Source: Crossiella equi
Lineage (GTDB): Bacteria > Actinomycetota > Actinomycetes > Mycobacteriales > Pseudonocardiaceae
Length of the DNA: 64,000 nucleotides
Reading direction: 5' to 3'
Assembly: GCF_017876755.1 (NCBI RefSeq)
Contig: NZ_JAGIOO010000001.1
Span: 7,425,786 to 7,489,785, forward strand
How positions within the stretch are numbered: position 1 is the first letter of the stretch; every line of letters begins with the position of its first letter. The position numbers and the translations under genes are program-made. This document shows, piece by piece, positions 1 through 64,000 of this stretch. The notes under the pieces were generated by a model that was given only the letters and a program-made list of their open reading frames with translations, was not told where the DNA came from and did no database searches.

Positions 1-884
1 TCCGCGCTGCGCAGCAGCCGCGCCGGTTCGGGGGTCTGGTCCGCGGCGGGGGAGAAGTGCGACAGGAGCACGTGGGTGAGGCCCGCGGTGGGCACCACCC
101 GCACCTGGTACCAGCCGCGCGCCGGCCCGACCCCCAGGTCGCCGACCTGCCAGCTGCGGCCGCCGTCGGCGCTGACCGCCATCGCGGGCAGGTCCCGCTC
201 GCCCAGCCCGGCCACCCACAGGCGGCCGTCCGGGCCGGGCCGGGGAGCGGGCCGGGGGTCGCGCAGCGGCGGCGGGGTGCGCAGGGCGGCGCGGCGGCCG
301 GTGGCGGGCACGGTGACCGACAGCGGGACCGGGCAGCCGGTGCCCTCGGCGCACGACGGTTCCAGGACCGCCCCGGCGGGCACCGCCTCCACCGCCGGGT
401 CCGAACCGGTCACGGTGGACCAGGTGGCGCCGGAGTCGGCGGAGAAGTACCGAGGGCCACGCGGGTCGGTGAGCGCGACGCGGCCGGGGCCGAGCGCGGT
501 GACGGTGATCTCCTGGCCGTCCCGGGTCTCGCGCAGGTCGCCGGGCAGCTCGCGCTCGACGGCCCTGCCGTCCCGGGAGGCCAGGAGGTGCTTGCGGCAG
601 CGGGGCAGCTGCCCGGTCTCGCACTCGGCGCGCACCGCGAACCACTCGTGCTCGCGGGCGAAGTCGGCCGGGCCGAGCCAGACGCGCAGCGGCGGCCGCA
701 GCGCGATCGGCGCCAGGCTGGTCGGTCCTGGGCTGGTCGGTCCTGGGCTGGTCGGCGCCGGTGAGGCGACCGCGGGCGGGGCGGGGTCGATGTCGGCGCG
801 CAGCGCGATGGTGACCGCGGCCAGCACCGCCAGCACGGTCACCCCCAGCACCGGCAGCCGCCAGCGGGCGGGCAGCTCCGTCAC
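1..884 (-). CDS. Membrane-anchored BNR/Asp-box repeat protein, 3' end off window
   Basis: Only the first 294 or so codons are visible; the gene runs out of the left edge. The GTG start at 884 follows a GAGGGGG ribosome site. A hydrophobic anchor spans residues 10-28, then a Pro/Ser/Thr linker with repeated PTSPG units (about 44-58). Two Asp-box motifs, SADSGATW (148-155) and SADGGRSW (238-245), mark a sialidase-like or photosystem-stability-like beta-propeller outside the membrane. Such folds bind or cleave glycans or act as scaffolds; no catalytic residues can be assigned from the part seen. Function is therefore unknown. It is transcribed divergently from the STAND gene beginning at 1030. 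Confidence 0.75.
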   Translation of the reverse strand, partial: MTELPARWRLPVLGVTVLAVLAAVTIALRADIDPAPPAVASPAPTSPGPTSPGPTSLAPIALRPPLRVWLGPADFAREHEWFAVRAECETGQLPRCRKHLLASRDGRAVERELPGDLRETRDGQEITVTALGPGRVALTDPRGPRYFSADSGATWSTVTGSDPAVEAVPAGAVLEPSCAEGTGCPVPLSVTVPATGRRAALRTPPPLRDPRPAPRPGPDGRLWVAGLGERDLPAMAVSADGGRSWQVGDLGVGPARGWYQVRVVPTAGLTHVLLSHFSPAADQTPEPARLLRSA

Positions 885-1029
885 CGGCGCCCACCCCCTC
901 GTTGGTCACCCTGCCTGAAGAGGCGACCAGGTTACCCTGTCGGGGGACGGGGAGTACCGACTTCGCCGCTCTCCGTCACCTTCGGTGGGGTGGCCCGCAC
1001 GAGGTTCCGGCCCCCTAGGCTCCACGGCC

Positions 1030-3258
1030 ATGCGCTTGTGGTGGCGGCGGAGCCGGGGTGTGGTGTTCGTGGTGCTCGCCGCGGTGGTGGTCGCCGCGGT
1101 GTCCGCGACGGCCTGGCTCGTCTTCGGGGACCGCGTGGCCACGGCGGTCACCGGACTGGTCACGGCGGTGCTGGGCGTGCTGGCCGCCCGCGGCGCGGTG
1201 CTGGTGGGGCGGCGCGGGGACCGGCGGGCCGACCTGCACGGGCACGCGGTCGGCGTGGACCCGGCGGGCCGCCTGCCGCGCACCCGGGACCTGTCCGACC
1301 CGCTGCGCCTGGGCGTGCACACCGCCGCCGAGGCCGACGGCTCCCGGGTACCCGGGTACGTGCGCCGCGACGAGCAGGACCGCCTGGACGAGGCGGTCCG
1401 CGCGGGCGGGTTCGTGCTGGTGGTGGGGGAGTCCACGGCGGGCAAGACCCGGGCGGCCTACGAGTCGGTGCGCCGCCTGCGCCCGGACGACTTCTTCCTA
1501 GCCCCGCTGGGCACCGCCCCGCTGCGCCCGGTCCTGGAGACCGCCGCCGAGCGCCAGCCGTGCGTGCTGTGGCTGGACGACCTGGAGCGCTACCTCCGCC
1601 CGGACGGCCTGACCCTGGCCGGGATCAGCCAGCTGCTGGCCCGCACCCCGGGGGTGCTGGTGCTGGCCACGATCCGCACCCCGGCCCTGGAGGTCTACGG
1701 CGCCCGCCGGGAGGCCTCCCTGGACGCCGACCGCCTGGGCCCGTGGCGCACCGGCCGGGAGGTGCTGAACCTGGCCACCGAGGTCCGGCTGCCGCGCCGT
1801 TGGAGCGAGGCGGAGCTGGCCCGTGCCCGCGTGCACACCGACCCGCGGCTGCGCGCGGCGGCGGCCAAGTCGGGCGAGTTCGGCGTGGCCGAGCTGCTGG
1901 CCGACGGCCCGGAGCTGGTCAACGACTGGCACGGCGCGTGGCGCCCGGGCGGCCACCCGAGGGGCGCGGCCCTGGTCGCGGCGGCGGTGGACTGCCGCCG
2001 GGCGGGCCTGCACCACCCGATGCCCGAACACGTCCTGGCCGCGTTGTCCGAGCACTACCTGGCCGCCCGGGGTGGCGCCGCGCTGCGCCCGGAACCCCTG
2101 GCACAGGCCCTGTCCTGGGCGAGCACCCCGGTGCGCGCGGTGAGCAGCCTGCTGCTCCCGGCCGACGGCGGCTACCGGGCCTTCGACTACCTGGTCGACC
2201 TCCCGGACAACCCACCGGTGCCCACCGAGGTCTGGTCGGCGCTCATCGACTGGGCACCCCCGGCCCAGGCCGCCGAGATCGCCCCGGCGGCCCGCCGGGT
2301 GGCCCAGTTCGACCTGGCCATCCGCGCCTACACCAAGGCCGCCGAGGCGGGCATCGGCGACGCCGACATCAGCCTGGCCATCGAGGTCGACATCCAGCGC
2401 GACCGCCCCCGCGCCAGAGCCCTCCTGGAACAGGCCCTGGCCCGCCGCGCGGACCGCCCGGACGACCCGGAGACCCTGCGCTGCCGCGCGGCCCTGCTCC
2501 GCCACGAGGCCACCGACGAGGCCTATACCCGCCTCCTGTCCGACGCGACCCGGGTCCTGGGCCCGCACGCCCCCGACACCTACCGCTTCCGCCGCCAGTA
2601 CGCGAGCCACCTGGCGATGACGGGCCGCCACCCGGAGGCCCTGACCCTGTTCGAGACCCTCATCGCCGACCGCACGGCCGAATGGGGCGCCGACCACGAG
2701 GAAACCCTGGCCCTGCGCCAACAACTGGCGAACTGGACGGGCCAGTCCGGCAACCCGGCCAGGGCCCGCGAACTGGCCGAGAACCTCCTGGCGGACCGCC
2801 GCCGCCTGCTGGGCCCGGAACACGCGAACGTCCTGAGCTCCCGCTTCCAGGTCGCGGTCTGGACCGCCCTGGGCGGCAACGCCCCGGAAGCGATCCGCCA
2901 GTTCGAGACCCTGGTCGCCGACTCGACGCGGCTGCTGGGCCACGACCACCCGCACACCCGCTCGGCCCGGTACCGGCTGGCCATCAACACGGGCAACACC
3001 GGTGACCCGGAACGCGCGGTCGCCTTGCTGGCCGACATCGTGCGCGCCGAGACCGAGCTGTTGGGGCCCCGGCACGAGAACACCTTGAACGGCAAGTACC
3101 AGCTGGCCAACTACCAGGCCCAGGCGGGCGACCCGGCGGCGCTCCAGACGGTCGCGGAGGTGGTGGAGGGCGCGGAGGCCACGTTGGGCCCGGAGAACCC
3201 GTTCACCCGGAAGGCCGTGGCCCTGCGTCAACGGCTGGCCCGCAAGCAGCGCTCCTGA
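1030..3258 (+). CDS. Membrane STAND-type P-loop ATPase with TPR repeats
   Basis: 742-residue protein. Two hydrophobic segments (about 10-32 and 36-58) anchor it; then a P-loop GESTAGKT (133-140) and a Walker B strand PCVLWLDDLERYL (about 178-189). The C-terminal third holds kinesin-light-chain-type tetratricopeptide repeats, each ending in an LG..H.. pattern (for example LLGPEHANVL and LLGHDHPHTR). STAND ATPases are signal-dependent switches in which the repeats sense and the ATPase oligomerises; no effector domain is recognisable here, so the output is unknown. The ATG at 1030 was preferred to an upstream in-frame codon because it directly precedes the first membrane segment. It converges on the TetR gene across a shared inverted repeat. 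Confidence 0.82.
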   Translation: MRLWWRRSRGVVFVVLAAVVVAAVSATAWLVFGDRVATAVTGLVTAVLGVLAARGAVLVGRRGDRRADLHGHAVGVDPAGRLPRTRDLSDPLRLGVHTAAEADGSRVPGYVRRDEQDRLDEAVRAGGFVLVVGESTAGKTRAAYESVRRLRPDDFFLAPLGTAPLRPVLETAAERQPCVLWLDDLERYLRPDGLTLAGISQLLARTPGVLVLATIRTPALEVYGARREASLDADRLGPWRTGREVLNLATEVRLPRRWSEAELARARVHTDPRLRAAAAKSGEFGVAELLADGPELVNDWHGAWRPGGHPRGAALVAAAVDCRRAGLHHPMPEHVLAALSEHYLAARGGAALRPEPLAQALSWASTPVRAVSSLLLPADGGYRAFDYLVDLPDNPPVPTEVWSALIDWAPPAQAAEIAPAARRVAQFDLAIRAYTKAAEAGIGDADISLAIEVDIQRDRPRARALLEQALARRADRPDDPETLRCRAALLRHEATDEAYTRLLSDATRVLGPHAPDTYRFRRQYASHLAMTGRHPEALTLFETLIADRTAEWGADHEETLALRQQLANWTGQSGNPARARELAENLLADRRRLLGPEHANVLSSRFQVAVWTALGGNAPEAIRQFETLVADSTRLLGHDHPHTRSARYRLAINTGNTGDPERAVALLADIVRAETELLGPRHENTLNGKYQLANYQAQAGDPAALQTVAEVVEGAEATLGPENPFTRKAVALRQRLARKQRS

Positions 3259-3309
3259 TTGGCTGCGCAGCAGCCGAGAAGACGGGAGTGGAGGGGGTCG
3301 CGCAGCCAA
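3259..3309. terminator. Possible bidirectional terminator
   Basis: A perfect 10-bp inverted repeat, TTGGCTGCGC at 3259-3268 and GCGCAGCCAA at 3300-3309, lies between the convergent STAND and TetR genes. The 31-nt loop is long, so the call is tentative. Confidence 0.4.
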
Positions 3310-3312
3310 GAG

Positions 3313-3912
3313 TCAAGAACTCTTCCCCCGCCCCATCCCGCGCACGAGCAGCATCACCGACTCCCGGACCTCCGCCCGGCTCCGCTGCCGCTGGAACGTC
3401 TGCCAGTCCAACGCCACCACCAGCAGCGTCCCGAACAACGCCGCCGAGGCGGTCCCGACCTCGACGTCGCACAACCGCCCGGCATCCGCGTGCCGCTGCA
3501 ACGTCCGCTTCACGATGGCCACGATGTCGTCCCGCAGCAACGTCAGCGTCTCGTGGAACTGCCCTGGCGTCCGCCACATCTCGCTGACCAGCAGCTGCGC
3601 GAACTCCGGGTACTCCCCGAAGAACACGAGCGCCCCGTCCACCAGGGCGGAGACCGCCTCCTCGGTGTCGGTGACCTCCTCGGCCGCGCGCAGCCGGTCG
3701 GCCAGCAGGTCGACCCCGTGGCGCAGCAGGGCCTCCACCAGGCCGTCCTTGCTGCCGAAGTTGTAGTACACGGTGCCCTTGGCGACTCCGGCCTTGGCCG
3801 CGATCTCGTCCACGGTCACCCCGGCCGCGCCGCGTTCCCCGATCAGCCGCAGGGCCGCGTCGAACAGCTTCTGTTTGCTGCTGACCCGTTTGGCGCGGGG
3901 GGCGGCGGTCAC
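3313..3912 (-). CDS. TetR family transcriptional regulator
   Basis: 199 residues. The N-terminal helix-turn-helix reads AAKAGVAKGTVYYNFGSKDG, typical of TetR, followed by an all-helical ligand domain. The GTG start at 3912 overlaps the stop of the YhgE-like gene by four bases (GTGA), so it is the last gene of a three-gene operon with the degenerate ABC protein and the YhgE/Pip protein. A 24-bp perfect palindrome in front of the operon (6585-6608) is the obvious binding site, implying autoregulated repression relieved by an unknown ligand, probably a compound that the membrane protein handles. Confidence 0.92.
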   Translation of the reverse strand: MTAAPRAKRVSSKQKLFDAALRLIGERGAAGVTVDEIAAKAGVAKGTVYYNFGSKDGLVEALLRHGVDLLADRLRAAEEVTDTEEAVSALVDGALVFFGEYPEFAQLLVSEMWRTPGQFHETLTLLRDDIVAIVKRTLQRHADAGRLCDVEVGTASAALFGTLLVVALDWQTFQRQRSRAEVRESVMLLVRGMGRGKSS

Positions 3913-5873
3913 AGGACCAGCTCCGGCTTGAGCTTCGTCGGCGTCCACACCCTCTGTTTGTAGGCGGCCAGGCCGGCCAGCGCCAGTCCCAGCAGCAGGT
4001 AGATCGACAACATGATGACGTCCTCCCAGACGGTGGCCAGTCCGCCGCCGTAGAGCAGGTGCCGGTTGCCGTCGACCACATAGGACAGTGGCAGGAAGAA
4101 GTGCAGCGGCTTCAACGGGTCCGGCACGGTCTGCCACGGGAAGGTGCCACCGGCGGTGGTCAGCTGGAGCACCAGGAGCACCAGGCCGACGAACTTGCCC
4201 GCCGGTCCGAGCAGGGCGTTGAGGCCGTGCAGCACGGCGGTGAAGGCCAGTGAGGTGAGCAGCATGAAGCCGAAGGCCGCCCACGGGCGCGCGGGCTCGA
4301 TGCCCAGGGCCAGGGTGGCCACCCCGAACAGCAGGGCGGTCTGGACCGCGCCCAGGACCGCGGCGGGCAGCCAGCCGCCCAGCGCGACCCGCAGCGGGTT
4401 GGCGCCGGAGGTCAGGGCCCGGCGGGACAGCGGGCGCAGCAGCAGGAACAGCACGAACGCGCCGATCCACAGGGCCAGGCCCAGGAAGAACGGGGCGAGC
4501 CCGGAGCCGTAGTTGGCGGCCTGGTTCTCCCCGACCGCCCGCACCGCCACCGGGTCGCCGATGGTGCGCGCGGTGGCCTTGCGGGTGTCCTCGTCCGGGT
4601 TCGGGATCTGCCCGGCCCCGTCGGCCAGCTTCGAGTGCAGCTCGGCGTTGCCGTCGCCGACCTTCTTCGCCCCGTCCTGCAGCTCCGCGGTGCCCGCGTA
4701 GAGCTTGCCCGAGCCGTCGTCGGCCTTGTGCACGCCGTCGCGGAGCGTCTTCGCGCCGTCGGCGAGCTTGCGCGCGCCGTCCGCGGCCTCGCCGATCTTC
4801 CCGGTCAGCTCCGCGCTGGAGGAGGCCAGCGTCTTGGCGCCGTCGGCGACCTGCCGGGACCCGTCGGCCAGCTGCTTCACCTGGCCGACCGCGGCCTGGA
4901 TCCTGTCGTTGGCCTCCCGCACCGGCTTCCCGGCCTCGGAGACCGCGGCCAGCACCCGCTGCACCTGCTCCTCCGGGATGCCGATCTCGCGCAGCCGCGT
5001 GGCCAGCTGCTCCTTCTTGCCGCCGAGGAAGTCCACGACGTGCTGCGCGCTCTCCGAGACCTGACCGGCCTTCTGCGCCAGCTGCGCGTTGCCGTCGGCG
5101 ACCTTGCGCGCGCCGTCCGCGAGCTGCTGGGTCTTGCCGGGCAGCTCGGCGGTCTTGTCCTTCATCGTGCCCAGGCCGGTGGCCAGCTCGCCGTTCTTGG
5201 CGGCCAGGGTGTCCGCGCCCGTGGCCAGCTGGGACAGGCCCGAGTGCAGTTCGTTGATCTTCTCCCGGGCGGTGCCGACACCGTCGCTGACCTTCTTGGA
5301 CCCGTCGGCGAGCTTGCCCGCGCCGTCCGCGGCCTCCAGGGTCTTGTCCCGCAGCGTGGAGAAGCCCATCAGCAGCCGGTCGGCGGCCTCGGTACCGGCG
5401 TCCGCGGCGACCGCGCGCCGCACCTCGCCGACCACCTTGTCCGCGATCGTGCGCACGATGTAGTTGTTGGCGTCGTTGGTGGTCAGCACCAGCGTGCCCT
5501 GCTTGGGCTCGAACTTGCCCGGCGAGGCCAGCGCGGCGGAGAAGTCCTCGGGCAGGGTCAGCGAGAAGGTGTACTTGCCGTCCTTCACGCCGTCCTCGGC
5601 CTCCTGCGCGGAGACCCGGTGCCAGTCGAAGAACTCGGAGTTGGTGAGCTTGTCCGCCACCTTCTCCCCGGCCTTGAGGTCACCGCTGCCGGTGTCCTGC
5701 ACCACCAGGGCGGCGGGCACGTCCTTGAGCTGGCCGTAGGGGTCCCAGTTCGCGTACAGGTACAGCGCGCCGTACAGCAGCGGCACCAGCGCGATGGCGA
5801 CCACGGCCAGCTTCGGCAGCTTGCCCGCGGTGATGCGGCGGAACTCTGCCCTGGCCAGGCGGAAGGCGGTCAT
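3909..5873 (-). CDS. YhgE/Pip family membrane protein
   Basis: 654 residues. One membrane helix (about 20-42, ending YGALYLYANWDPYG, the hallmark start of the family) is followed by a long extracytoplasmic region of alanine-rich heptads with many repeats of LADG/VADG type (about 190-430), predicted coiled coil, then five or six membrane helices in the last 220 residues. This matches YhgE/Pip, the phage-infection-protein family of ABC-2-like membrane proteins linked to export and envelope traits. ATG at 5873 overlaps the upstream gene by four bases. The substrate cannot be inferred. The coupled upstream gene is a degenerate ABC ATPase. Confidence 0.88.
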   Translation of the reverse strand: MTAFRLARAEFRRITAGKLPKLAVVAIALVPLLYGALYLYANWDPYGQLKDVPAALVVQDTGSGDLKAGEKVADKLTNSEFFDWHRVSAQEAEDGVKDGKYTFSLTLPEDFSAALASPGKFEPKQGTLVLTTNDANNYIVRTIADKVVGEVRRAVAADAGTEAADRLLMGFSTLRDKTLEAADGAGKLADGSKKVSDGVGTAREKINELHSGLSQLATGADTLAAKNGELATGLGTMKDKTAELPGKTQQLADGARKVADGNAQLAQKAGQVSESAQHVVDFLGGKKEQLATRLREIGIPEEQVQRVLAAVSEAGKPVREANDRIQAAVGQVKQLADGSRQVADGAKTLASSSAELTGKIGEAADGARKLADGAKTLRDGVHKADDGSGKLYAGTAELQDGAKKVGDGNAELHSKLADGAGQIPNPDEDTRKATARTIGDPVAVRAVGENQAANYGSGLAPFFLGLALWIGAFVLFLLLRPLSRRALTSGANPLRVALGGWLPAAVLGAVQTALLFGVATLALGIEPARPWAAFGFMLLTSLAFTAVLHGLNALLGPAGKFVGLVLLVLQLTTAGGTFPWQTVPDPLKPLHFFLPLSYVVDGNRHLLYGGGLATVWEDVIMLSIYLLLGLALAGLAAYKQRVWTPTKLKPELVL

Positions 5874-6553
5874 CGGGTCTCGTCCTCGGAGAAGTCTTGG
5901 GGCGCCGGGTCGGGCGCGATGGTGAAGGCGGGCGGCTGCTGCTGACGGCCCAGCCGCGCGGCGGGCAGGTCGAGCAGGCGCACGGAGGTCTCGGTGCACA
6001 GCACCACCACCGCGCGGTCGCGGGTGGCGTGCGCGCGGGCGACCGACCACCAGGTGTGCGGGTCGTCGCAGTGCCGGTCCGGGCAGTCCAGCACCAGCAC
6101 CCGCACGTCCGGGCGCTCGGCGGCCAGCTCGGTGAGCAGGCGGGTGCGCACGGTCGGCGGCACCAGGTCCACGCGGGTGTCGGCGTACTGCTGCGCGTCG
6201 TGCGTGCGCAGCCACTCCGCCACCGCGGCCCGGCGCGCGGGCTTGCGGGCGTAGGACAGCTCCTCGCCGACCACGATCTTGAGCGGCAGCGCGTCCTCGG
6301 GGTCGGTCACCCCGGGCGCGTCCACCACGGCCACCAGGCGGCGCAGCGCGGCGTCGTCGGCGCGCCCGTCCACGGTGACCTCGCCGGCGGTCGGCTTGAG
6401 CCGTCCGGCCAGCGCGAGCGCGAGCGGGGTGTGCCCGGAGCCCGGTTCCCCGGCGACCAGCGCGACCTGGCCCGGCTTGACGCTCAGGCTGGTCGGGCGC
6501 AACAGCGGGCCGTGCGCGCCGTTCACGCCCACGTCCCTGGCCAGGATCTCCAC
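5870..6553 (-). CDS. Degenerate ABC ATPase-like protein
   Basis: 227 residues with the layout of an ABC nucleotide-binding domain but altered active-site motifs. The Walker A equivalent reads GEPGSGHTP, with His where the invariant Lys should be; no LSGGQ-type signature is visible; and the Walker B equivalent VRVLVLDCPDRH lacks the catalytic Glu after the Asp. It may bind nucleotide poorly or act as a structural partner of the YhgE-like protein, with which it overlaps by four bases. GTG at 6553 follows a GAGGAG ribosome site and lies about 30 bp from the TetR operator. Function inferred only from context. Confidence 0.72.
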   Translation of the reverse strand: MEILARDVGVNGAHGPLLRPTSLSVKPGQVALVAGEPGSGHTPLALALAGRLKPTAGEVTVDGRADDAALRRLVAVVDAPGVTDPEDALPLKIVVGEELSYARKPARRAAVAEWLRTHDAQQYADTRVDLVPPTVRTRLLTELAAERPDVRVLVLDCPDRHCDDPHTWWSVARAHATRDRAVVVLCTETSVRLLDLPAARLGRQQQPPAFTIAPDPAPQDFSEDETR

Positions 6554-6584
6554 CGCGGTCTCCTCGGAGTGTCTTTACCAATTC

Positions 6585-6608
6585 TTTGAACTGACCGGTC
6601 AGTTCAAA
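6585..6608. promoter_or_regulatory. TetR operator, perfect 24-bp palindrome
   Basis: The half-site TTTGAACTGACC is followed directly by its exact reverse complement. It sits 32-55 bp before the start of the degenerate ABC gene, the first gene of the operon that ends with the TetR gene. The centre ACCGGT flanked by TGA/TCA is a common TetR operator form. AT-rich surroundings (TCTTTACCAATTC) are consistent with an overlapping promoter. Confidence 0.85.
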
Positions 6609-6645
6609 TTCTGCTCCTCCGAGGAGCCGCCCGCAACTCGGGCGT

Positions 6646-7578
6646 TCAGCGCAAAGCGCCCGCCGGGCGCACCTCCCACATCGTCCACAGTGGACGATAG
6701 CCCTGTCGGGCCCAGAACACCGAGGACAGCGGGTTGGGCGGGTTGAAGTAGAGATATCCGCCCGCGGCGCCCTCGCGGGCGAACTCCGCGTGCGCCGAGG
6801 CCATCAGCAGCTGGCCCACGCCCGCGCCCCGCGCGCCGGGCAGGACCGAGACGCAGTTCACGTAGCCCCAGCGGCCCTCGGGCAGCCGCGACCCGGCCGC
6901 GGTGTGCGGGCCCGCCTCGGTCCAGCCGCACTCGGCCATGCCCAGGGTCACCCCGTCGTGCTCGGCCAGCCACACCGGGTCACCGGCCCGCAGCCGTCCC
7001 GCCAGGGCTTCGCGCTTGACCGGCACCGCGTTGGACCGCACCACCGCCGACCCGACCCGGGCGGAGTAGGCCAGCTCCAGCATCGCCAGCTCGACCAGGG
7101 AGTCCAGGTCGGCCGCCCGCGCCCGCCGCACGCTCAGCGGCCCCGGCGGGGGCGGGGCGAGGCCGTCCAGGCGCTGCCGCACCGCCAGCACCGACAGCGG
7201 GACCAGGCCGTGGTCGAGCAGCACCCGGGTGGCCGCGACGTCGCGGCTGGGCCAGTTCAGCACGCACGCGGAGTCCGGGTCGAAGTCGGCGGGCCCGCCC
7301 ATCCGGTGCTGCCAGGCGCGCAGCAGCGCGTCCATGCCCGGCGCCCCGCTGCCGCCGAGCACCGGCACCAGCTCCCAGACCCGCGCCGCCGACCACAGCC
7401 GGTTCGCCGAGCCCTCCGGGTGCTCCACGAAGTTGAGCACGCCCGCCACCTGCCCGCCGCCGGGCATCGCCGCGGTGACCGGCTCGCCGCGCGCCACCCC
7501 GGCCACCGGCGGCAGCAGCGGGTCCAGTCCGGCGAAGTGCGCGGTCTGGGCCGCCAGCAGGTCGCCGACCAGGGTCAC
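6646..7578 (-). CDS. GNAT family N-acetyltransferase
   Basis: 310 residues. The C-terminal half is a standard GNAT fold: the acetyl-CoA-binding motif A reads SVLPGARGAGVGQLLM, followed by the beta-bulge and the closing FWARQGYRPLW strand. The N-terminal 150 residues resemble a second, divergent GNAT-like half, as in other two-domain actinobacterial acetyltransferases. Substrate unknown. GTG at 7578 overlaps the stop of the methyltransferase gene (GTGA), so the two are translationally coupled and may modify related targets. One of the 13-bp dispersed palindromes lies in this gene at 6683-6695. Confidence 0.85.
   Translation of the reverse strand: MTLVGDLLAAQTAHFAGLDPLLPPVAGVARGEPVTAAMPGGGQVAGVLNFVEHPEGSANRLWSAARVWELVPVLGGSGAPGMDALLRAWQHRMGGPADFDPDSACVLNWPSRDVAATRVLLDHGLVPLSVLAVRQRLDGLAPPPPGPLSVRRARAADLDSLVELAMLELAYSARVGSAVVRSNAVPVKREALAGRLRAGDPVWLAEHDGVTLGMAECGWTEAGPHTAAGSRLPEGRWGYVNCVSVLPGARGAGVGQLLMASAHAEFAREGAAGGYLYFNPPNPLSSVFWARQGYRPLWTMWEVRPAGALR
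6683..6695. repeat. Dispersed 13-bp palindrome
   Basis: GTCCACAGTGGAC; here extended to a 19-bp palindrome (6680-6698) by flanking ATC/GAT. Inside the acetyltransferase gene. Confidence 0.75.
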
Positions 7579-8420
7579 GGCCGGGCCCGGCAGCGGAAGA
7601 TCGCGGTGCCCGGGAACAGCTGGCCGCGCAGCGGGCTCCACTGCCCCCACTCCCGGGTGTGCCCCTCTGGCCACTCCGGCTCCAGCAGCTCCTCCAGGTC
7701 GAAGCCCGCCCGGCCCAGCTCGCGCACGTAGTCGCCGAGCGTGCGGTGGTGCTCGACGTAGGTCGGCCGGCCCTCGGCGTCGACCTCCAGGTACGGCGTG
7801 CGGTCGAAGTAGGACTGGATGGCGGTCAGGCCCGCCTCGCCCGGGTCGTCCGGGAAGATCCAGCGCATCGGGTGGGTGACCGCGAACACCCACGGCCCGC
7901 CCGGCTTGAGCACCCGGCGCACCTCGCGCAGCAGCAGGCCCAGGTCGGCCACGAACGGGACCGCGCCGAACGCGCTGCACACCGTGTCGAAGGCGCCGTC
8001 GGCGAAGGGCAGCTGGTCGCCGCTGGCCTGCACCAGCGGCACGTGCACCCCGGAGGCCCTCGCCGCCTCGGCCGCGTGGGCGAGCATGCCCGCGGAGACG
8101 TCCAGGCCCACCGCGTGCGCGCCCTGGGCGGCCAGCCAGCGGGCGCAGGCGGCCATGCCGCAGCCGATCTCCAGCACCCGCCTCCCGGTCACCTCGCCGA
8201 GCAGCCCGAGGTCGCGCTCCAGGTAACCCTCGGGGCACCAGACGAACTCCGCGGCGCCGAGGAACTCCTCGTGCTCGGCCCGGTAGTCGTCGGCGTCGGC
8301 GTCCCACCAGACCCGGCTGGCCGCCCGGGACTCAGCTGCGTCCACCAGGCGTTTGACCACCTGGGACGTGCCGAGAACCCGTTCGGCGGTGGCGTGGCGG
8401 TCCTCCGCTGGCGCGGCCAC
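7575..8420 (-). CDS. SAM-dependent class I methyltransferase
   Basis: 281 residues. Motif I is VLEIGCGMAACARWLA, followed by VGLDVSAGML and the post-motif region LPFADGAFDTVCSAFGAVPF, and LLREVRRVLKPGGPWVFAV: a methyltransferase type 11 domain. Substrate not identifiable. The GTG at 8420 is preferred over one ten codons upstream because it has an AGAAGGAG ribosome site at correct spacing. Divergent from rpsA and coupled to the downstream acetyltransferase. Confidence 0.88.
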   Translation of the reverse strand: MAAPAEDRHATAERVLGTSQVVKRLVDAAESRAASRVWWDADADDYRAEHEEFLGAAEFVWCPEGYLERDLGLLGEVTGRRVLEIGCGMAACARWLAAQGAHAVGLDVSAGMLAHAAEAARASGVHVPLVQASGDQLPFADGAFDTVCSAFGAVPFVADLGLLLREVRRVLKPGGPWVFAVTHPMRWIFPDDPGEAGLTAIQSYFDRTPYLEVDAEGRPTYVEHHRTLGDYVRELGRAGFDLEELLEPEWPEGHTREWGQWSPLRGQLFPGTAIFRCRARP

Positions 8421-8455
8421 GGCTGCTCCTTCTGGCTGTTGGCACCCCACCGGGT

Positions 8456-8485
8456 TTGCCCGGCGATCGCGAGGGTGCGTACGAT
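8456..8485 (+). promoter_or_regulatory. Candidate rpsA promoter
   Basis: TTGCCC at 8456-8461 and TACGAT at 8480-8485 are separated by 18 bp, a reasonable housekeeping sigma match, leaving a leader of about 140 nt before rpsA. Not otherwise supported. Confidence 0.35.
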
Positions 8486-8631
8486 ACTGAACGCGCTATA
8501 GGTGCGCTCTGCCCGGAACCGGCACCGTTGTGGATCTCCTTGTCGGCTGCGTTGGCTGGGCCGCCGCCTGCGAGTCTCGACCACAACTTCAGTCCGATCG
8601 ACACCCAATCCGTACCGGAGCAACCCACCTA

Positions 8632-10113
8632 ATGTCCACCGACACCACCACCGTTCCCGCCGCGACCGCCAAGCAGGTCGCCATCAACGACATCGGGACG
8701 GCGGAGGACTTCCTCGCCGCCATCGATCAGACCATCAAGTACTTCAACGATGGCGACATCGTCGAAGGCACCATCGTCAAGGTCGACCGTGACGAGGTGC
8801 TTCTCGATATCGGCTACAAGACCGAGGGCGTCATCCCCTCGCGCGAGTTGTCGATCAAGCACGACGTCGACCCCGCCGAGGTTGTCACTGTCGGTGACCA
8901 CGTCGAGGCCCTGGTTCTCCAGAAGGAGGACAAGGAAGGCCGTCTGATCCTCTCCAAGAAGCGCGCCCAGTACGAGCGCGCGTGGGGCACCATCGAGGCC
9001 CTCAAGGAGAAGGACGAGCCGGTCAAGGGCACCGTCATCGAGGTTGTCAAGGGTGGCCTCATCCTGGACATCGGGCTGCGTGGCTTCCTCCCCGCCTCCC
9101 TCGTCGAGATGCGCCGCGTCCGCGACCTGCAGCCGTACGTCGGCCGTGAGCTCGAGGCCAAGATCATCGAGCTGGACAAGAACCGCAACAACGTGGTCCT
9201 GTCCCGCCGCGCGTGGCTCGAGCAGACCCAGTCCGAGGTCCGCAGCGAGTTCCTCAACCAGCTGCAGAAGGGCCAGGTCCGCAAGGGCGTCGTGTCCTCG
9301 ATCGTCAACTTCGGCGCCTTCGTGGACCTGGGTGGCGTCGACGGCCTCGTGCACGTCTCCGAGCTGTCCTGGAAGCACATCGACCACCCGTCCGAGGTTG
9401 TCGAGGTGGGCCAGGAGGTCACCGTCGAGGTGCTCGACGTCGACATGGAGCGCGAGCGCGTCTCCCTGTCGCTGAAGGCCACCCAGGAAGACCCGTGGCG
9501 CCAGTTCGCCCGCACCCACGCGATCGGCCAGATCGTGCCGGGCAAGGTCACCAAGCTGGTTCCGTTCGGTGCGTTCGTCCGCGTGGACGAGGGCATCGAG
9601 GGCCTGGTCCACATCTCCGAGCTGGCCGAGCGCCACGTGGAGATCCCGGAGCAGGTCGTCCAGGTCGGCGACGACGTCATGGTCAAGGTCATCGACATCG
9701 ACCTGGACCGCCGTCGCATCTCGCTGTCCCTGAAGCAGGCGAACGAGGGCTTCACGCCGGACTCCGAGTTCGACCCGACCCAGTACGGCATGGCCGCCGA
9801 GTACGACGCCGAGGGCAACTACATCTACCCCGAAGGCTTCGACCCGGAGACCCAGGACTGGCTCGAGGGCTTCGACAAGCAGCGTGAGGAGTGGGAGAAG
9901 CAGTACGCCGAGGCGCGTAACCGCTACGACGCCCACATCCGCCAGGTCACCAAGGCCGCCGAGGCCGACGCCGAGGCCGCTGCCGCTGGTGGCACCGACG
10001 GCGCCGCCCCGACCGGCGGTGGCAACTACAGCTCCGGTGGCGACACCGGCGGCTCGCTGGCCAGCGACGAGCAGCTGGCCGCCCTCCGGGAGAAGCTCTC
10101 CGGCGGCGCGTGA
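8632..10113 (+). CDS. rpsA: 30S ribosomal protein S1
   Basis: 493 residues with four S1 RNA-binding domains (about 37-106, 123-190, 209-278 and 294-365), each with the G-x-V-x-x-[IL]-x-x-[FY]-G-A-F-V type core, for example VVSSIVNFGAFVDLGGVDG. S1 helps the 30S subunit capture mRNA. The acidic Ala-rich C-terminal tail is typical of actinobacterial S1. ATG at 8632 follows a CGGAG element. In actinobacteria rpsA lies just before coaE, as here, with one lipoprotein gene between them. A strong terminator follows at 10147. Confidence 0.98.
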   Translation: MSTDTTTVPAATAKQVAINDIGTAEDFLAAIDQTIKYFNDGDIVEGTIVKVDRDEVLLDIGYKTEGVIPSRELSIKHDVDPAEVVTVGDHVEALVLQKEDKEGRLILSKKRAQYERAWGTIEALKEKDEPVKGTVIEVVKGGLILDIGLRGFLPASLVEMRRVRDLQPYVGRELEAKIIELDKNRNNVVLSRRAWLEQTQSEVRSEFLNQLQKGQVRKGVVSSIVNFGAFVDLGGVDGLVHVSELSWKHIDHPSEVVEVGQEVTVEVLDVDMERERVSLSLKATQEDPWRQFARTHAIGQIVPGKVTKLVPFGAFVRVDEGIEGLVHISELAERHVEIPEQVVQVGDDVMVKVIDIDLDRRRISLSLKQANEGFTPDSEFDPTQYGMAAEYDAEGNYIYPEGFDPETQDWLEGFDKQREEWEKQYAEARNRYDAHIRQVTKAAEADAEAAAAGGTDGAAPTGGGNYSSGGDTGGSLASDEQLAALREKLSGGA

Positions 10114-10146
10114 CCCGCTAGCACCACCCAGCACCACAGTCTGACC

Positions 10147-10183
10147 CCGGCCCCCCGGCACTCCTCGAGTGCCGGGGGGCCGG
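10147..10183 (+). terminator. Terminator of rpsA
   Basis: A perfect 17-bp stem (10147-10163 with 10167-10183) around a 3-nt loop, then TCTGTGT. It begins 34 bp after the rpsA stop and is the strongest hairpin in this part of the window. Confidence 0.85.
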
Positions 10184-10361
10184 TCTGTGTGCCCGGCACC
10201 CGAGGAATGCCGGGCGCACCGGGGCCACGACCTCAGCGGAAACGGGAACAGCGGCCTCCCGCGCAGCGTGCTCCTCCCACCGCCACCCGCCCGCGAACCA
10301 CCGCCGCGCAACCACCGAGCGGCACCAGCCAACCACCCCGCGTACCCACTAGATTCCCCTC

Positions 10362-11027
10362 ATGCCCAGGCCGCTCGCCCCCGCCACCCGCCTCGCCGCT
10401 CCCCTCGTCGCCGCCCTGGCCACGGGCCTCCTCCTCACCGCCTGCTCCGGCGACCCGGCACCCCCGGCGAACCCGAACCCGCCCCTCCCGGCGATCACCA
10501 CCCCGACCACCCCCTCCAGCCAAGCCGCCCCGAAGCCGCTGGCCAAGGAGTGCGCCGAGGTCCTGCCCGCCGCGGAGGTCGCCGCCGCCCTGGGCAAGGA
10601 CCCGACGGCACTGGGGGTGCGCGGCATCGTCGGCGTGCCCGAGCCCAAGATCGGCCGCACCGCCCGGCTGGGCTGCTACTACAGTCCGCCCCAGGACGTG
10701 CCGCCGCGGGACGCGCCGCCCGAGCGGCAGCAGGCACCGGCGCAGCTCGAGCTCGGCGTGGCCACCTACGCCGACGAGGCCGCCGCGCGGAAGCGGGTCC
10801 GTGCCACCGCCGAGGGCGAGCGCGCCCAGGGGGCCGCCGCCAACGACGTGCAGGTCGGCGACGGCCGCGCCGTGTTCCTGGTCGGCGCCAAGAACCGCAT
10901 GCTCGTGCACGCCGCCGGCCGCGCCACCGTGGTGCTCACCCTCGCCCACGGCGTGGTGGCCGACGACCGCGCCGGGCCCGTCCTCACCGAGCTCGCCGCC
11001 AAGGTCGCGGCGGCCGTGCCGCGCTGA
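10362..11027 (+). CDS. DUF3558-like secreted lipoprotein
   Basis: 221 residues. The signal ends in the lipobox LLTAC with the lipidated Cys at residue 28, followed by a Pro-rich linker. The body has the pattern ECAEVLPAAEVAAAL near the start and a central single Cys-Tyr-Tyr region, resembling DUF3558 lipoproteins of actinobacteria (role unknown, cell envelope). It sits between rpsA and coaE, 27 bp before coaE. ATG start at 10362. Confidence 0.7.
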   Translation: MPRPLAPATRLAAPLVAALATGLLLTACSGDPAPPANPNPPLPAITTPTTPSSQAAPKPLAKECAEVLPAAEVAAALGKDPTALGVRGIVGVPEPKIGRTARLGCYYSPPQDVPPRDAPPERQQAPAQLELGVATYADEAAARKRVRATAEGERAQGAAANDVQVGDGRAVFLVGAKNRMLVHAAGRATVVLTLAHGVVADDRAGPVLTELAAKVAAAVPR

Positions 11028-11054
11028 CCCGCGGACCTGGCAGACTGCCTACCC

Positions 11055-12245
11055 GTGTTGCGCATTGGTCTCACTGGTGGCATGGGTTCCGGCAAGTCGA
11101 CGGTGGCGGCGCACCTCGCCGAGCACGGGGCGGTGGTGATCGACTCCGACAAGATCGCCCGCGAGGTCGTCGAACCGGGGACAAGCGGGCTCGCCGAGAT
11201 CGTCGAGGCCTTCGGGGAGGGCGTGCTCGCCCCCGACGGTTCACTCGACCGGGCGGCGCTGGCCTCGATCGTGTTCTCCGACGAGGCGAAACGGCTGCGG
11301 CTCAACGCGATCACGCACCCCCGCGTCCGCGAGCGCAGCGCCGCGATCATGGCCGGGGTCCCCGCCGACGGCCTGGTGGTGCACGACATCCCGCTGCTGG
11401 TGGAGAACGGCCTGGCCCCCGGCTTCCACCTGGTCCTGATCGCGGACGCCCCCGTCGAGGAACGCATCCGCCGTCTGGTCACCCACCGGGGCATCGGCGA
11501 GGCCGACGCCCGCGCCCGCATCGCCCGGCAGGCCACCGATGAGCAGCGCCGCGCCGCCGCCGACGTGCTGCTGGACAACAGCGGCAGCCCCGAGCAGCTC
11601 CGGGCGGTGCTCGACGCGCTGTGGACCGACCGCCTCGTCCCGTTCGAGGCCAACGTCCGCCTCCGCCGCCGCGCGGACCGCCCCGCGCCCGCGCTCACCG
11701 CCTACAACCCGGACTGGCCCGCCCGCGCCGAACGGGTGCTCAACCGCATCCGCCTGGTCGCGGGCGAGAAGTGCGTGCGCGCCGATCACATCGGTTCCAC
11801 CGCGGTGCCCGGCCTGGCCGCCAAGGACGTGCTCGACCTGCAGCTGACCGTGCGCAGCCTGGCCGACGCGGACGCCCTCGCCGACCAGCTCGGCGAGGCC
11901 GGGTTCCCGGTGTGTCCGGGCATCACCGCCGACAACCCCAAGCCCGAGGACCCCGACCAGGACCGCTGGCTCAAGCGCTACCACGCCAACGCCGACCCGG
12001 GCGCGCCGGTCAACCTGCACGTCCGCGTCGACGGCCTGCCCAACCAGCGGTTCGCGCTGCTGTTCCGCGACTGGCTGCGCGCCGAGCCCGAGCCGGTCGC
12101 GGAGTACCTGGAGCTCAAGCAGCGCGTGGTGGCGGCCACGGTCGGCATCGACTCCTACGCCGATGCGAAGGAGCCCTGGATGGACAAGGCCTACACGCGC
12201 GCGAACGACTGGGCCGCGCGCACCGGCTGGCGCCCGAACGCCTAG
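11055..12245 (+). CDS. coaE: Dephospho-CoA kinase fused to a GrpB (UPF0157) domain
   Basis: 396 residues. Residues 1-195 are dephospho-CoA kinase, the last step of CoA synthesis: P-loop GGMGSGKS (8-15), then DSDKIAREVV for CoA-substrate binding and the lid HRGIGEADARARIARQ. Residues 215-390 are a GrpB/nucleotidyltransferase-like UPF0157 domain with DHIGSTAVPGLAAKDVLDLQ. This fusion is common in actinobacteria; the role of the second domain is unclear. GTG start at 11055. The stop codon TAG overlaps the stop of the opposite DUF402 gene in a CTAG. Confidence 0.95.
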   Translation: MLRIGLTGGMGSGKSTVAAHLAEHGAVVIDSDKIAREVVEPGTSGLAEIVEAFGEGVLAPDGSLDRAALASIVFSDEAKRLRLNAITHPRVRERSAAIMAGVPADGLVVHDIPLLVENGLAPGFHLVLIADAPVEERIRRLVTHRGIGEADARARIARQATDEQRRAAADVLLDNSGSPEQLRAVLDALWTDRLVPFEANVRLRRRADRPAPALTAYNPDWPARAERVLNRIRLVAGEKCVRADHIGSTAVPGLAAKDVLDLQLTVRSLADADALADQLGEAGFPVCPGITADNPKPEDPDQDRWLKRYHANADPGAPVNLHVRVDGLPNQRFALLFRDWLRAEPEPVAEYLELKQRVVAATVGIDSYADAKEPWMDKAYTRANDWAARTGWRPNA

Positions 12246-12760
12246 AGCGGCGGCCAGATCTCATAGACGTTGCGGGAGGTCAGCCAGGCGCCCAGGTCGT
12301 GCCGGTGCCTGCTGATCTCCTCCAGCGTGCGGTGCACCACGCGCAACGCCAGGTCGGCGTCCGCGGACCGCAGCACCTGCCCGGCGACCGCCGCGGCGAA
12401 CTCCTCCGAGCGCACGATGCGCGCGGTCGTACCGCCCGGCACGGCCAGCCCCAGGAGCAGGTCCGTGGTGCGCCAGGCGCGGGTGTCCCGCTGCACGCGC
12501 ACGGCGGTGAGCACACTCGGCGCGACCCGCGCGTGGCGCGACCGCGGCCGGTAATGCGTCAACCGGAGACTGAGGTCCGGCAACAGCCAGGTGACCTCCG
12601 CCTCCGCGAAAGGATCTTCCGGGGTCCAGCACTCCGTGCGGAGGCCCCACGACTCGACCCGGCACTCGGAGAGTTCCCGGGTTGTTCCCGACGAATAACT
12701 GCGCACCGCGGTGAACGTGTCGACCACGTCGACCAGCTGCGGAGTGATGACCGCGCCCAC
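12242..12760 (-). CDS. DUF402 family protein (paralogue 1)
   Basis: About 172 residues from the GTG at 12760, chosen because it gives a length matching the adjacent paralogue; an in-frame start further up (12871) is possible. DUF402 proteins form a small beta-barrel; FomD of the fosfomycin pathway shows nucleotide-diphosphate hydrolase activity, but the metal-binding acidic set is not clear enough here to assign it. Shared signature with the next gene: YRVESFGL/CRVESWGL and WRTTD, then a C-terminal helix with A..ALR..H...E.I.R. Its TAG stop overlaps the coaE stop. Confidence 0.68.
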   Translation of the reverse strand: MGAVITPQLVDVVDTFTAVRSYSSGTTRELSECRVESWGLRTECWTPEDPFAEAEVTWLLPDLSLRLTHYRPRSRHARVAPSVLTAVRVQRDTRAWRTTDLLLGLAVPGGTTARIVRSEEFAAAVAGQVLRSADADLALRVVHRTLEEISRHRHDLGAWLTSRNVYEIWPPL

Positions 12761-12912
12761 AACCCCAGACAGTAGTGGGAGGGGTGCGAGGGGTGACAAG
12801 GCGGGTCGGTTCGTTACATCACAGCTCGTGAGCGGCTTGATATCGATCCGGTGAGCCGGTTCGACACGCAACCAACGACGGTTGACTGCGTTGACGCACG
12901 GCGACTAATGGG

Positions 12913-13449
12913 CTATTCCGTTCGCCAGGTCAGGGAAATGCCAGTGGACTCGAGCCACTTCTCCACAATGTAACCATATCGGGTGATGCCCTCCACGGAG
13001 TGGTGCACAGTCCGCAATGCTCGTTCCGCCGTTGGGGTGTTTATCAGGCCTTCGGCGAACGCGGCCAGGAGTTCGTCCGTGTCGAGCACCTCAAGCCGCT
13101 CGCCGGGGTGCACGACGAGGTCCAGGTAGTGGTCGGTGGTCCGCCAGACCCCCGGACCCCGCTCGACGTCCACCACGTCGAGGTAGAGGTAGTGGCACGG
13201 CCCGAGCTCGGGCCGGAAGGTCCACTTCGACACCCGCAGCCCGGCCTCCGGGAGCAGCCAGCTCCGCAGGTACGTGAATTTCGGATGACCGGGCACCGCG
13301 CGCGCCAGGTAGAGCCCGAAGGACTCCACCCGGTACTCGTCGACCTGCCGCACGAACCCCTTCGGGTCGGTGTTCGTCATCCCGGGGACGTCGAACAGCT
13401 CGACCTTCGGCGGGTGGATCCGGTGGTTCGCCGCCGCTGCGCTCATCAT
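12913..13449 (-). CDS. DUF402 family protein (paralogue 2)
   Basis: About 178 residues; two consecutive ATG codons (13449 and 13446) follow a GGATGGCGGG ribosome site. Conserved with paralogue 1 at DEYRVESFGL, WLLPEAGLRVS, GVWRTTDHYLDLVV and AERALRTVHHSVEGITRYGY. A tandem duplicate separated by about 150 bp. Its 5' end faces the first DUF5685 gene across a 129-bp divergent promoter region. Enzymatic role unknown; FomD-type phosphohydrolase activity is only a family-level possibility. Confidence 0.72.
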   Translation of the reverse strand: MMSAAAANHRIHPPKVELFDVPGMTNTDPKGFVRQVDEYRVESFGLYLARAVPGHPKFTYLRSWLLPEAGLRVSKWTFRPELGPCHYLYLDVVDVERGPGVWRTTDHYLDLVVHPGERLEVLDTDELLAAFAEGLINTPTAERALRTVHHSVEGITRYGYIVEKWLESTGISLTWRTE

Positions 13450-13518
13450 CCCGCCATCCTGCACACGAGAAGTTGCCCGTGATTCCGCTGACCGAACCAA
13501 ACTCGTTACACGATTCGG

Positions 13519-13547
13519 TGAACTCGCGGTAGCGGTCGACCTAGGAT
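13519..13547 (+). promoter_or_regulatory. Candidate promoter of the DUF5685 pair
   Basis: A good TAGGAT -10 at 13542-13547 lies 31 bp before the TTG start, with a poor TGAACT -35 at 17 bp spacing. CGTTACA occurs just upstream (13504) and again in front of the other DUF402 gene (about 12809), which hints at shared control. Confidence 0.35.
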
Positions 13548-13578
13548 CTCCCGCCAGACGGACCACTGGGGGACAGGA

Positions 13579-14766
13579 TTGTTCGGGATCATCCGGCCAT
13601 GCCGGCACCGCCTGGCCGAGCCGCTGCGCGCGGCCTGGTGGGCACACCTGTGCGGGCTCTGCCTGGCGCTGCGCGACGCGCACGGCCACCTGGCCCGGGC
13701 GGCGACCAACTACGACGGCCTGGTCGTCTCCGCGCTCGTGGAGGCCCAGCAGCACGGCCCCCGCGCCCGCCGCCCCGCCGGGCGCTGCCCGCTGCGCGGC
13801 ATCCGGGACGCGGAGGTCGCGATCGGCGACGGCGCGCGCCTGGCCGCCGCGGTGTCCCTGCTGCTCGCCTCGGCCAAGGTCGCCGACCACGTCACCGACG
13901 GGGACGGCCCGTTCGCCACCGCCCTCGGCGCCCGCCTGGGCGGTCGGCTGGCCACCCGCTGGCAGCGGCAGAGCCTGGCCACCGCCGACCTCGTCGGCTT
14001 CGACACCGCCCCGGTGCTGGCCGCCGTGGGCCGCCAGCCCGCCCTGGAGTCCGCCGCCGGGCCGGGCTGTCCGCTGCCGGCCGTCACCGAACCCACCGAG
14101 ACGGCCACCGCGGCCGCGTTCGCGCACACCGCCGTCCTCGCGGGACGCCCGCACAACATCACCCCGTTGAGTGAGGCAGGGCGGCTTTTCGGCCGGATCG
14201 TGCACATCCTGGACGCGGTCGAGGACCTCGAGGCCGACGCCGCGACCGGCGCCTGGAACCCGCTGACGGCCACCGGCGTGGACCTGGCCGAGGCGCGGCG
14301 GCTGTGCCAGGACGCGGTGCTCGGCGTCCGGCTCGCCCTGCGCGAGGCCGACTTCACCGACCAGCGCCTGGTGCACGCTCTGCTCGCCCACGAGCTCGAG
14401 CACGCCGTCGACCGGGTCTTCGCGCGGGCCGACCCGCCCACCGAACCGCTGCCGCCGATCCCGCCCCTGCCACTGGAGCCACCGTCGGGTGAGCCACCGC
14501 GCCGCAGCCGGTGGCCCTGGGTGGCCGGGGGCTGCGCTGGCGGGTTCGGGCTCGCCGCCTGCGGGGGCTGCCTGGCCTGCGCGCACTCCTGCCGCGACGG
14601 CATCCGCTGCCAGGACGAGGGCTGCCGCCGCCCGTGCGAGGACTGCGCCTGCGACTGCCGCGAGTGGACCTGCGGGCCCACCGGCCAGAAGTGCGGCACC
14701 TGCTGCGACGGCGGCCAGTGCGGCGACTGCGCGCAGTGCGGCAGCGCCTGCCAGTGCCACTGCTGA
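13579..14766 (+). CDS. DUF5685 family protein with cysteine-rich tail (copy 1)
   Basis: 395 residues, TTG start with GGGGGACAGGA ribosome site. The helical core carries conserved cysteines C8, C25, C28 (HLCGLC) and C70 (CPLRG), and an Asp-rich helix [12 protein letters not shown] (209-220) recalling the acidic motifs of all-helical isoprenoid-synthase-like folds; a homologous fold is inference. After a Pro-rich linker comes a short hydrophobic Gly-rich stretch and a tail with 21 Cys in the last 77 residues, often as CxC, CxxC and CC. Metal binding or extensive disulfide formation is likely. Role unknown. Followed 51 bp later by a close paralogue. Confidence 0.8.
   Translation: MFGIIRPCRHRLAEPLRAAWWAHLCGLCLALRDAHGHLARAATNYDGLVVSALVEAQQHGPRARRPAGRCPLRGIRDAEVAIGDGARLAAAVSLLLASAKVADHVTDGDGPFATALGARLGGRLATRWQRQSLATADLVGFDTAPVLAAVGRQPALESAAGPGCPLPAVTEPTETATAAAFAHTAVLAGRPHNITPLSEAGRLFGRIVHILDAVEDLEADAATGAWNPLTATGVDLAEARRLCQDAVLGVRLALREADFTDQRLVHALLAHELEHAVDRVFARADPPTEPLPPIPPLPLEPPSGEPPRRSRWPWVAGGCAGGFGLAACGGCLACAHSCRDGIRCQDEGCRRPCEDCACDCREWTCGPTGQKCGTCCDGGQCGDCAQCGSACQCHC
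14083..14307 (+). repeat. Gene-conversion tract, copy 1
   Basis: 225 bp that match 15322-15546 with four mismatches by eye, without gaps. Sequence on both sides diverges sharply. Lies in the central part of the DUF5685 core. Confidence 0.85.
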
Positions 14767-14817
14767 CCGACGCCACCACTGATCGACGAACCGCGTTACG
14801 TCCTGGGGGAGAAGACC

Positions 14818-15960
14818 ATGTTCGGCATCATCCGGCCCTGCCGCCACCGGCTCGACGAGTCCCTGCGCGCGGCCTGGTGGGCGCACCTGTGCGGCCTGTG
14901 CCTGGCCCTGCGCGATGACCACGGGCAGACCGCGCGCGCCGCGACCAACTACGACGGCCTGGTGATCTCCGCGCTCGTCGAGGCCCAGCAGCAGGGCAGG
15001 CGGGCCCGCCGCGCGGCCGGTCCGTGCCCGCTGCGCGGCATGCGCGGCACCGAGATCGCCAACGGTGACGGTGCGCGACTGGCCGCCGTGGTCTCACTCG
15101 TCCTGGCCTCGGCCAAGATCTCCGACCACGTCACCGACCGGGACGGGGTCTTCGCCGCCCGCCCCGTCGCCGGGCTGGCCCGCCGCCTCACCTCCCGCTG
15201 GGCCCAGCGCGCCGGGCGCAGCGGTGCCGACCTGGGCTTCGACACCGCCGTGCTGCTCGACGCGGTGCGGCGGCAGCCCGAGGTCGAGGCCGCCGCCGGG
15301 CTCGGCAGCTCGGTCCTGGTGGTCACCGAACCCACCGAGACGGCCACCGCGGCCGCGTTCGCGCACACCGCCGTCCTCGCGGGACGCCCGCACAACATCA
15401 GCCCGTTGAGTGAGGCAGGGCGGCTTTTCGGCCGGATCGTGCACATCCTGGACGCGGTCGAGGACCTTGAGGCGGACACCGCGACCGGCGCCTGGAACCC
15501 GCTGACGGCCACCGGCGTGGACCTGGCCGAGGCGCGGCGGCTGTGCGAGGACGCGGTGCTGGGCGTGCGGCTGGCCCTCAAGGAGGCCGATTTCACCGAC
15601 CAGCGCCTGGTGCACGCGCTGCTCGCGCACGAGCTCGACCAGGCGGTGCGGCGCGTGTTCGCGCAGAGCGCACCCGAGGCACCCGGAGCGCCGGAGGCAC
15701 CCGAGCAACCGCACAAGCACGAGGCCCCGGAGGTCAAGGGCCCCCAGCGCGGCCTGCTGATGGGCTGCGGCGTCGCCGCGCTGGGCCTGTTCACCTGCCA
15801 GACCTGCTGCGCCGAGGAGTACCACGACCCGTGGACCGGTGAGCGCAAGGAAGGCTGGTGCCGCCGGGACAACTGCTGCAACGAGTGCGGCTGCAACGCC
15901 TGCGACGGGTGCTGCGACAGCTGCTGCTGCGACGGTTGTGACTGCTCCTGCGACTGCTGA
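14818..15960 (+). CDS. DUF5685 family protein with cysteine-rich tail (copy 2)
   Basis: 380 residues, ATG start preceded by GGGGGAGA. Same core as copy 1 ([23 protein letters not shown]), but the tail is different in sequence while keeping the character: 19 Cys in the last 64 residues, ending in CC, CCC and CxC runs. A 225-bp block (15322-15546) is almost identical to copy 1 (14083-14307), far more alike than the rest, which points to recent gene conversion. Probably co-transcribed with copy 1; uvrB starts 62 bp downstream. Confidence 0.8.
15322..15546 (+). repeat. Gene-conversion tract, copy 2
   Basis: Partner of 14083-14307: same length, about 98% identity, encoding the Thr-Glu-Thr helix and Asp-rich helix of the second DUF5685 protein. 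Confidence 0.85.
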
Positions 15961-16022
15961 GCCGAGTTGTCCACAGGCTTGACCAGCGCGATCGCGCGTT
16001 GTCGGTGCCGAGGCATACAGTC

Positions 16023-18185
16023 GTGGACGTGGCTGAGCAGACCCCCGTGATCGCACACTCCGAGTTCCGGCCGATCGGCGACATCCCCCGCGCCGACGGC
16101 AGATTCCGCATGGTCACCGACTACAAGCCCTCCGGTGACCAGCCCGCGGCGATCGCCGAGCTGGAACGACGGATCAAGGCGGGGGAGGAGCACGTCGTGC
16201 TGCTCGGCGCCACCGGCACCGGCAAGTCGGCCACCACCGGCTGGCTCATCGAGAAGCTGCAGCGGCCCGCACTGGTGCTCGCGCCGAACAAGACGCTGGC
16301 CGCGCAGCTGGCCAACGAGCTGCGCGAGTTCTTCCCGGAGAACGCGGTCGAGTACTTCGTCAGCTACTACGACTACTATCAGCCCGAGGCCTACGTCCCG
16401 CAGACCGACACCTACATCGAGAAGGACTCCTCCACCAACGAGGAGGTCGAACGGCTCCGCCACTCCGCCACCATGAGCCTGCTCACCCGCCGCGACGTCA
16501 TCGTGGTCGCGTCCGTGTCCTGCATCTACGGCCTGGGCACGCCGCAGGAGTACCTCGACCGGTCGGTGCGACTGCGGGTCGGCGAGGAGGTCGACCGCGA
16601 CCTGTTGCTGCGCGCGCTGGTCGATGTGCAGTACACGCGCAACGACGTGGCCTTCGCGCGCGGCACGTTCCGGGTGCGCGGCGACACCGTCGAGGTCATC
16701 CCGGCCTACGAGGAGCTCGCGGTGCGCGTGGAGTTCTTCGGCGACGAGATCGACAAGCTCTACTACCTGCACCCGCTCACCGGCCAGGTGGTCAAGGAGG
16801 TCGACGAGGTCCGCGTCTTCCCGGCCACGCACTACACGGCCGGGCCCGAGCGCATGGAGCGCGCCATCCGGGCCATCGAGGCCGAGCTGGCCACGGAGCT
16901 GGCGCGCATGGAGAAGGCGGGCAAGCTGCTGGAGGCCCAGCGGCTGCGCATGCGCACCGCCTACGACATCGAGATGATGCGCCAGGTCGGGTTCTGCTCC
17001 GGCATCGAGAACTACTCGCGGCACATCGACGACCGGCCCGCCGGGTCCGCGCCCGCCACGCTCATCGACTACTTCCCGGAGGACTTCCTCCTGGTTATCG
17101 ACGAGTCCCACGTCACCGTGCCGCAGGTCGGCGGCATGTACGAGGGCGACGCCTCCCGCAAGCGCACCCTGGTCGAACACGGGTTCCGCCTGCCCAGCGC
17201 CATGGACAACCGGCCGCTGAACTGGGAGGAGTTCGTCGACCGCATCGGGCAGACGGTGTACCTGTCGGCCACGCCCGGCACCTACGAGATGACGCAGGCG
17301 CGGGGCGAGTTCGTCGAACAGGTCATCCGGCCCACCGGGCTCATCGACCCGGAGGTCATCGTCAAGCCCACCGAGGGGCAGATCGACGACCTGGTCCACG
17401 AGATCCGGCTGCGCGCCGAACGTGACGAGCGGGTCCTGGTCACCACGCTCACCAAGAAGATGGCCGAGGACCTCACCGACTACCTGCTGGAACTGGGCAT
17501 CCGGGTGCGCTACCTGCACTCCGAGGTCGACACGCTCCGCCGGGTCGAGCTGCTGCGGCAGCTGCGGCTGGGCGAGTTCGACGTGCTCATCGGCATCAAC
17601 CTGCTCCGCGAGGGCCTCGACCTGCCCGAGGTCTCCCTGGTCGCCATCCTCGACGCGGACAAGGAAGGCTTCCTGCGCAGCGGCACCAGCCTGGTCCAGA
17701 CGATCGGCCGCGCGGCGCGCAACGTCTCCGGCCAGGTCCACATGTACGCCGACAAGATCACCGACTCGATGCGGCACGCCATCGACGAGACCAACCGCCG
17801 CCGCGCCAAGCAGACCGCCTACAACGAAGCCAACGGCATCGACCCGCAGCCGCTCCGCAAGAAGATCGCCGACATCCTGGACGTCGTCTACGCCGAGGCC
17901 GAGGACACCGACACGGTCGAGATCGGCGGCTCGGGCCGCAACGCAAGCCGGGGCAAGAAGGCCACCGGCGCCGCGGGCACCCCCAGAGGCACCACAGGCC
18001 TCCTGGCCGACCGAGACCTCAAGGGCATGCCCCGAGCAGAACTCGCCGACCTCATCCAACAACTCACCGACCAAATGATGAACGCGGCCCGAGAACTCCA
18101 ATTCGAACTGGCGGGCCGCCTCCGCGACGAAATCGCCGACCTCAAAAAAGAACTCCGGGGAATGGACGCGGCAGGCGTAAAATAA
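16023..18185 (+). CDS. uvrB: Excinuclease ABC subunit B
   Basis: About 720 residues from GTG 16023, whose product begins close to the usual actinobacterial UvrB N-terminus (a few codons before AHSEFRP); a TTG at 15999 is also in frame. Helicase motifs: Walker A GATGTGKS, Walker B IDESH, the damage-probing beta-hairpin around [20 protein letters not shown], motif [11 protein letters not shown], and the C-terminal UVR helix pair that binds UvrC. UvrB verifies lesions in nucleotide excision repair after loading by UvrA. The last 60 codons use more A/T-ending codons than the rest. Confidence 0.98.
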
Positions 18186-18203
18186 CCCGCCCGCCGCCGA
18201 GTG

Positions 18204-18236
18204 CCCGGTACCCGCCGCCCAGCGCCGGGTACCGGG
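18204..18236 (+). terminator. Terminator of uvrB
   Basis: CCCGGTACCCG (18204-18214) pairs perfectly with CGGGTACCGGG (18226-18236) around an 11-nt loop, 18 bp after the uvrB stop. No clear T tract follows. Confidence 0.6.
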
Positions 18237-19092
18237 GCCCGCCCCTGCACCCCACTGCGCTGAGCGGCACCGAAGCGCGGGCACCGAGGCAAGCGGCACA
18301 ACGCCGATCAGCACGAATCTTCCCGCGCAGGTGCTGCGCTGCCCAACACCGCCGCGCACCCGACCCAACCCTGCCCGGCTCCCCACCCCAAGGCCCCACA
18401 ACCGCCAGCCCAGGCCCAACCAAACCCCTACCTTGAGGGTTCGCACACGAGCAACACCCCCAACAACGGCCACCGAAGTCCTGAAAACCCAGCTTGTCCA
18501 GGATTCCAACCCTAAAAAAGCCGCTCCTGCGGTAGCTCGACCAGGTGAACCAAAACCCAACCCCCAAACCCCCGAACACGACCCTCAAGTTTTCGCCGAT
18601 TTCTTACGATCCGCTAGGAGAAGCGGTGTCGCGGGGCGGACAGCACAGCTGCACAGGAACCCCACCCAGGCACCCACAGCCACAAAAGCCAAGAGCCCAC
18701 CCAGCCCCGGCCAACAGCCAGCCCGGCCTCTTCCCGAGCTCCGGGCCAAGCCCCTCGCCAAGCCAGCGACACCCGCGCCCACCCAGGCAAGCCGTCATGA
18801 GCCGCAGCACTGCGGTACCGCGACCACCGACTGCTCTGCGCCACTGTCACTGCGCCACTGTCACTGCGCCACTGTCACTCGCGGGCTGAAGCCATGACGA
18901 GCTGGTGCCAGGCAGCTGGCGGACGGCGTGAGCCGGAGCCCGGCGCACAAGCATCGCGAGGCCGGGCTCGCCACGCACGCGCTGGGCGACATGGCCCGGC
19001 CATACCGTGGACCAGGCCAGGCGTGGCCGCCGGTCACCGTGGGGGATGCGGCAAGTTCTCCGAAGCCGGGAAAGAGTCCGAAGCCGGGAAAG
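18237..19092. other. Long non-coding interval with short tandem repeats
   Basis: Between uvrB and the acylase terminator no convincing gene was found. The longest open frame (18331-18897, plus) encodes only Pro/Thr/Ala/Arg-rich low-complexity sequence without a ribosome site. The strand is strongly C- and A-rich from 18340 to 18800, unlike neighbouring genes. Two small tandem repeats lie near its right end (18837-18879 and 19059-19094). Confidence 0.6.
18837..18879 (+). repeat. 14-bp tandem repeat, about three copies
   Basis: Unit CCACTGTCACTGCG repeated at 18841, 18855 and (partial) 18869, preceded by a TGCG. It is in the non-coding interval after uvrB. Confidence 0.85.
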
Positions 19093-19094
19093 AG
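19059..19094 (+). repeat. 18-bp tandem duplication
   Basis: TCCGAAGCCGGGAAAGAG occurs twice back to back, immediately beside the acylase terminator hairpin. Confidence 0.85.
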
Positions 19095-19135
19095 GCGGAC
19101 ACGGCGTGGCAGGGGCCTGCACGCCGTGTCCGCCT
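19093..19135 (-). terminator. Terminator of the acylase gene
   Basis: A 16-bp perfect stem, 19093-19108 with 19120-19135, loop 11 nt, 16 bp beyond the acylase stop; on the minus strand it is followed by CTCTTTCCC. Confidence 0.7.
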
Positions 19136-19150
19136 TGTCTCGTGACGGGA

Positions 19151-21523
19151 CTACTCGGTGATCTGCCGGGCCCGGCCCATCGGCTGGCCCGGGGCGCACA
19201 GCAGGCCGGGCAGCCACTGCTTCGCGGAGAAGCGGGCGGTCTGGTCGGCGTGGTGCTTGCTGAGCGGGTTGCTGGACTGCGAGCTGGCCAGCAGGGTCCT
19301 GGCCTCCGGGCAGCCCCGGCCGTCGAACTCGACCACCATCAGGAAACTGGTGCCGTCACCGACGTCGACGTTGCCCGCCTGGTCCCGGCTGGTGTTGATC
19401 ATGTTGTAGACGCCCGCCGAGTTGCGGCCACCGTGTATCGGCAGCCGCTTGCCGTCGCGCCGCACGTACTGGTAGTCGCCGAGCGCGGCGTCCGGGCGCA
19501 CGCCCCGGGCGGCCAGGGCGGCGACCGCGTCGGCGAAGGCGGTGCGGATCTTGGGCTGCTTGACGTTGAGCGTGTTCGGCGTGGTCACCGGCTCCAGGAC
19601 GTTGAACGGCACCACCCACGGGGCGACCCCGGAGGCGTTGACGCGCGTCCAGAACTCGTCGAAGAGCGCCCCGCCGCGGCTGTCCACGTTGTAACGGCGG
19701 TCCCAGTTGGCCAGGGCGGTGCAGGAGGCACCGACCTCGACCCACTCGCCCTTGGCGGTCTGCGCCCGCCCGTCCGGGAAGGAACGGCACAGCGCGGTGA
19801 CGTCCTTGGCCGAGATCTCGGCGAGGGAGGACCGGTTGTCCAGGGACAGCGACATCGTGTTGGCCAGGTCGAAGCCCCGGCGGCCCAGGCCGTCCACACC
19901 CGCGAGGCGTTCGTGGATGGCCAGCAGGCCCATGCGGGTGCGGGCGGAGCGCTCGGAGTCGCCGACGCCGAAGATCCGCGGCAGCCGCAGCTGCTGGTCC
20001 GGGTTGGTCAGCCAGTGCGAGTCGTTGGAGTTGGTGACGAAGTCCTTGCGCAGCAGCACCGGCATCCGCTGCGGCCCGAACGTGCCCGGGACCAGCGCCT
20101 TCCGGTCCTTGCCCCAGGCGCAGGCGGCGCGGCTGCCGTCCAGCACGGGCAGTCCCATCTCGGCGAAGAACTGCCTGCCCAGCGGGGTGTTGCAGCGGGC
20201 GGCGAGCTCGTCGGTCACGTGCGGCACGGCCTGCACCCCGGCGAAGAGCGCCCAGCCGTCCTTGTCCACCGCGATCGTGTTGGCGTAGGGCATGCCGTCG
20301 CCCTCGGTCAGCCCGCGCAGGATGTCCTTGGCCGAACGGGCCTTCGGGTAGTCGGTGGGCACGTTCAGCCCGCGCAGCGAACCGAAGTTGGCATCGGCCA
20401 GCACGTAGGCGCTGCTCGTGGTCCAGGGCAGGTCCCGGATCTGCGAGCCGGTGCGCCAGTTGCTGGTCAGGAACGTGGTCAGCACCTGGCCGTAGCGGGT
20501 GGAGTAGATCGTGCGGGACTGCTCGGACAGCTTCCCGTCCTTGCCCAGCACCGGCACGGCGAACGTGCGGGCGATCATCTTCTCCGGCCTGCCGTCGACG
20601 AGGTAGCTCGTCGGGTCGCCGGGCACCAGCTTCAGCTCGTACAGGTTGTAGGACAGGGCCGCGGAGATGGTGTTCATCCACGCGGTGTTCTTGGTGTACC
20701 CGGCATAGGTGACCGGGGAGCCGACCAGCTGCGCGCCGTCCACGTCCCACTTGCCCGGCACCGTGGTGCGCGCCTGCCAGAAGGAGTACGGGCCGTGCCA
20801 GGGCACGTGCGGGTTGGCCAGCAGCACGCTGCCCCCGCGGTCGGTGGTGGCCTGTGAGCCGACCGCGATCGCGTTGCTGCCACGGGCCGCGACGCTCTCC
20901 GGGGCCTTGTCCGGGCCGCCCTTGGCCTTGGGGGCACCGGGCGGGGTGGCGGTGGTGATGCCGTACAGACCGCGGTTGACCCCGTCGGCCAGGCCCAGGT
21001 AATAGGAGCGGAAGACGTCCATCTCGGTGACCGGGCGCACCCAGGCGGCGTCCTTGCACGCCGGGTCGGTGCGCTGGCCTTCCCGCAGGTAGCGGTTGTA
21101 CCCGGCGGCGTAGCCGCGCACCAGCTCGCGCACGTCGCGGTCCGGGCCCCAGGGGGCGGGCTTGGCGAGGACCTGCTCGACCTCGCGGGTGGCGATGACC
21201 TCTCGGGTGTGCGCGTCGGACTCGACCGTGCCCCACGGCGCCACCGCGGTCTGCCGGTCGCCGAGGAAGGCGGCCATCTCCCCGCTGGCGGCGAGGAAGA
21301 CCTCGGCCATCATGCACAGGTGGTCCCGGGCCTTGGCGTAGCCGACGCCGTAGCCGATCCCGGCCTGCCCGGGGGCTGTGATGTGTGGCACGCCGTAGTC
21401 GGTGTAGGAGATCGTGGCGCGGAGCTGGGTTTCGTCAGCCGCCGAAGGGGCGGCGACGGCCACGGGGACCGTCACCGCGCCGACCAGGGCGAAGCTCGAT
21501 GCTAACGCGATGAAGCGCTTCAT
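19151..21523 (-). CDS. Secreted penicillin acylase family (Ntn) amidohydrolase
   Basis: 790 residues. ATG 21523 has a GGGGAG ribosome site and starts a Sec signal (MKRFIALASSFALVGAVTV). The family is made as a precursor that cuts itself into alpha and beta chains; the new N-terminal nucleophile is Ser in the motif RGSNAIAVG, about Ser216, with the usual Asn nearby and NDSHW later in the beta chain. The sequence is closest in style to aculeacin/acylhomoserine-lactone acylases, which remove acyl chains from lipopeptides or quorum signals. The natural substrate is unknown. The gene has its own 160-bp AT-richer upstream region, separate from the ABC genes. Confidence 0.92.
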   Translation of the reverse strand: MKRFIALASSFALVGAVTVPVAVAAPSAADETQLRATISYTDYGVPHITAPGQAGIGYGVGYAKARDHLCMMAEVFLAASGEMAAFLGDRQTAVAPWGTVESDAHTREVIATREVEQVLAKPAPWGPDRDVRELVRGYAAGYNRYLREGQRTDPACKDAAWVRPVTEMDVFRSYYLGLADGVNRGLYGITTATPPGAPKAKGGPDKAPESVAARGSNAIAVGSQATTDRGGSVLLANPHVPWHGPYSFWQARTTVPGKWDVDGAQLVGSPVTYAGYTKNTAWMNTISAALSYNLYELKLVPGDPTSYLVDGRPEKMIARTFAVPVLGKDGKLSEQSRTIYSTRYGQVLTTFLTSNWRTGSQIRDLPWTTSSAYVLADANFGSLRGLNVPTDYPKARSAKDILRGLTEGDGMPYANTIAVDKDGWALFAGVQAVPHVTDELAARCNTPLGRQFFAEMGLPVLDGSRAACAWGKDRKALVPGTFGPQRMPVLLRKDFVTNSNDSHWLTNPDQQLRLPRIFGVGDSERSARTRMGLLAIHERLAGVDGLGRRGFDLANTMSLSLDNRSSLAEISAKDVTALCRSFPDGRAQTAKGEWVEVGASCTALANWDRRYNVDSRGGALFDEFWTRVNASGVAPWVVPFNVLEPVTTPNTLNVKQPKIRTAFADAVAALAARGVRPDAALGDYQYVRRDGKRLPIHGGRNSAGVYNMINTSRDQAGNVDVGDGTSFLMVVEFDGRGCPEARTLLASSQSSNPLSKHHADQTARFSAKQWLPGLLCAPGQPMGRARQITE

Positions 21524-21685
21524 GTGGCTCCCCAGGTTGACGCTACGTAGGGTCATTGACACCAGGAGTAGCGAAAAACCTGGGTAGCTTGCAAGCCGGG
21601 GGAACAAAGTCAAGACGAATGGTTAAATTTCAATGCACGCTTGACCACTCTTGGTTGAGGTAGTTGTGTTGGTGTCTTTTCGTCA

Positions 21686-22564
21686 CTAACTGGTGATGTC
21701 CTTGTGGGCGAACCGGCGTGCGGCCAGCAGCAGGAAGAACGTGCCGTAGGCCAGCGCGGACAGCACCCCGCTGGCCATGCCGCTCCAGTCGATGTCGGTG
21801 GAGAGCAGGTCGGCCCAGGCGAAGCTGTAGTGCGTGGGCAGGTAGTTGCGCAGGCTGCCGAGGTCGGTGATCTGGTCCAGGATCTGGGACACGATGGAGA
21901 CCAGGGCGGCGCCGCCGACGGCCGAGAGCGGCGCGTCGGTGGACACCGACAGGTACAGGGCCAGCCCGGCCACCCAGAACAGGTGGACCATCAGGTACAG
22001 CATGGCCAGGCCCAGCGCGGACAGCCCGTCGGCCAGCTCCACGGACTCGCCGGTCGGGGTGACCATGTCCCCGGCCCCGTAGAAGAGCAGGCCGACGACC
22101 AGCGCCATGCCGGGCAGCACGACGAGCCCGGCGACGGCGAGGATCCCGGACACGACCGCCTTCTGCCGCAGCAGCCTGCCCCGGGGCACCGGGATGGCCA
22201 GCAGGTACTTCAGACTGGACCAGGAGGCCTCGCTGGCCACGGTGTCGCCGAAGAACAGGGCGACGACCACGACCAGCAGGAAGCTGGAGGAGGCGAACAG
22301 CGCGAAGGTCACGAAGTTCTGGCCGCTGGCGGTGGCCAGGTCGACGATGCCGCCCGCGCGCCGGGCGTTCTGGCTGGCGCCCAGCTCGAAGGCCAGCAGC
22401 AGCACGATCGGCAGCACCGCCAGCAGCGCCAGGGTGACCTGGGTGCGGCGCCGCCGCAGCTGGCGGGCCAGCTCGACCCGCAGCGGCAGCGTGCGCCCCG
22501 GCCGGTAGCCCTCGATGGACCCGTCGGCGGCGATCTCGCGATCGGTCAGCTCCGCGTTGCTCAC
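21686..22564 (-). CDS. ABC transporter permease (ABC-2 type)
   Basis: 292 residues with six predicted membrane helices: one after a basic N-terminal stretch (RQLRRRRTQ), then VTFALFASSSFLLVVVVALF and four more. ABC-2 permeases work as exporters or retention pumps. GTG 22564 overlaps the stop of the ATPase gene by four bases (GTGA), so the two are translated together. Partner ATPase is the C-terminal domain of that fused protein. Substrate unknown. Confidence 0.88.
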   Translation of the reverse strand: MSNAELTDREIAADGSIEGYRPGRTLPLRVELARQLRRRRTQVTLALLAVLPIVLLLAFELGASQNARRAGGIVDLATASGQNFVTFALFASSSFLLVVVVALFFGDTVASEASWSSLKYLLAIPVPRGRLLRQKAVVSGILAVAGLVVLPGMALVVGLLFYGAGDMVTPTGESVELADGLSALGLAMLYLMVHLFWVAGLALYLSVSTDAPLSAVGGAALVSIVSQILDQITDLGSLRNYLPTHYSFAWADLLSTDIDWSGMASGVLSALAYGTFFLLLAARRFAHKDITS

Positions 22565-25467
22565 TGCACGGTCTCCTCTCCGACGAGCTGCAGGAACGCG
22601 TCCTCGAGCCTGCGGCGCGGCCCGACCTGCTCGACCGCGATCCCGGCGGCGACCAGCGCGGTCACCGCGACCGAACGGGGCAGCGCGCCCAGGTCGGCGT
22701 GCACCAGGGTGCCCTCGGCGCCGACCTCGCCGACGCCCTCGACGGCCTTGAGCGCGAGCGCGGCCTCCTCGGGCCGGTCCACGCGGAAGGTGGCCTCGCC
22801 GCCCCCGGCGACGATCTCGGCTACCTCGCCCTCGGCGACCAGACGGCCGCGGTGCATGACCACCACGTGGCTGCAGGTCTGCTCGACCTCGGCCAGCAGG
22901 TGGCTGGACACCACGACGGTGCGGCCGGTCTCGGCGTAGCGGCGCAGCACGTCGCGCATGTGGTGGATCTGGGGCGGGTCCAGCCCGTTGGCCGGTTCGT
23001 CGAGCACCAGCAGGTCCGGCAGGCCGAGCATGGCCTGGGCGATGGCCAGGCGCTGGCGCATGCCCTGGCTGTAGGTGCCGACCTTGCGGCGCACCGCGGT
23101 GCCCAGGCCCGCGATCTCCAGGGCCTGCTCGAACTTGGCCTCCTCCACCGGACGACCGGTGGCCGCCCAGTACAGGTGCAGGTTCGCCGTACCGGACAGG
23201 TGCGGCAGGAACCCGGAACCCTCCACGAAGGAGCCGATCCGGGACAGCACCGGCGCACCGGAGTGCACGAGGTGGCCGAACACGCGGATCTCGCCCGCCG
23301 ACGGCTGCACCAGGCCCATGAGCATGCGCAGCGTGGTGGTCTTGCCCGCGCCGTTGGGGCCGAGCAGGCCGAGCACCATGCCGCGGCGCACGGTGAAGGA
23401 CAGGCCGTCCACCGCGGTCAGCCTGCCCGGGTAGGACTTGGTCAGGTCCCGGATCACCAGGGGCGTGTCCAGGAGGTCGGGGTCGACGTCGTCGGCGCGG
23501 CGGCGGCGGAACGCGGCCACCGCGGCCGCGATGGCCGCGACCACCAGCACGCCGCCGATCCCGGCCAGGGTGCCCCACGGCACGACCGTGGCCGAGCGGG
23601 TGCCGGGCACCACGGGCACGGCCAGGGCGCTGTCCCCGGCCAGGCCGACCCGGTACACCGCCGGGTCCACCGCGGCCGCGTAGGCCTGGTCGGTGGTGGC
23701 GGCGACCACGGCCAGCCGGTTGCCCTCGGCGACCGGGCGGACCACACCGGGCAGGGTCACGGTGACCTCGACCGGGGAGCCGTCCTGCGGCAGGTCCTTC
23801 ACCCGCACCGGGGCGACCGCGCCACCGGCCAGGGTGCGCTGGCCCTCCTTGGCGACCTCGTAGAGCTTGACGAACAGCACCGCCTCGCCCGGGTTGGGCT
23901 GGCCCGGCACCCCGGCCACCCGGAGGCGGACCTGCGGGGACCCGGCGATGACGACCTGTTCGGCCATGGGCTCGGTGGTGAAGGCGGCGAACTGGCCGGG
24001 GATGTCCACGGCGAGGTTCTGCGCGAGCGCGCTGGAACCGCTGCCGCCGCCGACCCGGCCGGTCAGGCCCGGCATGCCGCTCAGGGCCGCCGGGTTGCCG
24101 CCCGCCGGGTTCAGCACCGGCATGTCCTGGCCGGTCAGCGGCAGCCTGCGCTGCTGCGTGGCCTCGGTGCCGCCGGGCAGGCCCGGGTAGGCCGAGGCGG
24201 CCACGGTGCGCACGGACGGCCCGCCGGTGCGGCGGAAGGAGCCCTGCACGGCGTAGGAGAACCCGGCGCCCGGGTCGGTGCCGCGCCCGGCCAGGTGGAA
24301 GTCGAACCAGTCGCCGATCTCGCCGCGCAGCGAGGGACCGGGGGCGCCGCCGTCGTGGCCGCCCGCGTACCAGACGGTCTTGACCTTGCCCCCGGCCGCG
24401 GCGATCTGGCGGGCGTTCGCGTCGGCCTGGTCCAGGCCGAACAGTGTGTCCGCCTCGCCCTGCACCAGCATCGTGGGCACGCGGATGCCGCTGGTGATGC
24501 TGGCGGGGGAGGAACGGCTGAGCAGGTCCACAGTGGCCTGGGAGGCGCGGCCGGTGGTGGCCGCCTCGCGGTAGGCCGCGCACACCTCGGGGCGGAACCG
24601 GCCGCAGGTCAGCTCACCCTGCGGGGGCGCCTGCCGGCCGGCCTGGCCCTGGCCCGCGCCACCGGGGCCCTGGCCGCTCTCCCCGGCACCGGGCGACGGT
24701 TCCGGCTGGACCGAGGTCGTCGACCCCGGCTCCGGGGCCTCGCCGCGCGGTTCGCCACCGGCGACCGAGGCCGGGCCGAGCCCGGCGGAGAAGAACAGTC
24801 CGGCCCACACCCGCTTGAACACGCCGTCCGCGGCGAAGGCGCCCTGCGCGGGCGTCCCGGCGGCCAGCGGCTGGGTGGACCCGGCGTTGGGCAGCAGCGC
24901 CTGGTTGAGGTCGTTCCAGGTGATCACCGGGGCGATGGCGTCGACACGGCGGTCGTGCCCGGCGAGCATGAGGGCCAGCGCGCCGCCGTAGGAGCCGCCG
25001 GTGACACCGACCCTCGGGTCGTTGTCACCGTCCTTGCTGACCTCGGGCTGGCGGGCGAGCCAGTCGATGACCTGCTTGCCGTCCTCGACCTCGTAGTCGG
25101 GGGCGTTGAGGGCGATCTGGCCGGTGGAGGCGCCGAAGCCGCGGGCGGAGTAGGCGAGCACGACGAACCCGCGCTCGGCCAGCTCACGCGACTCGACCGC
25201 GACGCTGTTCTTGTTGCCGCCGAAGCCGTGCGCGACGATCACCGCGGGCGCCGGGGTGCGTTCGGGCACGTACAGCGTGGCGTCCAGCTGCACGGCCTCG
25301 TTCTTCTGCGGGCCGTCGACGACGTCGAGCTTCAGCTCGCGCTGCGCGACGGGTGGCTTCGCCTCGTCTTGTCGTGACCACCACAGCGCACCGCCGCCGC
25401 CTGCCACGAGCAAGGCGACCACGGCGACCAGGGACCACGTCCTGCGGGCTCGGGAGGGCCGGGACAC
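22561..25467 (-). CDS. Extracytoplasmic alpha/beta hydrolase fused to an ABC ATPase
   Basis: 968 residues in one frame. Residues 11-29 form an N-terminal anchor; about 45-390 is an alpha/beta hydrolase with nucleophile motif GGSYGG (Ser159), interrupted by a Gly/Pro/Gln-rich insert; about 440-620 resembles the C-terminal beta domain of X-Pro dipeptidyl peptidase/CocE proteins; 632-653 is a second membrane helix; then an ABC ATPase with GPNGAGKT (Lys709), signature YSQGMRQRL, Walker B LLVLDEPANGLDP and switch His in VVSSHLL. The topology places the hydrolase outside and the ATPase inside. It is coupled to the ABC-2 permease, suggesting export with processing of the cargo. Confidence 0.9.
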   Translation of the reverse strand: MSRPSRARRTWSLVAVVALLVAGGGGALWWSRQDEAKPPVAQRELKLDVVDGPQKNEAVQLDATLYVPERTPAPAVIVAHGFGGNKNSVAVESRELAERGFVVLAYSARGFGASTGQIALNAPDYEVEDGKQVIDWLARQPEVSKDGDNDPRVGVTGGSYGGALALMLAGHDRRVDAIAPVITWNDLNQALLPNAGSTQPLAAGTPAQGAFAADGVFKRVWAGLFFSAGLGPASVAGGEPRGEAPEPGSTTSVQPEPSPGAGESGQGPGGAGQGQAGRQAPPQGELTCGRFRPEVCAAYREAATTGRASQATVDLLSRSSPASITSGIRVPTMLVQGEADTLFGLDQADANARQIAAAGGKVKTVWYAGGHDGGAPGPSLRGEIGDWFDFHLAGRGTDPGAGFSYAVQGSFRRTGGPSVRTVAASAYPGLPGGTEATQQRRLPLTGQDMPVLNPAGGNPAALSGMPGLTGRVGGGSGSSALAQNLAVDIPGQFAAFTTEPMAEQVVIAGSPQVRLRVAGVPGQPNPGEAVLFVKLYEVAKEGQRTLAGGAVAPVRVKDLPQDGSPVEVTVTLPGVVRPVAEGNRLAVVAATTDQAYAAAVDPAVYRVGLAGDSALAVPVVPGTRSATVVPWGTLAGIGGVLVVAAIAAAVAAFRRRRADDVDPDLLDTPLVIRDLTKSYPGRLTAVDGLSFTVRRGMVLGLLGPNGAGKTTTLRMLMGLVQPSAGEIRVFGHLVHSGAPVLSRIGSFVEGSGFLPHLSGTANLHLYWAATGRPVEEAKFEQALEIAGLGTAVRRKVGTYSQGMRQRLAIAQAMLGLPDLLVLDEPANGLDPPQIHHMRDVLRRYAETGRTVVVSSHLLAEVEQTCSHVVVMHRGRLVAEGEVAEIVAGGGEATFRVDRPEEAALALKAVEGVGEVGAEGTLVHADLGALPRSVAVTALVAAGIAVEQVGPRRRLEDAFLQLVGEETVQ

Positions 25468-25601
25468 CTGGCCAAGTTATGCCAACGATGGTCACGGCGG
25501 TGTGTGGCCCGGCGGAATCGGTATAGATCCTTCTGAACTGGCAGGAATCGGGCACGGCGTGGCGAGGCGGGACACGCCGGGAAGATCAGTGCCCGGGAAC
25601 G

Positions 25602-25907
25602 TCAGCCAGCCGTGGCCACCGCGATGTCCAGCGCGTGCTCCACCCTCGGTGGCTCCCGCAGGTGGTCGCCGACCGCCTCGCGCCAGGCCAGGAACGCGTC
25701 GGAGCGGTAGAAGCCCTCGGTGTGGGACTCCAGCGCGTCCCACTCGCTGACCAGCACGAACTTGTCCGGGGTGGCGGTGGAGCGGACCAGGCGCACCGAC
25801 TGGCAGCCCTGGGCGGTGGCGATCTGCGGCAGCGCCTTGTCCACCGCGATCAGGAAGTCCTCCTCCGCACCCGGTGTGACCAGCAGTTCGGTGATGGTCA
25901 GGTACAC
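25602..25907 (-). CDS. ABM-type monooxygenase domain protein (copy 1)
   Basis: 101 residues with the ferredoxin-like antibiotic biosynthesis monooxygenase fold: ITELLVTPGAEEDF, GCQSVRLVRS, FVLVSEWDALESH and a C-terminal helix. Members include cofactor-free quinone-forming monooxygenases and many proteins of unknown role. GTG 25907 lies inside the preceding paralogue, giving a 10-bp overlap; the pair probably acts together as a heterodimer. Confidence 0.8.
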   Translation of the reverse strand: MYLTITELLVTPGAEEDFLIAVDKALPQIATAQGCQSVRLVRSTATPDKFVLVSEWDALESHTEGFYRSDAFLAWREAVGDHLREPPRVEHALDIAVATAG

Positions 25908-26182
25908 GGGTCACCGGCCGGGGTGAACAGCTCGCGCACCGGCGGGGCGGCGAAGAGCGTGCCCACCTCCTCCGGCCAGCACACCCCCGGGACGGCCGTT
26001 CGGGTGATCGTCTCCCATTCCACGAACAGGACGAACCGGCTCGGGTTCTCGACCAGCCTGGACAGCCGTGCGGAGCGGCAGCCCGGCTCGGCGAGCAGGC
26101 CCCGGACCGTGACCTCGGCGAACTCGCCGAAGCGTGCTTCCGCGCCCGGGCGGAGCAGGAGCTCGGTGATCTCCAGCACCAT
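25898..26182 (-). CDS. ABM-type monooxygenase domain protein (copy 2)
   Basis: 94 residues from ATG 26182, with AGGATCTC just upstream. Same small fold as its neighbour (LEITELLLRPGAE, GCRSARLSRLVENPSRFVLF, VEWETITR), so the two are tandem duplicates. The gene is divergent from terC and shares the 26183-26426 interval, which carries the riboswitch of terC on the other strand. Biochemical role unknown. Confidence 0.78.
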   Translation of the reverse strand: MVLEITELLLRPGAEARFGEFAEVTVRGLLAEPGCRSARLSRLVENPSRFVLFVEWETITRTAVPGVCWPEEVGTLFAAPPVRELFTPAGDPCT

Positions 26183-26278
26183 GCGGGAGATCCTTTCACC
26201 CCAAGGTGGTGTCCGACAGTGCTGAGGGTCACCCCTACTGGTGGACTTCAGGGTGCGCATGAGAACGTTACACCGCTT

Positions 26279-26377
26279 GGAGGGGAGTATTCCTTCGCGG
26301 CGACATCGTCATCACGGCAGCCCCCAGTGGCTTCCCGGTGTCGTCGGCCAGCCTCTGGTCTGGTGGAAGAGACCTCC
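26279..26377 (+). promoter_or_regulatory. yybP-ykoY type manganese riboswitch before terC
   Basis: The family landmarks are present: GGAGGGGAGTA at 26279-26289 and GGAAGAGACCTCC at 26365-26377. GGAGG (26279-26283) and CCTCC (26373-26377) form helix P1, bringing GGGGAGTA-side and AGACC-side loops together as in Mn2+ aptamers. It lies directly before terC, a known target class. The P1 3' strand with its flank, CCTCCGGT (26373-26380), is also the exact complement of ACCGGAGG (26414-26421), the terC ribosome site, so P1 formation on Mn binding would free translation. Confidence 0.8.
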
Positions 26378-26426
26378 GGTCAGCGGCGTGTGTCTAGTGG
26401 CGTGTGCCCATGAACCGGAGGTGAAC

Positions 26427-27434
26427 GTGCTCGTCCCCGCCTGGCTGTGGATCGCTACCGTGGTCGGTCTACTTGCTCTCATCGCGATCGACCTGGTGAT
26501 CGTCGACCGGAAGCCCCACGAGGTGACCATCGGCGAGGCGTCCCGCTGGGTCGTCTTCTACGTCGCCGCCGCGGTCCTGTTCGGACTCGGGCTCTGGTAC
26601 TTCTCGGGCAGCCAGTACGCCGGTGAGTTCTTCGCCGGGTACATCACCGAGTACTCGCTCAGCATCGACAACCTCTTCGTGTTCGTGATCATCATGAGCA
26701 CGTTCGCGGTGCCCTCGATCCACCAGCACAAGGTGCTGCTCATCGGCATCCTGTTGGCACTGGTCATGCGCGGTGGCTTCATCGCGGTCGGCGCCGCCCT
26801 CATCGAGCAGTTCAGCTGGGTCTTCTACCTCTTCGGCGGCTTCCTGCTCTACGTGGCCTACAAGCAGGCGCGGCAGGGCGAGGGCAACGAGGAGGAGTTC
26901 AAGGAGCCCAAGCTCGTCGGCTACGCCCGCAAGGTGCTGCCGGTGACCAAGGAGTACCAGGGCGCCAAGTCGTTCGTGAAGATCGACGGCAAGCGCTGGG
27001 TCACCCCGATGTTCATCGTCATGCTCGCCATCGGCCTGACCGACCTGCTCTTCGCCGTGGACTCGATCCCGGCGATCTTCGCCCTGACCAAGGAGCCCTA
27101 CCTGGTCTTCACCGCGAACGCCTTCGCGCTGATGGGCCTGCGGCAGCTGTACTTCCTCATCGGCGGTCTGCTGAACCGCCTCGTCTACCTGCACATCGGC
27201 TTGGCCGTGATCCTCGGGTTCATCGGCGTCAAGCTCGTGTTCGAGGCGCTGGCCAGCAACAACCTGCCCTTCCTCAACGGCGGCCAGCCCATCGCCTGGG
27301 CCCCGCACATCGGCATCGAGGTCTCGCTGCCGTTCATCATCGGCGTCCTGATCATCACCACCATCGCCAGCCTGCTCAAGACCAGGGGCGGCGGGAAGAA
27401 CAAGGACAAGGACGAGGCACCGGCCAACAGCTGA
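26427..27434 (+). CDS. TerC family membrane protein, probable Mn2+ exporter
   Basis: 335 residues, about eight to nine membrane helices. Family motifs: EYSLSIDNLFVFVII with acidic residues inside a helix, and GLTDLLFAVDSIPAIFALT in the mirror half, which form the metal site. TerC proteins are now linked to Mn2+ efflux and metalation of secreted proteins. The GTG at 26427 is preferred because GGAGGT lies 5-6 nt before it; another GTG at 26421 would overlap that site. The hydrophilic C-terminus ends in GGGKNKDKDEAP. Controlled by the leader at 26279. Confidence 0.93.
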   Translation: MLVPAWLWIATVVGLLALIAIDLVIVDRKPHEVTIGEASRWVVFYVAAAVLFGLGLWYFSGSQYAGEFFAGYITEYSLSIDNLFVFVIIMSTFAVPSIHQHKVLLIGILLALVMRGGFIAVGAALIEQFSWVFYLFGGFLLYVAYKQARQGEGNEEEFKEPKLVGYARKVLPVTKEYQGAKSFVKIDGKRWVTPMFIVMLAIGLTDLLFAVDSIPAIFALTKEPYLVFTANAFALMGLRQLYFLIGGLLNRLVYLHIGLAVILGFIGVKLVFEALASNNLPFLNGGQPIAWAPHIGIEVSLPFIIGVLIITTIASLLKTRGGGKNKDKDEAPANS

Positions 27435-27450
27435 CGATTGGCCTTGGCAG

Positions 27451-27493
27451 GATCCTCCGGACGGGTAGCTTCGAGCCATGCGTCCGGAGGATC
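27451..27493 (+). repeat. 13-bp inverted repeat enclosing a start codon
   Basis: GATCCTCCGGACG (27451-27463) pairs exactly with CGTCCGGAGGATC (27481-27493). The ATG of the S9 peptidase (27478-27480) closes the 17-nt loop. It could terminate terC transcription, lower translation of the peptidase, or both. Confidence 0.8.
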
Positions 27494-29430
27494 TTCCCTT
27501 TCTGCGAGTGCCCGGTGTCCCCACCCTGCACGGTGACCGCCTGGTCGTCGCCGTGACCAGCCCCGACGTCACCGCCGACGCCTATCGGGGCGGGCTGTGG
27601 GAGGTACCGCTGCACGGCGGCGGCCCCCGGCGGATCACGCACGGGCTCTCCGACACCCAGCCGAAGCTGTCCCCGGACGGCCGGTGGCTGGCGTTCCTGC
27701 GCGTGGCGGGCACCTCGGGCACCGCGGCCCGCCCGCAGCTGCACGTGCTGCCCACCGCGGGCGGCGACGCGGTCAAGCTCACCGACCTGCCCCTGGGTGC
27801 CGGAGTGCCCGCGTGGGCGCCGGACTCGGCGTCACTGGCCTTCACCGCGCGCGTGCCCGAACCGGGCCGCCACGGCACCGAGGAGGGCGTCGGCCCGGAC
27901 GCGGAGGCCCCGCGCCGCATCACCACCCTCACCTACCGCCTGGACGCCGTCGGCTTCCTCGGCGACAAGCCCGCCCAGGTGCACGTCGTGGCCCTGCCCG
28001 GCGCGGACGGCGTCGTACCGGAGACGCGGTGCCTGACCGAGCTGCCGGTGGACGCCGGGGACCCGAGCTTCACCGGCGACGGCACGCACGTGCTGTTCAC
28101 CGCGCAGCGCGACCTCGGTACCCAGGGCCCGACCTTCCACACCGACGTCTACGCGGTGCCGGTGGCCGGGGGCGAGCCGGTGCTGGTGGTGCGTTCGGAG
28201 GGCACCGCCGAGTACCCGGTGGCCGACGGCGACACCGTGTACTTCACCGGCGAGGCCTTCACCCCCGGCCGCTGCGTCGCGGTCAACCCCGCCCTGTGGT
28301 CGGCCCCGCTGGCACTGTCCGGCCAGCCCGGCACCCCGGTGCGGCTGACCGAGGCCGAGACCGTCGCGGTGGAACGCGCCCCCGGACCGCCCGTGCCGGT
28401 CGAGGGCGGCGTCCTGGTGACCGTGGCCGTGCGCGGCGCCGTGGAGGTGCGCCTGGTGCCGGAAGGGGCCAAGGACACGCCCCTGGCCGACCTGCCGCTG
28501 CTGGCGGGCGCGGGCGCGCAGGTGCTCGGCTTCACCGGGCACGGCGGGCGCGTGGTGGCCGCGGTGTCCACCGTGACCGACCCCGGCGAGCTCTACCTCA
28601 TCGGGGACGAGCCCGTGGTGCTCAGCGCGTTCAACGCCGGCTTCCGCGACCGGCTGCGCGGCTGGGAGGAGATCAACACCACCGCCGCGGACGGCTACCC
28701 CGTGCACGGCTGGGTGCTGCGCCCCGACGGCGAGGGCCCGCACCCGGTGCTGCTCAACATCCACGGGGGCCCGTTCCGCTTCTACACCCAGGGCTTCTTC
28801 GACGAGGCCCAGGTCTACGCCCGCGCCGGGTACGCCGTCGTGCTGGGCAACCCGCGTGGCTCGGCCAGCTACGGCGAGGCGCACGGCGCCGCACTGGTCG
28901 GGCCGGGCTTCGGCGTGGAGGCCGACACCGGCGACCTCCTCGCGCTGCTGGACGCCGCCCTGGCGGCCCCGGACCTGGACGCCGCGCGCGTGGGCGTGAT
29001 GGGCGGCTCCTACGGCGGGTTCATGACCACCTGGCTGGCCGCGCACCACGGCGAGCGGTTCGTCGCGGCCTGGAGCGAGCGCGCGGTCAACGTCTGGGAC
29101 TCCTTCGAGGGCTCCTCCGACATCGGCTGGTGGTTCGGGCACGCCTACTACACCGGTGAGCGCACCGAGCACGAGGGCAGCCCGCTCACCCATGCGAACA
29201 AGATCACCATTCCGGTGCTGATCGCCCACTCCGAGCAGGACTGGCGCTGCCCCCTGGAACAGGCGCAGCGGCTGTTCGTCGCCCTGCAACGCCAGGGCAC
29301 CCCCTCCGAGCTGCTCATCTTCCCCGGTGAGGGCCACGGCCTGTCCCGCGAGGGACGGCCCCGCCACCGGGTGCAGCGGTTCGAGGCGGTCCTGGAGTGG
29401 TGGGACCGGCACCTGCCGGTACGCCGCTGA
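27478..29430 (+). CDS. S9 family prolyl oligopeptidase / acylaminoacyl peptidase
   Basis: 650 residues, no signal peptide. Residues 1-390 form a seven-bladed-type propeller with TolB-like strands (QPKLSPDGRWLAFLR); the C-terminal 250 residues are the alpha/beta hydrolase. Triad visible: Ser511 in GGSYGGF, Asp588 in SEQDWRCP and His620 in GEGHG. The enzyme cleaves short peptides or removes acylated N-terminal residues in the cytoplasm. The start codon is enclosed by a 13-bp hairpin, an unusual position. Confidence 0.93.
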   Translation: MRPEDLPFLRVPGVPTLHGDRLVVAVTSPDVTADAYRGGLWEVPLHGGGPRRITHGLSDTQPKLSPDGRWLAFLRVAGTSGTAARPQLHVLPTAGGDAVKLTDLPLGAGVPAWAPDSASLAFTARVPEPGRHGTEEGVGPDAEAPRRITTLTYRLDAVGFLGDKPAQVHVVALPGADGVVPETRCLTELPVDAGDPSFTGDGTHVLFTAQRDLGTQGPTFHTDVYAVPVAGGEPVLVVRSEGTAEYPVADGDTVYFTGEAFTPGRCVAVNPALWSAPLALSGQPGTPVRLTEAETVAVERAPGPPVPVEGGVLVTVAVRGAVEVRLVPEGAKDTPLADLPLLAGAGAQVLGFTGHGGRVVAAVSTVTDPGELYLIGDEPVVLSAFNAGFRDRLRGWEEINTTAADGYPVHGWVLRPDGEGPHPVLLNIHGGPFRFYTQGFFDEAQVYARAGYAVVLGNPRGSASYGEAHGAALVGPGFGVEADTGDLLALLDAALAAPDLDAARVGVMGGSYGGFMTTWLAAHHGERFVAAWSERAVNVWDSFEGSSDIGWWFGHAYYTGERTEHEGSPLTHANKITIPVLIAHSEQDWRCPLEQAQRLFVALQRQGTPSELLIFPGEGHGLSREGRPRHRVQRFEAVLEWWDRHLPVRR

Positions 29431-29502
29431 ACGGGTGAGGCCGGGGACCGGGCGCGGAAAAATCCCTCGCCCGGGACCTGGGGTCTCCCGCAGGCTTCCG
29501 TC

Positions 29503-30027
29503 ATGACATGGACGGTGCGCCAGGCCGAACCGGCGGATGCGGCGGAGATCGCCCGCATCAACGTACTGAGCTGGCAGTACGCCTACCGAGGCATCGTCGC
29601 TGACGAGCTGCTCGACCAGATGAGCCCGCAGCGGCACGCGCCAGGCTGGGACGCCTGGCTCCGACGACCCGGCGCGGACACGGTGTTCGTCGCCGAGGAC
29701 CGCACGGGCCGCATCGGCGCCTACTGCGCGGTGCGCGAGACCCCCGACGAGGGTGCCGAGCTCCTCGCCCTCTACGGCGACCCGAAGCTGTGGGGCACCG
29801 GCGCGGGCCGCGCGGTCCACCACGCCGGTGTCCGGCACCTGGCCGCGCTGGGCCACCGCACGGCCGTGCTGTGGGTCTTCCAGGCCAACATGCTGGCCCG
29901 CAACTTCTACCGGGCCCACGGGTGGCGCCCGGACGGGGCGGTCCGCGACGACTGCCTGCAAGGCCGGGAGATACCGACCTGCCGGTACGTGCTGCGGCTG
30001 CCGAGCGAGCTGCCCAGAACCGCCTGA
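29503..30027 (+). CDS. GNAT family N-acetyltransferase
   Basis: 174 residues. GNAT core: ARINVLSWQYAYRGIV near the start (a form found in many actinobacterial acetyltransferases), LYGDPKLWGTGAGRAVH as acetyl-CoA loop, and VLWVFQANMLARNFYRAHGW closing the fold. Substrate not predictable. ATG 29503, single gene with a terminator downstream at 30055. Confidence 0.88.
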   Translation: MTWTVRQAEPADAAEIARINVLSWQYAYRGIVADELLDQMSPQRHAPGWDAWLRRPGADTVFVAEDRTGRIGAYCAVRETPDEGAELLALYGDPKLWGTGAGRAVHHAGVRHLAALGHRTAVLWVFQANMLARNFYRAHGWRPDGAVRDDCLQGREIPTCRYVLRLPSELPRTA

Positions 30028-30054
30028 CCCCTTCCCGCCCCCGAGTCCACCCGT

Positions 30055-30081
30055 GCCGGGCCCAGCCGAACTGGGCCCGGC
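30055..30081. terminator. Bidirectional terminator
   Basis: GCCGGGCCCAG (30055-30065) and CTGGGCCCGGC (30071-30081) form an 11-bp perfect stem with a 5-nt loop; then TGTCCTGTCTCC. It separates the acetyltransferase from the convergent RES toxin gene. Confidence 0.75.
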
Positions 30082-30112
30082 TGTCCTGTCTCCAGGCCCG
30101 GTCGGCGGCGGA

Positions 30113-30769
30113 TCAGCCGAGCAGCGTGTAGTTGAGCTCCTCGCAGATGCGCGCCAGCGGCAGGTCCAGCCCCGGGTGGTCCAGGGGCAGCAGCACGTCC
30201 GGCGCGATCGGCAGCGCGCTCATCCCCGGCGGGTCCCACAGGCAGATCGCCGGGTTGCCGGTGTCCATCGAGGAGCGGTACCAGAGCCCGTCCAGCTCCG
30301 GGTAGGCCGCGCGGATCGCCCGCGCCCAGGCCTGCGTGCGGTCCTTGGGGCCGGTGCTGATCGACTGCGAGGCGCCCGCGCGCGTGGGCCACAGGCCGGA
30401 CAGGTCCAGCAGCCGGAGCGTGCGGCGGGGGCGCAGCACCACCAGGTGCGGGCTGCGGGTGCGGCGGTCCACAGTGGACGTCGCCTGGTAGACCTCGGCG
30501 ACGCTGGTGCGCACGCTGAGGCCGAAGTAGAGCACGCCGTGCTCGTGGGTCTCGATGGGCCGCCCGTCCACGGTGGCCGGGTGCGGGTCGAAACGCGCGT
30601 GCGGCAGTGGTCCGGCGTACCGGAAGGAGTTCCACCTCTGGGGGTGGGTGCCGCCCGCGGCGAAGATGCGCACCAGACGGGTCGCCCGGTGTACGGCGAC
30701 GACGTCCTCGGTTCGGCGCAGCAACGCTTGCAGGGCAGCCGGAGTCGGCGGCGGAGGAAGCCGGGCCAA
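30113..30769 (-). CDS. RES domain toxin (NAD-degrading type)
   Basis: 218 residues. RES-family landmarks: RWNSFRYAGPLPHARFDP near residue 45, GVLYFGLSVRTSVAEVYQ with the conserved Glu, and LWYRSSMDTGNPAICLW with the conserved Ser. RES toxins, partners of Xre/MbcA-type antitoxins, deplete NAD+ (shown for MbcT and similar toxins). The antitoxin-like gene lies 63 bp upstream on the same strand in the usual antitoxin-toxin order. The N-terminal 40 residues before the RES domain are typical of actinobacterial members. Confidence 0.85.
   Translation of the reverse strand: MARLPPPPTPAALQALLRRTEDVVAVHRATRLVRIFAAGGTHPQRWNSFRYAGPLPHARFDPHPATVDGRPIETHEHGVLYFGLSVRTSVAEVYQATSTVDRRTRSPHLVVLRPRRTLRLLDLSGLWPTRAGASQSISTGPKDRTQAWARAIRAAYPELDGLWYRSSMDTGNPAICLWDPPGMSALPIAPDVLLPLDHPGLDLPLARICEELNYTLLG
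30467..30479. repeat. Dispersed 13-bp palindrome
   Basis: GTCCACAGTGGAC inside the RES toxin gene, where it encodes Ser-Thr-Val-Asp on the minus strand. Confidence 0.75.
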
Positions 30770-30832
30770 GTCGTGTGTCCTGTTCGCTGGTCTCGCGTGA
30801 AGTCGCTTTACCTGGTCAGCCGCGGTGGACTG

Positions 30833-31417
30833 TCAGGCCGGCGTCCCCAGCGTCGAGGCCAGCGTGGCGACCCGGCGCGGGTCACCACCGGCAAGCAGCC
30901 AGTCGCGGGGGGAGGTCGGCCGGTCGCCGAGCAGCAGGTCCTCCTGGGGGGTCGTCATGAACGCCGCGACCACCATCTGGGGCTGGTCGGCGGGTACCTT
31001 CGCCAGCACCATACCCAGACCGGGCAGCACCCCGCTGTCGGTGAACTGCCACGCGGGCAGCCGCCAGCCGCCGCGGTCCTTCCAGCCGGTCAGCCGGCCC
31101 GCGCTCACGCGGTGCCGGATGCGGCTGGTGTCCACCCCCACCCGTTCGGCCGCCTCGGCCACCGTCATGGCGGAGTCGTGCAGCACCGCCTGGGAGGCCA
31201 CGGCCTTGGCCCGGGGGTCGCGCTCATCCTCGGCGCGCGGGCTCAGGTCGACGCCCACCGCGGCCAGCGCGGCGCGCTGATCAGCGGAGAAGTAGGCGCC
31301 CGGGTCCGGGTGCGGCGGTGCCAGCTTGCGTGCGGCGTCCTCCACCAGCGACAGGAACTCGGTGGCGGTGACCCGCAGTCCGGCTCTGGCCAAGACATCC
31401 TCCAACGCAATGCTCAT
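30833..31417 (-). CDS. Xre/MbcA/ParS-type antitoxin of the RES toxin
   Basis: About 194 residues. A helix-turn-helix (MTVAEAAERVGVDTSRIRHR, about 90-110) followed by SAGRLTGW, and a C-terminal toxin-binding domain ending SPRDWLLAGGDPRRVATLA, the hallmark of MbcA/ParS/Xre antitoxins. Two in-frame ATGs exist (31417 and 31435); 31417 is reported because the region between and above them holds an inverted-repeat operator. It should bind the toxin and repress its own promoter. Confidence 0.8.
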   Translation of the reverse strand: MSIALEDVLARAGLRVTATEFLSLVEDAARKLAPPHPDPGAYFSADQRAALAAVGVDLSPRAEDERDPRAKAVASQAVLHDSAMTVAEAAERVGVDTSRIRHRVSAGRLTGWKDRGGWRLPAWQFTDSGVLPGLGMVLAKVPADQPQMVVAAFMTTPQEDLLLGDRPTSPRDWLLAGGDPRRVATLASTLGTPA

Positions 31418-31444
31418 GCGCACAGAGTAGCTCATGTGTGCGCA
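31417..31444. promoter_or_regulatory. Probable toxin-antitoxin operator
   Basis: TGCGCACA (31417-31424) and TGTGCGCA (31437-31444) are exact inverted half-sites 12 bp apart at the 5' end of the antitoxin gene; another GTGCGC follows at 31448. The placement fits antitoxin autorepression. Confidence 0.65.
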
Positions 31445-31679
31445 AACGTGCGCTTTCGTCGCTGAGGAGAACTAGTTTCCTAGGCCGTCCGAGTGTCGGT
31501 GTATCACGGTCGGTAAACGCCTCTTCGTGGGAAAGTCACACATCCTGAAAGGGTCCCATGACCTGCGCTGTCAGCGCGGTCACAACAACGTGACGAGTGG
31601 GCGGGCCGACCATGACGCGGTCGCCGGGGGCCGGTTGGGTACCCTCCACCGGAGCAGCAGCACCGCAGGACCAGCCGGG

Positions 31680-32942
31680 ATGAGGGACATCTCCACCGTG
31701 AACGCTTCCGCGTCGAAGACCGCGCCCGCCTGGCGCCTGCCCGTGGTCGTGGGCCTGCTGGCCGCCGTCGGGTTCGGCCTGGTCACCTTGTTCAACATCG
31801 GCAAGCCGTTCTTCTACCTCGACCTGCAGGTCTACCGCGCGGGCGGGCTCACCTGGCTCAACGGGCTGAGCCTGTACGAGCCGAGCTTCCCCAAGCCGTA
31901 CTCGCTGGACTTCCCGCTGCCCTTCACCTACCCGCCGCTGGCGGCGGTGCTGTTCGCGCCGGTCGGCCTGCTGCCGTTCTGGGTCAGCGCGGTGCTGTTC
32001 GTGCTCGTCAGCATGCTGGCGATGTTCACCACCGGCGCCATGGTCGGCAAGCGCCTGGGCCTGTCCCGCGACAAGGCCTGGTACGTGGCCGCGGTGGTCG
32101 GCACGGTGTGCGTGCTGCTGGAGCCGGTGCGCGAGACGCTGCAGTTCGGCCAGGTCAACCTGATCCTGATGGTGATGATCGCGGCCGACTGCCTGATGAA
32201 GAAGACGCCGTGGCCGCGCGGGCTGATGATCGGCCTGGCCGCCGCGATCAAGCTGACCCCGTTGGCGTTCCTGCTGTTCTTCCTCCTCCGCTGGCAGTGG
32301 AAGCCGATCTTCGTCGCGGTCGGCGGCTTCCTCGGCTTCGGCCTGCTCGGCTTCGCCCTGTCCCCGGGCAACTCGGTGCAGTACTGGTTCTCCACGCTGA
32401 CCGACCCGGGCCGCATCGGCTCGCCGGTCTACGCCAACAACCAGTCCGTGCGCGGTGTGATCTCCCGCGTCGGCTTCGACAACAGCGTGCTCTGGCTGGC
32501 CCTGGCGCTGCTGGTGGCGGCGCTGTCCGCGCTGGCGGTCCACCGGCTGCGCGCGGTCGGCCACGACCTGCACGCGCTGCTGGTGGTGGCCGCGGCCGGG
32601 CTGCTGGCCTCGCCGGTGTCCTGGTCGCACCACTGGGTGTGGATCGCACCGGCCGTGGTGCTGCTCGTGGTCCGGTTCGTCCAGAAGCCCGCGGCGCGCG
32701 TCCGGCTGCTGCTCATCGGCATCCCGACCGCGGTGGTCTTCGGCGTCGGCGGGCACCAGCTCGTGCCCAAGTCCGAGGACAAGGAGCTGACCTGGTCGGT
32801 GGGCCAGCAGCTGCTCGGCAACAGCTACGTGCTCGCCGCGGTCCTGTTCATCGTGCTCAGCTGCGTCTACGCGCTGCGCCTGCGCCCGGCCGGACCGCCC
32901 CCGGCCGAGGCCGCGGCGGCGGAGCAGGCGCACGCCGCCTGA
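31680..32942 (+). CDS. GT87 family polyprenyl-phosphate-dependent mannosyltransferase
   Basis: 420 residues with about ten membrane helices. The first extracytoplasmic loop FNIGKPFFYLDLQVYRAGG carries the catalytic-type Asp of GT-C enzymes; later FTYPPLAAVLFAPVGLLPF, QFGQVNLIL and SPVSWSHHWVWIAP are typical of GT87 (PimE-like) proteins. These move mannose from polyprenyl-phosphate-mannose to lipoglycans such as PIMs on the outer face of the membrane. The ATG at 31680 was chosen; a GTG at 31698 with a GAGGGA site is equally possible. Convergent with the chitinase gene, 21 bp apart. Confidence 0.85.
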   Translation: MRDISTVNASASKTAPAWRLPVVVGLLAAVGFGLVTLFNIGKPFFYLDLQVYRAGGLTWLNGLSLYEPSFPKPYSLDFPLPFTYPPLAAVLFAPVGLLPFWVSAVLFVLVSMLAMFTTGAMVGKRLGLSRDKAWYVAAVVGTVCVLLEPVRETLQFGQVNLILMVMIAADCLMKKTPWPRGLMIGLAAAIKLTPLAFLLFFLLRWQWKPIFVAVGGFLGFGLLGFALSPGNSVQYWFSTLTDPGRIGSPVYANNQSVRGVISRVGFDNSVLWLALALLVAALSALAVHRLRAVGHDLHALLVVAAAGLLASPVSWSHHWVWIAPAVVLLVVRFVQKPAARVRLLLIGIPTAVVFGVGGHQLVPKSEDKELTWSVGQQLLGNSYVLAAVLFIVLSCVYALRLRPAGPPPAEAAAAEQAHAA

Positions 32943-32963
32943 CCCCGCCGCCGGACCTGACCG

Positions 32964-35231
32964 CTAGCGCAGCCCGTTGTCCATGGCCGTGGAGAGCACG
33001 CCGGTGTCCCCGGACAGCTCCCACACCATGACGCCCAGCAGGTTCTTCGTCCTCAGCCAGGCGGTCTTCTTGCCGATCGACCAGGCGTCGTCGAAGCTCC
33101 ACCACTGCCCGCCGTTGCCGGTGTAGCCGTAGGTGGCCACCGACTGCTCGTCGTGGTGGATGGTCATGCCGGGCACGCTGGCCAGCAGGTTGCTGTACCC
33201 GCGGGTGCCCGCCTCCTCGGCGAACTGGCCGGGGGCGGCCCCGTTCGCGGCCTGCCACTCGCCCTTCTTGCCGCCGTCGGCGACCTGCTGCCAGCCGCGG
33301 CCGTAGTAGGCCAGGCCGATGGTCAGCTTGCGCGGGTTGACCCCGGCGTCGAGGTAGTGGTTGACCGCGTTCTCCACGCTGAAGTGGAAGCCGTACGGGT
33401 CCTCGTTGTCGGTGTACAGGTTGCCCTGGTGCCCGGCGATCTTGGGTTCCCAGGAGTTGTCGCTGCCCGCGCCGTGGAAGTCGTAGCCCTGCACGTTGGC
33501 CATGTCGAGGTACTTGAACACGTGGTCGGGCCCGGAGATCTCCCAGCCCGCGTCGACCTTGGCCGGGTCGGCCGGGGTGAACGCGGTCAGCTCGTAGCGC
33601 CGGTTGTTCTGGGCGCCCAGGGCGTCCAGCTGGCGCCGGAACTCCGCGACCAGCAGGGTGTTGTTGCGCTTGTCGTTGGGGCTGATGTGGTTGCCCGCGT
33701 GCCCTTCGGCGCCCGGCCACTCCCAGTCCAGGTCGATGCCGTCGAAGATCCCGGCGGCGCTGCCCGGACCGCCCGCGCCGTTGTAGGCCGGCAGGTTGCC
33801 CTTGACGTAGATGTCGAGGCAGCTGCTGACGAACTTCTTGCGGGCGGCGTCGGTGGCGGCCACATCGGAGAAGTACTTGGAGTAGGTCCAGCCGCCGAGG
33901 GAGATGAGCACCTTGAGGTGCGGGTGCTTGGCCTTGAGCTTGCGCAGCTGGTTGTAGTTGCCGCGCAGGTTCTCCCAGCCGGTGTCGGCCACCCCGTCCA
34001 CCGACTGCGCGGCCGCGAACGGCCTGCTGTAGTCGGCTTCGGCGTCGCCCGCCCCGTCGCCCTGGTTGGGGTCCTGGGGGTTGGCGCTGGTGCCCTTGGT
34101 GACACCGTGCAGGCAGGTCAGGTTGACCGGGTCGATGTTGCCGAAGGCGTAGTTGATGTGGGTCAGCTTCGCGGCCGCGCCGGTGGTGTCGATGTTGCGC
34201 ACGAAGTACTGGCGGCCGTAGATGCCCCACTGCACGAAGTAGCCGACGCGGGCGTGGTTGCCGGGCCCGACGAGGTCGTCGGTGCTCGCGCTCACCTCGG
34301 TGCTCGCGGCGGAGAGGTTGTCGTGGTTGTCCCGCGCCCGCACCGAGAACCGGTAGGTGGTGCTGGGGGAGAGACCGCCCACTGTGGACGAGGTGCCGGT
34401 GACGGTCGTGACGGGCACGCCGTCCCGGTAGACGTCGTAGTTGGCCACCCCCGTGTTGTCGGTGGAGGCGTTCCAGGCCAAGGAGATCGTCGAGGAGGAC
34501 TTGCCGGTGGCGCGGAGGTCGCCCGGCACGGTCGGCGGCTGGGTGTCGTCGCCGGGGTTGTTGGTGCGCACCGCCACGGCCGCGCTGGCCGGGGACAGGT
34601 TGCCCCGGGTGTCGCGCGCTTTGACCGTGAAGCTGTACTCGGTGTTGGGGGTCAGGCCGGTCACGGTGCCCTCGGTGCCGGTCACCGAGACCAGGCTGGT
34701 GCCACCCGCGATCTCGTAGCCCGCCACCGGGAAGTCGCCGGGGGTGGCGGCGTTCCAGGCCAGGGTCACCGTGCGGGTGGTCTTGCCGGTGCCGCGCACG
34801 TCGCCGGGCGCGTTCGGGCCCACGTCGGCGGAGCCGTCGCACTTGTTGCCGTTGATGCGGCAGTTCCGCGGGGCACCGGAACCGTTGAGCTGGAACATCG
34901 GGCTGTACGGCTCGGTGTTGGCGCCGGGGTTCACGCGGGCGTTGTAGTGCTCGTTCTCCACCGTGACGCGGTTGCCCGCGACGGTGGTCTTGCCGTACCA
35001 GGTGTTGCTCAGGGTGGTCCCGGGTGGCAGGTCGAACTCGATCTTCCATCCGGTGATCGCGGCGGTGGTCGGGTTGCCCACCACGTACTTGCCCTGCTGC
35101 CAGGAACCCATGTCCGCGCTGGAGAAGGTCGCGGTGAGTCCGGGGGCGGGCAGGGCCACGGCGGTCGTGGCCGCGGCGAGTGGGAGCAGCAGTGCGGCGC
35201 CCGCGGCGAGGGCGCGCTTGATCCTGGACAT
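32964..35231 (-). CDS. Secreted GH18 chitinase with CBM2 and two FnIII domains
   Basis: 755 residues. Signal peptide to about 26; family 2 carbohydrate-binding module (about 30-135) with a C-terminal Cys pair; two fibronectin type III domains (about 139-225 and 234-320); then the GH18 catalytic barrel (about 328-755) with the signature DGIDLDWEWP, catalytic Glu504. It cleaves chitin in the medium to chito-oligosaccharides. A DasR-type site lies about 95 bp before the ATG, so repression relieved by amino-sugar phosphates is likely. Same module order as Streptomyces chitinases. Confidence 0.96.
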   Translation of the reverse strand: MSRIKRALAAGAALLLPLAAATTAVALPAPGLTATFSSADMGSWQQGKYVVGNPTTAAITGWKIEFDLPPGTTLSNTWYGKTTVAGNRVTVENEHYNARVNPGANTEPYSPMFQLNGSGAPRNCRINGNKCDGSADVGPNAPGDVRGTGKTTRTVTLAWNAATPGDFPVAGYEIAGGTSLVSVTGTEGTVTGLTPNTEYSFTVKARDTRGNLSPASAAVAVRTNNPGDDTQPPTVPGDLRATGKSSSTISLAWNASTDNTGVANYDVYRDGVPVTTVTGTSSTVGGLSPSTTYRFSVRARDNHDNLSAASTEVSASTDDLVGPGNHARVGYFVQWGIYGRQYFVRNIDTTGAAAKLTHINYAFGNIDPVNLTCLHGVTKGTSANPQDPNQGDGAGDAEADYSRPFAAAQSVDGVADTGWENLRGNYNQLRKLKAKHPHLKVLISLGGWTYSKYFSDVAATDAARKKFVSSCLDIYVKGNLPAYNGAGGPGSAAGIFDGIDLDWEWPGAEGHAGNHISPNDKRNNTLLVAEFRRQLDALGAQNNRRYELTAFTPADPAKVDAGWEISGPDHVFKYLDMANVQGYDFHGAGSDNSWEPKIAGHQGNLYTDNEDPYGFHFSVENAVNHYLDAGVNPRKLTIGLAYYGRGWQQVADGGKKGEWQAANGAAPGQFAEEAGTRGYSNLLASVPGMTIHHDEQSVATYGYTGNGGQWWSFDDAWSIGKKTAWLRTKNLLGVMVWELSGDTGVLSTAMDNGLR

Positions 35232-35302
35232 GGTTCTCCCTCACAGGGATTGCGGAACTGAAGAACCAGCGGCGGATCGGAATTCCGTGCCCCGAAGTTA
35301 GG

Positions 35303-35316
35303 GTGACCCGGGTCAC
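35303..35316. promoter_or_regulatory. 14-bp perfect palindrome in chitinase promoter
   Basis: GTGACCC followed by GGGTCAC, between the DasR-type site and the chitinase start. A second regulator may act here; it is not a known DasR form. Confidence 0.5.
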
Positions 35317-35325
35317 GCCGTCAAT

Positions 35326-35337
35326 GGGTCTAGACCA
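35326..35337. promoter_or_regulatory. DasR-type operator of the chitinase gene
   Basis: GGGTCTAGACCA matches 11 of 12 positions of the central dre element TGGTCTAGACCA of the GlcNAc regulator DasR. It is 95-106 bp before the chitinase ATG and just beyond the stop of the sigma factor gene. Confidence 0.78.
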
Positions 35338-35350
35338 TTCGGAGCCTGCC

Positions 35351-37003
35351 TCACCCCCAGGGCCACACCTCCACCCGGGCCGTGGGAGCGGTTGCACGCA
35401 CGGTGCCGTCCGTGACGCCCACGACCACCGTCCCACCCGTGCTGAATACGCTGACCTGCAAGCGAATCCGGCCGCTCCACTGGGCGCCCGGGGCCAGGGA
35501 GACGCCGAGCGCGCACGTCGTGATCCCGCCGGAGCGCGTGCAGCGCACACCGTCGCCGCCGCGGGCGGTGATGCCCTCGGGCAGGGCCAGGGTCACCACC
35601 AGCGGACCGGAGGCGGTGCCGCCGGTGTTGCGCACGGTGACCGGGAGGGAGGGGTGGGCGCCCGGGAGGGTGCGCAGGGTCGCGGTGGACACGGTGAGGG
35701 CGACCGGGGCCGGGGGTGGGGTCGTGGTCGGGGGAGGGGTGGGGCCCGGGGTCGTCGGGCTCGGGGTTGTCGGGCCCGGTGTGGTTGGGCCCGGTGTGCT
35801 GGAGCGCGGGGGAGTCGGCCGGGGCGGGGAGGTGGCCGGGGGTGTGGTGGCTGCCGCGGTGGTCGTCGGCACGGTGGTCGTCGGCACGGTGGTCGGTGCC
35901 GTGGTGGTCGGTGCCGTGGTGGTCGGCGGCGTGGTCGTCGGTGGGGTGGTGGTGGCCGGGGGTGTGACCGAGGTGGCGGGTCGCAGCACCTGGGGCTGGG
36001 CCAGGCTCGCGGGTTCGGCGGCCAGGGCGATGCCCACGGCGCTGATGCCCGCCGCGACGGCGACCGCGGCCGAGAAGGTCTGGCCCGCCGCGCCCCCGGC
36101 ACCGCCACCGGCCTGACCACCGCCCGCCGCGCCACTGCCCGCCGCGCCGCTGCCCGCCGCGCCGCTGCCCGCCGCGCCGCTGCCCGCCGCGCCGGCGGCG
36201 CCGAGCCCGCCGTTCTCCGCCGCCGCGAGGTACCCGGCGGCCCCGGCCCCGAGCACCAGCGGCGCCGCGGCGGCCCGCAGCGCCCCGTTGAGGTCCACCA
36301 GCTCCGCGGCCAGCGCCCGGCACTGCGCGCAGCCGTCCAGGTGCGCGTCGACCTGCGCGGCCTCCCGCTTGGACAGCCTGCCGCGCGCCCAGGTGCCCAG
36401 GCGCTGCACGGTGGCCCGGCAGCGGTCGTTCTCGGTGTCGGCCAGGTGCACCTGCAGGTAGGCCTGCCGCAGGCCCTCGCGGGCGCGGTAGGCCAGCGCG
36501 GACACGCCGTTGGGGTTCAGGCCCAGCAGCGGCGCGATCTCGGCCGGGTTCTGGCCCTCGATCTCGGTGTACCAGAGCACGGCCTGCCAGCGTTCGGGCA
36601 GCCGCTGGAAGGCCTTGGCGGCCAGCGAGCGCTCGATGTCCTCGAACACGCTGGCCTGCGTCTCGACCTGGTCCGGGACCTCGCCCAGGTCATCGCTGAG
36701 GGTGACCGGGCGGGCCCGGCGGTGGCGTTCGTAGGCGATGTTGCGCAGCGTGGTGAGCAGGTAGGACCGGAACGCCAGGTCCGGACCCTTGCCGCCGGTC
36801 AGCGCGTCCAGGACCTTGGTGAACGCCTCCGCGACCAGGTCGTCGACCTCGGAGGCGGAGGCGGCCAGCTGCTTGGCGAAGGCGGTGGCCGAGCCGACGT
36901 GCCGTCGGTAGAGCTCGCCGTAGCGGTCGGTGGCGCCGCTGCGCACCGCGGTGATCAGCTCAGCGTCGCTGGGCACCTCGGTCCCGGGCGTGGCGTCCGA
37001 CAT
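35351..37003 (-). CDS. Membrane-spanning ECF sigma factor with fused zinc-finger and external domain
   Basis: 550 residues. Sigma region 2 at about 25-97 (ASEVDDLVAEAFTKVLDAL, YLLTTLRNIAYERHRRAR) and region 4 at about 130-185; then an anti-sigma-type zinc-finger motif H221-x3-C225-x2-C228; GSGAA repeats (about 274-294); one membrane helix (310-329); a Pro/Thr-rich stalk; and an outer beta-rich domain (about 430-550) like DUF11/CARDB. Such single-chain sigma and anti-sigma proteins may be released by a signal outside. No separate anti-sigma gene is beside it. Start ATG 37003. Confidence 0.88.
   Translation of the reverse strand: MSDATPGTEVPSDAELITAVRSGATDRYGELYRRHVGSATAFAKQLAASASEVDDLVAEAFTKVLDALTGGKGPDLAFRSYLLTTLRNIAYERHRRARPVTLSDDLGEVPDQVETQASVFEDIERSLAAKAFQRLPERWQAVLWYTEIEGQNPAEIAPLLGLNPNGVSALAYRAREGLRQAYLQVHLADTENDRCRATVQRLGTWARGRLSKREAAQVDAHLDGCAQCRALAAELVDLNGALRAAAAPLVLGAGAAGYLAAAENGGLGAAGAAGSGAAGSGAAGSGAAGSGAAGGGQAGGGAGGAAGQTFSAAVAVAAGISAVGIALAAEPASLAQPQVLRPATSVTPPATTTPPTTTPPTTTAPTTTAPTTVPTTTVPTTTAAATTPPATSPPRPTPPRSSTPGPTTPGPTTPSPTTPGPTPPPTTTPPPAPVALTVSTATLRTLPGAHPSLPVTVRNTGGTASGPLVVTLALPEGITARGGDGVRCTRSGGITTCALGVSLAPGAQWSGRIRLQVSVFSTGGTVVVGVTDGTVRATAPTARVEVWPWG
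36125..36192. repeat. 15-bp tandem repeat inside the sigma factor gene
   Basis: About four and a half copies of a GCCGCGCCGCTGCCC unit, coding on the minus strand for GSGAA repeats just before the membrane helix. Copy number is likely to vary among strains. Confidence 0.8.
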
Positions 37004-37094
37004 GCTCGTCCTCCGAATGGGGCAGGGTCCGGCCTGTGTGGGTGACCGTGGACCGCCGCATTCATGACGCGAACACGCGGGACTGAGTGCCAGT

Positions 37095-37760
37095 TCATCC
37101 GATGAGGTCGGCGACGGCCTCCGATACGGGCGTCTCGCCGTTGGCCAGTTCCAGGGTCAGCCCGGCGGTGGCGGGGGCGTCCAGCAGGGCGAGCAGCACC
37201 GCGGCCACGTCGGCGCGGGTGACCCGGGTGGGCTCGACCTTCCCGGCCAGGGTGACCAGCCCGGTGGGCGGCTCGGTGACCAGGGCCACCGGGCGCAGCA
37301 CGGTCCAGTCCAGGTCGCGGCGGCGCAGGTCCTCGTCGGCCTCGCCCTTGGCACGCAGGTAGTCGGTGAAGGACTCGCTGTACCCGGGGCGCGGGGAGGT
37401 GTCGGCGCCGTAGGAGGAGATCATCAGGTAGCGGCGGACCCCGGCGCGCTCGGCGGCGTCGGCCAGCAGCGCGGCCGCACCCCGGTCGACGCCCTGCTTG
37501 CGGTCGCTGCCGTCCGCGGCGGCCTTGCCCCCGGCCCCGGCGGCGAACACCACGGCGTCGGCACCGGCCAGGCAGGCCACCACCTGTTCGACGGTGGCCG
37601 ACTCCAGGTCCAGCTCGACCGGGTCGGCACCGGCCGCGCGCAGGTCCTGCGCGTGGTCGGGGTTGCGGATGATCCCGGCCACGCTGTCCCCGCGTGCGGA
37701 CAGCAGGGCTTCGAGCTCGAGGGCGATCTGGCCGTGGCCACCGGCGATGACAACTCGCAT
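37095..37760 (-). CDS. NAD(P)-binding atypical SDR protein
   Basis: 221 residues. Rossmann start VVIAGGHGQIALELEALL with the GGxGxI variant of the glycine motif, VFAAGAGGK, then YLMISSYGAD and LDWTVLRPVALV. It belongs to the NmrA-like/SDR_a5 group that lacks the full Tyr-x3-Lys site; members act as NAD(P)H sensors or flavin reductases. Substrate unknown. A single gene between the sigma factor and the aminotransferase. Confidence 0.87.
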   Translation of the reverse strand: MRVVIAGGHGQIALELEALLSARGDSVAGIIRNPDHAQDLRAAGADPVELDLESATVEQVVACLAGADAVVFAAGAGGKAAADGSDRKQGVDRGAAALLADAAERAGVRRYLMISSYGADTSPRPGYSESFTDYLRAKGEADEDLRRRDLDWTVLRPVALVTEPPTGLVTLAGKVEPTRVTRADVAAVLLALLDAPATAGLTLELANGETPVSEAVADLIG

Positions 37761-37793
37761 GCGGCCCAGGCTAGGTGCTCGCCGGTACCGGCG

Positions 37794-37833
37794 CCCGCCG
37801 CCCGCCGCCGCGAGGGAGGCGGCGGGCGGCGGG
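37794..37833 (-). terminator. Terminator of the aminotransferase gene
   Basis: A 16-bp perfect GC stem (37794-37809 with 37818-37833) and 8-nt loop, 9 bp after the aminotransferase stop on the minus strand. No T tract is seen beyond it. Confidence 0.65.
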
Positions 37834-37841
37834 GCAGGAGG

Positions 37842-39110
37842 TCAGCGCTGGGCGAGCTTCTCCGCGGCCGCGAGCAGCACGCAGGTGATCACGCCCTCGG
37901 TGGCCTTCTCCACCTCGGCGATGGCCGGGAAGGTCGGCGCCAGGCGGATGTTGCGGTCGCGCGGGTCGTTGCCGTGCGGGAAGGTCGCACCGGCCGGGGT
38001 GAGCACGATGCCCGCCTCCTTGGCCAGGGCCACCACGCGCTTCGCGGTGCCGTCGAGGACGTCCAGGCTGATGAAGTAGCCGCCCTTGGGCTTGCTCCAC
38101 TCCGCGACGCCGCTGCCCGCCAGGCGCTTCTCCAGCAGGTCCAGCACGATGGCGAACTTCGGCTCGATCACCGCGCGCTGGGAGTCCATGTGCGCCAGCA
38201 GGCCCTCGGTGTCCTTGAGGAAGGCCACGTGCCGCAGCTGGTTGACCTTGTCCGGGCCGATGGTACCGAAGCTCTGGTTCTTGGTCAGCCAGGCCACGTT
38301 CTCCGGGGAGGCGCCGAAGAAGGCCACACCCGCGCCGGCGAAGGTGATCTTGGAGGAGGAGGCGAAGATGAACGGCCGGTTGGCGTTGCCCGCCTCGGTG
38401 GCCAGCTCCAGCACGTTCGCGATCTCCACGCGCTCCGGCGTGAGGTGGTGCAGCGCGTAGGCGTTGTCCCAGAACAGCCGGAAGTCCGGGGCCGCGGTCT
38501 GCATGGTGGCCAGGCGGCGCACGGTGTCCTCGGAGTACACGGTGCCGGTGGGGTTGGCGTACTTCGGCACGCACCAGATGCCCTTGATCGAGGCGTCCTC
38601 GGCGACCAGGCGCTCCACGACGTCCATGTCCGGGCCGGTCTCGGTCATCGGCACCGGCACGGCCTCGATGCCGTACTGCTCGATGAGGTGGAAGTGCCGG
38701 TCGTAGCCGGGCACCGGGCAGAGGAACTTCACGCCCTGCCCCACCCACGGCTGCCCGTCCACCGGGCCCTTGAGCAGGGAGAACACGATGGTCTCGTGCA
38801 TGACGGACAGGCTGGAGTTGCCGAGCGCGAGCAGCTGCGCGACGGGCACGCCCAGCGGCCCGGCGAAGATCTCGCGCAGCTCGGGCAGGCCGTTGAGGCC
38901 GCCGTAGTTGCGGGTGTCGGTGGACCCGGCCTTGACCACGTCCTTGCCCGGCAGGGTGAGCAGATCGTTGGAGAGGTCGAGCTGCGCCGCGGCGGGCTTG
39001 CCCCGGGTCAGGTCGAGGGACAGGTTCTGCGCCGTGAGCTCGTCGTAGGCCTTCCGCAGGTCGGCAAGGACGGCGGGCACCTCGTCGGCGGCCAGTGTGG
39101 TCAGGTCCAT
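37842..39110 (-). CDS. Aspartate aminotransferase-like PLP enzyme (class I)
   Basis: 422 residues. PLP enzyme with DLTRGKPAAAQLDLS near the N-terminus, YANPTGTVYSEDTVRRL, the Asp/Tyr pair in LFWDNAYALHHL and the Schiff-base Lys in FASSSKITFAGAGVAFFG. This is the divergent class I subgroup found in actinobacteria as aspartate aminotransferase, converting aspartate and 2-oxoglutarate to oxaloacetate and glutamate. ATG 39110 chosen at the start of the conserved region. OsmC-family gene is 18 bp upstream and may be co-transcribed. Confidence 0.9.
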   Translation of the reverse strand: MDLTTLAADEVPAVLADLRKAYDELTAQNLSLDLTRGKPAAAQLDLSNDLLTLPGKDVVKAGSTDTRNYGGLNGLPELREIFAGPLGVPVAQLLALGNSSLSVMHETIVFSLLKGPVDGQPWVGQGVKFLCPVPGYDRHFHLIEQYGIEAVPVPMTETGPDMDVVERLVAEDASIKGIWCVPKYANPTGTVYSEDTVRRLATMQTAAPDFRLFWDNAYALHHLTPERVEIANVLELATEAGNANRPFIFASSSKITFAGAGVAFFGASPENVAWLTKNQSFGTIGPDKVNQLRHVAFLKDTEGLLAHMDSQRAVIEPKFAIVLDLLEKRLAGSGVAEWSKPKGGYFISLDVLDGTAKRVVALAKEAGIVLTPAGATFPHGNDPRDRNIRLAPTFPAIAEVEKATEGVITCVLLAAAEKLAQR

Positions 39111-39127
39111 ACCGGCATTTTCGACCG

Positions 39128-39625
39128 CTACCGCAGCTCGGTCCCCACCGGGGTCTCCGCACGGAACAGGTCGAGCACCGGACAGTGCCGGTCGGCCTCC
39201 CGGCGCAGCTCCTCGTAGCGCTCCCTCGGCTCCGGGCCGTCCACCCACACGCGCACCGAGATGCCGGTGAACCCGGGGCGGGCGTGCTCGCTGAGACCGA
39301 AGAACCCGCGCCGGTCGACCTCGCCGATGACCTCCACCGACACCGAGGTCAGCCGGATGCCGAGCTTGGCCGCCCAGAACTGGTAGGTCACCACCTGGCA
39401 GGAGCCCAGCGCGGACAGCGCGTACTCCGCCGGGTTCGGGCCCACGTCGGTGCCGCCGCGCGCGACCGGCTCGTCGCAGGTCTGCTCGTGGCCGCGCACC
39501 CGCACCCGCACGTGGGTGTCCGTGCCGGGCACCAGGCTGGCGCGGACGTCCAGGACCGCGCCCGCGTGGTATGGATCCCGCGCGACCGCGTCCCGGGTGG
39601 CCTCGAATACCTCGGTCAACGACAT
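39128..39625 (-). CDS. OsmC/Ohr family peroxidase-like protein
   Basis: 165 residues. Two redox cysteines: LGSCQVVTYQFWA and HCPVLDLF, the OsmC pattern, with an active-site Glu in the N-terminal half. The family reduces organic peroxides through a thiol mechanism, or handles sulfur species. Divergent from the cysteine leader of metY, so a link to sulfur stress is plausible. ATG 39625. Confidence 0.9.
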   Translation of the reverse strand: MSLTEVFEATRDAVARDPYHAGAVLDVRASLVPGTDTHVRVRVRGHEQTCDEPVARGGTDVGPNPAEYALSALGSCQVVTYQFWAAKLGIRLTSVSVEVIGEVDRRGFFGLSEHARPGFTGISVRVWVDGPEPRERYEELRREADRHCPVLDLFRAETPVGTELR

Positions 39626-39785
39626 GACGGCACTCCAAACGGGAATCGCGGAATGGGGAAATCGTGGAGAGAGCCGTGCGGGCGGTCAAGGGTGCTCTTG
39701 GGTTCTTTCGGCCAAAAGGATTGCCCGCTCTCACATGGTGGGCGGATTCTGCCGAACGGTCCGGCCCGCTGCTATCGTCGCCGCC

Positions 39786-39866
39786 GTGAGCACCCTGGTG
39801 TCCCGTATCCACGTCGATCTGCGACGTGTGACGACCATGGCGTGTTGCTGCACTACCACCGCCTGA
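39786..39866 (+). CDS. Cysteine-codon leader peptide of the metYX operon
   Basis: A 26-residue reading frame, GTG 39786 to TGA 39866, in the leader of metY. It holds the actinobacterial leader-peptide motif RIHVDLRR (residues 7-14) and three consecutive Cys codons (TGT TGC TGC, residues 20-22) near the end, followed by Thr codons. Such leaders sense charged tRNA-Cys: ribosomes stalled at the Cys run change the downstream RNA fold. A GC hairpin with a following T-rich stretch (39884-39930) fits an attenuator. It is too short for routine gene calling. Confidence 0.85.
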   Translation: MSTLVSRIHVDLRRVTTMACCCTTTA

Positions 39867-39883
39867 TCCGCAGGCACTCCCTC

Positions 39884-39908
39884 ACCCCGGGCCGCTGACG
39901 GCCGGGGT
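39884..39908 (+). terminator. Attenuator hairpin before metY
   Basis: ACCCCGGGCCG pairs with CGGCCGGGGT (one bulge), loop CTGA, 18 bp after the leader peptide stop. The following sequence ATTTCTTCTTCC is T-rich, suiting a terminator; about 87 bp remain before metY. Confidence 0.6.
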
Positions 39909-39995
39909 CCGTTCGCCGACGGCATTTCTTCTTCCGCCGCTTGCGATTAGCCGTGTGCGCCCGCATTTCGCAATTCCCACTTTTGGAGTTCCCGC

Positions 39996-41312
39996 ATGTC
40001 CGCAGCAGACAGCCAGGCCTGGTCGTTCGAGACCAAGCAGATCCACGCCGGTGCCTCCCCCGACCCGGCCACCGGGGCGCGGGCCACCCCGATCTACCAG
40101 ACCACCTCCTTCGTCTTCCGGGACACCGAGCACGCGGCGAACCTGTTCGCCCTGGCCGAGCCGGGCAACATCTACACACGCATCAACAACCCCACCCAGG
40201 ACGCCCTGGAGCAGCGCGTGGCCGCCCTGGAGGGCGGGGTCGCGGCGGTGGCGCTGGCCTCCGGGCAGGCCGCGGAGACCCTGACGGTCCTGACCCTGGC
40301 CAGCGCCGGTGACCACCTGGTCTCCAGCGCCTCGCTCTACGGCGGCACCTACAACCTGTTCCACTACACGCTGCCCAAGCTCGGCATCGAGGTCAGCTTC
40401 GTCGAGGACCCCGACGACCTGGACGCCTGGCGCGCGGCGGTGCGCCCCAACACCAAGCTGTTCTTCGCCGAGACCTTGGCCAACCCGCGCAGCAACGTCC
40501 TGGACGTGGCCGCGGTCGCCGGGGTGGCGCACGAGGCCGGGGTGCCGCTGGTCGTGGACAACACGGTGCCCACCCCGTACCTGCTGCGGCCGATCGAGCA
40601 CGGCGCGGACATCGTGGTGCACTCGGCCACCAAGTACCTGGGCGGGCACGGCACCGCGATCGGCGGTGTGGTCGTGGACGGCGGCACCTTCGACTTCGGC
40701 GCCGACCCGGACAGGTTCCCCGGCTTCAACGAGCCCGACCCCAGCTACAACGGCCTCCGGTACTGGCCGGTGCTCGGCGCGGGCGCGTTCGCGGCGAAGC
40801 TGCGCGTGCAGGGGCTGCGCGACCTGGGACCGGCGCTCTCGCCGTTCAACGCCTTCCTGGTGCTGCAAGGGCTGGAGACGCTGTCGCTGCGCATCGAGCG
40901 GCACGTGGCCAACGCGCGGGCGCTGGCCGAGTGGCTGGCCGGGCGCGACGAGGTCGAGCAGGTCTACTACGCGGGCCTGCCGGGAAGCCGCTGGCACGGG
41001 CTGGCCCAGAAGTACCTGCCCAAGGGCGCGGGCGCGGTGGTCTCCTTCGACCTGCGCGGCGGCGTCGAGGCGGGCAAGGCCTTCGTGGACGCGGTGGAAC
41101 TGTTCAGCCACCTGGTCAACATCGGGGACGTGCGCAGCCTGATCGTGCACCCGGCCAGCACCACGCACAGCCAGCTGACACCGGAGGAGCAGGCCGCGGC
41201 CGGGGTGACGCCGGGCCTGGTGCGCCTGTCCGTGGGCATCGAGGGCGTGGAAGACCTGAAGGCGGACCTGGAAGCCGGGTTCCGCGCGGCCAAGGCCGCC
41301 CTCGGCGGCTGA
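39996..41312 (+). CDS. metY: O-acetylhomoserine aminocarboxypropyltransferase (sulfhydrylase)
   Basis: 438 residues. Cys/Met-metabolism PLP family: FETKQIHAG at the start, the PLP Lys213 in HSATKYLGGHGTAIGG, and the MetY-type length and insert YNGLRYWPVLGAGAF. It joins sulfide with O-acetylhomoserine to give homocysteine. metX starts 2 bp after its stop, supplying the substrate. Expression is likely governed by the cysteine leader. Confidence 0.96.
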   Translation: MSAADSQAWSFETKQIHAGASPDPATGARATPIYQTTSFVFRDTEHAANLFALAEPGNIYTRINNPTQDALEQRVAALEGGVAAVALASGQAAETLTVLTLASAGDHLVSSASLYGGTYNLFHYTLPKLGIEVSFVEDPDDLDAWRAAVRPNTKLFFAETLANPRSNVLDVAAVAGVAHEAGVPLVVDNTVPTPYLLRPIEHGADIVVHSATKYLGGHGTAIGGVVVDGGTFDFGADPDRFPGFNEPDPSYNGLRYWPVLGAGAFAAKLRVQGLRDLGPALSPFNAFLVLQGLETLSLRIERHVANARALAEWLAGRDEVEQVYYAGLPGSRWHGLAQKYLPKGAGAVVSFDLRGGVEAGKAFVDAVELFSHLVNIGDVRSLIVHPASTTHSQLTPEEQAAAGVTPGLVRLSVGIEGVEDLKADLEAGFRAAKAALGG

Positions 41313-41313
41313 G

Positions 41314-42453
41314 ATGACCCTCGACGTTCTCGCCCCGCCCGCCACCGCCGCCTGGCGGGCGGGCGAGGACCCGGGCCGCCGCCGGTTCCACGAACCGGCG
41401 GCGCCCCTGGCGTTGCAGAACGGCGGCACGCTGCCCGGCGCGCGGATCGCCTACGAGACCTGGGGCGAGCTGAACCCGTCGCGGGACAACGCGGTCCTCA
41501 TCCTGCACGCCCTGACCGGCGACAGCCACGTGACCGGCCCGGCCGGTCCGGGCCACCCCACCCCGGGCTGGTGGTCGGGCCTGGTCGGCCCGGGCCGGGC
41601 GGTGGACACCGACCGCTACTTCGTGCTGGCCCCCAACGCCCTCGGCGGCTGCCAGGGCAGCACCGGCCCGGCCAGCCCGGCCCCGGACGGCCGCCCGTGG
41701 GGCAGCCGCTTCCCGAACCTGACCCTGCGGGACCTGGCCCACGCGGAAGCCGACCTGGCCGACCACCTGGGCATCACCACCTGGCACGCGGTCCTGGGCG
41801 GCTCCCTGGGCGGGATGCGGGCACTGGACTGGGCGATCGAGTACCCGGCCCGGGTGCACCGCCTGCTGCTGCTGGCCTGCACGGCGGTCAGCAGCGCGGA
41901 CCAGATCGCCTGGTGCACCACGCAGATCCGGGCCATCGAGTCGGACCCGGCCTGGCGCGGCGGCGACTACCACGACGCCCCACCGGGCCGGGGCCCGCAC
42001 GCGGGCCTGGGCCTGGCCCGCCGCATCGCCCACCAGACCTACCGCGCCGAAGCCGAACTGGCGGCCCGCTTCGGCGCCACCCCGCAACCCGGCGAGGACC
42101 CGGCACACGGCGGCCGCTGGGCGGTCGAGTCCTACCTGGACCACCAGGCCCGCAAACTGGTCCACCGCTTCGACGCGGGCAGCTACGTCACCCTCACCCG
42201 CGCGATGGCCGCCTACGACGCGGGCCGCGACCGGGGCGGCGTCCCGGCGGCGCTGTCCCGCGTCCAGGCCCGCACCCTGGCGGCGGGTGTGTCCGAGGAC
42301 CGCCTGTTCCCGCTGCCCCAGCAGCAGGCCCTGGCCGATCACATCCCCACCGCGGGCCCCCTGCACGTGCTGGACTCCCCGTACGGCCATGACGGCTTCC
42401 TGGTCGAGACCGCCGCCCTGTCCCCGCTCGTCGCCGACTTCCTGGACGGCTGA
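41314..42453 (+). CDS. metX: Homoserine O-acetyltransferase
   Basis: 379 residues, alpha/beta hydrolase fold. Opening ARIAYETWGELNPSRDNAVL, oxyanion region LHALTGDSHVTG, nucleophile Ser164 in GGSLGGMRALDWA, Asp329 in SEDRLFP and His359 in YGHDGFL make the triad. It acetylates homoserine with acetyl-CoA (MetX group). Part of the metY-metX operon for direct sulfhydrylation. Confidence 0.96.
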   Translation: MTLDVLAPPATAAWRAGEDPGRRRFHEPAAPLALQNGGTLPGARIAYETWGELNPSRDNAVLILHALTGDSHVTGPAGPGHPTPGWWSGLVGPGRAVDTDRYFVLAPNALGGCQGSTGPASPAPDGRPWGSRFPNLTLRDLAHAEADLADHLGITTWHAVLGGSLGGMRALDWAIEYPARVHRLLLLACTAVSSADQIAWCTTQIRAIESDPAWRGGDYHDAPPGRGPHAGLGLARRIAHQTYRAEAELAARFGATPQPGEDPAHGGRWAVESYLDHQARKLVHRFDAGSYVTLTRAMAAYDAGRDRGGVPAALSRVQARTLAAGVSEDRLFPLPQQQALADHIPTAGPLHVLDSPYGHDGFLVETAALSPLVADFLDG

Positions 42454-42469
42454 GGCCCGGCACCGGGCC
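42454..42469 (+). terminator. Hairpin after metX
   Basis: GGCCCGG and CCGGGCC separated by CA start right after the metX stop; followed by a GTGCACCTTCG stretch. Possible weak terminator. Confidence 0.4.
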
Positions 42470-42477
42470 CGTGCACC

Positions 42478-42513
42478 TTCGCTCAGTCGCGCGGGTTCGC
42501 TCAGTCGCGCGGG
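42478..42513 (+). repeat. 18-bp tandem duplication
   Basis: TTCGCTCAGTCGCGCGGG occurs twice without spacing, just upstream of the dispersed intergenic element. Confidence 0.85.
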
Positions 42514-42532
42514 CCGCAACGAGTTCCCCCGT

Positions 42533-42611
42533 CCGCCCCACCGCTTCCACACGCGGAACGAAATCCGTGGCGAGGAAGGTTCCCGGTGTTCTGCCACGAT
42601 CGGGTGAAGCT
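42533..42611 (+). repeat. Dispersed intergenic element, copy A
   Basis: A 35-bp block (42533-42567) is identical to 51363-51397, and CGGGTGAAGCT follows at the same 34-bp spacing in both copies. Contains TTCC-n6-GGAA. Weaker similarity (ACGAG, CCCCC) extends about 20 bp upstream. It lies between convergent metX and the VOC gene. Confidence 0.85.
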
Positions 42612-42651
42612 GGTGCGGCCCTCGGGCAGCTCCAGGCCAGCCTACCCGGAC

Positions 42652-43032
42652 TCAGTCCGGGGTGCGCGTATCCCGTCGGATGGGGTGCTCCTCCGGCACC
42701 TGCACCACCACGATCCGCACGCCGTCGGGATCCCGCAGCCACATCTCGTGCAGCCCCCACGGCTCACACCGCGGTTCCCGGTCGACCGTGACCCCGCGCG
42801 CCAGGAGCTCCCGGTGGGTGGCGGCCAGGTCGGTGACCTGGAACCAGAGCGAGGTCTCGCCCGGGCCCTCGGTCGCCTCGCCCGAGACCTCCAGGTAGCC
42901 CTGGCCGCAGAAGAAGACCGTGCCGCCCGGGAACTCGCGGGCGACGGCCAGGCCCAGGGTGTCGCGGTAGAAGGCCGTGGTGCGGGTGCGGTCCCCCGGG
43001 CGGAGGATCACTCGGCTGTTCACCGGATGCAT
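42652..43032 (-). CDS. VOC family (glyoxalase/bleomycin-resistance-like) protein
   Basis: 126 residues with two beta-alpha-beta-beta-beta units: VILRPGDRTRTTAFYRDTLGL at the start and EMWLRDPDGVRIVVVQVP at the end. Could be a glyoxalase, a metal-dependent enzyme or a drug-binding protein; substrate unknown. It lies 13 bp beyond the stop of the sugar permease operon, in the same direction, so read-through is possible. Confidence 0.85.
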   Translation of the reverse strand: MHPVNSRVILRPGDRTRTTAFYRDTLGLAVAREFPGGTVFFCGQGYLEVSGEATEGPGETSLWFQVTDLAATHRELLARGVTVDREPRCEPWGLHEMWLRDPDGVRIVVVQVPEEHPIRRDTRTPD

Positions 43033-43045
43033 GCTGGTGGCCTCC

Positions 43046-43873
43046 TCAGCCCTTGACGCCCGTGGTGGTCATTCCCCGGACGACCTGGCGCTGAAACGCC
43101 AGGAAGAACAGCAACAGGGGCAGGCCGCCCAGGAGGCTGGAGGCCATCACCTGGGCGTAGCGCAGGCCGTAGCTGTTCTGCTGCACCGAGGCCAGGCCCA
43201 CCGGGATGGTCATCATGTCCGGGTCGGTGGCCACGATGAAGGGCCACAGGAAGTTGTTCCATGTGGTGACGAAGGTGAACACCGCCACCGCGGCCAGGGC
43301 CGGGCGCGCCAGCGGCAGCATGACGTCCCAGTAGATGCGCAGGCGGCTCGCGCCGTCGACCAGCGCGGCCTCCTCCAGTTCGCGCGGGACGCCGTCGAAG
43401 AACTTCTTCAGCACGTACACCATCGCGGGCAGCACGATCTGCGGCAGCACCAGGCCCCAGTAGGTGTCCACCAGGCCCAGGTCCACCATCTGGCTGAACA
43501 GCGGCACGATCAGCACCTGCGGCGGGACCAGGATGCCCGCCACCACCAGGGCCAGCAGCGGTCCCCGGCCGCGGAAGTCGGTGCGGGAGAAGCCGTAGGC
43601 GGCCAGGCTGCACAGCAGCACGGTCAGCACCGTCACCAGCACGCCGACCACCACGCTGTTGGCGAACCAGCGCAGCAGCCCCGTCTCGCCCAGCACCCGC
43701 CCGAACGCGTCGAGACTCGGGTGTTCCGGCAGCCACCGGACCGGGATCCTGGTGGTGTCGGACTCCGGTTTCAGCGCCGTGGACAGCGCCCAGCCCAGGG
43801 GCAGCAGCCACATCAGCGCCAGCACCAGCGCCACGGTGAACCGCGCCCGGCGCGCGGCGGGCCGCTCCCTCAT
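43046..43873 (-). CDS. Sugar ABC transporter permease (MalG-like)
   Basis: 275 residues, six membrane helices. The EAA loop that contacts the ATPase reads ELEEAALVDGASRLRIYWDV, followed by MLPLARPAL. Inner-membrane half of a CUT1-type carbohydrate importer. ATG 43873 overlaps the first permease gene by four bases. No ATPase gene is in the cluster, as is common in actinobacteria where one shared MsiK-type ATPase serves many sugar importers. Confidence 0.92.
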   Translation of the reverse strand: MRERPAARRARFTVALVLALMWLLPLGWALSTALKPESDTTRIPVRWLPEHPSLDAFGRVLGETGLLRWFANSVVVGVLVTVLTVLLCSLAAYGFSRTDFRGRGPLLALVVAGILVPPQVLIVPLFSQMVDLGLVDTYWGLVLPQIVLPAMVYVLKKFFDGVPRELEEAALVDGASRLRIYWDVMLPLARPALAAVAVFTFVTTWNNFLWPFIVATDPDMMTIPVGLASVQQNSYGLRYAQVMASSLLGGLPLLLFFLAFQRQVVRGMTTTGVKG

Positions 43874-44742
43874 GACAGCCGCTCCCGCCTGGCCCGCACG
43901 ATCCTCAGTTGCAGCACGGCGAGCACGATGACCAGCGCGAAGAACACGTAGGAGATCGCCGAGGCGTAGCCCACCCGGAAGTTGGTGAAGCCGCTCTCGT
44001 AGACGTACTGCACGATGCTGCGCACCTCCGGGTTGGTGCCGCCGGTGAGCAGGTACACCTGGTCGAAGACCTTCAGCGAGGCCAGCACCTGGAGCACCAG
44101 CACGAGCACGTGGGTGCGCGCCAGCAGCGGCAGCGTGATCCAGCGCAGCGCCCGCCAGCCGGTGGCGCCGTCCAGGGCGGCGGCCTCGTACTGCTCCCGC
44201 GGGATCTCGGAGAGCCCGGCCAGGTACAGCAGGTAGTTGAAGCCGACCGTCCACCACACGGTCGTGAGCACCACCGACAGCATCACCACGTCGTTGTCGG
44301 ACAGCCAGCCCACCTCGGACAGGCCCAGCCGCACCAGGGTGTCGTTGATGAGCCCGAAACCCGGTTGGTAGAGCCACATCCACACCAGCACGACCACCGA
44401 CACCGGCAGCACGTACGGGGCGAAGAAGGCCAGCCGGAACAGCCACGCGGCGGGCAGCCGGCGGTGGGTGAGCAACGCCAGCGCCAGCCCCAGCAGGAGG
44501 AGGACCGGCGTGCTCAGCAGGGTGAACACGAGCGTGTTCCACAGCGAACGCCACACGACCGGGTCGCCGAACAGCTCGATGTAGTTGTCCAGGCCGACCC
44601 ACACGTCCGAGCCCGCGCCGGTGATGCTCTGGTCGGTGAAGCTCATCTTCAGCCCGAGCAGCAGCGGTGCCACCAGGAACGCCAGGTACAGCACCAGGAA
44701 CGGCAGCACGAACCAGAAACCCGACCACTGCCGGTTCTGCAC
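43870..44742 (-). CDS. Sugar ABC transporter permease (MalF-like)
   Basis: 290 residues, six membrane helices, with EQYEAAALDGATGWRALRWI as its EAA loop. Forms the channel with the MalG-like partner. The GTG at 44742 has GAGGGG six bases upstream; a GTG two codons earlier is also in frame. Starts 10 bp after the binding-protein gene. Confidence 0.92.
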   Translation of the reverse strand: MQNRQWSGFWFVLPFLVLYLAFLVAPLLLGLKMSFTDQSITGAGSDVWVGLDNYIELFGDPVVWRSLWNTLVFTLLSTPVLLLLGLALALLTHRRLPAAWLFRLAFFAPYVLPVSVVVLVWMWLYQPGFGLINDTLVRLGLSEVGWLSDNDVVMLSVVLTTVWWTVGFNYLLYLAGLSEIPREQYEAAALDGATGWRALRWITLPLLARTHVLVLVLQVLASLKVFDQVYLLTGGTNPEVRSIVQYVYESGFTNFRVGYASAISYVFFALVIVLAVLQLRIVRARRERLS

Positions 44743-44752
44743 GGGCACCCCC

Positions 44753-46060
44753 TCAGGCCTGCGGCTTCGGCGTGGCGAGCAGCCCGCGCATCGCAGCGGC
44801 GAACTCGGCGACCGCGGCCTCCGGGCCGAGCCCGCCCGCGCAGACCTGGCTGAACACCGCGCCCGCCTTGTTCTGCAGGTCCGAGGCCGCGCCACCGAAC
44901 CACACCGGCGGGTCCAGCTCCAGGTCCGCCGCGGCCGAGGCGTACCGGGCGGCCAGCCCGAGCTCCCGGTAGCCCTCGCTGCGCGCGACCTCCTGGTAGG
45001 CGGGGATATGCCCGCCCTCGGCCCAAGTCAGGCTGTGCCGCAGCAGGTACCGGACGAACTCCACCGCCGCGCGCGTCCGGGCCGGGTCGCGGCCGGGCCG
45101 GTGCGGCAGCACCAGCGCGTGCGAGTCGCCGTGCACGGCCGCCGTGTCGTAGATCGCCGGGAACGGGGTGACGTCGAAGGGCAGGCCCTGCTCGACGAAG
45201 GTCGGCAGCTCCCACTCGCCGTTCCAGAAGAACCCGCCCTGCCCGTTGCCGAACAGCGCGACCGCCGCGTTGTTGTTGACATCGCCGCGGGAGACGCCGG
45301 ACTCCACGGTCAGCACGCGCAGGAACCGCAAGGCGCGCAACGCCTTCGGCTCGTCCAGCACCAGCCGGGTCCCGCTGGGGTCGAACAGCTGCCCGCCCTG
45401 CTGGCGGTACAGCGTCCAGAACAGCCGCCACGGGTTGATGTCGGCCGAGACCGCCATGAGCAGCCCCTGCTGCGCGCCCGCGGCCTTCACCCGGCGGCAG
45501 GCGTCCAGGAAGCCCTGCTCGCCGCGGATCGGCAGCAGCCGCCCGTCCGGGCCCAGCAGCCCGGCCCGCCCGCACAGCTCGGTGTTGTGGAACAGGACCA
45601 GCGGGTGGGTGTCCAGCGGCAGCGCGTACACCGCGCCGTCGTGCCGCGCCCGCTGCCACGCCGAGGCCGGGAACTCCCGCTCGGTGAGCCCGAGCTCGGC
45701 GAGCAGGTCCTCCGGGAACGGGTCCAGCAGCCCGGTCGGCGCGTACCCGGCCAGGCGCGACAGGTGCAGCACCGCCACGTCCGGCGCGCGCCCACCGGCG
45801 GCGGCCATGGCCAGCTTGGTGTAGTACGGCGTGCCCCAGGCCAGCGTGGTGGCGCGCACGCCGATGTCCGGCCGCGCCCGCTGGAACCCGGTGACCAGGT
45901 CCATCATCCGGGCGCCGTCCCCGCCGGTGAACAGGTTCCAGAACTTCAGCGGGCCCTCGGCCTGCCCACCGGTGCCGCAGGCGCTCGCGCCGGAACCCAG
46001 CGCGAGCGCGGCGGCCGCCTGGAGGAACCGCCGTCGGCCGACGGGCCTGCGTCTGTCCAC
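44753..46060 (-). CDS. Sugar-binding lipoprotein of an ABC importer
   Basis: 435 residues. The N-terminus carries a twin-arginine-like stretch GRRRFLQ and the lipobox GASAC with Cys28. The body is a family 1 extracellular solute-binding protein: LKFWNLFTGGDGARMMDLV, then FFWNGEWELP and AVEFVRYLLRH. It captures a sugar outside the cell for the two permeases. GTG 46060 has a GGAGG ribosome site. Divergent from the LacI repressor with two operators in between. Confidence 0.92.
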   Translation of the reverse strand: MDRRRPVGRRRFLQAAAALALGSGASACGTGGQAEGPLKFWNLFTGGDGARMMDLVTGFQRARPDIGVRATTLAWGTPYYTKLAMAAAGGRAPDVAVLHLSRLAGYAPTGLLDPFPEDLLAELGLTEREFPASAWQRARHDGAVYALPLDTHPLVLFHNTELCGRAGLLGPDGRLLPIRGEQGFLDACRRVKAAGAQQGLLMAVSADINPWRLFWTLYRQQGGQLFDPSGTRLVLDEPKALRALRFLRVLTVESGVSRGDVNNNAAVALFGNGQGGFFWNGEWELPTFVEQGLPFDVTPFPAIYDTAAVHGDSHALVLPHRPGRDPARTRAAVEFVRYLLRHSLTWAEGGHIPAYQEVARSEGYRELGLAARYASAAADLELDPPVWFGGAASDLQNKAGAVFSQVCAGGLGPEAAVAEFAAAMRGLLATPKPQA

Positions 46061-46128
46061 GGTGCCTCCAGAACCCCCAGCGAGCACAACCGATCCCCCT
46101 CGGTCGCGGCTTGGTTTCTACAGCGTCT

Positions 46129-46144
46129 TCTGCAACGTTGTAAA
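46129..46144. promoter_or_regulatory. LacI operator 1 (importer side)
   Basis: TCTGCAACGTTGTAAA: CAACGTTG palindrome with flanks matching TTTACAACGTTGTAAA at 14 of 16 positions. About 70 bp before the binding-protein start. Confidence 0.78.
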
Positions 46145-46207
46145 GGTGCGGCCGGGGGAAATCGCCCGATGGAGCGCGGAACTGGGCGGCTCTGGTGGGC
46201 AGTTGCG

Positions 46208-46223
46208 TTTACAACGATGTAAA
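46208..46223. promoter_or_regulatory. LacI operator 2 (repressor side)
   Basis: TTTACAACGATGTAAA, palindromic except for one central pair, ends 10 bp before the repressor ATG; 79 bp centre-to-centre from operator 1, which would permit looping. Confidence 0.82.
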
Positions 46224-46233
46224 GTGTTCTGCC

Positions 46234-47244
46234 ATGGCCGTGTCCCTGAAGGACGTCGCCGCGCTGGCGGGCGTGTCGGTGAAGACGGTGTCCAATGTCG
46301 TCAACGACTACGCCCACGTCAGCGAGCAGACGCGCGCCCGGGTGCGCGCCGCCATCGCCGAGCTGGGCTACCAGCCGAACCTGACCGCGCGACACCTGCG
46401 CTACGGGCGCTCGGGCATCATCACGCTCGCGCTGCCCGAGCTGGACATACCCTACTTCGCCGAGCTCGCCCGCGCCGTCATCGGCAGCGCCGAGGCCAGC
46501 TCCTTCGCGGTGTTCATCGAGCAGACCGAGGGCCTGCGCGACCGCGAGCTGCTCATCGCCTCCGGCGCGCGCGGCCGCACCGTGGACGGCGTCATCCTCA
46601 GCCCGCTGGCCCTGGACGAGGCCGACCTGGCCGGGCTGGTCACCGACCTGCCCGTGGTGCTGCTGGGCGAACGCGTCGGACCGGGCACCGCCGACCACGT
46701 GCTCATCGACAACGTGGCCGCCGCGCGCGCGGCCACCGAGCACCTGCTGTCCCTGGGCCGGCGGCGGATCGCCGCCGTGGGCGCACGGCTGGTCGACGGC
46801 AAGGACACCTCCAACCTGCGCCTGGCCGGGTACACCCAGGCCCTGGAGGCCGCGGGTGTGCCGGTGCGGCCGGAGCTGGTGGTGCCGGTGCCCAGCTACC
46901 ACCGGCCCGCCGGGGCCGAGGCGATGGAGCGGCTGCTCGCGCTGCCCGAACCGCCGGACGCGGTGTTCTGCTTCAACGACCTGCTCGCCCTGGGCGCGCT
47001 GCGCACGCTGCTCTCACGCGGGCTCCGGGTGCCCGGGGACGTGGCGCTGGTCGGGGTCGACGACGTCGAGGACGGCCGCTTCTCCACGCCCACGCTGACC
47101 ACGGTCCGCCCGGACAAGGCCCAGATCGCCACCGTCGCGGTGGAGATGCTGCTGGAGCGCATCAACGGCGCGGACGGCCCGCCCCGGGAGTTCCACGCCG
47201 GGTTCACCCTGGAGGTCCGGGAGAGCACCGCGGGACGGGCCTGA
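46234..47244 (+). CDS. LacI family repressor of the sugar importer
   Basis: 336 residues. The DNA-binding head reads LKDVAALAGVSVKTVSNVVN (from residue 5), then the hinge helix ARHLRYGRSG and a periplasmic-binding-protein-like sensor domain (ITLALPELDIPYFAELARAV to VGVDDVEDG). Represses the divergent importer and itself through the two operators at 46129 and 46208; the inducer is presumably the imported sugar. ATG 46234. Confidence 0.95.
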   Translation: MAVSLKDVAALAGVSVKTVSNVVNDYAHVSEQTRARVRAAIAELGYQPNLTARHLRYGRSGIITLALPELDIPYFAELARAVIGSAEASSFAVFIEQTEGLRDRELLIASGARGRTVDGVILSPLALDEADLAGLVTDLPVVLLGERVGPGTADHVLIDNVAAARAATEHLLSLGRRRIAAVGARLVDGKDTSNLRLAGYTQALEAAGVPVRPELVVPVPSYHRPAGAEAMERLLALPEPPDAVFCFNDLLALGALRTLLSRGLRVPGDVALVGVDDVEDGRFSTPTLTTVRPDKAQIATVAVEMLLERINGADGPPREFHAGFTLEVRESTAGRA

Positions 47245-47248
47245 GCCC

Positions 47249-47710
47249 TCAGGCCAGGTGCGCCGGGAAACCGCCGGTGGCCACCGGGCTCCAGCGCTCC
47301 GGGGTGAGCCGGATCAACGACTTGCCCTGCTTGCGCATGGCCTCGCGGTACTCGTCCCAGTCCGGGTGCTCGCCTGCGATCGCGCGGTAGTACTCGACCA
47401 GCGGTTCCACCGACTCGGGCAGGTCCAGCACCTCCAGGCTGCCGTCGACCTGCACCCACGGGCCGTCCCAGTCGTCGGAGAGCACCACGATGCTGCCGCG
47501 GGCGTCCTTGCGGGCGTTGTTGGCCTTGGCGCGGTCGGGGTAGGTCGAGACGACCACGCGGCCTTCGCCGTCCACCCCGCAGGCGACCGGGCTGGCCTGC
47601 GGCCTGCCGTCGGCGCGGGTGGTGATGAGCAGGCCGTGGTGGCGGGTGCGGAGGAAGTCCAGCAGACCGGCGCGGTCCACCGTCTCGTTGGTAGCGATAC
47701 GTCGGGGCAC
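47249..47710 (-). CDS. PPOX class F420-dependent oxidoreductase-like protein
   Basis: 153 residues, split beta-barrel: LLITTRADGRPQASPVAC, VVVSTYPDRAKANNARKDAR and GPWVQVDGSLEVLDLP. These bind F420 or FMN and reduce varied substrates; the pattern fits the F420 group. GTG 47710. Converges on the LacI gene with 4 bp between stops. Confidence 0.87.
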   Translation of the reverse strand: MPRRIATNETVDRAGLLDFLRTRHHGLLITTRADGRPQASPVACGVDGEGRVVVSTYPDRAKANNARKDARGSIVVLSDDWDGPWVQVDGSLEVLDLPESVEPLVEYYRAIAGEHPDWDEYREAMRKQGKSLIRLTPERWSPVATGGFPAHLA

Positions 47711-47755
47711 GGACCGAGCATAGGCTCAGCGGAGCCCGAGAGGTCGGAGGTGTGG

Positions 47756-49159
47756 ATGTCCGGACAGGTGCGTGCCGTGGCCACCGTGGAGGCCCGGTCG
47801 ATCGACCCGGTGCCCGAGTCCGAGCGGCACGGCGGGCCGCGCAGCCTGTTCACGCTGTGGTTCGCGGCCAACATGCAGGTCACCGCCGCGGTCACCGGCG
47901 CGCTGACACTGCTGTCCGGGCTGCACCCGGTGTGGGGGCTGGTCGCGATCGCGCTGGGCAACGTGCTCGGCGGCGTGCCGATGGCCCTGCACGCCGCGCA
48001 GGGCCCGAAGCTCGGGGTGCCGCAGATGATCCAGAGCCGCGCGCAGTTCGGCGTCTACGGGGCGGTCCTGCCGCTGGTGCTGGTGATCGTGATGTACCTC
48101 GGCTTCTTCGCCAGCGGCAACGTGCTCGGCGGGCAGGCCCTCGCACAGATCACCGGCTTGCCGGTGGACGGCAGCATCGTCGCCTACGCCGCGCTGTCCG
48201 GGGTGTTCGCGGTGATCGGCTACCGGCTCATCCACCGCTTCGGCTGGCTCGCCTCGGCGCTGTCGGTCCTGGTGTTCGTCTACCTGTCGGTCCGCCTGGT
48301 CACCACCACCGACCTCGGCACGGCCCTGGCCGGGGTGACGCTGGACTTCCCGAAGTTCCTGCTGGCACTGTCCCTCACCGCCTCCTGGCAGCTCACCTTC
48401 GGCCCCTACGTCGCCGACACCTCCCGCTACCTGCCCTCGGCCACCCCGGTGCGCGCCACGTTCTGGTGGACCTACGGCGGCACCGTGCTCGGCGCGGTGT
48501 GGGCGATGTCCTTCGGCGCGCTGGCCTACGCGGTGGCGGGCAGCGCGTTCAAGGGCAAGGAGGTCGCCTACCTCGTCGGGCTCGGCCACGCCGGGCTGCT
48601 CGTCCCGCTGCTGCTGGCGATCGCGCTCGGCAAGTTCACCGTGAACGTGCTCAACATCTACGGCGGGTACATGTGCGCGGCGACCACGCTGACCGCCTTC
48701 ACCCGCCGCGCCGTGCTGTCCCCGGCCGCGCGGATCGCCTACGTGGCCGTGGTCGCGGTGCTCGGCGCGGTGCTCGCGATCCTCGGGCGCGGGGAGTTCC
48801 TGAAGAACTTCGTGCTGTTCCTGGAGTTCCTGCTCTACTTCCTCACCCCGTGGAGCGCGATCAACCTCGTCGACTTCTACGCGGTGCGCCGCGAGCGCTA
48901 CGACCTGGCCGCGATCTACGACCCGGACGGCGGGTACGGGCGCTGGGGCGGGCCCGCGCTGATGGCCTACGCGGCCGGGGTGCTGGTGCAGATCCCGTTC
49001 GCCAACGTGCCCGGGGTGTTCACCGGTGCGCTGGCCCCGCTGCTGGGCGGCGCGGACATCGCCTGGCTGCTCGGCCTGTTCGTGCCCGGCGCGCTGTACC
49101 TGGTTTTCTCGCGGCGCCAGGCAACGCGATCGGGGGTGTCCTCCGTCCAGAGGACATGA
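47756..49159 (+). CDS. NCS1-type purine/cytosine permease
   Basis: 467 residues, twelve predicted helices. Family features: LFTLWFAANMQVTAAVTGAL at the start, SRAQFGVYGAVLPLVLV, SLTASWQLTFGPYVADTSRYLP and FLTPWSAINLVDFYAVRRERYD. Transports cytosine, purines or related ring compounds with a cation. The ATG at 47756 has CGGAGG eight bases upstream. Its stop overlaps the start of the beta-propeller gene, which is an unusual partnership. Confidence 0.92.
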   Translation: MSGQVRAVATVEARSIDPVPESERHGGPRSLFTLWFAANMQVTAAVTGALTLLSGLHPVWGLVAIALGNVLGGVPMALHAAQGPKLGVPQMIQSRAQFGVYGAVLPLVLVIVMYLGFFASGNVLGGQALAQITGLPVDGSIVAYAALSGVFAVIGYRLIHRFGWLASALSVLVFVYLSVRLVTTTDLGTALAGVTLDFPKFLLALSLTASWQLTFGPYVADTSRYLPSATPVRATFWWTYGGTVLGAVWAMSFGALAYAVAGSAFKGKEVAYLVGLGHAGLLVPLLLAIALGKFTVNVLNIYGGYMCAATTLTAFTRRAVLSPAARIAYVAVVAVLGAVLAILGRGEFLKNFVLFLEFLLYFLTPWSAINLVDFYAVRRERYDLAAIYDPDGGYGRWGGPALMAYAAGVLVQIPFANVPGVFTGALAPLLGGADIAWLLGLFVPGALYLVFSRRQATRSGVSSVQRT

Positions 49160-51159
49160 GGAAGTCAGGCGGACTGGGCACGGGATGGGCACGCGTCGGC
49201 GTGGTGGCGGTGGCCGCCGGTCTGGTGGCCGGTGGCGCGGTGGTGGCGGGCGGTGGTCCCGGGACGGGCGCGGGTTCACCCACCACGGGCACGGGTTCCC
49301 CCGTCCGGCTGGTCTCCTACGACAACTGCCAGGCCGCCCTGGAGGGCTTCCGCGCGGCGGCGGCACCGGTGGTCGGCGCGTACGGCTTCGCGCAGCAGCG
49401 GCCGGGCATCGACGCGCGCACCGGCGGTGTGGAGTCCGGGGACCGGGCGGTTCCGAGCACGCCGGGGTCGGCGCAGCAGCACTCCACGACCAACCGCAAC
49501 GAGGCCTCGGCCGACGAGCCGGACCTGGTGAAGAACGACGGCAAACGCCTGGTCAGCATCGTCGACGGCACGCTCCGGGTGATCGACCTGGCCACCGAGC
49601 GGGAAACCGGCGTGCTCCGCTTCCCGGCGGACACCCCGGCCACCCAGCTGCTGACCCACGGTGACCGCGCGCTGGTCTTCACCTCCGGCCCGCTGACCGC
49701 GCAACCCCGCGGCGAGCAGCCGCGGAACGAGTCGATCCCGCCGGAACCGGACCTGCGCGCGGTCGGTACCGCGAAGCTGGTGCTGGTCGACCTGTCCGGC
49801 CCGCCGAAGATCCTGGGCAGCCTCACCGTGGAGGGGTCCACAGTGGACGCCCGCCAGGTCGGCGGTGTGGCACGCGTGGTGCTGCGCTCGATCCCGCACC
49901 TCAAGTTCACCTACCCGGATGGCACCCGCACCGCCGAGGAGGCCACGCGCCGCAACCAGGACGTGGTCCGCGAGTCCACGATCGAGGACTGGCTGCCCCG
50001 GTACGAGCTGGACACCGCGGCGGGCCGCAGCAGCGGACGCCTGGCCGACTGCGCGAAGGTGAGCCACCCGGACAGGTTCAGCGGTGCGGCCATGCTCACC
50101 GTGCTGACGCTGCCGCTGGACCGGGCGCTGGGCAAGGGCGACCCGGTGACCGTGGCCGGTGACGGGAACACGGTGTACGCCAACGACAGGAACCTGTACG
50201 TGGCCGACGACCAGTGGCAGCGCGCGGTGCCGCTGCGTGGCGGTGCCGAGGTGGCACCGGTGCCGGAGCCGAGCACGCGCATCCACCAGTTCACCACCAC
50301 CGGCACGGCGCCGCCGGTGTACGCGGCCAGCGGCGAGGTCCCGGGCGCGCTGCTGAACCAGTACTCGCTGTCCGAGCACGAGGGCCACCTGCGGGTGGCC
50401 ACGACGATCGCGCGGGGCGGCCCGCAACCGCGCACCACCGAGGCCCCGGACTCCCGCAGCGCGATCACCGTGCTGTCCCGCCAGGGCAACGCGCTGCGCG
50501 AGGTGGGCAAGCTCGACGGACTGGGCAAGGGCGAACGCATCTACGCCGTCCGCTACCTGGGCCCGAAGGCCTACGTGGTGACCTTCCGCCAGACCGACCC
50601 GCTCTACACCCTGGACCTGGCCAACCCGCGCGCCCCGCGCGAGGTCGGCGAACTCAAGATCACCGGCTACTCGGCCTACCTGCACGACGCGGGCGGCAAC
50701 CGCCTCATCGGCGTGGGCCAGGAAGCCACCCCGGAAGGCCGCACCCAGGGCACCCAGGTCAGCCTCTTCGACGTCAGCACCGCCGCCGCCCCGCGCCGGG
50801 TGGCCCAGCACCAGGTCCCGGGCGCCTACTCGGAAGCGGAGTTCGACCCACACGCCTTCCTCTACTGGCAGCCCACGGGCCTGCTCCTCCTCCCGCTCTC
50901 CCAGGGCCTGACCCCGCCCGCCGACGGCCGAGGCACCCCGCGCCCACCCCGGGGCAGCGCCCTGGCCCTGCGCCTGACCGACGGCGCGGTCACCGAACTG
51001 GGCACCCTGCTGCACCCGCAGGACCGCTCGGCCGGTTCGGACGCCACGATCCGCCGCGCGGTCATCGCCCAGGACTCGCTGTGGACGGTGTCGCGCTCGG
51101 GGGTGAAGCGGCAGGACCTGTCGACGCTGGCCGAGCGGGCGTGGATCGCCTTCAGCTGA
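49156..51159 (+). CDS. Anchored beta-propeller domain protein
   Basis: 667 residues. N-terminal membrane segment (about 12-32) and a Gly/Ser/Thr linker, then the start NEASADEPDLVKNDGKRLVS typical of the secreted beta-propeller family PF09826, and repeated blade strands such as RIYAVRYLGPKAYVVTFRQT. Function of the family is not known; some members have a protease-like partner. ATG 49156 overlaps the permease stop (ATGA) after an AGAGGAC site. Carries one dispersed 13-bp palindrome (49836-49848). Confidence 0.87.
   Translation: MRKSGGLGTGWARVGVVAVAAGLVAGGAVVAGGGPGTGAGSPTTGTGSPVRLVSYDNCQAALEGFRAAAAPVVGAYGFAQQRPGIDARTGGVESGDRAVPSTPGSAQQHSTTNRNEASADEPDLVKNDGKRLVSIVDGTLRVIDLATERETGVLRFPADTPATQLLTHGDRALVFTSGPLTAQPRGEQPRNESIPPEPDLRAVGTAKLVLVDLSGPPKILGSLTVEGSTVDARQVGGVARVVLRSIPHLKFTYPDGTRTAEEATRRNQDVVRESTIEDWLPRYELDTAAGRSSGRLADCAKVSHPDRFSGAAMLTVLTLPLDRALGKGDPVTVAGDGNTVYANDRNLYVADDQWQRAVPLRGGAEVAPVPEPSTRIHQFTTTGTAPPVYAASGEVPGALLNQYSLSEHEGHLRVATTIARGGPQPRTTEAPDSRSAITVLSRQGNALREVGKLDGLGKGERIYAVRYLGPKAYVVTFRQTDPLYTLDLANPRAPREVGELKITGYSAYLHDAGGNRLIGVGQEATPEGRTQGTQVSLFDVSTAAAPRRVAQHQVPGAYSEAEFDPHAFLYWQPTGLLLLPLSQGLTPPADGRGTPRPPRGSALALRLTDGAVTELGTLLHPQDRSAGSDATIRRAVIAQDSLWTVSRSGVKRQDLSTLAERAWIAFS
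49836..49848. repeat. Dispersed 13-bp palindrome
   Basis: GTCCACAGTGGAC inside the beta-propeller gene, encoding Ser-Thr-Val-Asp. Confidence 0.75.
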
Positions 51160-51166
51160 GGTAGCC

Positions 51167-51197
51167 CCGGTGGCCCGGACCCGGTCCGGGCCACCGG
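51167..51197 (+). terminator. Terminator of the beta-propeller gene
   Basis: A 14-bp perfect stem (51167-51180 with 51184-51197) and a 3-nt loop, 7 bp after the stop, followed by CTTGTCCTGTTCC. Confidence 0.82.
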
Positions 51198-51362
51198 CTT
51201 GTCCTGTTCCCTCCTCGGGACGCCGCCCTGCGGAGGTTCTCCGGCCTCTGCGAGGAGCCGGTTGCCCGGCCGACCGCCCGCTGCCGGGAGGTGGGCCCCG
51301 GGAGGTGGGCCCCGGGGGGTGGGCCGAGGCCCGGTGGCGGGCCGGTGACGAGGAGCCCCCGG

Positions 51363-51441
51363 CCGCCCCACCGCTTCCACACGCGGAACGAAATCCGCTC
51401 CCGGCAAAGTTCCTGCCGCGCCGCCACGGACGGGTGAAGCT
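51363..51441 (+). repeat. Dispersed intergenic element, copy B
   Basis: 35 identical bases (51363-51397) shared with copy A at 42533, then conserved GCCACG and CGGGTGAAGCT at the same distance. It ends about 25 bp before the PadR operator. Confidence 0.85.
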
Positions 51442-51466
51442 CCGGGGCGGCTGGTTCGGGCTGTCG

Positions 51467-51490
51467 GTATATATCGCGGCACTGTATATT
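51467..51490. promoter_or_regulatory. PadR operator/promoter
   Basis: GTATATAT (51467-51474) and TGTATATT (51483-51490) make an AT-rich dyad in very GC-rich DNA, ending 7 bp before the PadR ATG. PadR proteins typically bind such dyads in their own promoters. Confidence 0.65.
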
Positions 51491-51497
51491 CAGTCCC

Positions 51498-51845
51498 ATG
51501 GACGGGCTTTCGGAGCAGGCGTTTCTGGTGCTCACCGCGTTGGTGGAGGGGCCTCGGCACGGGTATGGCCTCATCCAGGAGGTGGCGGAGCTGTCCGGGG
51601 GGCGGGTTCGGCTTGCCGCCGGGACGCTGTACGGGGTGTTGGAGCGGTTGGTGCGGCAGGGGCTGGTGGAGCTCGAGCGGGAGGAGGTGGAGAACAGCCG
51701 GTTGCGGCGGTACTACCGGCTCACCGACGAGGGGGCCAGGGCGGTGCGGGCCGTGGCCGATCGGATGGCGGAGGGGGCCCGGGTCGCCCGGCAGCGGTTG
51801 CGGCGGCGTGAGGGGGGTGCCGCCTCGGCCGGGTTCGCCGGGTGA
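51498..51845 (+). CDS. PadR family transcriptional regulator
   Basis: 115 residues. Winged helix: LTALVEGPRHGYGLIQEV, AAGTLYGVLERLVRQGLVE and RRYYRLTDEGARAVRA, then a basic dimerisation helix. PadR genes are commonly followed by a membrane protein that they control or that controls them, as here. ATG 51498 directly follows the AT-rich operator, leaving little leader. Confidence 0.93.
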   Translation: MDGLSEQAFLVLTALVEGPRHGYGLIQEVAELSGGRVRLAAGTLYGVLERLVRQGLVELEREEVENSRLRRYYRLTDEGARAVRAVADRMAEGARVARQRLRRREGGAASAGFAG

Positions 51846-51882
51846 GGGGTGACGGGTCGGCTGGTCGGGGAGAGGAGTGGCT

Positions 51883-52773
51883 GTGGACAGTGGTGAGGCC
51901 GTGCGGGACGGGTTGCGGCGGCTGGTGCGCGTGCTGCCGCCGGACTACCTCCGCGACTACGGCGAGGACCTGGTGAGCACCCTCGCCGACGCCGTCGACG
52001 AGACCGGGGTGCTGCCCCTGCGGGAGCGGCTGGCCGTGTGGTGGCTCGCCGTGCGGTTGCGGCTGGTCACGCCAGTCAGCACCGCCGCCGGGGCCGCGCT
52101 GCTCATGGCACTGGTGGCGGTGCACGCCGGGGGTGCGCTGGCCCGGGTGGCCTGGGCGCTCGGGTTCGGGCTCGTGGTGCCCGACGACGTGCCGCTCAGC
52201 GCCGACCTGCCCGCGGTCTGGCGGCGGATGGTGGTCGAGGACATCGGGTTCGGGATCGCCTGGGGGCTCGTGCTGGTCGGGTTGTGGCGGGGCTGGCGGT
52301 ACGCCGCCGGGGCCGCCGCGGTCCTCGCGGTCGTGCCCCTGCTGGTGTCGGTGTTGATGTCCGGGTTCTTCCCGACGGCGCCCGGCCTGCTCAGGCTGGC
52401 CACCGGGGTGGTCGCGCTCGCGGCCGGGCGGTCCCGGCTCGCCGTGCCCGGTACCCCCTGGGCCTGGGGTGCGGCCGTGATCGGGGCGGCCGCCGCGTAC
52501 GCCCTCACCGCCTTCAACGGGCTCTACCCCGGATACAACCTGCCCTGGTGGCTGGTGTGGGGGGTGGCCGCGGTCGCACTGGGGGTCGCTGCCTGGCTGC
52601 CCCGGTGGGCGCTGCTCGCGGGGACCTGGGCCGGGGCGCTGACCTCGGTCGTGTTCGGGCTCGCCGCCGTGACGGCCTACGGACCGCCTGCCTGGCAGGA
52701 GGCCCTCGCCGGGCTCGTGGTCGCCCTCGTCCTCGGCGCGCTGGCCTGGAATGGCAGGATGCTCCGGGTTTGA
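51883..52773 (+). CDS. PadR-linked multi-helix membrane protein
   Basis: About 296 residues. A soluble N-terminal helical part (LRRLVRVLPPDYLRDYGEDL) resembles the HAAS-type module found next to PadR regulators; it is followed by about seven membrane helices. No enzyme motif is visible. The GTG at 51883 has AGAGGA six bases upstream; a GTG at 51877 would abut it. Probably co-transcribed with padR. Role unknown, likely a membrane sensor or transporter accessory. Confidence 0.75.
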   Translation: MDSGEAVRDGLRRLVRVLPPDYLRDYGEDLVSTLADAVDETGVLPLRERLAVWWLAVRLRLVTPVSTAAGAALLMALVAVHAGGALARVAWALGFGLVVPDDVPLSADLPAVWRRMVVEDIGFGIAWGLVLVGLWRGWRYAAGAAAVLAVVPLLVSVLMSGFFPTAPGLLRLATGVVALAAGRSRLAVPGTPWAWGAAVIGAAAAYALTAFNGLYPGYNLPWWLVWGVAAVALGVAAWLPRWALLAGTWAGALTSVVFGLAAVTAYGPPAWQEALAGLVVALVLGALAWNGRMLRV

Positions 52774-52786
52774 CGAGGAGGAGACT

Positions 52787-53173
52787 GTGCAGCTTGGTCT
52801 GGTGACCGTCCTGGTCCGCGACTACGACGAGGCCATCCGCTTCTACACCGAGGCCCTGGGCTTCCGGCTGGCCGAGGACACCGCGCTGCCCGGCGGCGCC
52901 CGCTGGGTCGTGGTCCGCCCGGACGGCGACGGCCCCACCGGGCTGCTGCTGGCCCTGGCCGAGGGCCCCGACCAGGAAGAGCGGGTCGGCGCGCAGACCG
53001 GGCAGCGGGTGTTCCTGTTCGTGCACAGCCAGGACTTCGCCGCCGACCACGCCCGGATGACCGCCGCCGGGGTCCGCTTCCTGGAGGAGCCCCGGTACGA
53101 GGCCTACGGCACCGTCGCGGTGTTCGAGGACCTCTACGGCAACCGCTTCGACCTCATCCAGCCCGCGAGCTAG
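52787..53173 (+). CDS. VOC family protein
   Basis: 128 residues. LVTVLVRDYDEAIRFYTEAL and VAVFEDLYGNRFDLIQP mark the two glyoxalase-like halves. GTG 52787 follows GAGGAGGAG. The last base of its TAG stop belongs to the inserted IS630; without the element the stop would still read TAG, so the protein is unchanged. Substrate unknown. Confidence 0.87.
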   Translation: MQLGLVTVLVRDYDEAIRFYTEALGFRLAEDTALPGGARWVVVRPDGDGPTGLLLALAEGPDQEERVGAQTGQRVFLFVHSQDFAADHARMTAAGVRFLEEPRYEAYGTVAVFEDLYGNRFDLIQPAS

Positions 53174-54365
53174 TGGCTTGTCACGCAGCCTTGGACGGGT
53201 AATGGGTCCAGGTGCGGATGGGTGAGTCGGTGGCGAAGCCGGTCTTGGGCTCAGCCCGGGTGTTGTGCCAGCGGATGTAGGCGTTGATGGCGGCGTTCTG
53301 CTCGGTGTGGCTGCGGTGGTCGGTGCCGCCCAGGGCGAAGTAGCGCAGGGCGGCGAACTCGGCCTCGATCCAGTTCAGCCAGGATCCGTAGGTCGGCAGG
53401 TAGACCAGCTCGATCTGGTTGTCCGCGCACCAGGCGCGGACGTCGAGGTCGCGGTGCGGGGAGTAGTTGTCGCAGATGACATACAACTTCTCACCGGCCC
53501 ACCGCGCCCGCAGGGTCTTGAGGAAGGACAGGAACTCGAGCGCACGCTTGCGTGGCCGGATCCGGTAGAACAGCTTGCCGGTGGCCAGATCGAGCGCGGC
53601 GAGCATCTGCATGACCCCGCCGTGGCGGTGGTAGGTCGCCCGCAGCCGTTTCGGCCTGCTCTGGGGCCGCCAGGCCTTCCCCTTGCGTGGTAGCAGGTTC
53701 AACGGACCGAACTCGTCCACACAGATCACCCGCCCGTCGGTGGGCGGGTGGTCGTAGAGGTCGAGCACCCGGTGCATCTTGGCGATGAAGTCCGGGTCGG
53801 GGGAGGTCTTCCACGTGGTCGTGGTCTGCCAGGAGATCCCGGCCTCGCCCAGGATGCGGCGCAGGGTCTCCCGGCTGATCGCGGCCACGGTGCCACGCTT
53901 GAGCAGGTGCTCGCGCAGCTTGGCCAGTGACCAGGTGGCGAAGGCTGTGATGCCCCAGTCGGCGGGGGAGGTCCGGGCGATCAGGCAGATCCGGTCACGG
54001 ATGTGCTCACCGATCGTCCTCGGGCGTCCCCCGCTCCATTTTGGGTCCAGCGCCGCGAACCCCCGTTCGTTGAAGGCGTGGATGACATCGCGCACGTAGT
54101 CCTGGCTGACCTGCATCAACGAGGTGATGTCCTGGACGGTTTGGCCTTGTCCGGACATCAGCACCACGATCGCTCGCCGCAGCCGGACCGGGTCTTTCGA
54201 GCTCCGGCTGATCCGCTGCAGTTTGCGGCCGTCCTCCATCGACAACGGTCGGACGAACACGCTCGGTCGCCGAGCCATGACCACCTCCCACACTCGACAT
54301 GCGGGACCAGCCTGCCGGTCCACCCGGAAGACCGATAACCGGGTCAACGATCCGCGACAAGCCAC
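53173..54365. mobile_element. IS630 family insertion sequence, complete
   Basis: 1193 bp flanked by the TA duplication typical of IS630/Tc1-mariner elements (53171-53172 and 54366-54367). Terminal inverted repeats: left GTGGCTTGTCACGC, right (read inwards) GTGGCTTGTCGCGG, 12 of 14 matching. One intact transposase. Target was the CTAG shared by the stop codons of the VOC gene and the convergent permease gene. Confidence 0.92.
53181..54278 (-). CDS. IS630 family transposase
   Basis: 365 residues. N-terminal helix-turn-helix (DITSLMQVSQDYVRDVIHAF), Gly-Arg-Pro-Arg linker SGGRPRTIG, and the DDE domain: first Asp in VICVDEFGP, second in YVICDNYSPH, Glu in WLNWIEAEFAAL. Intact and probably active. 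ATG 54278 chosen at the start of the conserved part; the stop lies inside the left terminal repeat, as expected for compact elements. Base composition is a little lower in GC than the flanks. Confidence 0.95.
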   Translation of the reverse strand: MARRPSVFVRPLSMEDGRKLQRISRSSKDPVRLRRAIVVLMSGQGQTVQDITSLMQVSQDYVRDVIHAFNERGFAALDPKWSGGRPRTIGEHIRDRICLIARTSPADWGITAFATWSLAKLREHLLKRGTVAAISRETLRRILGEAGISWQTTTTWKTSPDPDFIAKMHRVLDLYDHPPTDGRVICVDEFGPLNLLPRKGKAWRPQSRPKRLRATYHRHGGVMQMLAALDLATGKLFYRIRPRKRALEFLSFLKTLRARWAGEKLYVICDNYSPHRDLDVRAWCADNQIELVYLPTYGSWLNWIEAEFAALRYFALGGTDHRSHTEQNAAINAYIRWHNTRAEPKTGFATDSPIRTWTHYPSKAA

Positions 54366-55546
54366 TAGGCCGCGGCCAGCGCCTCGGTCGGGGTCAGCCG
54401 GGCCGCCCGCATCGACGGGTGCAGCCCGGCGGCCACGCCCACCAGCACCGCGCCCACCAGACCGCCCGCCAGCGCCAGGGGTGGCAGCACCGGCGGCCAG
54501 CGCTGCCAGGTCGCGTAGCCCACCGTGGCCAGCGTGCCCAGCAGTGTGCCGGTCAGCCCGCCCAGGCCGGACAGCAACGCCGCCTCGGTGAGGAACTGGG
54601 TGCGGATGTGCGAACGGGTGGCGCCCAGGGCCCGGCGCAGGCCGATCTCCCGGCGCCGCTCCAGCACCGAGACCACCATCGTGTTGGCCACCCCGATGCC
54701 GCCCACCAGCAGCGCGATGCCCGCCAGGCCCAGGAACAGGCCGGAGAAGTTGGACTGCGCCGCCCGTTTGGCCGCCAGCGCGTCCGAGGGCCTGCTGACC
54801 GAGACCAGGCCCGGCAGCTTCGGGTGCAGCGTCGCGGGCAGCACCGCGCGCACGTCGTCGATCGCGTCCTCGCGCACCGTGGTGTACACGACCGTGGGGT
54901 GCCCGTCGAAGGCCAGGTGCGCCCGCGCGGACGGCCAGCCGGTGAACACCGAGCGCTCCAGGTCCGGGTGCAGCGGCAGCGGGTCGAGCACGCCCACCAC
55001 GCTGAACCAGGTGCCGCCCACGAACAGCTGCGGCGCGGCCTGGCCCGGTACCAGCTCGGTGATGCCCAGCCGGGCCGCCGCCCGGTCGCCCAGCACCACC
55101 GCCGGGAACCGTTCGGTCACCGCGTCCAGGAACCGTCCGGAGTGGACGGTGCCCCGCACGGTGCCCAGCAGGTCGGTGGTGGCGGCCAGCACGGTGATGC
55201 CCGCGCCATCGGACAGCTCCGCCCGGTCCGAGCGGCGCACCACCGAGTGCGTGTTGGCCACCGCCGCGCTGGCGGTGACCGGGCCGATCCGGCGGGCCAG
55301 CGCCGCGGCGTCCGGGGGCAGCAGCACCGGCGGGTCCTGGTTCGGGGCCGGTTCGGCGCGCAGCAGGTTCGTGCCCAGCGCGGACAGCTCCGACAGCAGC
55401 GCCTGGTGGCTGGAGGCGGGCACCCCGGTGACCACGACCACGGTGGCGATGCCGATCGCGATGCCCAGCGCGGACAGCGCCGCCCGCAGCCGCCGCGTGC
55501 GCAGCCCCACCAGGCCCAGTTCGAGGAGGTCGGCGAAGCCGGTCAC
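54365..55546 (-). CDS. MacB/FtsX-type ABC transporter permease
   Basis: 393 residues. One N-terminal helix (ALSALGIAIGIATVVVVTGV), a large periplasm-facing MacB-PCD-like domain (about 45-250), then three helices around IALLVGGIGVANTMVVSVLERRREIGLRRALGA, the FtsX core. Works with an ATPase and an adaptor in mechanotransmission or export. GTG 55546 overlaps the adaptor stop by four bases. No ATPase gene is adjacent. Its TAG stop uses the TA duplication of the neighbouring IS630. Confidence 0.9.
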   Translation of the reverse strand: MTGFADLLELGLVGLRTRRLRAALSALGIAIGIATVVVVTGVPASSHQALLSELSALGTNLLRAEPAPNQDPPVLLPPDAAALARRIGPVTASAAVANTHSVVRRSDRAELSDGAGITVLAATTDLLGTVRGTVHSGRFLDAVTERFPAVVLGDRAAARLGITELVPGQAAPQLFVGGTWFSVVGVLDPLPLHPDLERSVFTGWPSARAHLAFDGHPTVVYTTVREDAIDDVRAVLPATLHPKLPGLVSVSRPSDALAAKRAAQSNFSGLFLGLAGIALLVGGIGVANTMVVSVLERRREIGLRRALGATRSHIRTQFLTEAALLSGLGGLTGTLLGTLATVGYATWQRWPPVLPPLALAGGLVGAVLVGVAAGLHPSMRAARLTPTEALAAA

Positions 55547-56613
55547 GAGCTCGTCACCACCGTCAGCCCCTCGGTGACGCCGTCCCCGCTGACCTCGACC
55601 AGCTCCTTGGCGAACAGGCCGGTGGTGACCGCACGCAGCTGCCCGCCCGGCAGCTGCACCGCGTACCCGCCCTCGCGTAAGGCCACCAGCGCGCCCAGCG
55701 GCACGGCGAGCACCCCCGGCCGCGTCTCGGTGGGCACCCGCACCCGCACCGCCGCCGCGTCCAGCCCGGCCAAGTCGGCCGGGTCCTTCGGGGTGACCAC
55801 CACGGTGATCTTCGGCGGCCCGCCCTGCCCGGAGGCGTCCTTGCCGCCGGAGACCACCGTGCCCACCGAGGCCACGGTGCCCGGCAGCTCCTTGGAGTCG
55901 GGCCGGGTGACGACGACCTCGGCGCCCGCCTTGAACCGGTCCGCCTCGGTGGCCGGGACCTCCACCGACACCACCTTCTCCGTGGCGGTCACAGTCAGCA
56001 GCGGGCCCGCCGCCGGATCACCCGGCTGGGCGGTCACCGAGGCCACCCGCGCCGGGCCCGGCAGCACCAGGACCTGGCCCACCTCCAGGGTGCCGGTGTC
56101 GGGCAGCCCGGCCTTGCGCTGCCAGGCCTTCACCGCCGAGGCCAGCGCCGGGGTGTAGGTAGCCAGCTTGGCGGGCAGCTTGTGGCCCAGCGCCCGCAGG
56201 TTGTCCGCGACCACCGCGACGTCACCGCCCTTGGGCTGCTCGCCCTCCGCCGGTACCTCCAGCTTGCGGAACAGCGGGGTCGCGCCGAAGAACACCGGCA
56301 CCGGCCGGTCGTTCACCCGGAACAGCGCCGCCCCGCGCTCGGCCGCCTCACCCGCCTTCGGCAGCTTGGTGACCAGGCCCGCACCCGCGCCCTTGACCAC
56401 CTGCTCCGGCCCGAACCCGAGCGTGCCCGCGAACTCCTGGCTCAGGCTCAGGTCGGTGCGCACCACGGCGACCGTGCGCGCCGCCTGCCCGCCCGGTGCG
56501 GCCTGCGGCGCGGGCCGCGAGGCGAACAGGAACCACACCAGTCCGCCCAGGGCCAGCACCGCCACCCCGGCCGCTCCGAACGCCACGCGGCGGCGCCGCC
56601 GCTCACCGCGCAC
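55543..56613 (-). CDS. Membrane-fusion-type adaptor with peptidoglycan-binding domain
   Basis: 356 residues. Membrane anchor 10-30, then an HlyD/RND-adaptor-like beta-barrel split by a peptidoglycan-binding helix set (LRALGHKLPAKL, AVKAWQRKAGLPDTGTLEVG) at about 135-185, and a C-terminal beta part (VLAVPLGALVALREGGYAV). In Gram-positives such adaptors pair with MacB-like permeases. GTG 56613 overlaps the lipoprotein gene by 11 bp. Confidence 0.85.
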   Translation of the reverse strand: MRGERRRRRVAFGAAGVAVLALGGLVWFLFASRPAPQAAPGGQAARTVAVVRTDLSLSQEFAGTLGFGPEQVVKGAGAGLVTKLPKAGEAAERGAALFRVNDRPVPVFFGATPLFRKLEVPAEGEQPKGGDVAVVADNLRALGHKLPAKLATYTPALASAVKAWQRKAGLPDTGTLEVGQVLVLPGPARVASVTAQPGDPAAGPLLTVTATEKVVSVEVPATEADRFKAGAEVVVTRPDSKELPGTVASVGTVVSGGKDASGQGGPPKITVVVTPKDPADLAGLDAAAVRVRVPTETRPGVLAVPLGALVALREGGYAVQLPGGQLRAVTTGLFAKELVEVSGDGVTEGLTVVTSS

Positions 56614-57166
56614 TGAAGGCCTCGATCTTGCAGTCCTTCTCCACCTTGGTCTTCTGGTCGGGGCTGAGCGTGGACGGGGTGTCGGCGTAGTTCCAGCCGC
56701 TGCCGAACGGCTCGATCGGCACCACCTTCAGCCCGCGCTGGTCCATGCACTGGATGTAGGCGCGGTAGCGGTCGGGGAAGTCCGGGTTCTTCTTGTCCAG
56801 CTCCGGCGGCTGCAAGGGCAGCCGGGTGGCGCACTTCTGCCGCGCCGCCTTGCCCGTCGGCGACTCGTCGTGCTGGTCCGGGGACGTGCCGTCGCCCCGC
56901 TTCTCCAGCATGCGGTGCCCGTTCTGCTTCAGGCACAGGTTGTACGGCACCCAGGCCCGCCGCACGTCCTCGTCGGAGGAGTCCAGACGCAGCTGCGGCC
57001 GCTCCGACTCACCCGAGGGGGTGACAGAACCACTCGACGGGGTGGGACTGTCCGGAGTGGACAGCGAGGCCACCTGGGACGGCGGCGGCGCGGCCGGGGA
57101 GCAGGCGGCCAGCGCGGCCACCGCGACGGGCAGGAGCAGCGCGGTGCGCAGCGGTCGGTTCCTCAT
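56603..57166 (-). CDS. Secreted lipoprotein of the adaptor-permease operon
   Basis: 187 residues. Signal MRNRPLRTALLLPVAVAALA and lipobox LAAC (Cys22), then a Ser/Pro-rich linker. Four further Cys in NLCLKQNGH, KCATRL, IQCMDQRG and KDCKIE probably form two disulfides. First gene of the lipoprotein-adaptor-permease operon, divergent from the two-component system. ATG 57166 is preferred over 57178 because it starts the signal directly and sits exactly 36 nt from the shared regulatory motif. Likely envelope-stress output; molecular role unknown. Confidence 0.8.
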   Translation of the reverse strand: MRNRPLRTALLLPVAVAALAACSPAAPPPSQVASLSTPDSPTPSSGSVTPSGESERPQLRLDSSDEDVRRAWVPYNLCLKQNGHRMLEKRGDGTSPDQHDESPTGKAARQKCATRLPLQPPELDKKNPDFPDRYRAYIQCMDQRGLKVVPIEPFGSGWNYADTPSTLSPDQKTKVEKDCKIEAFSAR

Positions 57167-57186
57167 GGCAGCGACCATCCACCAGA

Positions 57187-57202
57187 GATGTTGTGAAGTT
57201 GT
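57187..57202 (-). promoter_or_regulatory. Shared regulatory motif, site 1
   Basis: On the minus strand ACAACTTC-n3-ACATC begins 36 nt before the lipoprotein ATG. The same motif at the same distance precedes the M28-M1 peptidase gene (59735). Probably the response regulator box. Confidence 0.6.
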
Positions 57203-57246
57203 CAGGAACCGGTAGGGATGCTGTGGTTCGTCCTACCATCGCAGGC

Positions 57247-57954
57247 ATGTGCGCCCACATCGTGCTGGCCGAGGACGACGAGCACCAGGCCGAGCTCGTG
57301 CGCCGCTACCTGGAACGCGAGCAGCACACCGTCGTCGTGGTCTCCGACGGCGGCCTCGTGCTGGAGGAGGTCCGCCGCCACCCGCCGGACCTGCTCGTGC
57401 TCGACGTCATGCTGCCCACGTTGAGCGGCCTGGACATCTGCCGGGTGCTGCGCGCGGAGTCCGCGCTGCCGGTGCTCATGCTCACCGCCCGCTCCACCGA
57501 GGACGACCTGCTGCACGGCCTGGACATCGGCGCCGACGACTACGTCACCAAACCGTTCAGCCCGCGCGAGCTGATGGCCCGGGTGCGCGCGCTGCTGCGC
57601 CGCGGCCAGGTCGCCGCCCCGGCCGAGGAGGTGCTGCGCGTGGGCGCGGTCACCGTGCACCCCGACCGCCACGAGGTCACCTGCGAGGGCAGGCCGGTTG
57701 AGTGCACGCCGGGGGAGTTCCGGCTGCTCCGCACGCTGGCCGCCCAGCCCGAGCGGGTGTTCACCCGCAAGCAGCTGCTGGAGCACATGCACGGCTACGG
57801 CGACTTCGTCACCATGCGCACCATCGACGTGCACGTGATGAACCTGCGCCGCAAGCTCGAACACGACTCGCGCAGCCCCACCCGGCTGGTCACCGTCTAC
57901 GGCGTGGGCTACAAGCTCAGCGACGACACCGAGCGGACCGTCGGTGCGCCGTAG
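57247..57954 (+). CDS. OmpR/PhoB-type response regulator
   Basis: 235 residues. Receiver domain with acidic pocket EDD (9-11), phosphorylated Asp53 in LLVLDVMLP, Thr in MLTARS and Lys in DYVTKPFSP; then a winged helix with VMNLRRKLEHDSRSPTRLVTVYGVGYKL. ATG 57247. The sensor kinase gene overlaps by 11 bp. Divergent operon and the peptidase behind the kinase share a motif likely recognised by this protein. Confidence 0.95.
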   Translation: MCAHIVLAEDDEHQAELVRRYLEREQHTVVVVSDGGLVLEEVRRHPPDLLVLDVMLPTLSGLDICRVLRAESALPVLMLTARSTEDDLLHGLDIGADDYVTKPFSPRELMARVRALLRRGQVAAPAEEVLRVGAVTVHPDRHEVTCEGRPVECTPGEFRLLRTLAAQPERVFTRKQLLEHMHGYGDFVTMRTIDVHVMNLRRKLEHDSRSPTRLVTVYGVGYKLSDDTERTVGAP

Positions 57955-59746
57955 CCTGTTCGCGCGGCTGCTGGTCGCCTCCGTGCTCATCGCGGTCTGC
58001 GCGGTCGGCGCCACCGCCTACCTCGCCGTGCGCACCACCACCGTGGCCATCGAGCAGGAGCAGGGCCGCACCTTCGCCGCCGACGCGGACGCCTACGACC
58101 AGCTGGTCGGCCACGCCGCCGCCCACCCCGACTGGTCCGGGGTGGAGGGCCTGCTGCGCGGGCTCGCCCACGACTCGAACCGGCGGCTGGTGCTCGTGCC
58201 CCAGGACGGGTCGCCCGCGGTGGACACCGATCCCGGCAAACCCCTGCCGGACAAGCCCTCCGCCACCGTCGACGCGCTCAACGTGGACGTGAAGCTGGAC
58301 TCGGGCGGCGCCAAGGACGGCATCGACCGGCGCGCGGTCGGCCCGTTCCGGCTCACCCCGGAGGAGCAGCGGCGGCTGACCGCGGTGGTGGAGCAGGCGC
58401 TGCCGTGCGTGCGGCAGCGCACCGGCAGCGCGGAGCTGGTCACCGAGCCCAGCGGACGTCCCCGCATCGAGAGCCCCGGCCTGGTCACCACCGCCAGCTG
58501 CCAGCGGGGTGAGCCGAACAAGCCCACCCCCACCGAACAGGCCGCCCTGGAGGAGCTGAACAAGCTGGTCAACGCCTGCGTACAGCGCAAGCGCGGCACG
58601 TCGGTGACGGTGAAGCCGGACCTGAGCTGGGTCTACACCGCGGCCGGGCCCGCACCGGCCGAGGAGCCCGCCGCCGGGTGCCTGCGGGAGGCCCGGCGGG
58701 AACAGCTCGACCCGTACGTGGCCCCGCCCGCACTGCTCTACGCCACCGGGCTGGGCGGCGCCCCCTCGGCCTCGCTGGACCTGTCCCCGGAGAACAAGTC
58801 CCGGATCGTGTGGGTGGCGGTGCTGGTGCTGCTGTTCACCGTCGCGGTCACCGTGCTCGTCGGCAGGCGCCTGGTGCGGCCCCTGCGCGCGCTCACCGGG
58901 GCCGCCCAGCGCATGCGGGACGGCGACGGCGGGGCCGAGGTCGCGGTGACGGGCCGGGACGAGATCGCGCGGCTGGCCACCGCGTTCAACGACATGGCCG
59001 CGCACCGCAGGCGCGTGGAGGAGACGCGCAAGGCCATGGTCTCCGACATCGCGCACGAGCTGCGCACCCCGCTGAGCAACATCCGGGGCTGGCTGGAGGC
59101 CGCCGAGGACGGGGTGGCCAGGCCGGACGACCAGCTGATCACCTTCCTGCTCAGCGAGACCCGGCACCTGCAGCGCATCATCGACGACCTGCAGGACCTG
59201 GCCGTCGCCGACGCGGGCCGGCTGCGCGTGCACCCCGAGCGGCTGCGTGTGGCCGACCTCGTCGACGTGGTCGTGGCCGGGCACCGCGCCGCGGCCGAGG
59301 CCGCCGGGGTGCGGCTGACCGGCGAGGCGCCCGAGGAACTGGAACTGGAGGCCGACCCGGTGCGGATGCGGCAGGCGCTGGGCAACCTGGTCGCCAACGC
59401 GGTGCGGCACACCCCGGCGGGCGGTCGCGTGAGTGTGCGCGTCCACGACGACGAGATCAGCGACGAGGTGCTCATCGAGGTCGCCGACACCGGCACCGGG
59501 ATCGCTGAGGAGGACCTGCCCCACGTCTTCGACCGGTTCTGGCGCGCGGAGAAGTCCCGCAGCCGAGCCTCTGGGGGCAGTGGTCTGGGGCTGTCCATTG
59601 TGCGGCAGCTCGTGTCGGCGCACGGTGGATACGTGGACGTGCGGAGTGTGCTGGGCGAGGGGTCGGTGTTCACCGTGTCCCTGGACAAGGCCGCGCCTCC
59701 GGGTGAGGAACTACTGGATCCTGACGACTGGACAACAACTTCCTGA
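57944..59746 (+). CDS. Sensor histidine kinase
   Basis: 600 residues. Two membrane helices (about 7-29 and 288-307) enclose an external sensor domain of about 255 residues with four Cys (PCVRQ, SCQRG, ACVQR, GCLRE) that may form disulfides. Then HAMP, the phosphorylated His371 in SDIAHELRTPLSNIRGWLEA, the N box NLVANAVRHTP, and G boxes DTGTGI and GGSGLGLSIV. Pairs with the upstream response regulator. The sensor is long for this family; the signal is unknown. Confidence 0.95.
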   Translation: MRRSLFARLLVASVLIAVCAVGATAYLAVRTTTVAIEQEQGRTFAADADAYDQLVGHAAAHPDWSGVEGLLRGLAHDSNRRLVLVPQDGSPAVDTDPGKPLPDKPSATVDALNVDVKLDSGGAKDGIDRRAVGPFRLTPEEQRRLTAVVEQALPCVRQRTGSAELVTEPSGRPRIESPGLVTTASCQRGEPNKPTPTEQAALEELNKLVNACVQRKRGTSVTVKPDLSWVYTAAGPAPAEEPAAGCLREARREQLDPYVAPPALLYATGLGGAPSASLDLSPENKSRIVWVAVLVLLFTVAVTVLVGRRLVRPLRALTGAAQRMRDGDGGAEVAVTGRDEIARLATAFNDMAAHRRRVEETRKAMVSDIAHELRTPLSNIRGWLEAAEDGVARPDDQLITFLLSETRHLQRIIDDLQDLAVADAGRLRVHPERLRVADLVDVVVAGHRAAAEAAGVRLTGEAPEELELEADPVRMRQALGNLVANAVRHTPAGGRVSVRVHDDEISDEVLIEVADTGTGIAEEDLPHVFDRFWRAEKSRSRASGGSGLGLSIVRQLVSAHGGYVDVRSVLGEGSVFTVSLDKAAPPGEELLDPDDWTTTS

Positions 59747-59750
59747 CATC
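59735..59750 (+). promoter_or_regulatory. Shared regulatory motif, site 2
   Basis: ACAACTTC-n3-ACATC at the 3' end of the kinase gene, 36 nt before the ATG of the M28-M1 peptidase, matching site 1 in spacing and orientation. TAGCGT lies at a suitable -10 position downstream. Confidence 0.6.
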
Positions 59751-59770
59751 CGCTCCGTAGCGTCCCCGCC

Positions 59771-61951
59771 ATGACACGAACTCTCCACCGGGCACGGCCG
59801 CTGCTGGCGCTCCTGGCCTGCGCCGCGGTGCTGGCCACCGGTGCGCCCGCGGCCGCCGCCGCGGAGCAGACCGGCGGCGGGGTGCCCCAGGTCGGGTACG
59901 AGGACATCCGCCCGCACCTGGAGCAGTTCCAGCGCATCGCTGACCGCAACGGCGGCAACCGCGCGCACGGCACCCCCGGTTTCCGCGAGTCACTGGACTA
60001 CGTGCGCGGCGAGCTCGACGCCGCGGGCTACCGCACGAAGGTCGAGACCTTCCAGCACGACGGCAAGGAGGGCCACAACCTCGTCGCGGACTGGCCCGGC
60101 GGGGACGAGAACCGGGTGCTGTTCCTCGGCGCCCACCTGGACAGCGTGCCCGACGGGCCCGGCATCAACGACAACGCCTCCGGCTCGGCCGGGCTGCTGG
60201 CCACCGCGCTGACCGTGGCGCAGCGCGGGCTGCAGACCGACCGGCACCTGCGCTTCGCCTGGTGGGGTGCGGAGGAGAGCGGCCTGGTCGGCTCCCGGTA
60301 CCACGTGGCGTACCAGAGCCCGGCCGAGCTGGCCAAGATCAGCGCGTACCTGAACTTCGACATGGCCGGGACCCCGGACCCGCCGCAGTACATCGTCATC
60401 GACGTGGGCCACCCGGCCACCGCGGTGCTCCAGGAGTACCTGCGGGGCAAGGGCAAGCAGACCTTCGAGGTCGGCGGCGAGGGCGGCTCGGACTACACCT
60501 CGTTCACGGAGAAGGGCGTCCCGGTCGCCGGGTTCACCTCCGGTCTGGACAAGTGCTACCACCAGGCCTGCGACACCCTGGCCAACCTCGACCCGGCCAC
60601 CCAGACGCTGAGCACCAACGCGATGGTCGACGCGGTGTGGCGGCTCGCGGTCGACCCGGCCGGGGTCGGCGACCCGTACTACCCGAAGGACGGCAACGGC
60701 GGCTACCAGGTCGAGCACTACGACGTGAAGCTCGACTACGACCCCGCCCGCCCCGACCACCTCGCCGGGGACACCACGATCACCGCGGTCGCCACCCGCG
60801 ACCTCGGCCGGTTCAACCTGGACTTCCTCGGCTACGACATCAGCGAGTCCACAGTGGACGGCCGTCCGGCGGCGAACCGGCGCGAGGACGAGCACGAGCT
60901 GGTGCTCACCCCGGAGAAGACCATCCGGAAAGGCAAGAAGTTCACCGTCCGGGTGAAGTACGCGGGCAAGCCGACCGGGAACGGCTGGCACGCGATCACG
61001 AACGGCGGGTTCGCCGCCTACGGGGAGCCGCACTCGGCCACCTCCTGGTACCCGGCCAACGACCACCCCTCGGACAAGGCGACCTTCGCGCTGACCGCGA
61101 CCGTGCCGGACGGCTGGTCGGTCATGGGCAACGGCCTGCCGGGGGAGACCACGAAGGCCAACGGCAAGTCCACCTTCCGCTGGCGCGAGAACACCCCCAT
61201 GGCCACCTACCTCTCGACCGTGGCCGTGGACAGGTTCACCGTGCGCACCTCGACGCTCAAAGACGGCAAACCCGCCGTCTACGGCTACGGCACCGGCACC
61301 CCGGTCACCCCGGACTCCGAGGCGGTGATGGACCCGATGCTCTCGCACTACGCCTCGCTGTTCGGGCCCTACCCGTTCCAGAGCACCGGCGGCATCGTGG
61401 TCGCCACCGCCGACGGCCACCCCGCGCTGGAGACGCAGAGCAGGCCCACCTACGGCGGCGGCATGTGGGACGTCAACATGGCCCACGAGCTCAGCCACAT
61501 GTGGTTCGGCAACTCGGTGAGCGTGCGCGACTGGCGGGACGGCTGCCTCAACGAGTGCGTGGCCCAGTACGCCAACCAGCTGTGGGAGGAGCACAACGGC
61601 GCCGACCTGGACAAGGGCTTCTACCCGACCATGGTCGAGGGCAACCGGGACAAGCCGGAGTTCTGGGCCACGCGCCTGCACGACCCGGGCAAGGGCCGGG
61701 AGTTGGACCCGGGCCTATACCACAAGGGCTCGACGATGGTGCACGCGCTGCGCAAGGCCATGGGCGACCACTCCTTCTTCACCCTGCTCAAGACCTGGAC
61801 CCGGGAACACGCGAACGGCAACGCCTCCTGGCCGGAGTTCGAGGAGCGGGCGGCGCGGGTCTCGGGCAAGGACCTGCGGGGCTTCTTCGACGCCTGGGTG
61901 CGGGGCACGGTGATCCCGCCGGAGCAGTACCTGTACCCGGCGGGCCGGTAG
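59771..61951 (+). CDS. Secreted bimodular metallopeptidase, M28 plus M1
   Basis: 726 residues. Signal peptide about 1-31. Residues 45-300 are an M28 aminopeptidase with zinc ligands His122 (GAHLDS), Asp134 (GINDNASG), the WGAEESGLVG Glu pair, FDMAG and the C-terminal CYHQACD His. Residues 315-726 form an M1-type module: beta barrel, then HELSHMWFGNSVS (His572, Glu573, His576) and the third ligand Glu in DGCLNECVAQ; the GAMEN equivalent is altered (ALETQSRP). Both active sites look complete. Released peptides could be trimmed twice. Preceded by the shared regulatory motif. Confidence 0.92.
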   Translation: MTRTLHRARPLLALLACAAVLATGAPAAAAAEQTGGGVPQVGYEDIRPHLEQFQRIADRNGGNRAHGTPGFRESLDYVRGELDAAGYRTKVETFQHDGKEGHNLVADWPGGDENRVLFLGAHLDSVPDGPGINDNASGSAGLLATALTVAQRGLQTDRHLRFAWWGAEESGLVGSRYHVAYQSPAELAKISAYLNFDMAGTPDPPQYIVIDVGHPATAVLQEYLRGKGKQTFEVGGEGGSDYTSFTEKGVPVAGFTSGLDKCYHQACDTLANLDPATQTLSTNAMVDAVWRLAVDPAGVGDPYYPKDGNGGYQVEHYDVKLDYDPARPDHLAGDTTITAVATRDLGRFNLDFLGYDISESTVDGRPAANRREDEHELVLTPEKTIRKGKKFTVRVKYAGKPTGNGWHAITNGGFAAYGEPHSATSWYPANDHPSDKATFALTATVPDGWSVMGNGLPGETTKANGKSTFRWRENTPMATYLSTVAVDRFTVRTSTLKDGKPAVYGYGTGTPVTPDSEAVMDPMLSHYASLFGPYPFQSTGGIVVATADGHPALETQSRPTYGGGMWDVNMAHELSHMWFGNSVSVRDWRDGCLNECVAQYANQLWEEHNGADLDKGFYPTMVEGNRDKPEFWATRLHDPGKGRELDPGLYHKGSTMVHALRKAMGDHSFFTLLKTWTREHANGNASWPEFEERAARVSGKDLRGFFDAWVRGTVIPPEQYLYPAGR
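60847..60859. repeat. Dispersed 13-bp palindrome
   Basis: GTCCACAGTGGAC inside the M28-M1 peptidase gene, encoding Ser-Thr-Val-Asp. Confidence 0.75.
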
Positions 61952-61964
61952 CGGGTGACCGGAC

Positions 61965-62008
61965 CCACCGCCCACCGCGCGCCCCTGAGGCCGCGCGGTG
62001 GGCGGTGG
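61965..62008 (+). terminator. Terminator of the peptidase gene
   Basis: A 17-bp perfect stem (61965-61981 with 61992-62008), loop 10 nt, 13 bp after the stop, followed by TGTG. Confidence 0.75.
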
Positions 62009-62103
62009 TGTGCCGCCCGGAAGTTCTTCCGCACCGGGTGTCGATCCCCGGGCCGCCCGTTCGTCGGGAGGGTGTCCAGCCCAGCCGAGACGGGAGACCT
62101 GCC

Positions 62104-62442
62104 GTGAAGTACCTGATGATGATCTGCGTGGACGAGACCGCCCCGCCCGGGGAGGGCTGCGGCAGCTGGGGCGCCGACCTGGCCGAACGTGGGGTGATCC
62201 TGGGCGGCGGGATCCTCCAGCCCAGCAGCGACGCCACCACCGTGCGGCTCGGCGGGACCGGCGAGGTGCTGCTCTCCGACGGGCCCTTCGCCGAGACCAA
62301 GGAGCAGGTGGCCGGGTTCGTGCTGCTGGAGTGCGCCGACCTGGACGAGGCCGTGGAGATCGCCCGCACGCACCCCGGCGTGGTCGAGGGCGGGGCCGCG
62401 GAGATCCGTCCGCTGTGGGCGGGCGGCGTGGGGGCGCCCTGA
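62104..62442 (+). CDS. YCII-related (DGPF) domain protein
   Basis: 112 residues. YLMMICVDETAPP start, LSDGPFAETKEQVAGFVLLE with the family motif DGPFAETKE, and AVEIARTHPG. These small ferredoxin-like proteins often neighbour ECF sigma genes, which is not the case here. GTG 62104 preceded by GGGAGA. Function unknown. Confidence 0.87.
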   Translation: MKYLMMICVDETAPPGEGCGSWGADLAERGVILGGGILQPSSDATTVRLGGTGEVLLSDGPFAETKEQVAGFVLLECADLDEAVEIARTHPGVVEGGAAEIRPLWAGGVGAP

Positions 62443-62472
62443 TTGCCATGGCCGGGCGGGGGTTCATCCCGA

Positions 62473-62494
62473 CTGACAGGGTAAGTCAGCTGAC
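62473..62494. promoter_or_regulatory. Operator-like repeats before the MFS gene
   Basis: CTGAC at 62473, then the palindrome GTCAGCTGAC at 62485-62494, giving three copies of the same half-site within 22 bp just before the exporter gene. Typical of MarR/TetR control; no regulator gene is adjacent in the window. Confidence 0.55.
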
Positions 62495-62508
62495 GTAGGG
62501 TGGGCCGG

Positions 62509-63867
62509 GTGGCCATCCTGACCGAGGCGCCCGCGCGGCAGCGGACCGGGGTGCTGACCCTGGTCCTCGCGCTGACCGCGCTGGTGACCTCGTTCACCCA
62601 TTCCCTGCTCGTGCCCGTCTTGCCTGGTTTGCCCGGCTTGCTGGGCGCCGAACCGTCCGCGGTCAGCTGGCTGGTCACCTCCACCGTCGTGGTGGGCGCG
62701 GTGGCCAACCCGCTGCTGGGGCGACTGGCCGACCTCTTCGGCCGCAAGCAGGTGCTGCTGGCCGCCGTCGGGACCTTCCTCGGCGGCTCGCTGCTGTGCG
62801 CGCTGACCACCGACCTCACGCTGTTGATCATCGGCCGGTCCGTGCAGGGCATCTCCACCGTGGCCATCCCGCTGGGCATCAGCCTGCTCGCCGGGCTCGT
62901 CCCGCCAGAACGCCGTGCGGGCGGGATCGCCCTGGTCAGCGCCATGCTCGGCATCGGCGGCGCGGTCGCCATGCCCCTGGCCGGGGTGGTCGCGCAGCTG
63001 TGGGGCTTCCACGGGCTGTTCTGGGTGTGCTGCGCGACCGGCGTGCTCGCCCTGGCCGCCGTGTGGTGGCTGGTGCCCGCGCTGCCCACCACGGGGGAGC
63101 GGGCCCCGGTGGACGTGGTCGGCGCGCTCCTGCTCGTGGTGGCCCTCACCGCCGTGCTGCTGCCGCTCAGCCGCGGCGGCACCTGGGGCTGGACCTCGCC
63201 GCTGTCGCTGGGCCTGCTGCTCGGCGGCCTGGTGCTGCTGGTGGTGTTCGGCCTGGTCGCGCTGCGCCGCCGAGCGCCCATCGTGGACCTGCGGCTGGCC
63301 GCCCGCCGCCCGGTCCTGCTCACCAACCTCGCGGCCTTCCTCACCGGGTTCGCGCTGTTCGTGAACTTCCTCGGCACCGTCACCGAGTTCCAGACCCGCT
63401 ACGGCCTGTCCGTGGTCCTGGCCGGGCTCGGCATGCTGCCCGGCGGGCTGCTCATGGCCGGGCTGTCCCCGGTCGCCGCCCGGCTCATCCCGCGCGTCGG
63501 CGCCAAGCGCACCCTGCTGTACGGCTCGCTGGTGATCGTCGCCGGGTTCGCCGTGCACCAGCTCCTGCGCGGCTCCCTGTGGGGTGTGGTGACCGCCACC
63601 ACGGTCATCGCGGGCGGCATCGCCCTGTCCTACTCCGCGATGCCCACCCTGATCCTGGACGCCACCCCGCCGGAGCAGGCCGCCGCCGCCAACGGGCTCA
63701 ACGCGCTCGCCCGTACGCTGGGCAGCTCGGTGTCCTCGGCCGTGTTCGGTGCCCTGGCCGCCGCTGCGGGCGGACCCACGCTGTTCTTCCTGCTCGGCGC
63801 GCTGTCGGCGGTACTGGCTACCCTGGTCATCGCGATGCCGACGGGGTCCGGGCGCGACACATCCTGA
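62509..63867 (+). CDS. MFS transporter, DHA2-like drug exporter
   Basis: About 452 residues, twelve to fourteen membrane helices. Motif A reads GRLADLFGRKQVLL between helices 2 and 3; the motif C-like stretch is GIGGAVAMPLAGVVAQ. Proton-driven exporter of small molecules; substrate unknown. The GTG at 62509 is chosen; another at 62500 is in frame. Operator-like repeats lie just upstream. Confidence 0.9.
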   Translation: MAILTEAPARQRTGVLTLVLALTALVTSFTHSLLVPVLPGLPGLLGAEPSAVSWLVTSTVVVGAVANPLLGRLADLFGRKQVLLAAVGTFLGGSLLCALTTDLTLLIIGRSVQGISTVAIPLGISLLAGLVPPERRAGGIALVSAMLGIGGAVAMPLAGVVAQLWGFHGLFWVCCATGVLALAAVWWLVPALPTTGERAPVDVVGALLLVVALTAVLLPLSRGGTWGWTSPLSLGLLLGGLVLLVVFGLVALRRRAPIVDLRLAARRPVLLTNLAAFLTGFALFVNFLGTVTEFQTRYGLSVVLAGLGMLPGGLLMAGLSPVAARLIPRVGAKRTLLYGSLVIVAGFAVHQLLRGSLWGVVTATTVIAGGIALSYSAMPTLILDATPPEQAAAANGLNALARTLGSSVSSAVFGALAAAAGGPTLFFLLGALSAVLATLVIAMPTGSGRDTS

Positions 63868-63911
63868 AAGCCACCATGGCTCTGTCAGTGCCCGGGTTTA
63901 GGCTCCAGTAC

Positions 63912-63933
63912 GGTGTCAAGCTGGCCTGACACC
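63912..63933. terminator. Inverted repeat after the MFS gene
   Basis: GGTGTCA and TGACACC with an 8-nt spacer. Could be a weak terminator or an operator of the following gene. Confidence 0.35.
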
Positions 63934-63962
63934 TCGTGCCACGATCCGGGAGATGCGACCCT

Positions 63963-64000
63963 GTGACTGCTGAGACCCTTTACGGGGCCGACGACCTGAC
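63963..64000 (+). CDS. Start of a probable type II topoisomerase B subunit, partial
   Basis: Only 12 codons are visible, from GTG 63963, reading TAETLYGADDL after the start. This resembles the N-terminus of actinobacterial GyrB/ParE-like subunits that continue with a LEGLEAVRKRPGMYIG region. GGGAG lies about 13 bases upstream. The sequence seen is too short for certainty. Confidence 0.45.
   Translation, partial: MTAETLYGADDL

Follow-up and report, generated by a model that had tools for sequence, protein, structure and literature searches.

The two tandem DUF5685 proteins (Pfam PF18937) encoded in a 64,000-nucleotide stretch of the Crossiella equi genome (contig NZ_JAGIOO010000001.1; hereafter the window) very probably adopt, as judged from structure prediction, the class I isoprenoid (trans-prenyl diphosphate) synthase fold, and they end in a Cys-rich tail that is a conserved feature of actinomycete DUF5685 orthologues. 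In a distant class of bacteria and in three further records, the partner gene of DUF5685 encodes a J-domain protein with a C-terminal Cys string. We propose, with a probability of about 0.3 for the whole mechanism, that DUF5685 is a prenyl-diphosphate-using enzyme that would prenylate the Cys string and anchor its carrier protein to the membrane. For DUF5685 a fold can now be predicted, a metal-diphosphate site is likely and a partner gene is linked to it; the data hint at an undescribed bacterial way to lipid-anchor or modify proteins. The open-access literature on DUF5685/PF18937 (subscription papers and preprints being outside the scope of the search) contained no functional study; DUF5685 is mentioned in one paper, in a domain list.

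Gene layout and predicted fold of the DUF5685 core

DUF5685 copy 1 (13579..14766, + strand; 395 aa, TTG start; PF18937 E = 2e-18) is made up of an isoprenoid-synthase-like core (residues 1 to ~285), a Pro-rich linker and a Cys-rich tail (14533..14763, + strand; residues 319-395). Copy 2 (14818..15960, + strand; 380 aa; PF18937 E = 1e-19), which was used for AlphaFold2 modelling, has its predicted isoprenoid-synthase-like core at 14818..15672 and its Cys-rich tail at 15766..15957 (both + strand; tail residues 317-380). The copies are arranged in tandem with 68% identity across 367 residues, and they score 67.2 and 71.5 bits against a curated PF18937 cut-off of 26.7; neither protein has a match in NCBIfam. 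Next to them lie a DUF402 gene (12913..13449, - strand; PF04167 E = 1.2e-15; sub-threshold FomD match in NCBIfam, 26.2 bits vs 320 required), which we regard as a neighbour outside the proposed system, and a paralogue at 12242..12775 (- strand; start codon uncertain), whose product is 32% identical to that of 12913..13449 (E = 9e-24) and has no Pfam match in hmmscan at E<=1. The initial annotation described two DUF402 proteins, which holds for the former by its Pfam match, while the latter is better called DUF402-like; it also had the two gene pairs facing each other across 129 bp, a distance that agrees with our measurement, but the DUF402 genes are read from the - strand and the DUF5685 genes from the + strand, so that the pairs diverge from each other (back to back). 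The window proteins gave no match in PHROGs at E<=0.1.

A core-only AlphaFold2 model of copy 2 was obtained with pLDDT 91.8 and pTM 0.91. When two models were compared with PDB by Foldseek (553 and 551 matches at E<=10, the best 50 of each being inspected), all 50 best matches per model were enzymes with that fold, either isoprenoid/prenyl diphosphate synthases or prenyltransferases, so that the comparison with isoprenoid synthases suggested earlier ended in a match at the fold level by structure prediction. Among the matches listed, the Foldseek probability was 1.00, the best E-values were 1.5e-4 and 3.9e-4, and the core TM reached 0.66, with rmsd of 5.6-12.9 A and identity of 10-18%. In a viral structure library the two best matches were trans-prenyltransferases. 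A profile built from 10 cores found one match up to E = 10 among PDB sequences, the polyprenyl synthetase 4lob (E = 0.0066), in whose alignment both DUF5685 Asp motifs are in register with DDVVD and DDILD, each segment being weak when taken singly (i-Evalues 24 and 3.4); 4lob was also the best phmmer match of copy 2 in the PDB (E = 0.21). No isoprenoid-synthase Pfam family, PF00348 included, was matched by DUF5685 in hmmscan at E<=1, and hhalign against 7 polyprenyl synthetases (7/20 loci) returned probabilities <1% in a test that has little power because the alignments are of low diversity; homology therefore rests on the predicted fold and the motif alignment.

In a 25-row alignment (14 actinomycete and 11 distant rows, one gene entered twice), residues C25, C28, C70, D103, D107, D212, D216, D220 and N227 are invariant in 25/25 rows. 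The first Asp motif (D103xxxD107) sits at the end of helix 84-106 and the second (D212xxxD216xxxD220, of the form DAxxDxxxD) is present in 132/133 actinomycete cores; the core likely has a metal-diphosphate site. C8 was found in 52/52 actinomycete-side loci collected with the Pfam profile, which is the unbiased count (another grouping partly used C8, and one of two scan patterns contains it), and in 0/11 distant rows. A His follows three residues after C70 in 9/10 distinct distant sequences, and C70 is bracketed by a strand pair (64-67/78-81). We infer that C8, C25, C28 and C70 probably form a structural Zn site; the strand pair and the Cys site are what we take to be departures from the known isoprenoid-synthase fold.

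Compared with trans-isoprenyl diphosphate synthases (PF00348; FPP, GGPP and octaprenyl synthases; MoeN5), DUF5685 is alike in its predicted all-alpha fold and in the presence and order of both Asp motifs, whereas it lacks the second Asp of each DDxxD and adds the Cys site and a C-terminal Cys tail or a Cys-string partner. DDXXD or DXXXD motifs are typical of such enzymes, according to the review PMC7839719.

The Cys-rich tail and the J-domain partner

The tails of copies 1 and 2 contain 21 Cys in 77 aa and 19 Cys in 64 aa, respectively, and the recount agrees with the initial annotation, as does the presence of HLCGLC, CPLRG and Asp-rich stretches in the two sequences. Against a background of 0.49% Cys, taken from four other window proteins, the binomial P of these counts is ~1e-30 (copy 1) and ~1e-28 (copy 2). 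Absent or non-Cys tails in orthologues had been named as the outcome that would speak against the earlier proposal; instead, at least 6 Cys are present in the last 30 residues of 130/131 distinct actinomycete DUF5685 proteins. These proteins were found by the pattern FG..[RKTQ][PA] plus CGxC, which missed a Tsukamurella copy (L158) and the L159 frame, and the counts leave out exact duplicates as well as proteins truncated at the end of a locus. L090 has a poor tail, its last 30 residues containing 4 Cys; this sequence may be frameshifted and was kept unchanged.

A TCQxCC...P[WFC] block is common to 110/131 of the proteins and is hydrophobic (mean GRAVY 1.36 across 20 residues, n=110). The tail of copy 2 has this widespread block, ending in PW, and that of copy 1 belongs to a different type, which among the sequences examined occurs in the genus Crossiella only (loci L004, L020, L029, L062 and L063). 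The final tail residues differ between proteins while the Cys density stays similar, the last 62 residues containing 17.7 Cys on average (SD 4.2, n=132, one of these being a distant relative without a tail). The view that composition and not sequence is selected is partly right. Conservation is 0.83-0.95 in the Cys columns of the tail vs 0.50-0.84 in other columns (core identity 0.75-0.95), a contrast that is inflated because BLOSUM62 favours C-C pairs; proteins with <12 Cys (one actinomycete, one distant) and tails of <45 residues were left out of this comparison and retained in the density figure. Residues 352-380 of copy 2 were modelled with pLDDT <50, a Pfam scan of the copy 2 tail found 0 families, and Trp is present within the last 70 residues of 126/131 actinomycete proteins.

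In the distant class, which belongs to the same phylum as the actinomycetes and is probably Coriobacteriia, DUF5685 has no Cys tail. DUF5685 and the Cys-string J-domain protein occur there in the same 11/119 genomes, a match that depends on the cut of E<=1e-20 and comes from related genomes (6 genera) rather than independent events; the two genes are adjacent in 9, and the order DUF5685, J gene, gene with Hsp70 motifs is found in 8/11. The last 30 residues of all 11 J proteins contain 5-8 Cys and are hydrophobic (GRAVY 0.62-1.45, 11/11); 9/11 have no further Cys after the J-domain start and 8/11 have Trp in the end region. Three J proteins were scanned with Pfam: PF00226 was matched at E of 5e-21 to 3e-18, a TPR match above cut-off was limited to the L152 protein, and no HscB-type match was found among the three. 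The same DUF5685/J pair, the J end again with 5-8 Cys, is present in L152 (Clostridia) and in two faecal contigs (L154 and L155); in the clostridial record L153 DUF5685 was present and no J gene was found. In L152 an RseC (SoxR-reducing) family gene is located directly upstream, and ispD and ispF lie ~4-5 kb upstream. The genome of the window has 3 J-like matches, none with a Cys end.

Proposed mechanism and alternative explanations

In the proposed mechanism, DUF5685 would bind an allylic prenyl diphosphate, with both DxxxD motifs as putative Mg-diphosphate Asp motifs, and would move the prenyl group onto residues of a Cys-string sequence, whose carrier protein would become membrane-anchored. 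In actinomycetes, this window included, the protein would modify its own C-terminal tail (in cis); in the distant class and in the clostridial L152 the acceptor would be the string at the C-terminus of the J-domain co-chaperone encoded next to it (in trans). The prenyl group may be placed on Cys or, as ComQ-type peptide prenyltransferases do, on Trp, which is common in the tail. Catalytic activity is what we infer here, and the predicted fold is well supported.

A precedent is provided by ComQ, ChrPC and PalQ, which the review PMC13290415 describes as trans-IDS-like peptide prenyltransferases, all characterised members of which modify Trp. ComQ, ChrPC (P domain) and PalQ belong to the same isoprenoid synthase superfamily as that predicted for DUF5685, and the candidate acceptor of DUF5685 is likewise encoded in the same or the next gene; the modified residue of the peptides is Trp, whereas the candidate acceptor here is a Cys string. 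According to PMC5331326, ComQ depends on the Asp residues at positions one and five of its first motif, which correspond to the invariant D103 and D107, and on NDxxx or GDxxx as its second motif, in place of which DUF5685 has DAxxD. The bacterial J partner resembles cysteine string protein (CSP) in combining a J domain with a Cys string (PMC4447612); CSP is eukaryotic and palmitoylated, and the bacterial protein, which is not known to be lipidated, differs in its other parts.

An unlikely reading is that DUF5685 forms a branch of its own among trans-IDS-like protein prenyltransferases, lipidating Cys strings in cis on its own tail in actinomycetes and in trans on a dedicated J-domain protein in other bacteria. 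If true, it would extend this enzyme class from Trp to cysteine strings and would provide bacteria with a way of making lipid-anchored chaperones, including a cytosolic isoprenoid-anchored cysteine-string co-chaperone parallel to eukaryotic CSP and served by an unrelated enzyme. Several observations weigh against the proposed mechanism: the C/D-rich ends of the tails have the look of metal binding more than of lipid anchoring, the RseC family gene upstream in L152 would fit better with a redox role, the characterised trans-IDS-like peptide prenyltransferases act on Trp, the second motif differs from that of ComQ, and L153 has DUF5685 with no J gene found.

Alternatively, and we hold this as tentatively as our own proposal, DUF5685 is possibly a prenyl diphosphate or terpene synthase of the conventional kind that acts on small molecules. 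The Cys string would then be no substrate but an S-acylated or simply hydrophobic anchor to the membrane or a complex, and in the distant class the J protein and Hsp70 would be its dedicated chaperone for folding or delivery. The fold and the DxxxD motifs would fit such an enzyme, the hydrophobic, Cys-rich tail block and J ends would fit the anchor, the Hsp70-motif gene adjoining the J gene would fit the chaperone, and ispD/ispF in L152 also count in its favour; however, gene contexts vary by lineage, and a plain anchor fails to explain why nearly all tails have ~30% Cys at much the same density. Somewhat less likely is that the tail is a Zn/Cu store or delivery arm, as the initial annotation suggested, on a core that uses the isoprenoid-synthase fold only as a scaffold or acts on another substrate. 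In its favour are the Cys density, kept while the sequence drifts, and the conserved Cys columns (subject to the BLOSUM62 inflation given above). The C/D-rich ends are like metallothioneins in composition and Cys density, whereas the DUF5685 tail is appended to a folded enzyme-like core, usually with the hydrophobic block; the retention of this block with its P[WFC], the lack of a Pfam match in the tail scan, the hydrophobic setting and small number of Cys in the J-partner strings, and the invariance of both Asp motifs, unexpected in a mere scaffold, count against a metal store. More improbable still is a thiol-redox or Fe-S device in which J and Hsp70 would act on Cys clusters, much as HscB/HscA act on IscU, and the tail would be an oxidation-sensitive scaffold: the DUF5685, J, Hsp70 gene order, the invariant C25, C28 and C70 and the RseC family gene of L152 agree with it, and the three J proteins scanned, which gave no HscB-type Pfam match, speak against it.

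The initial annotation also found it conceivable that DUF402 and DUF5685 form one functional system, and the best DUF402 match is indeed <=4 kb from DUF5685 in 57/65 DUF5685-positive genomes of the window's family (Pseudonocardiaceae). The phylogenetic profiles differ, though, DUF402 relatives being present in 149/150 family genomes irrespective of DUF5685, which is found in 65/150, and this largely refutes the system. In synteny, 80 named DUF5685 loci were inspected (flanks of at most 10 kb, less where a contig ended): 34 have uvrB and DUF402 nearby (uvrB in 34/34 of those with DUF402), 24 a SepF-family gene and 22 neither, and DUF402 is absent from the flanks in 46/80. DUF402 was ruled out as partner by the two lines together, a joint system being very improbable, and actinomycete DUF5685 loci have no single conserved neighbour. 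A literature search returned nothing on SCO1748 or on DUF402 with uvrB.

Distribution and copy number

Outside the actinomycetes DUF5685 is found in a second class of the phylum (probably Coriobacteriia), in Clostridia and in Thermotoga maritima. A distant-class query retrieved 4 records each from plasmid and phage collections, and the copy 2 query retrieved 4 records from the plasmid collection, two of them shared with the distant-class query; the relatives taken from these collections are L152-L159, with H3 and H12 left out. Scans of viral contigs for distant DUF5685 relatives yielded none that could be confirmed. Within the family sample the tandem DUF5685 pair is lineage-specific: two copies are present in 5/5 genomes of the window's genus and in 4/6 of genus g27, and the other 54 positive family genomes have one copy, including G031, where two matches that belong to a single frame were counted as one copy.

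Genes of the locus and their actinomycete neighbours

The genome of Crossiella equi (9.44 Mb, single contig), whose genus is a member of the Pseudonocardiaceae, carries at this locus two minus-strand genes followed by two plus-strand genes, flanked by a coaE-GrpB fusion gene and uvrB. The plus-strand genes P0001 (copy 1, 13579-14766) and P0002 (copy 2, 14818-15960) both match DUF5685 in Pfam, and their products are 68% identical across 367 residues; the Cys-rich tails hold 21 Cys in 77 residues and 19 in 64, exactly as counted in the initial annotation. On the minus strand, the gene at 12913-13449 encodes a DUF402 protein by Pfam match, and the gene at 12242-12775 a paralogue that has no Pfam match and is 32% identical to it. 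Among named organisms in the scan, Crossiella loci L062 and L063 are the nearest relatives (core identity 88-89%). The fusion gene (11055-12245) joins a dephospho-CoA kinase to a GrpB domain (CoaE E=5.9e-58, GrpB E=2.8e-41). When the P0001 and P0002 genes are aligned, a gene-conversion-like tract of three adjacent 60-column windows is 58-59/60 identical, against 38-55/60 upstream and 26-35/60 in the tail. Identity to the L062 and L063 counterparts is 98% for the DUF402 paralogue without a Pfam match and 78-80% for the adjoining DUF402 gene; the former value suggests either unusually strong conservation or recent exchange.

DUF402 is a neighbour of DUF5685, not its partner. Of 150 genomes of the Crossiella family, 149 contain a match to the DUF402 protein at E<=1e-10 and 65 contain DUF5685; in 57 of these 65 the best DUF402 match lies within 4 kb of DUF5685. 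Among 80 named DUF5685 loci, with flanks covered up to 10 kb and less near contig ends, matches to both DUF402 and uvrB occur in 34 and a SepF-family gene in another 24; the remaining 22 show neither context. The proposal that DUF402 and DUF5685 form one system thus fails on the genome survey and on the 46/80 named loci without a nearby DUF402 gene. We take 33 of the 34 DUF402/uvrB loci to belong to Pseudonocardiaceae genera (Crossiella and Lentzea checked, the others presumed). The remaining one, L101, is labelled Rhodococcus rhodnii NRRL B-16535 and has a layout like that of Kibdelosporangium locus L110 (two DUF5685 copies and uvrB); its organism label is probably wrong. The SepF-type loci are mostly Streptomyces, and in 23 of the 24 the SepF-family gene, assigned from the Pfam match of one copy (L140:9260-9709), is divergent and starts ~0.23-0.45 kb upstream of DUF5685; the exception is L093, at a distance of 2.1 kb.

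Cysteine strings on DUF5685 and on a J-domain neighbour

Cys-rich tails, found in both window copies, extend to nearly all actinomycete orthologues: at least 6 Cys occur in the last 30 residues of 130/131 distinct complete actinomycete-type DUF5685 proteins (L090, with 4, is the exception) and of 52/52 proteins found by Pfam profile. A tail block TCQxCC...P[W/F/C] is present in 110/131, with W (91 proteins), F (14) or C (5) at the final position, and the 20 residues around it are hydrophobic (mean GRAVY 1.36). The 21 proteins without the block include Crossiella copy 1 and similar copies of the genus, Nocardia proteins and Kibdelosporangium-type second copies. Among relatives with core identity 0.75-0.95, conservation is 0.83-0.95 in the Cys columns of the tail and 0.50-0.84 in its other columns, with many gaps in the alignments; a matrix that rewards C-C pairs inflates the contrast. 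The earlier view that composition and not sequence is kept describes the tail end; the TCQxCC block is kept by its sequence.

Genome G212 belongs to another class of the phylum, presumably Coriobacteriia from its gene content, and DUF5685 also occurs in 11/119 genomes of that class. The nine DUF5685 sequences inspected there lack a Cys-rich end; those of L145 and L180 have no Cys in the last 30 residues. A search at E<=1e-20 with the L145 J protein, a J-domain protein ending in a Cys string, returned the identical 11 of the 119 genomes and none besides, with the two genes adjacent by coordinates in 9 of the 11 pairs. Each of the 11 J proteins carries 5-8 Cys within its final 30 residues, and nine have no other Cys after the start of the J domain. 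A Pfam DnaJ domain was found in 3/3 J proteins scanned, and a TPR match was above cut-off in the J protein of L152 only, being sub-threshold in L145. DUF5685 and J overlap by 4 bases as annotated genes in L152, and by 8 and 4 bases as reading frames in L145 and L188, respectively, which suggests coupled translation. A gene with Hsp70 motifs (Pfam-confirmed for L145 only) adjoins the J gene in 8/11 genomes and was not seen in the available flanks of the other three; the arrangement is seen in L142-L145, L147, L148 and L150.

L152, a plasmid record of Pusillibacter faecalis (Clostridia), likewise has DUF5685 adjoining a J-domain gene; a gene of the RseC family lies directly upstream and ispD/ispF ~4-5 kb upstream. 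The pair (~5586-7508) is flanked by cdaA/CdaR/RseC-family genes and by YicC/gmk/rpoZ/priA genes. Faecal contigs L154 and L155, deposited as Bacteriophage sp., carry the same pair, and the J proteins of all three loci end with 5-8 Cys. L153 (Subdoligranulum) has DUF5685, but no J gene was found there, and none of the three J-like matches in the Crossiella equi genome carries Cys at its end. Actinomycetes thus bear the Cys string on the enzyme-like protein itself, and most of the other bacteria seen bear it on the neighbour.

Predicted fold and invariant residues of the core

AlphaFold2 gave pLDDT 84.0 for whole copy 2 (65 sequences; below 50 at residues 299-307 and 352-380) and pLDDT 91.8, pTM 0.91 for the core alone (55 sequences). 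The core is predicted to have an isoprenoid-synthase fold, in line with the comparison to isoprenoid synthases suggested in the initial annotation: each of the best 50 Foldseek matches in PDB for either model has that fold and is an isoprenoid/prenyl diphosphate synthase or a prenyltransferase. Among the matches listed, E-values started at 1.5e-4 and 3.9e-4 for the two models, 7 and 13 matches passed E<=0.001, and the highest core TM-score was 0.66. The top two matches in a viral-model fold search were trans-prenyltransferases. Sequence comparison by itself makes a weak case: the best phmmer hit in PDB was polyprenyl synthetase 4lob (E 0.21), also matched by a 10-row core profile (E 0.0066), while Pfam scans of the window proteins gave no isoprenoid-synthase family and hhalign against polyprenyl synthetases no significant match. 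In the profile alignment both Asp motifs match the DDxxD motifs of 4lob position for position, and they are located at the ends of predicted helices 84-106 and 191-223; DDXXD or DXXXD pairs are typical of trans-prenyltransferases, according to a review (PMC7839719).

Twelve residues (copy 2 numbering) are invariant in 25 aligned rows, of which 14 are actinomycete and 11 distant (from the G212 class, from Clostridia and from faecal contigs; one gene fills two rows): C25, C28, C70, D46, D103, D107, E157, D212, A213, D216, D220 and N227. C8 is present in 52/52 actinomycete-side loci found by Pfam profile and in 0/11 distant rows, and 9 of 10 distinct distant sequences (exception L153) have a His three residues after C70. 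This looks like a swap of the fourth ligand, as expected of a tetrahedral metal site, and we infer a metal at this C8/C25/C28/C70-type site.

Proposed mechanism and known peptide prenyltransferases

The isoprenoid-synthase superfamily is already known. In open-access literature DUF5685 was named only within the domain list of one paper and PF18937 was not mentioned; in the portions available, no pairing of this superfamily with cysteine strings was found. The genes, their tails, the invariant motifs and the co-occurrence with the J protein are observed, and the fold is a prediction. In the mechanism that we propose, DUF5685 would bind Mg-diphosphate, would hold Zn at its Cys site and would transfer a prenyl group, with membrane anchoring as the putative outcome. 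ComQ, ChrPC and PalQ are trans-IDS-like peptide prenyltransferases of the same superfamily, all of which modify Trp (PMC13290415). ComQ requires the first and fifth Asp of motif 1 and NDxxx or GDxxx in motif 2 (PMC5331326). DUF5685 shares the two Asp of the first motif, but its second motif is neither NDxxx nor GDxxx, and for this reason we do not classify it as a ComQ-type enzyme; it may nevertheless work like one. A Trp acceptor in the DUF5685 tail is possible, because Trp occurs within the last 70 residues of 126/131 actinomycete proteins.
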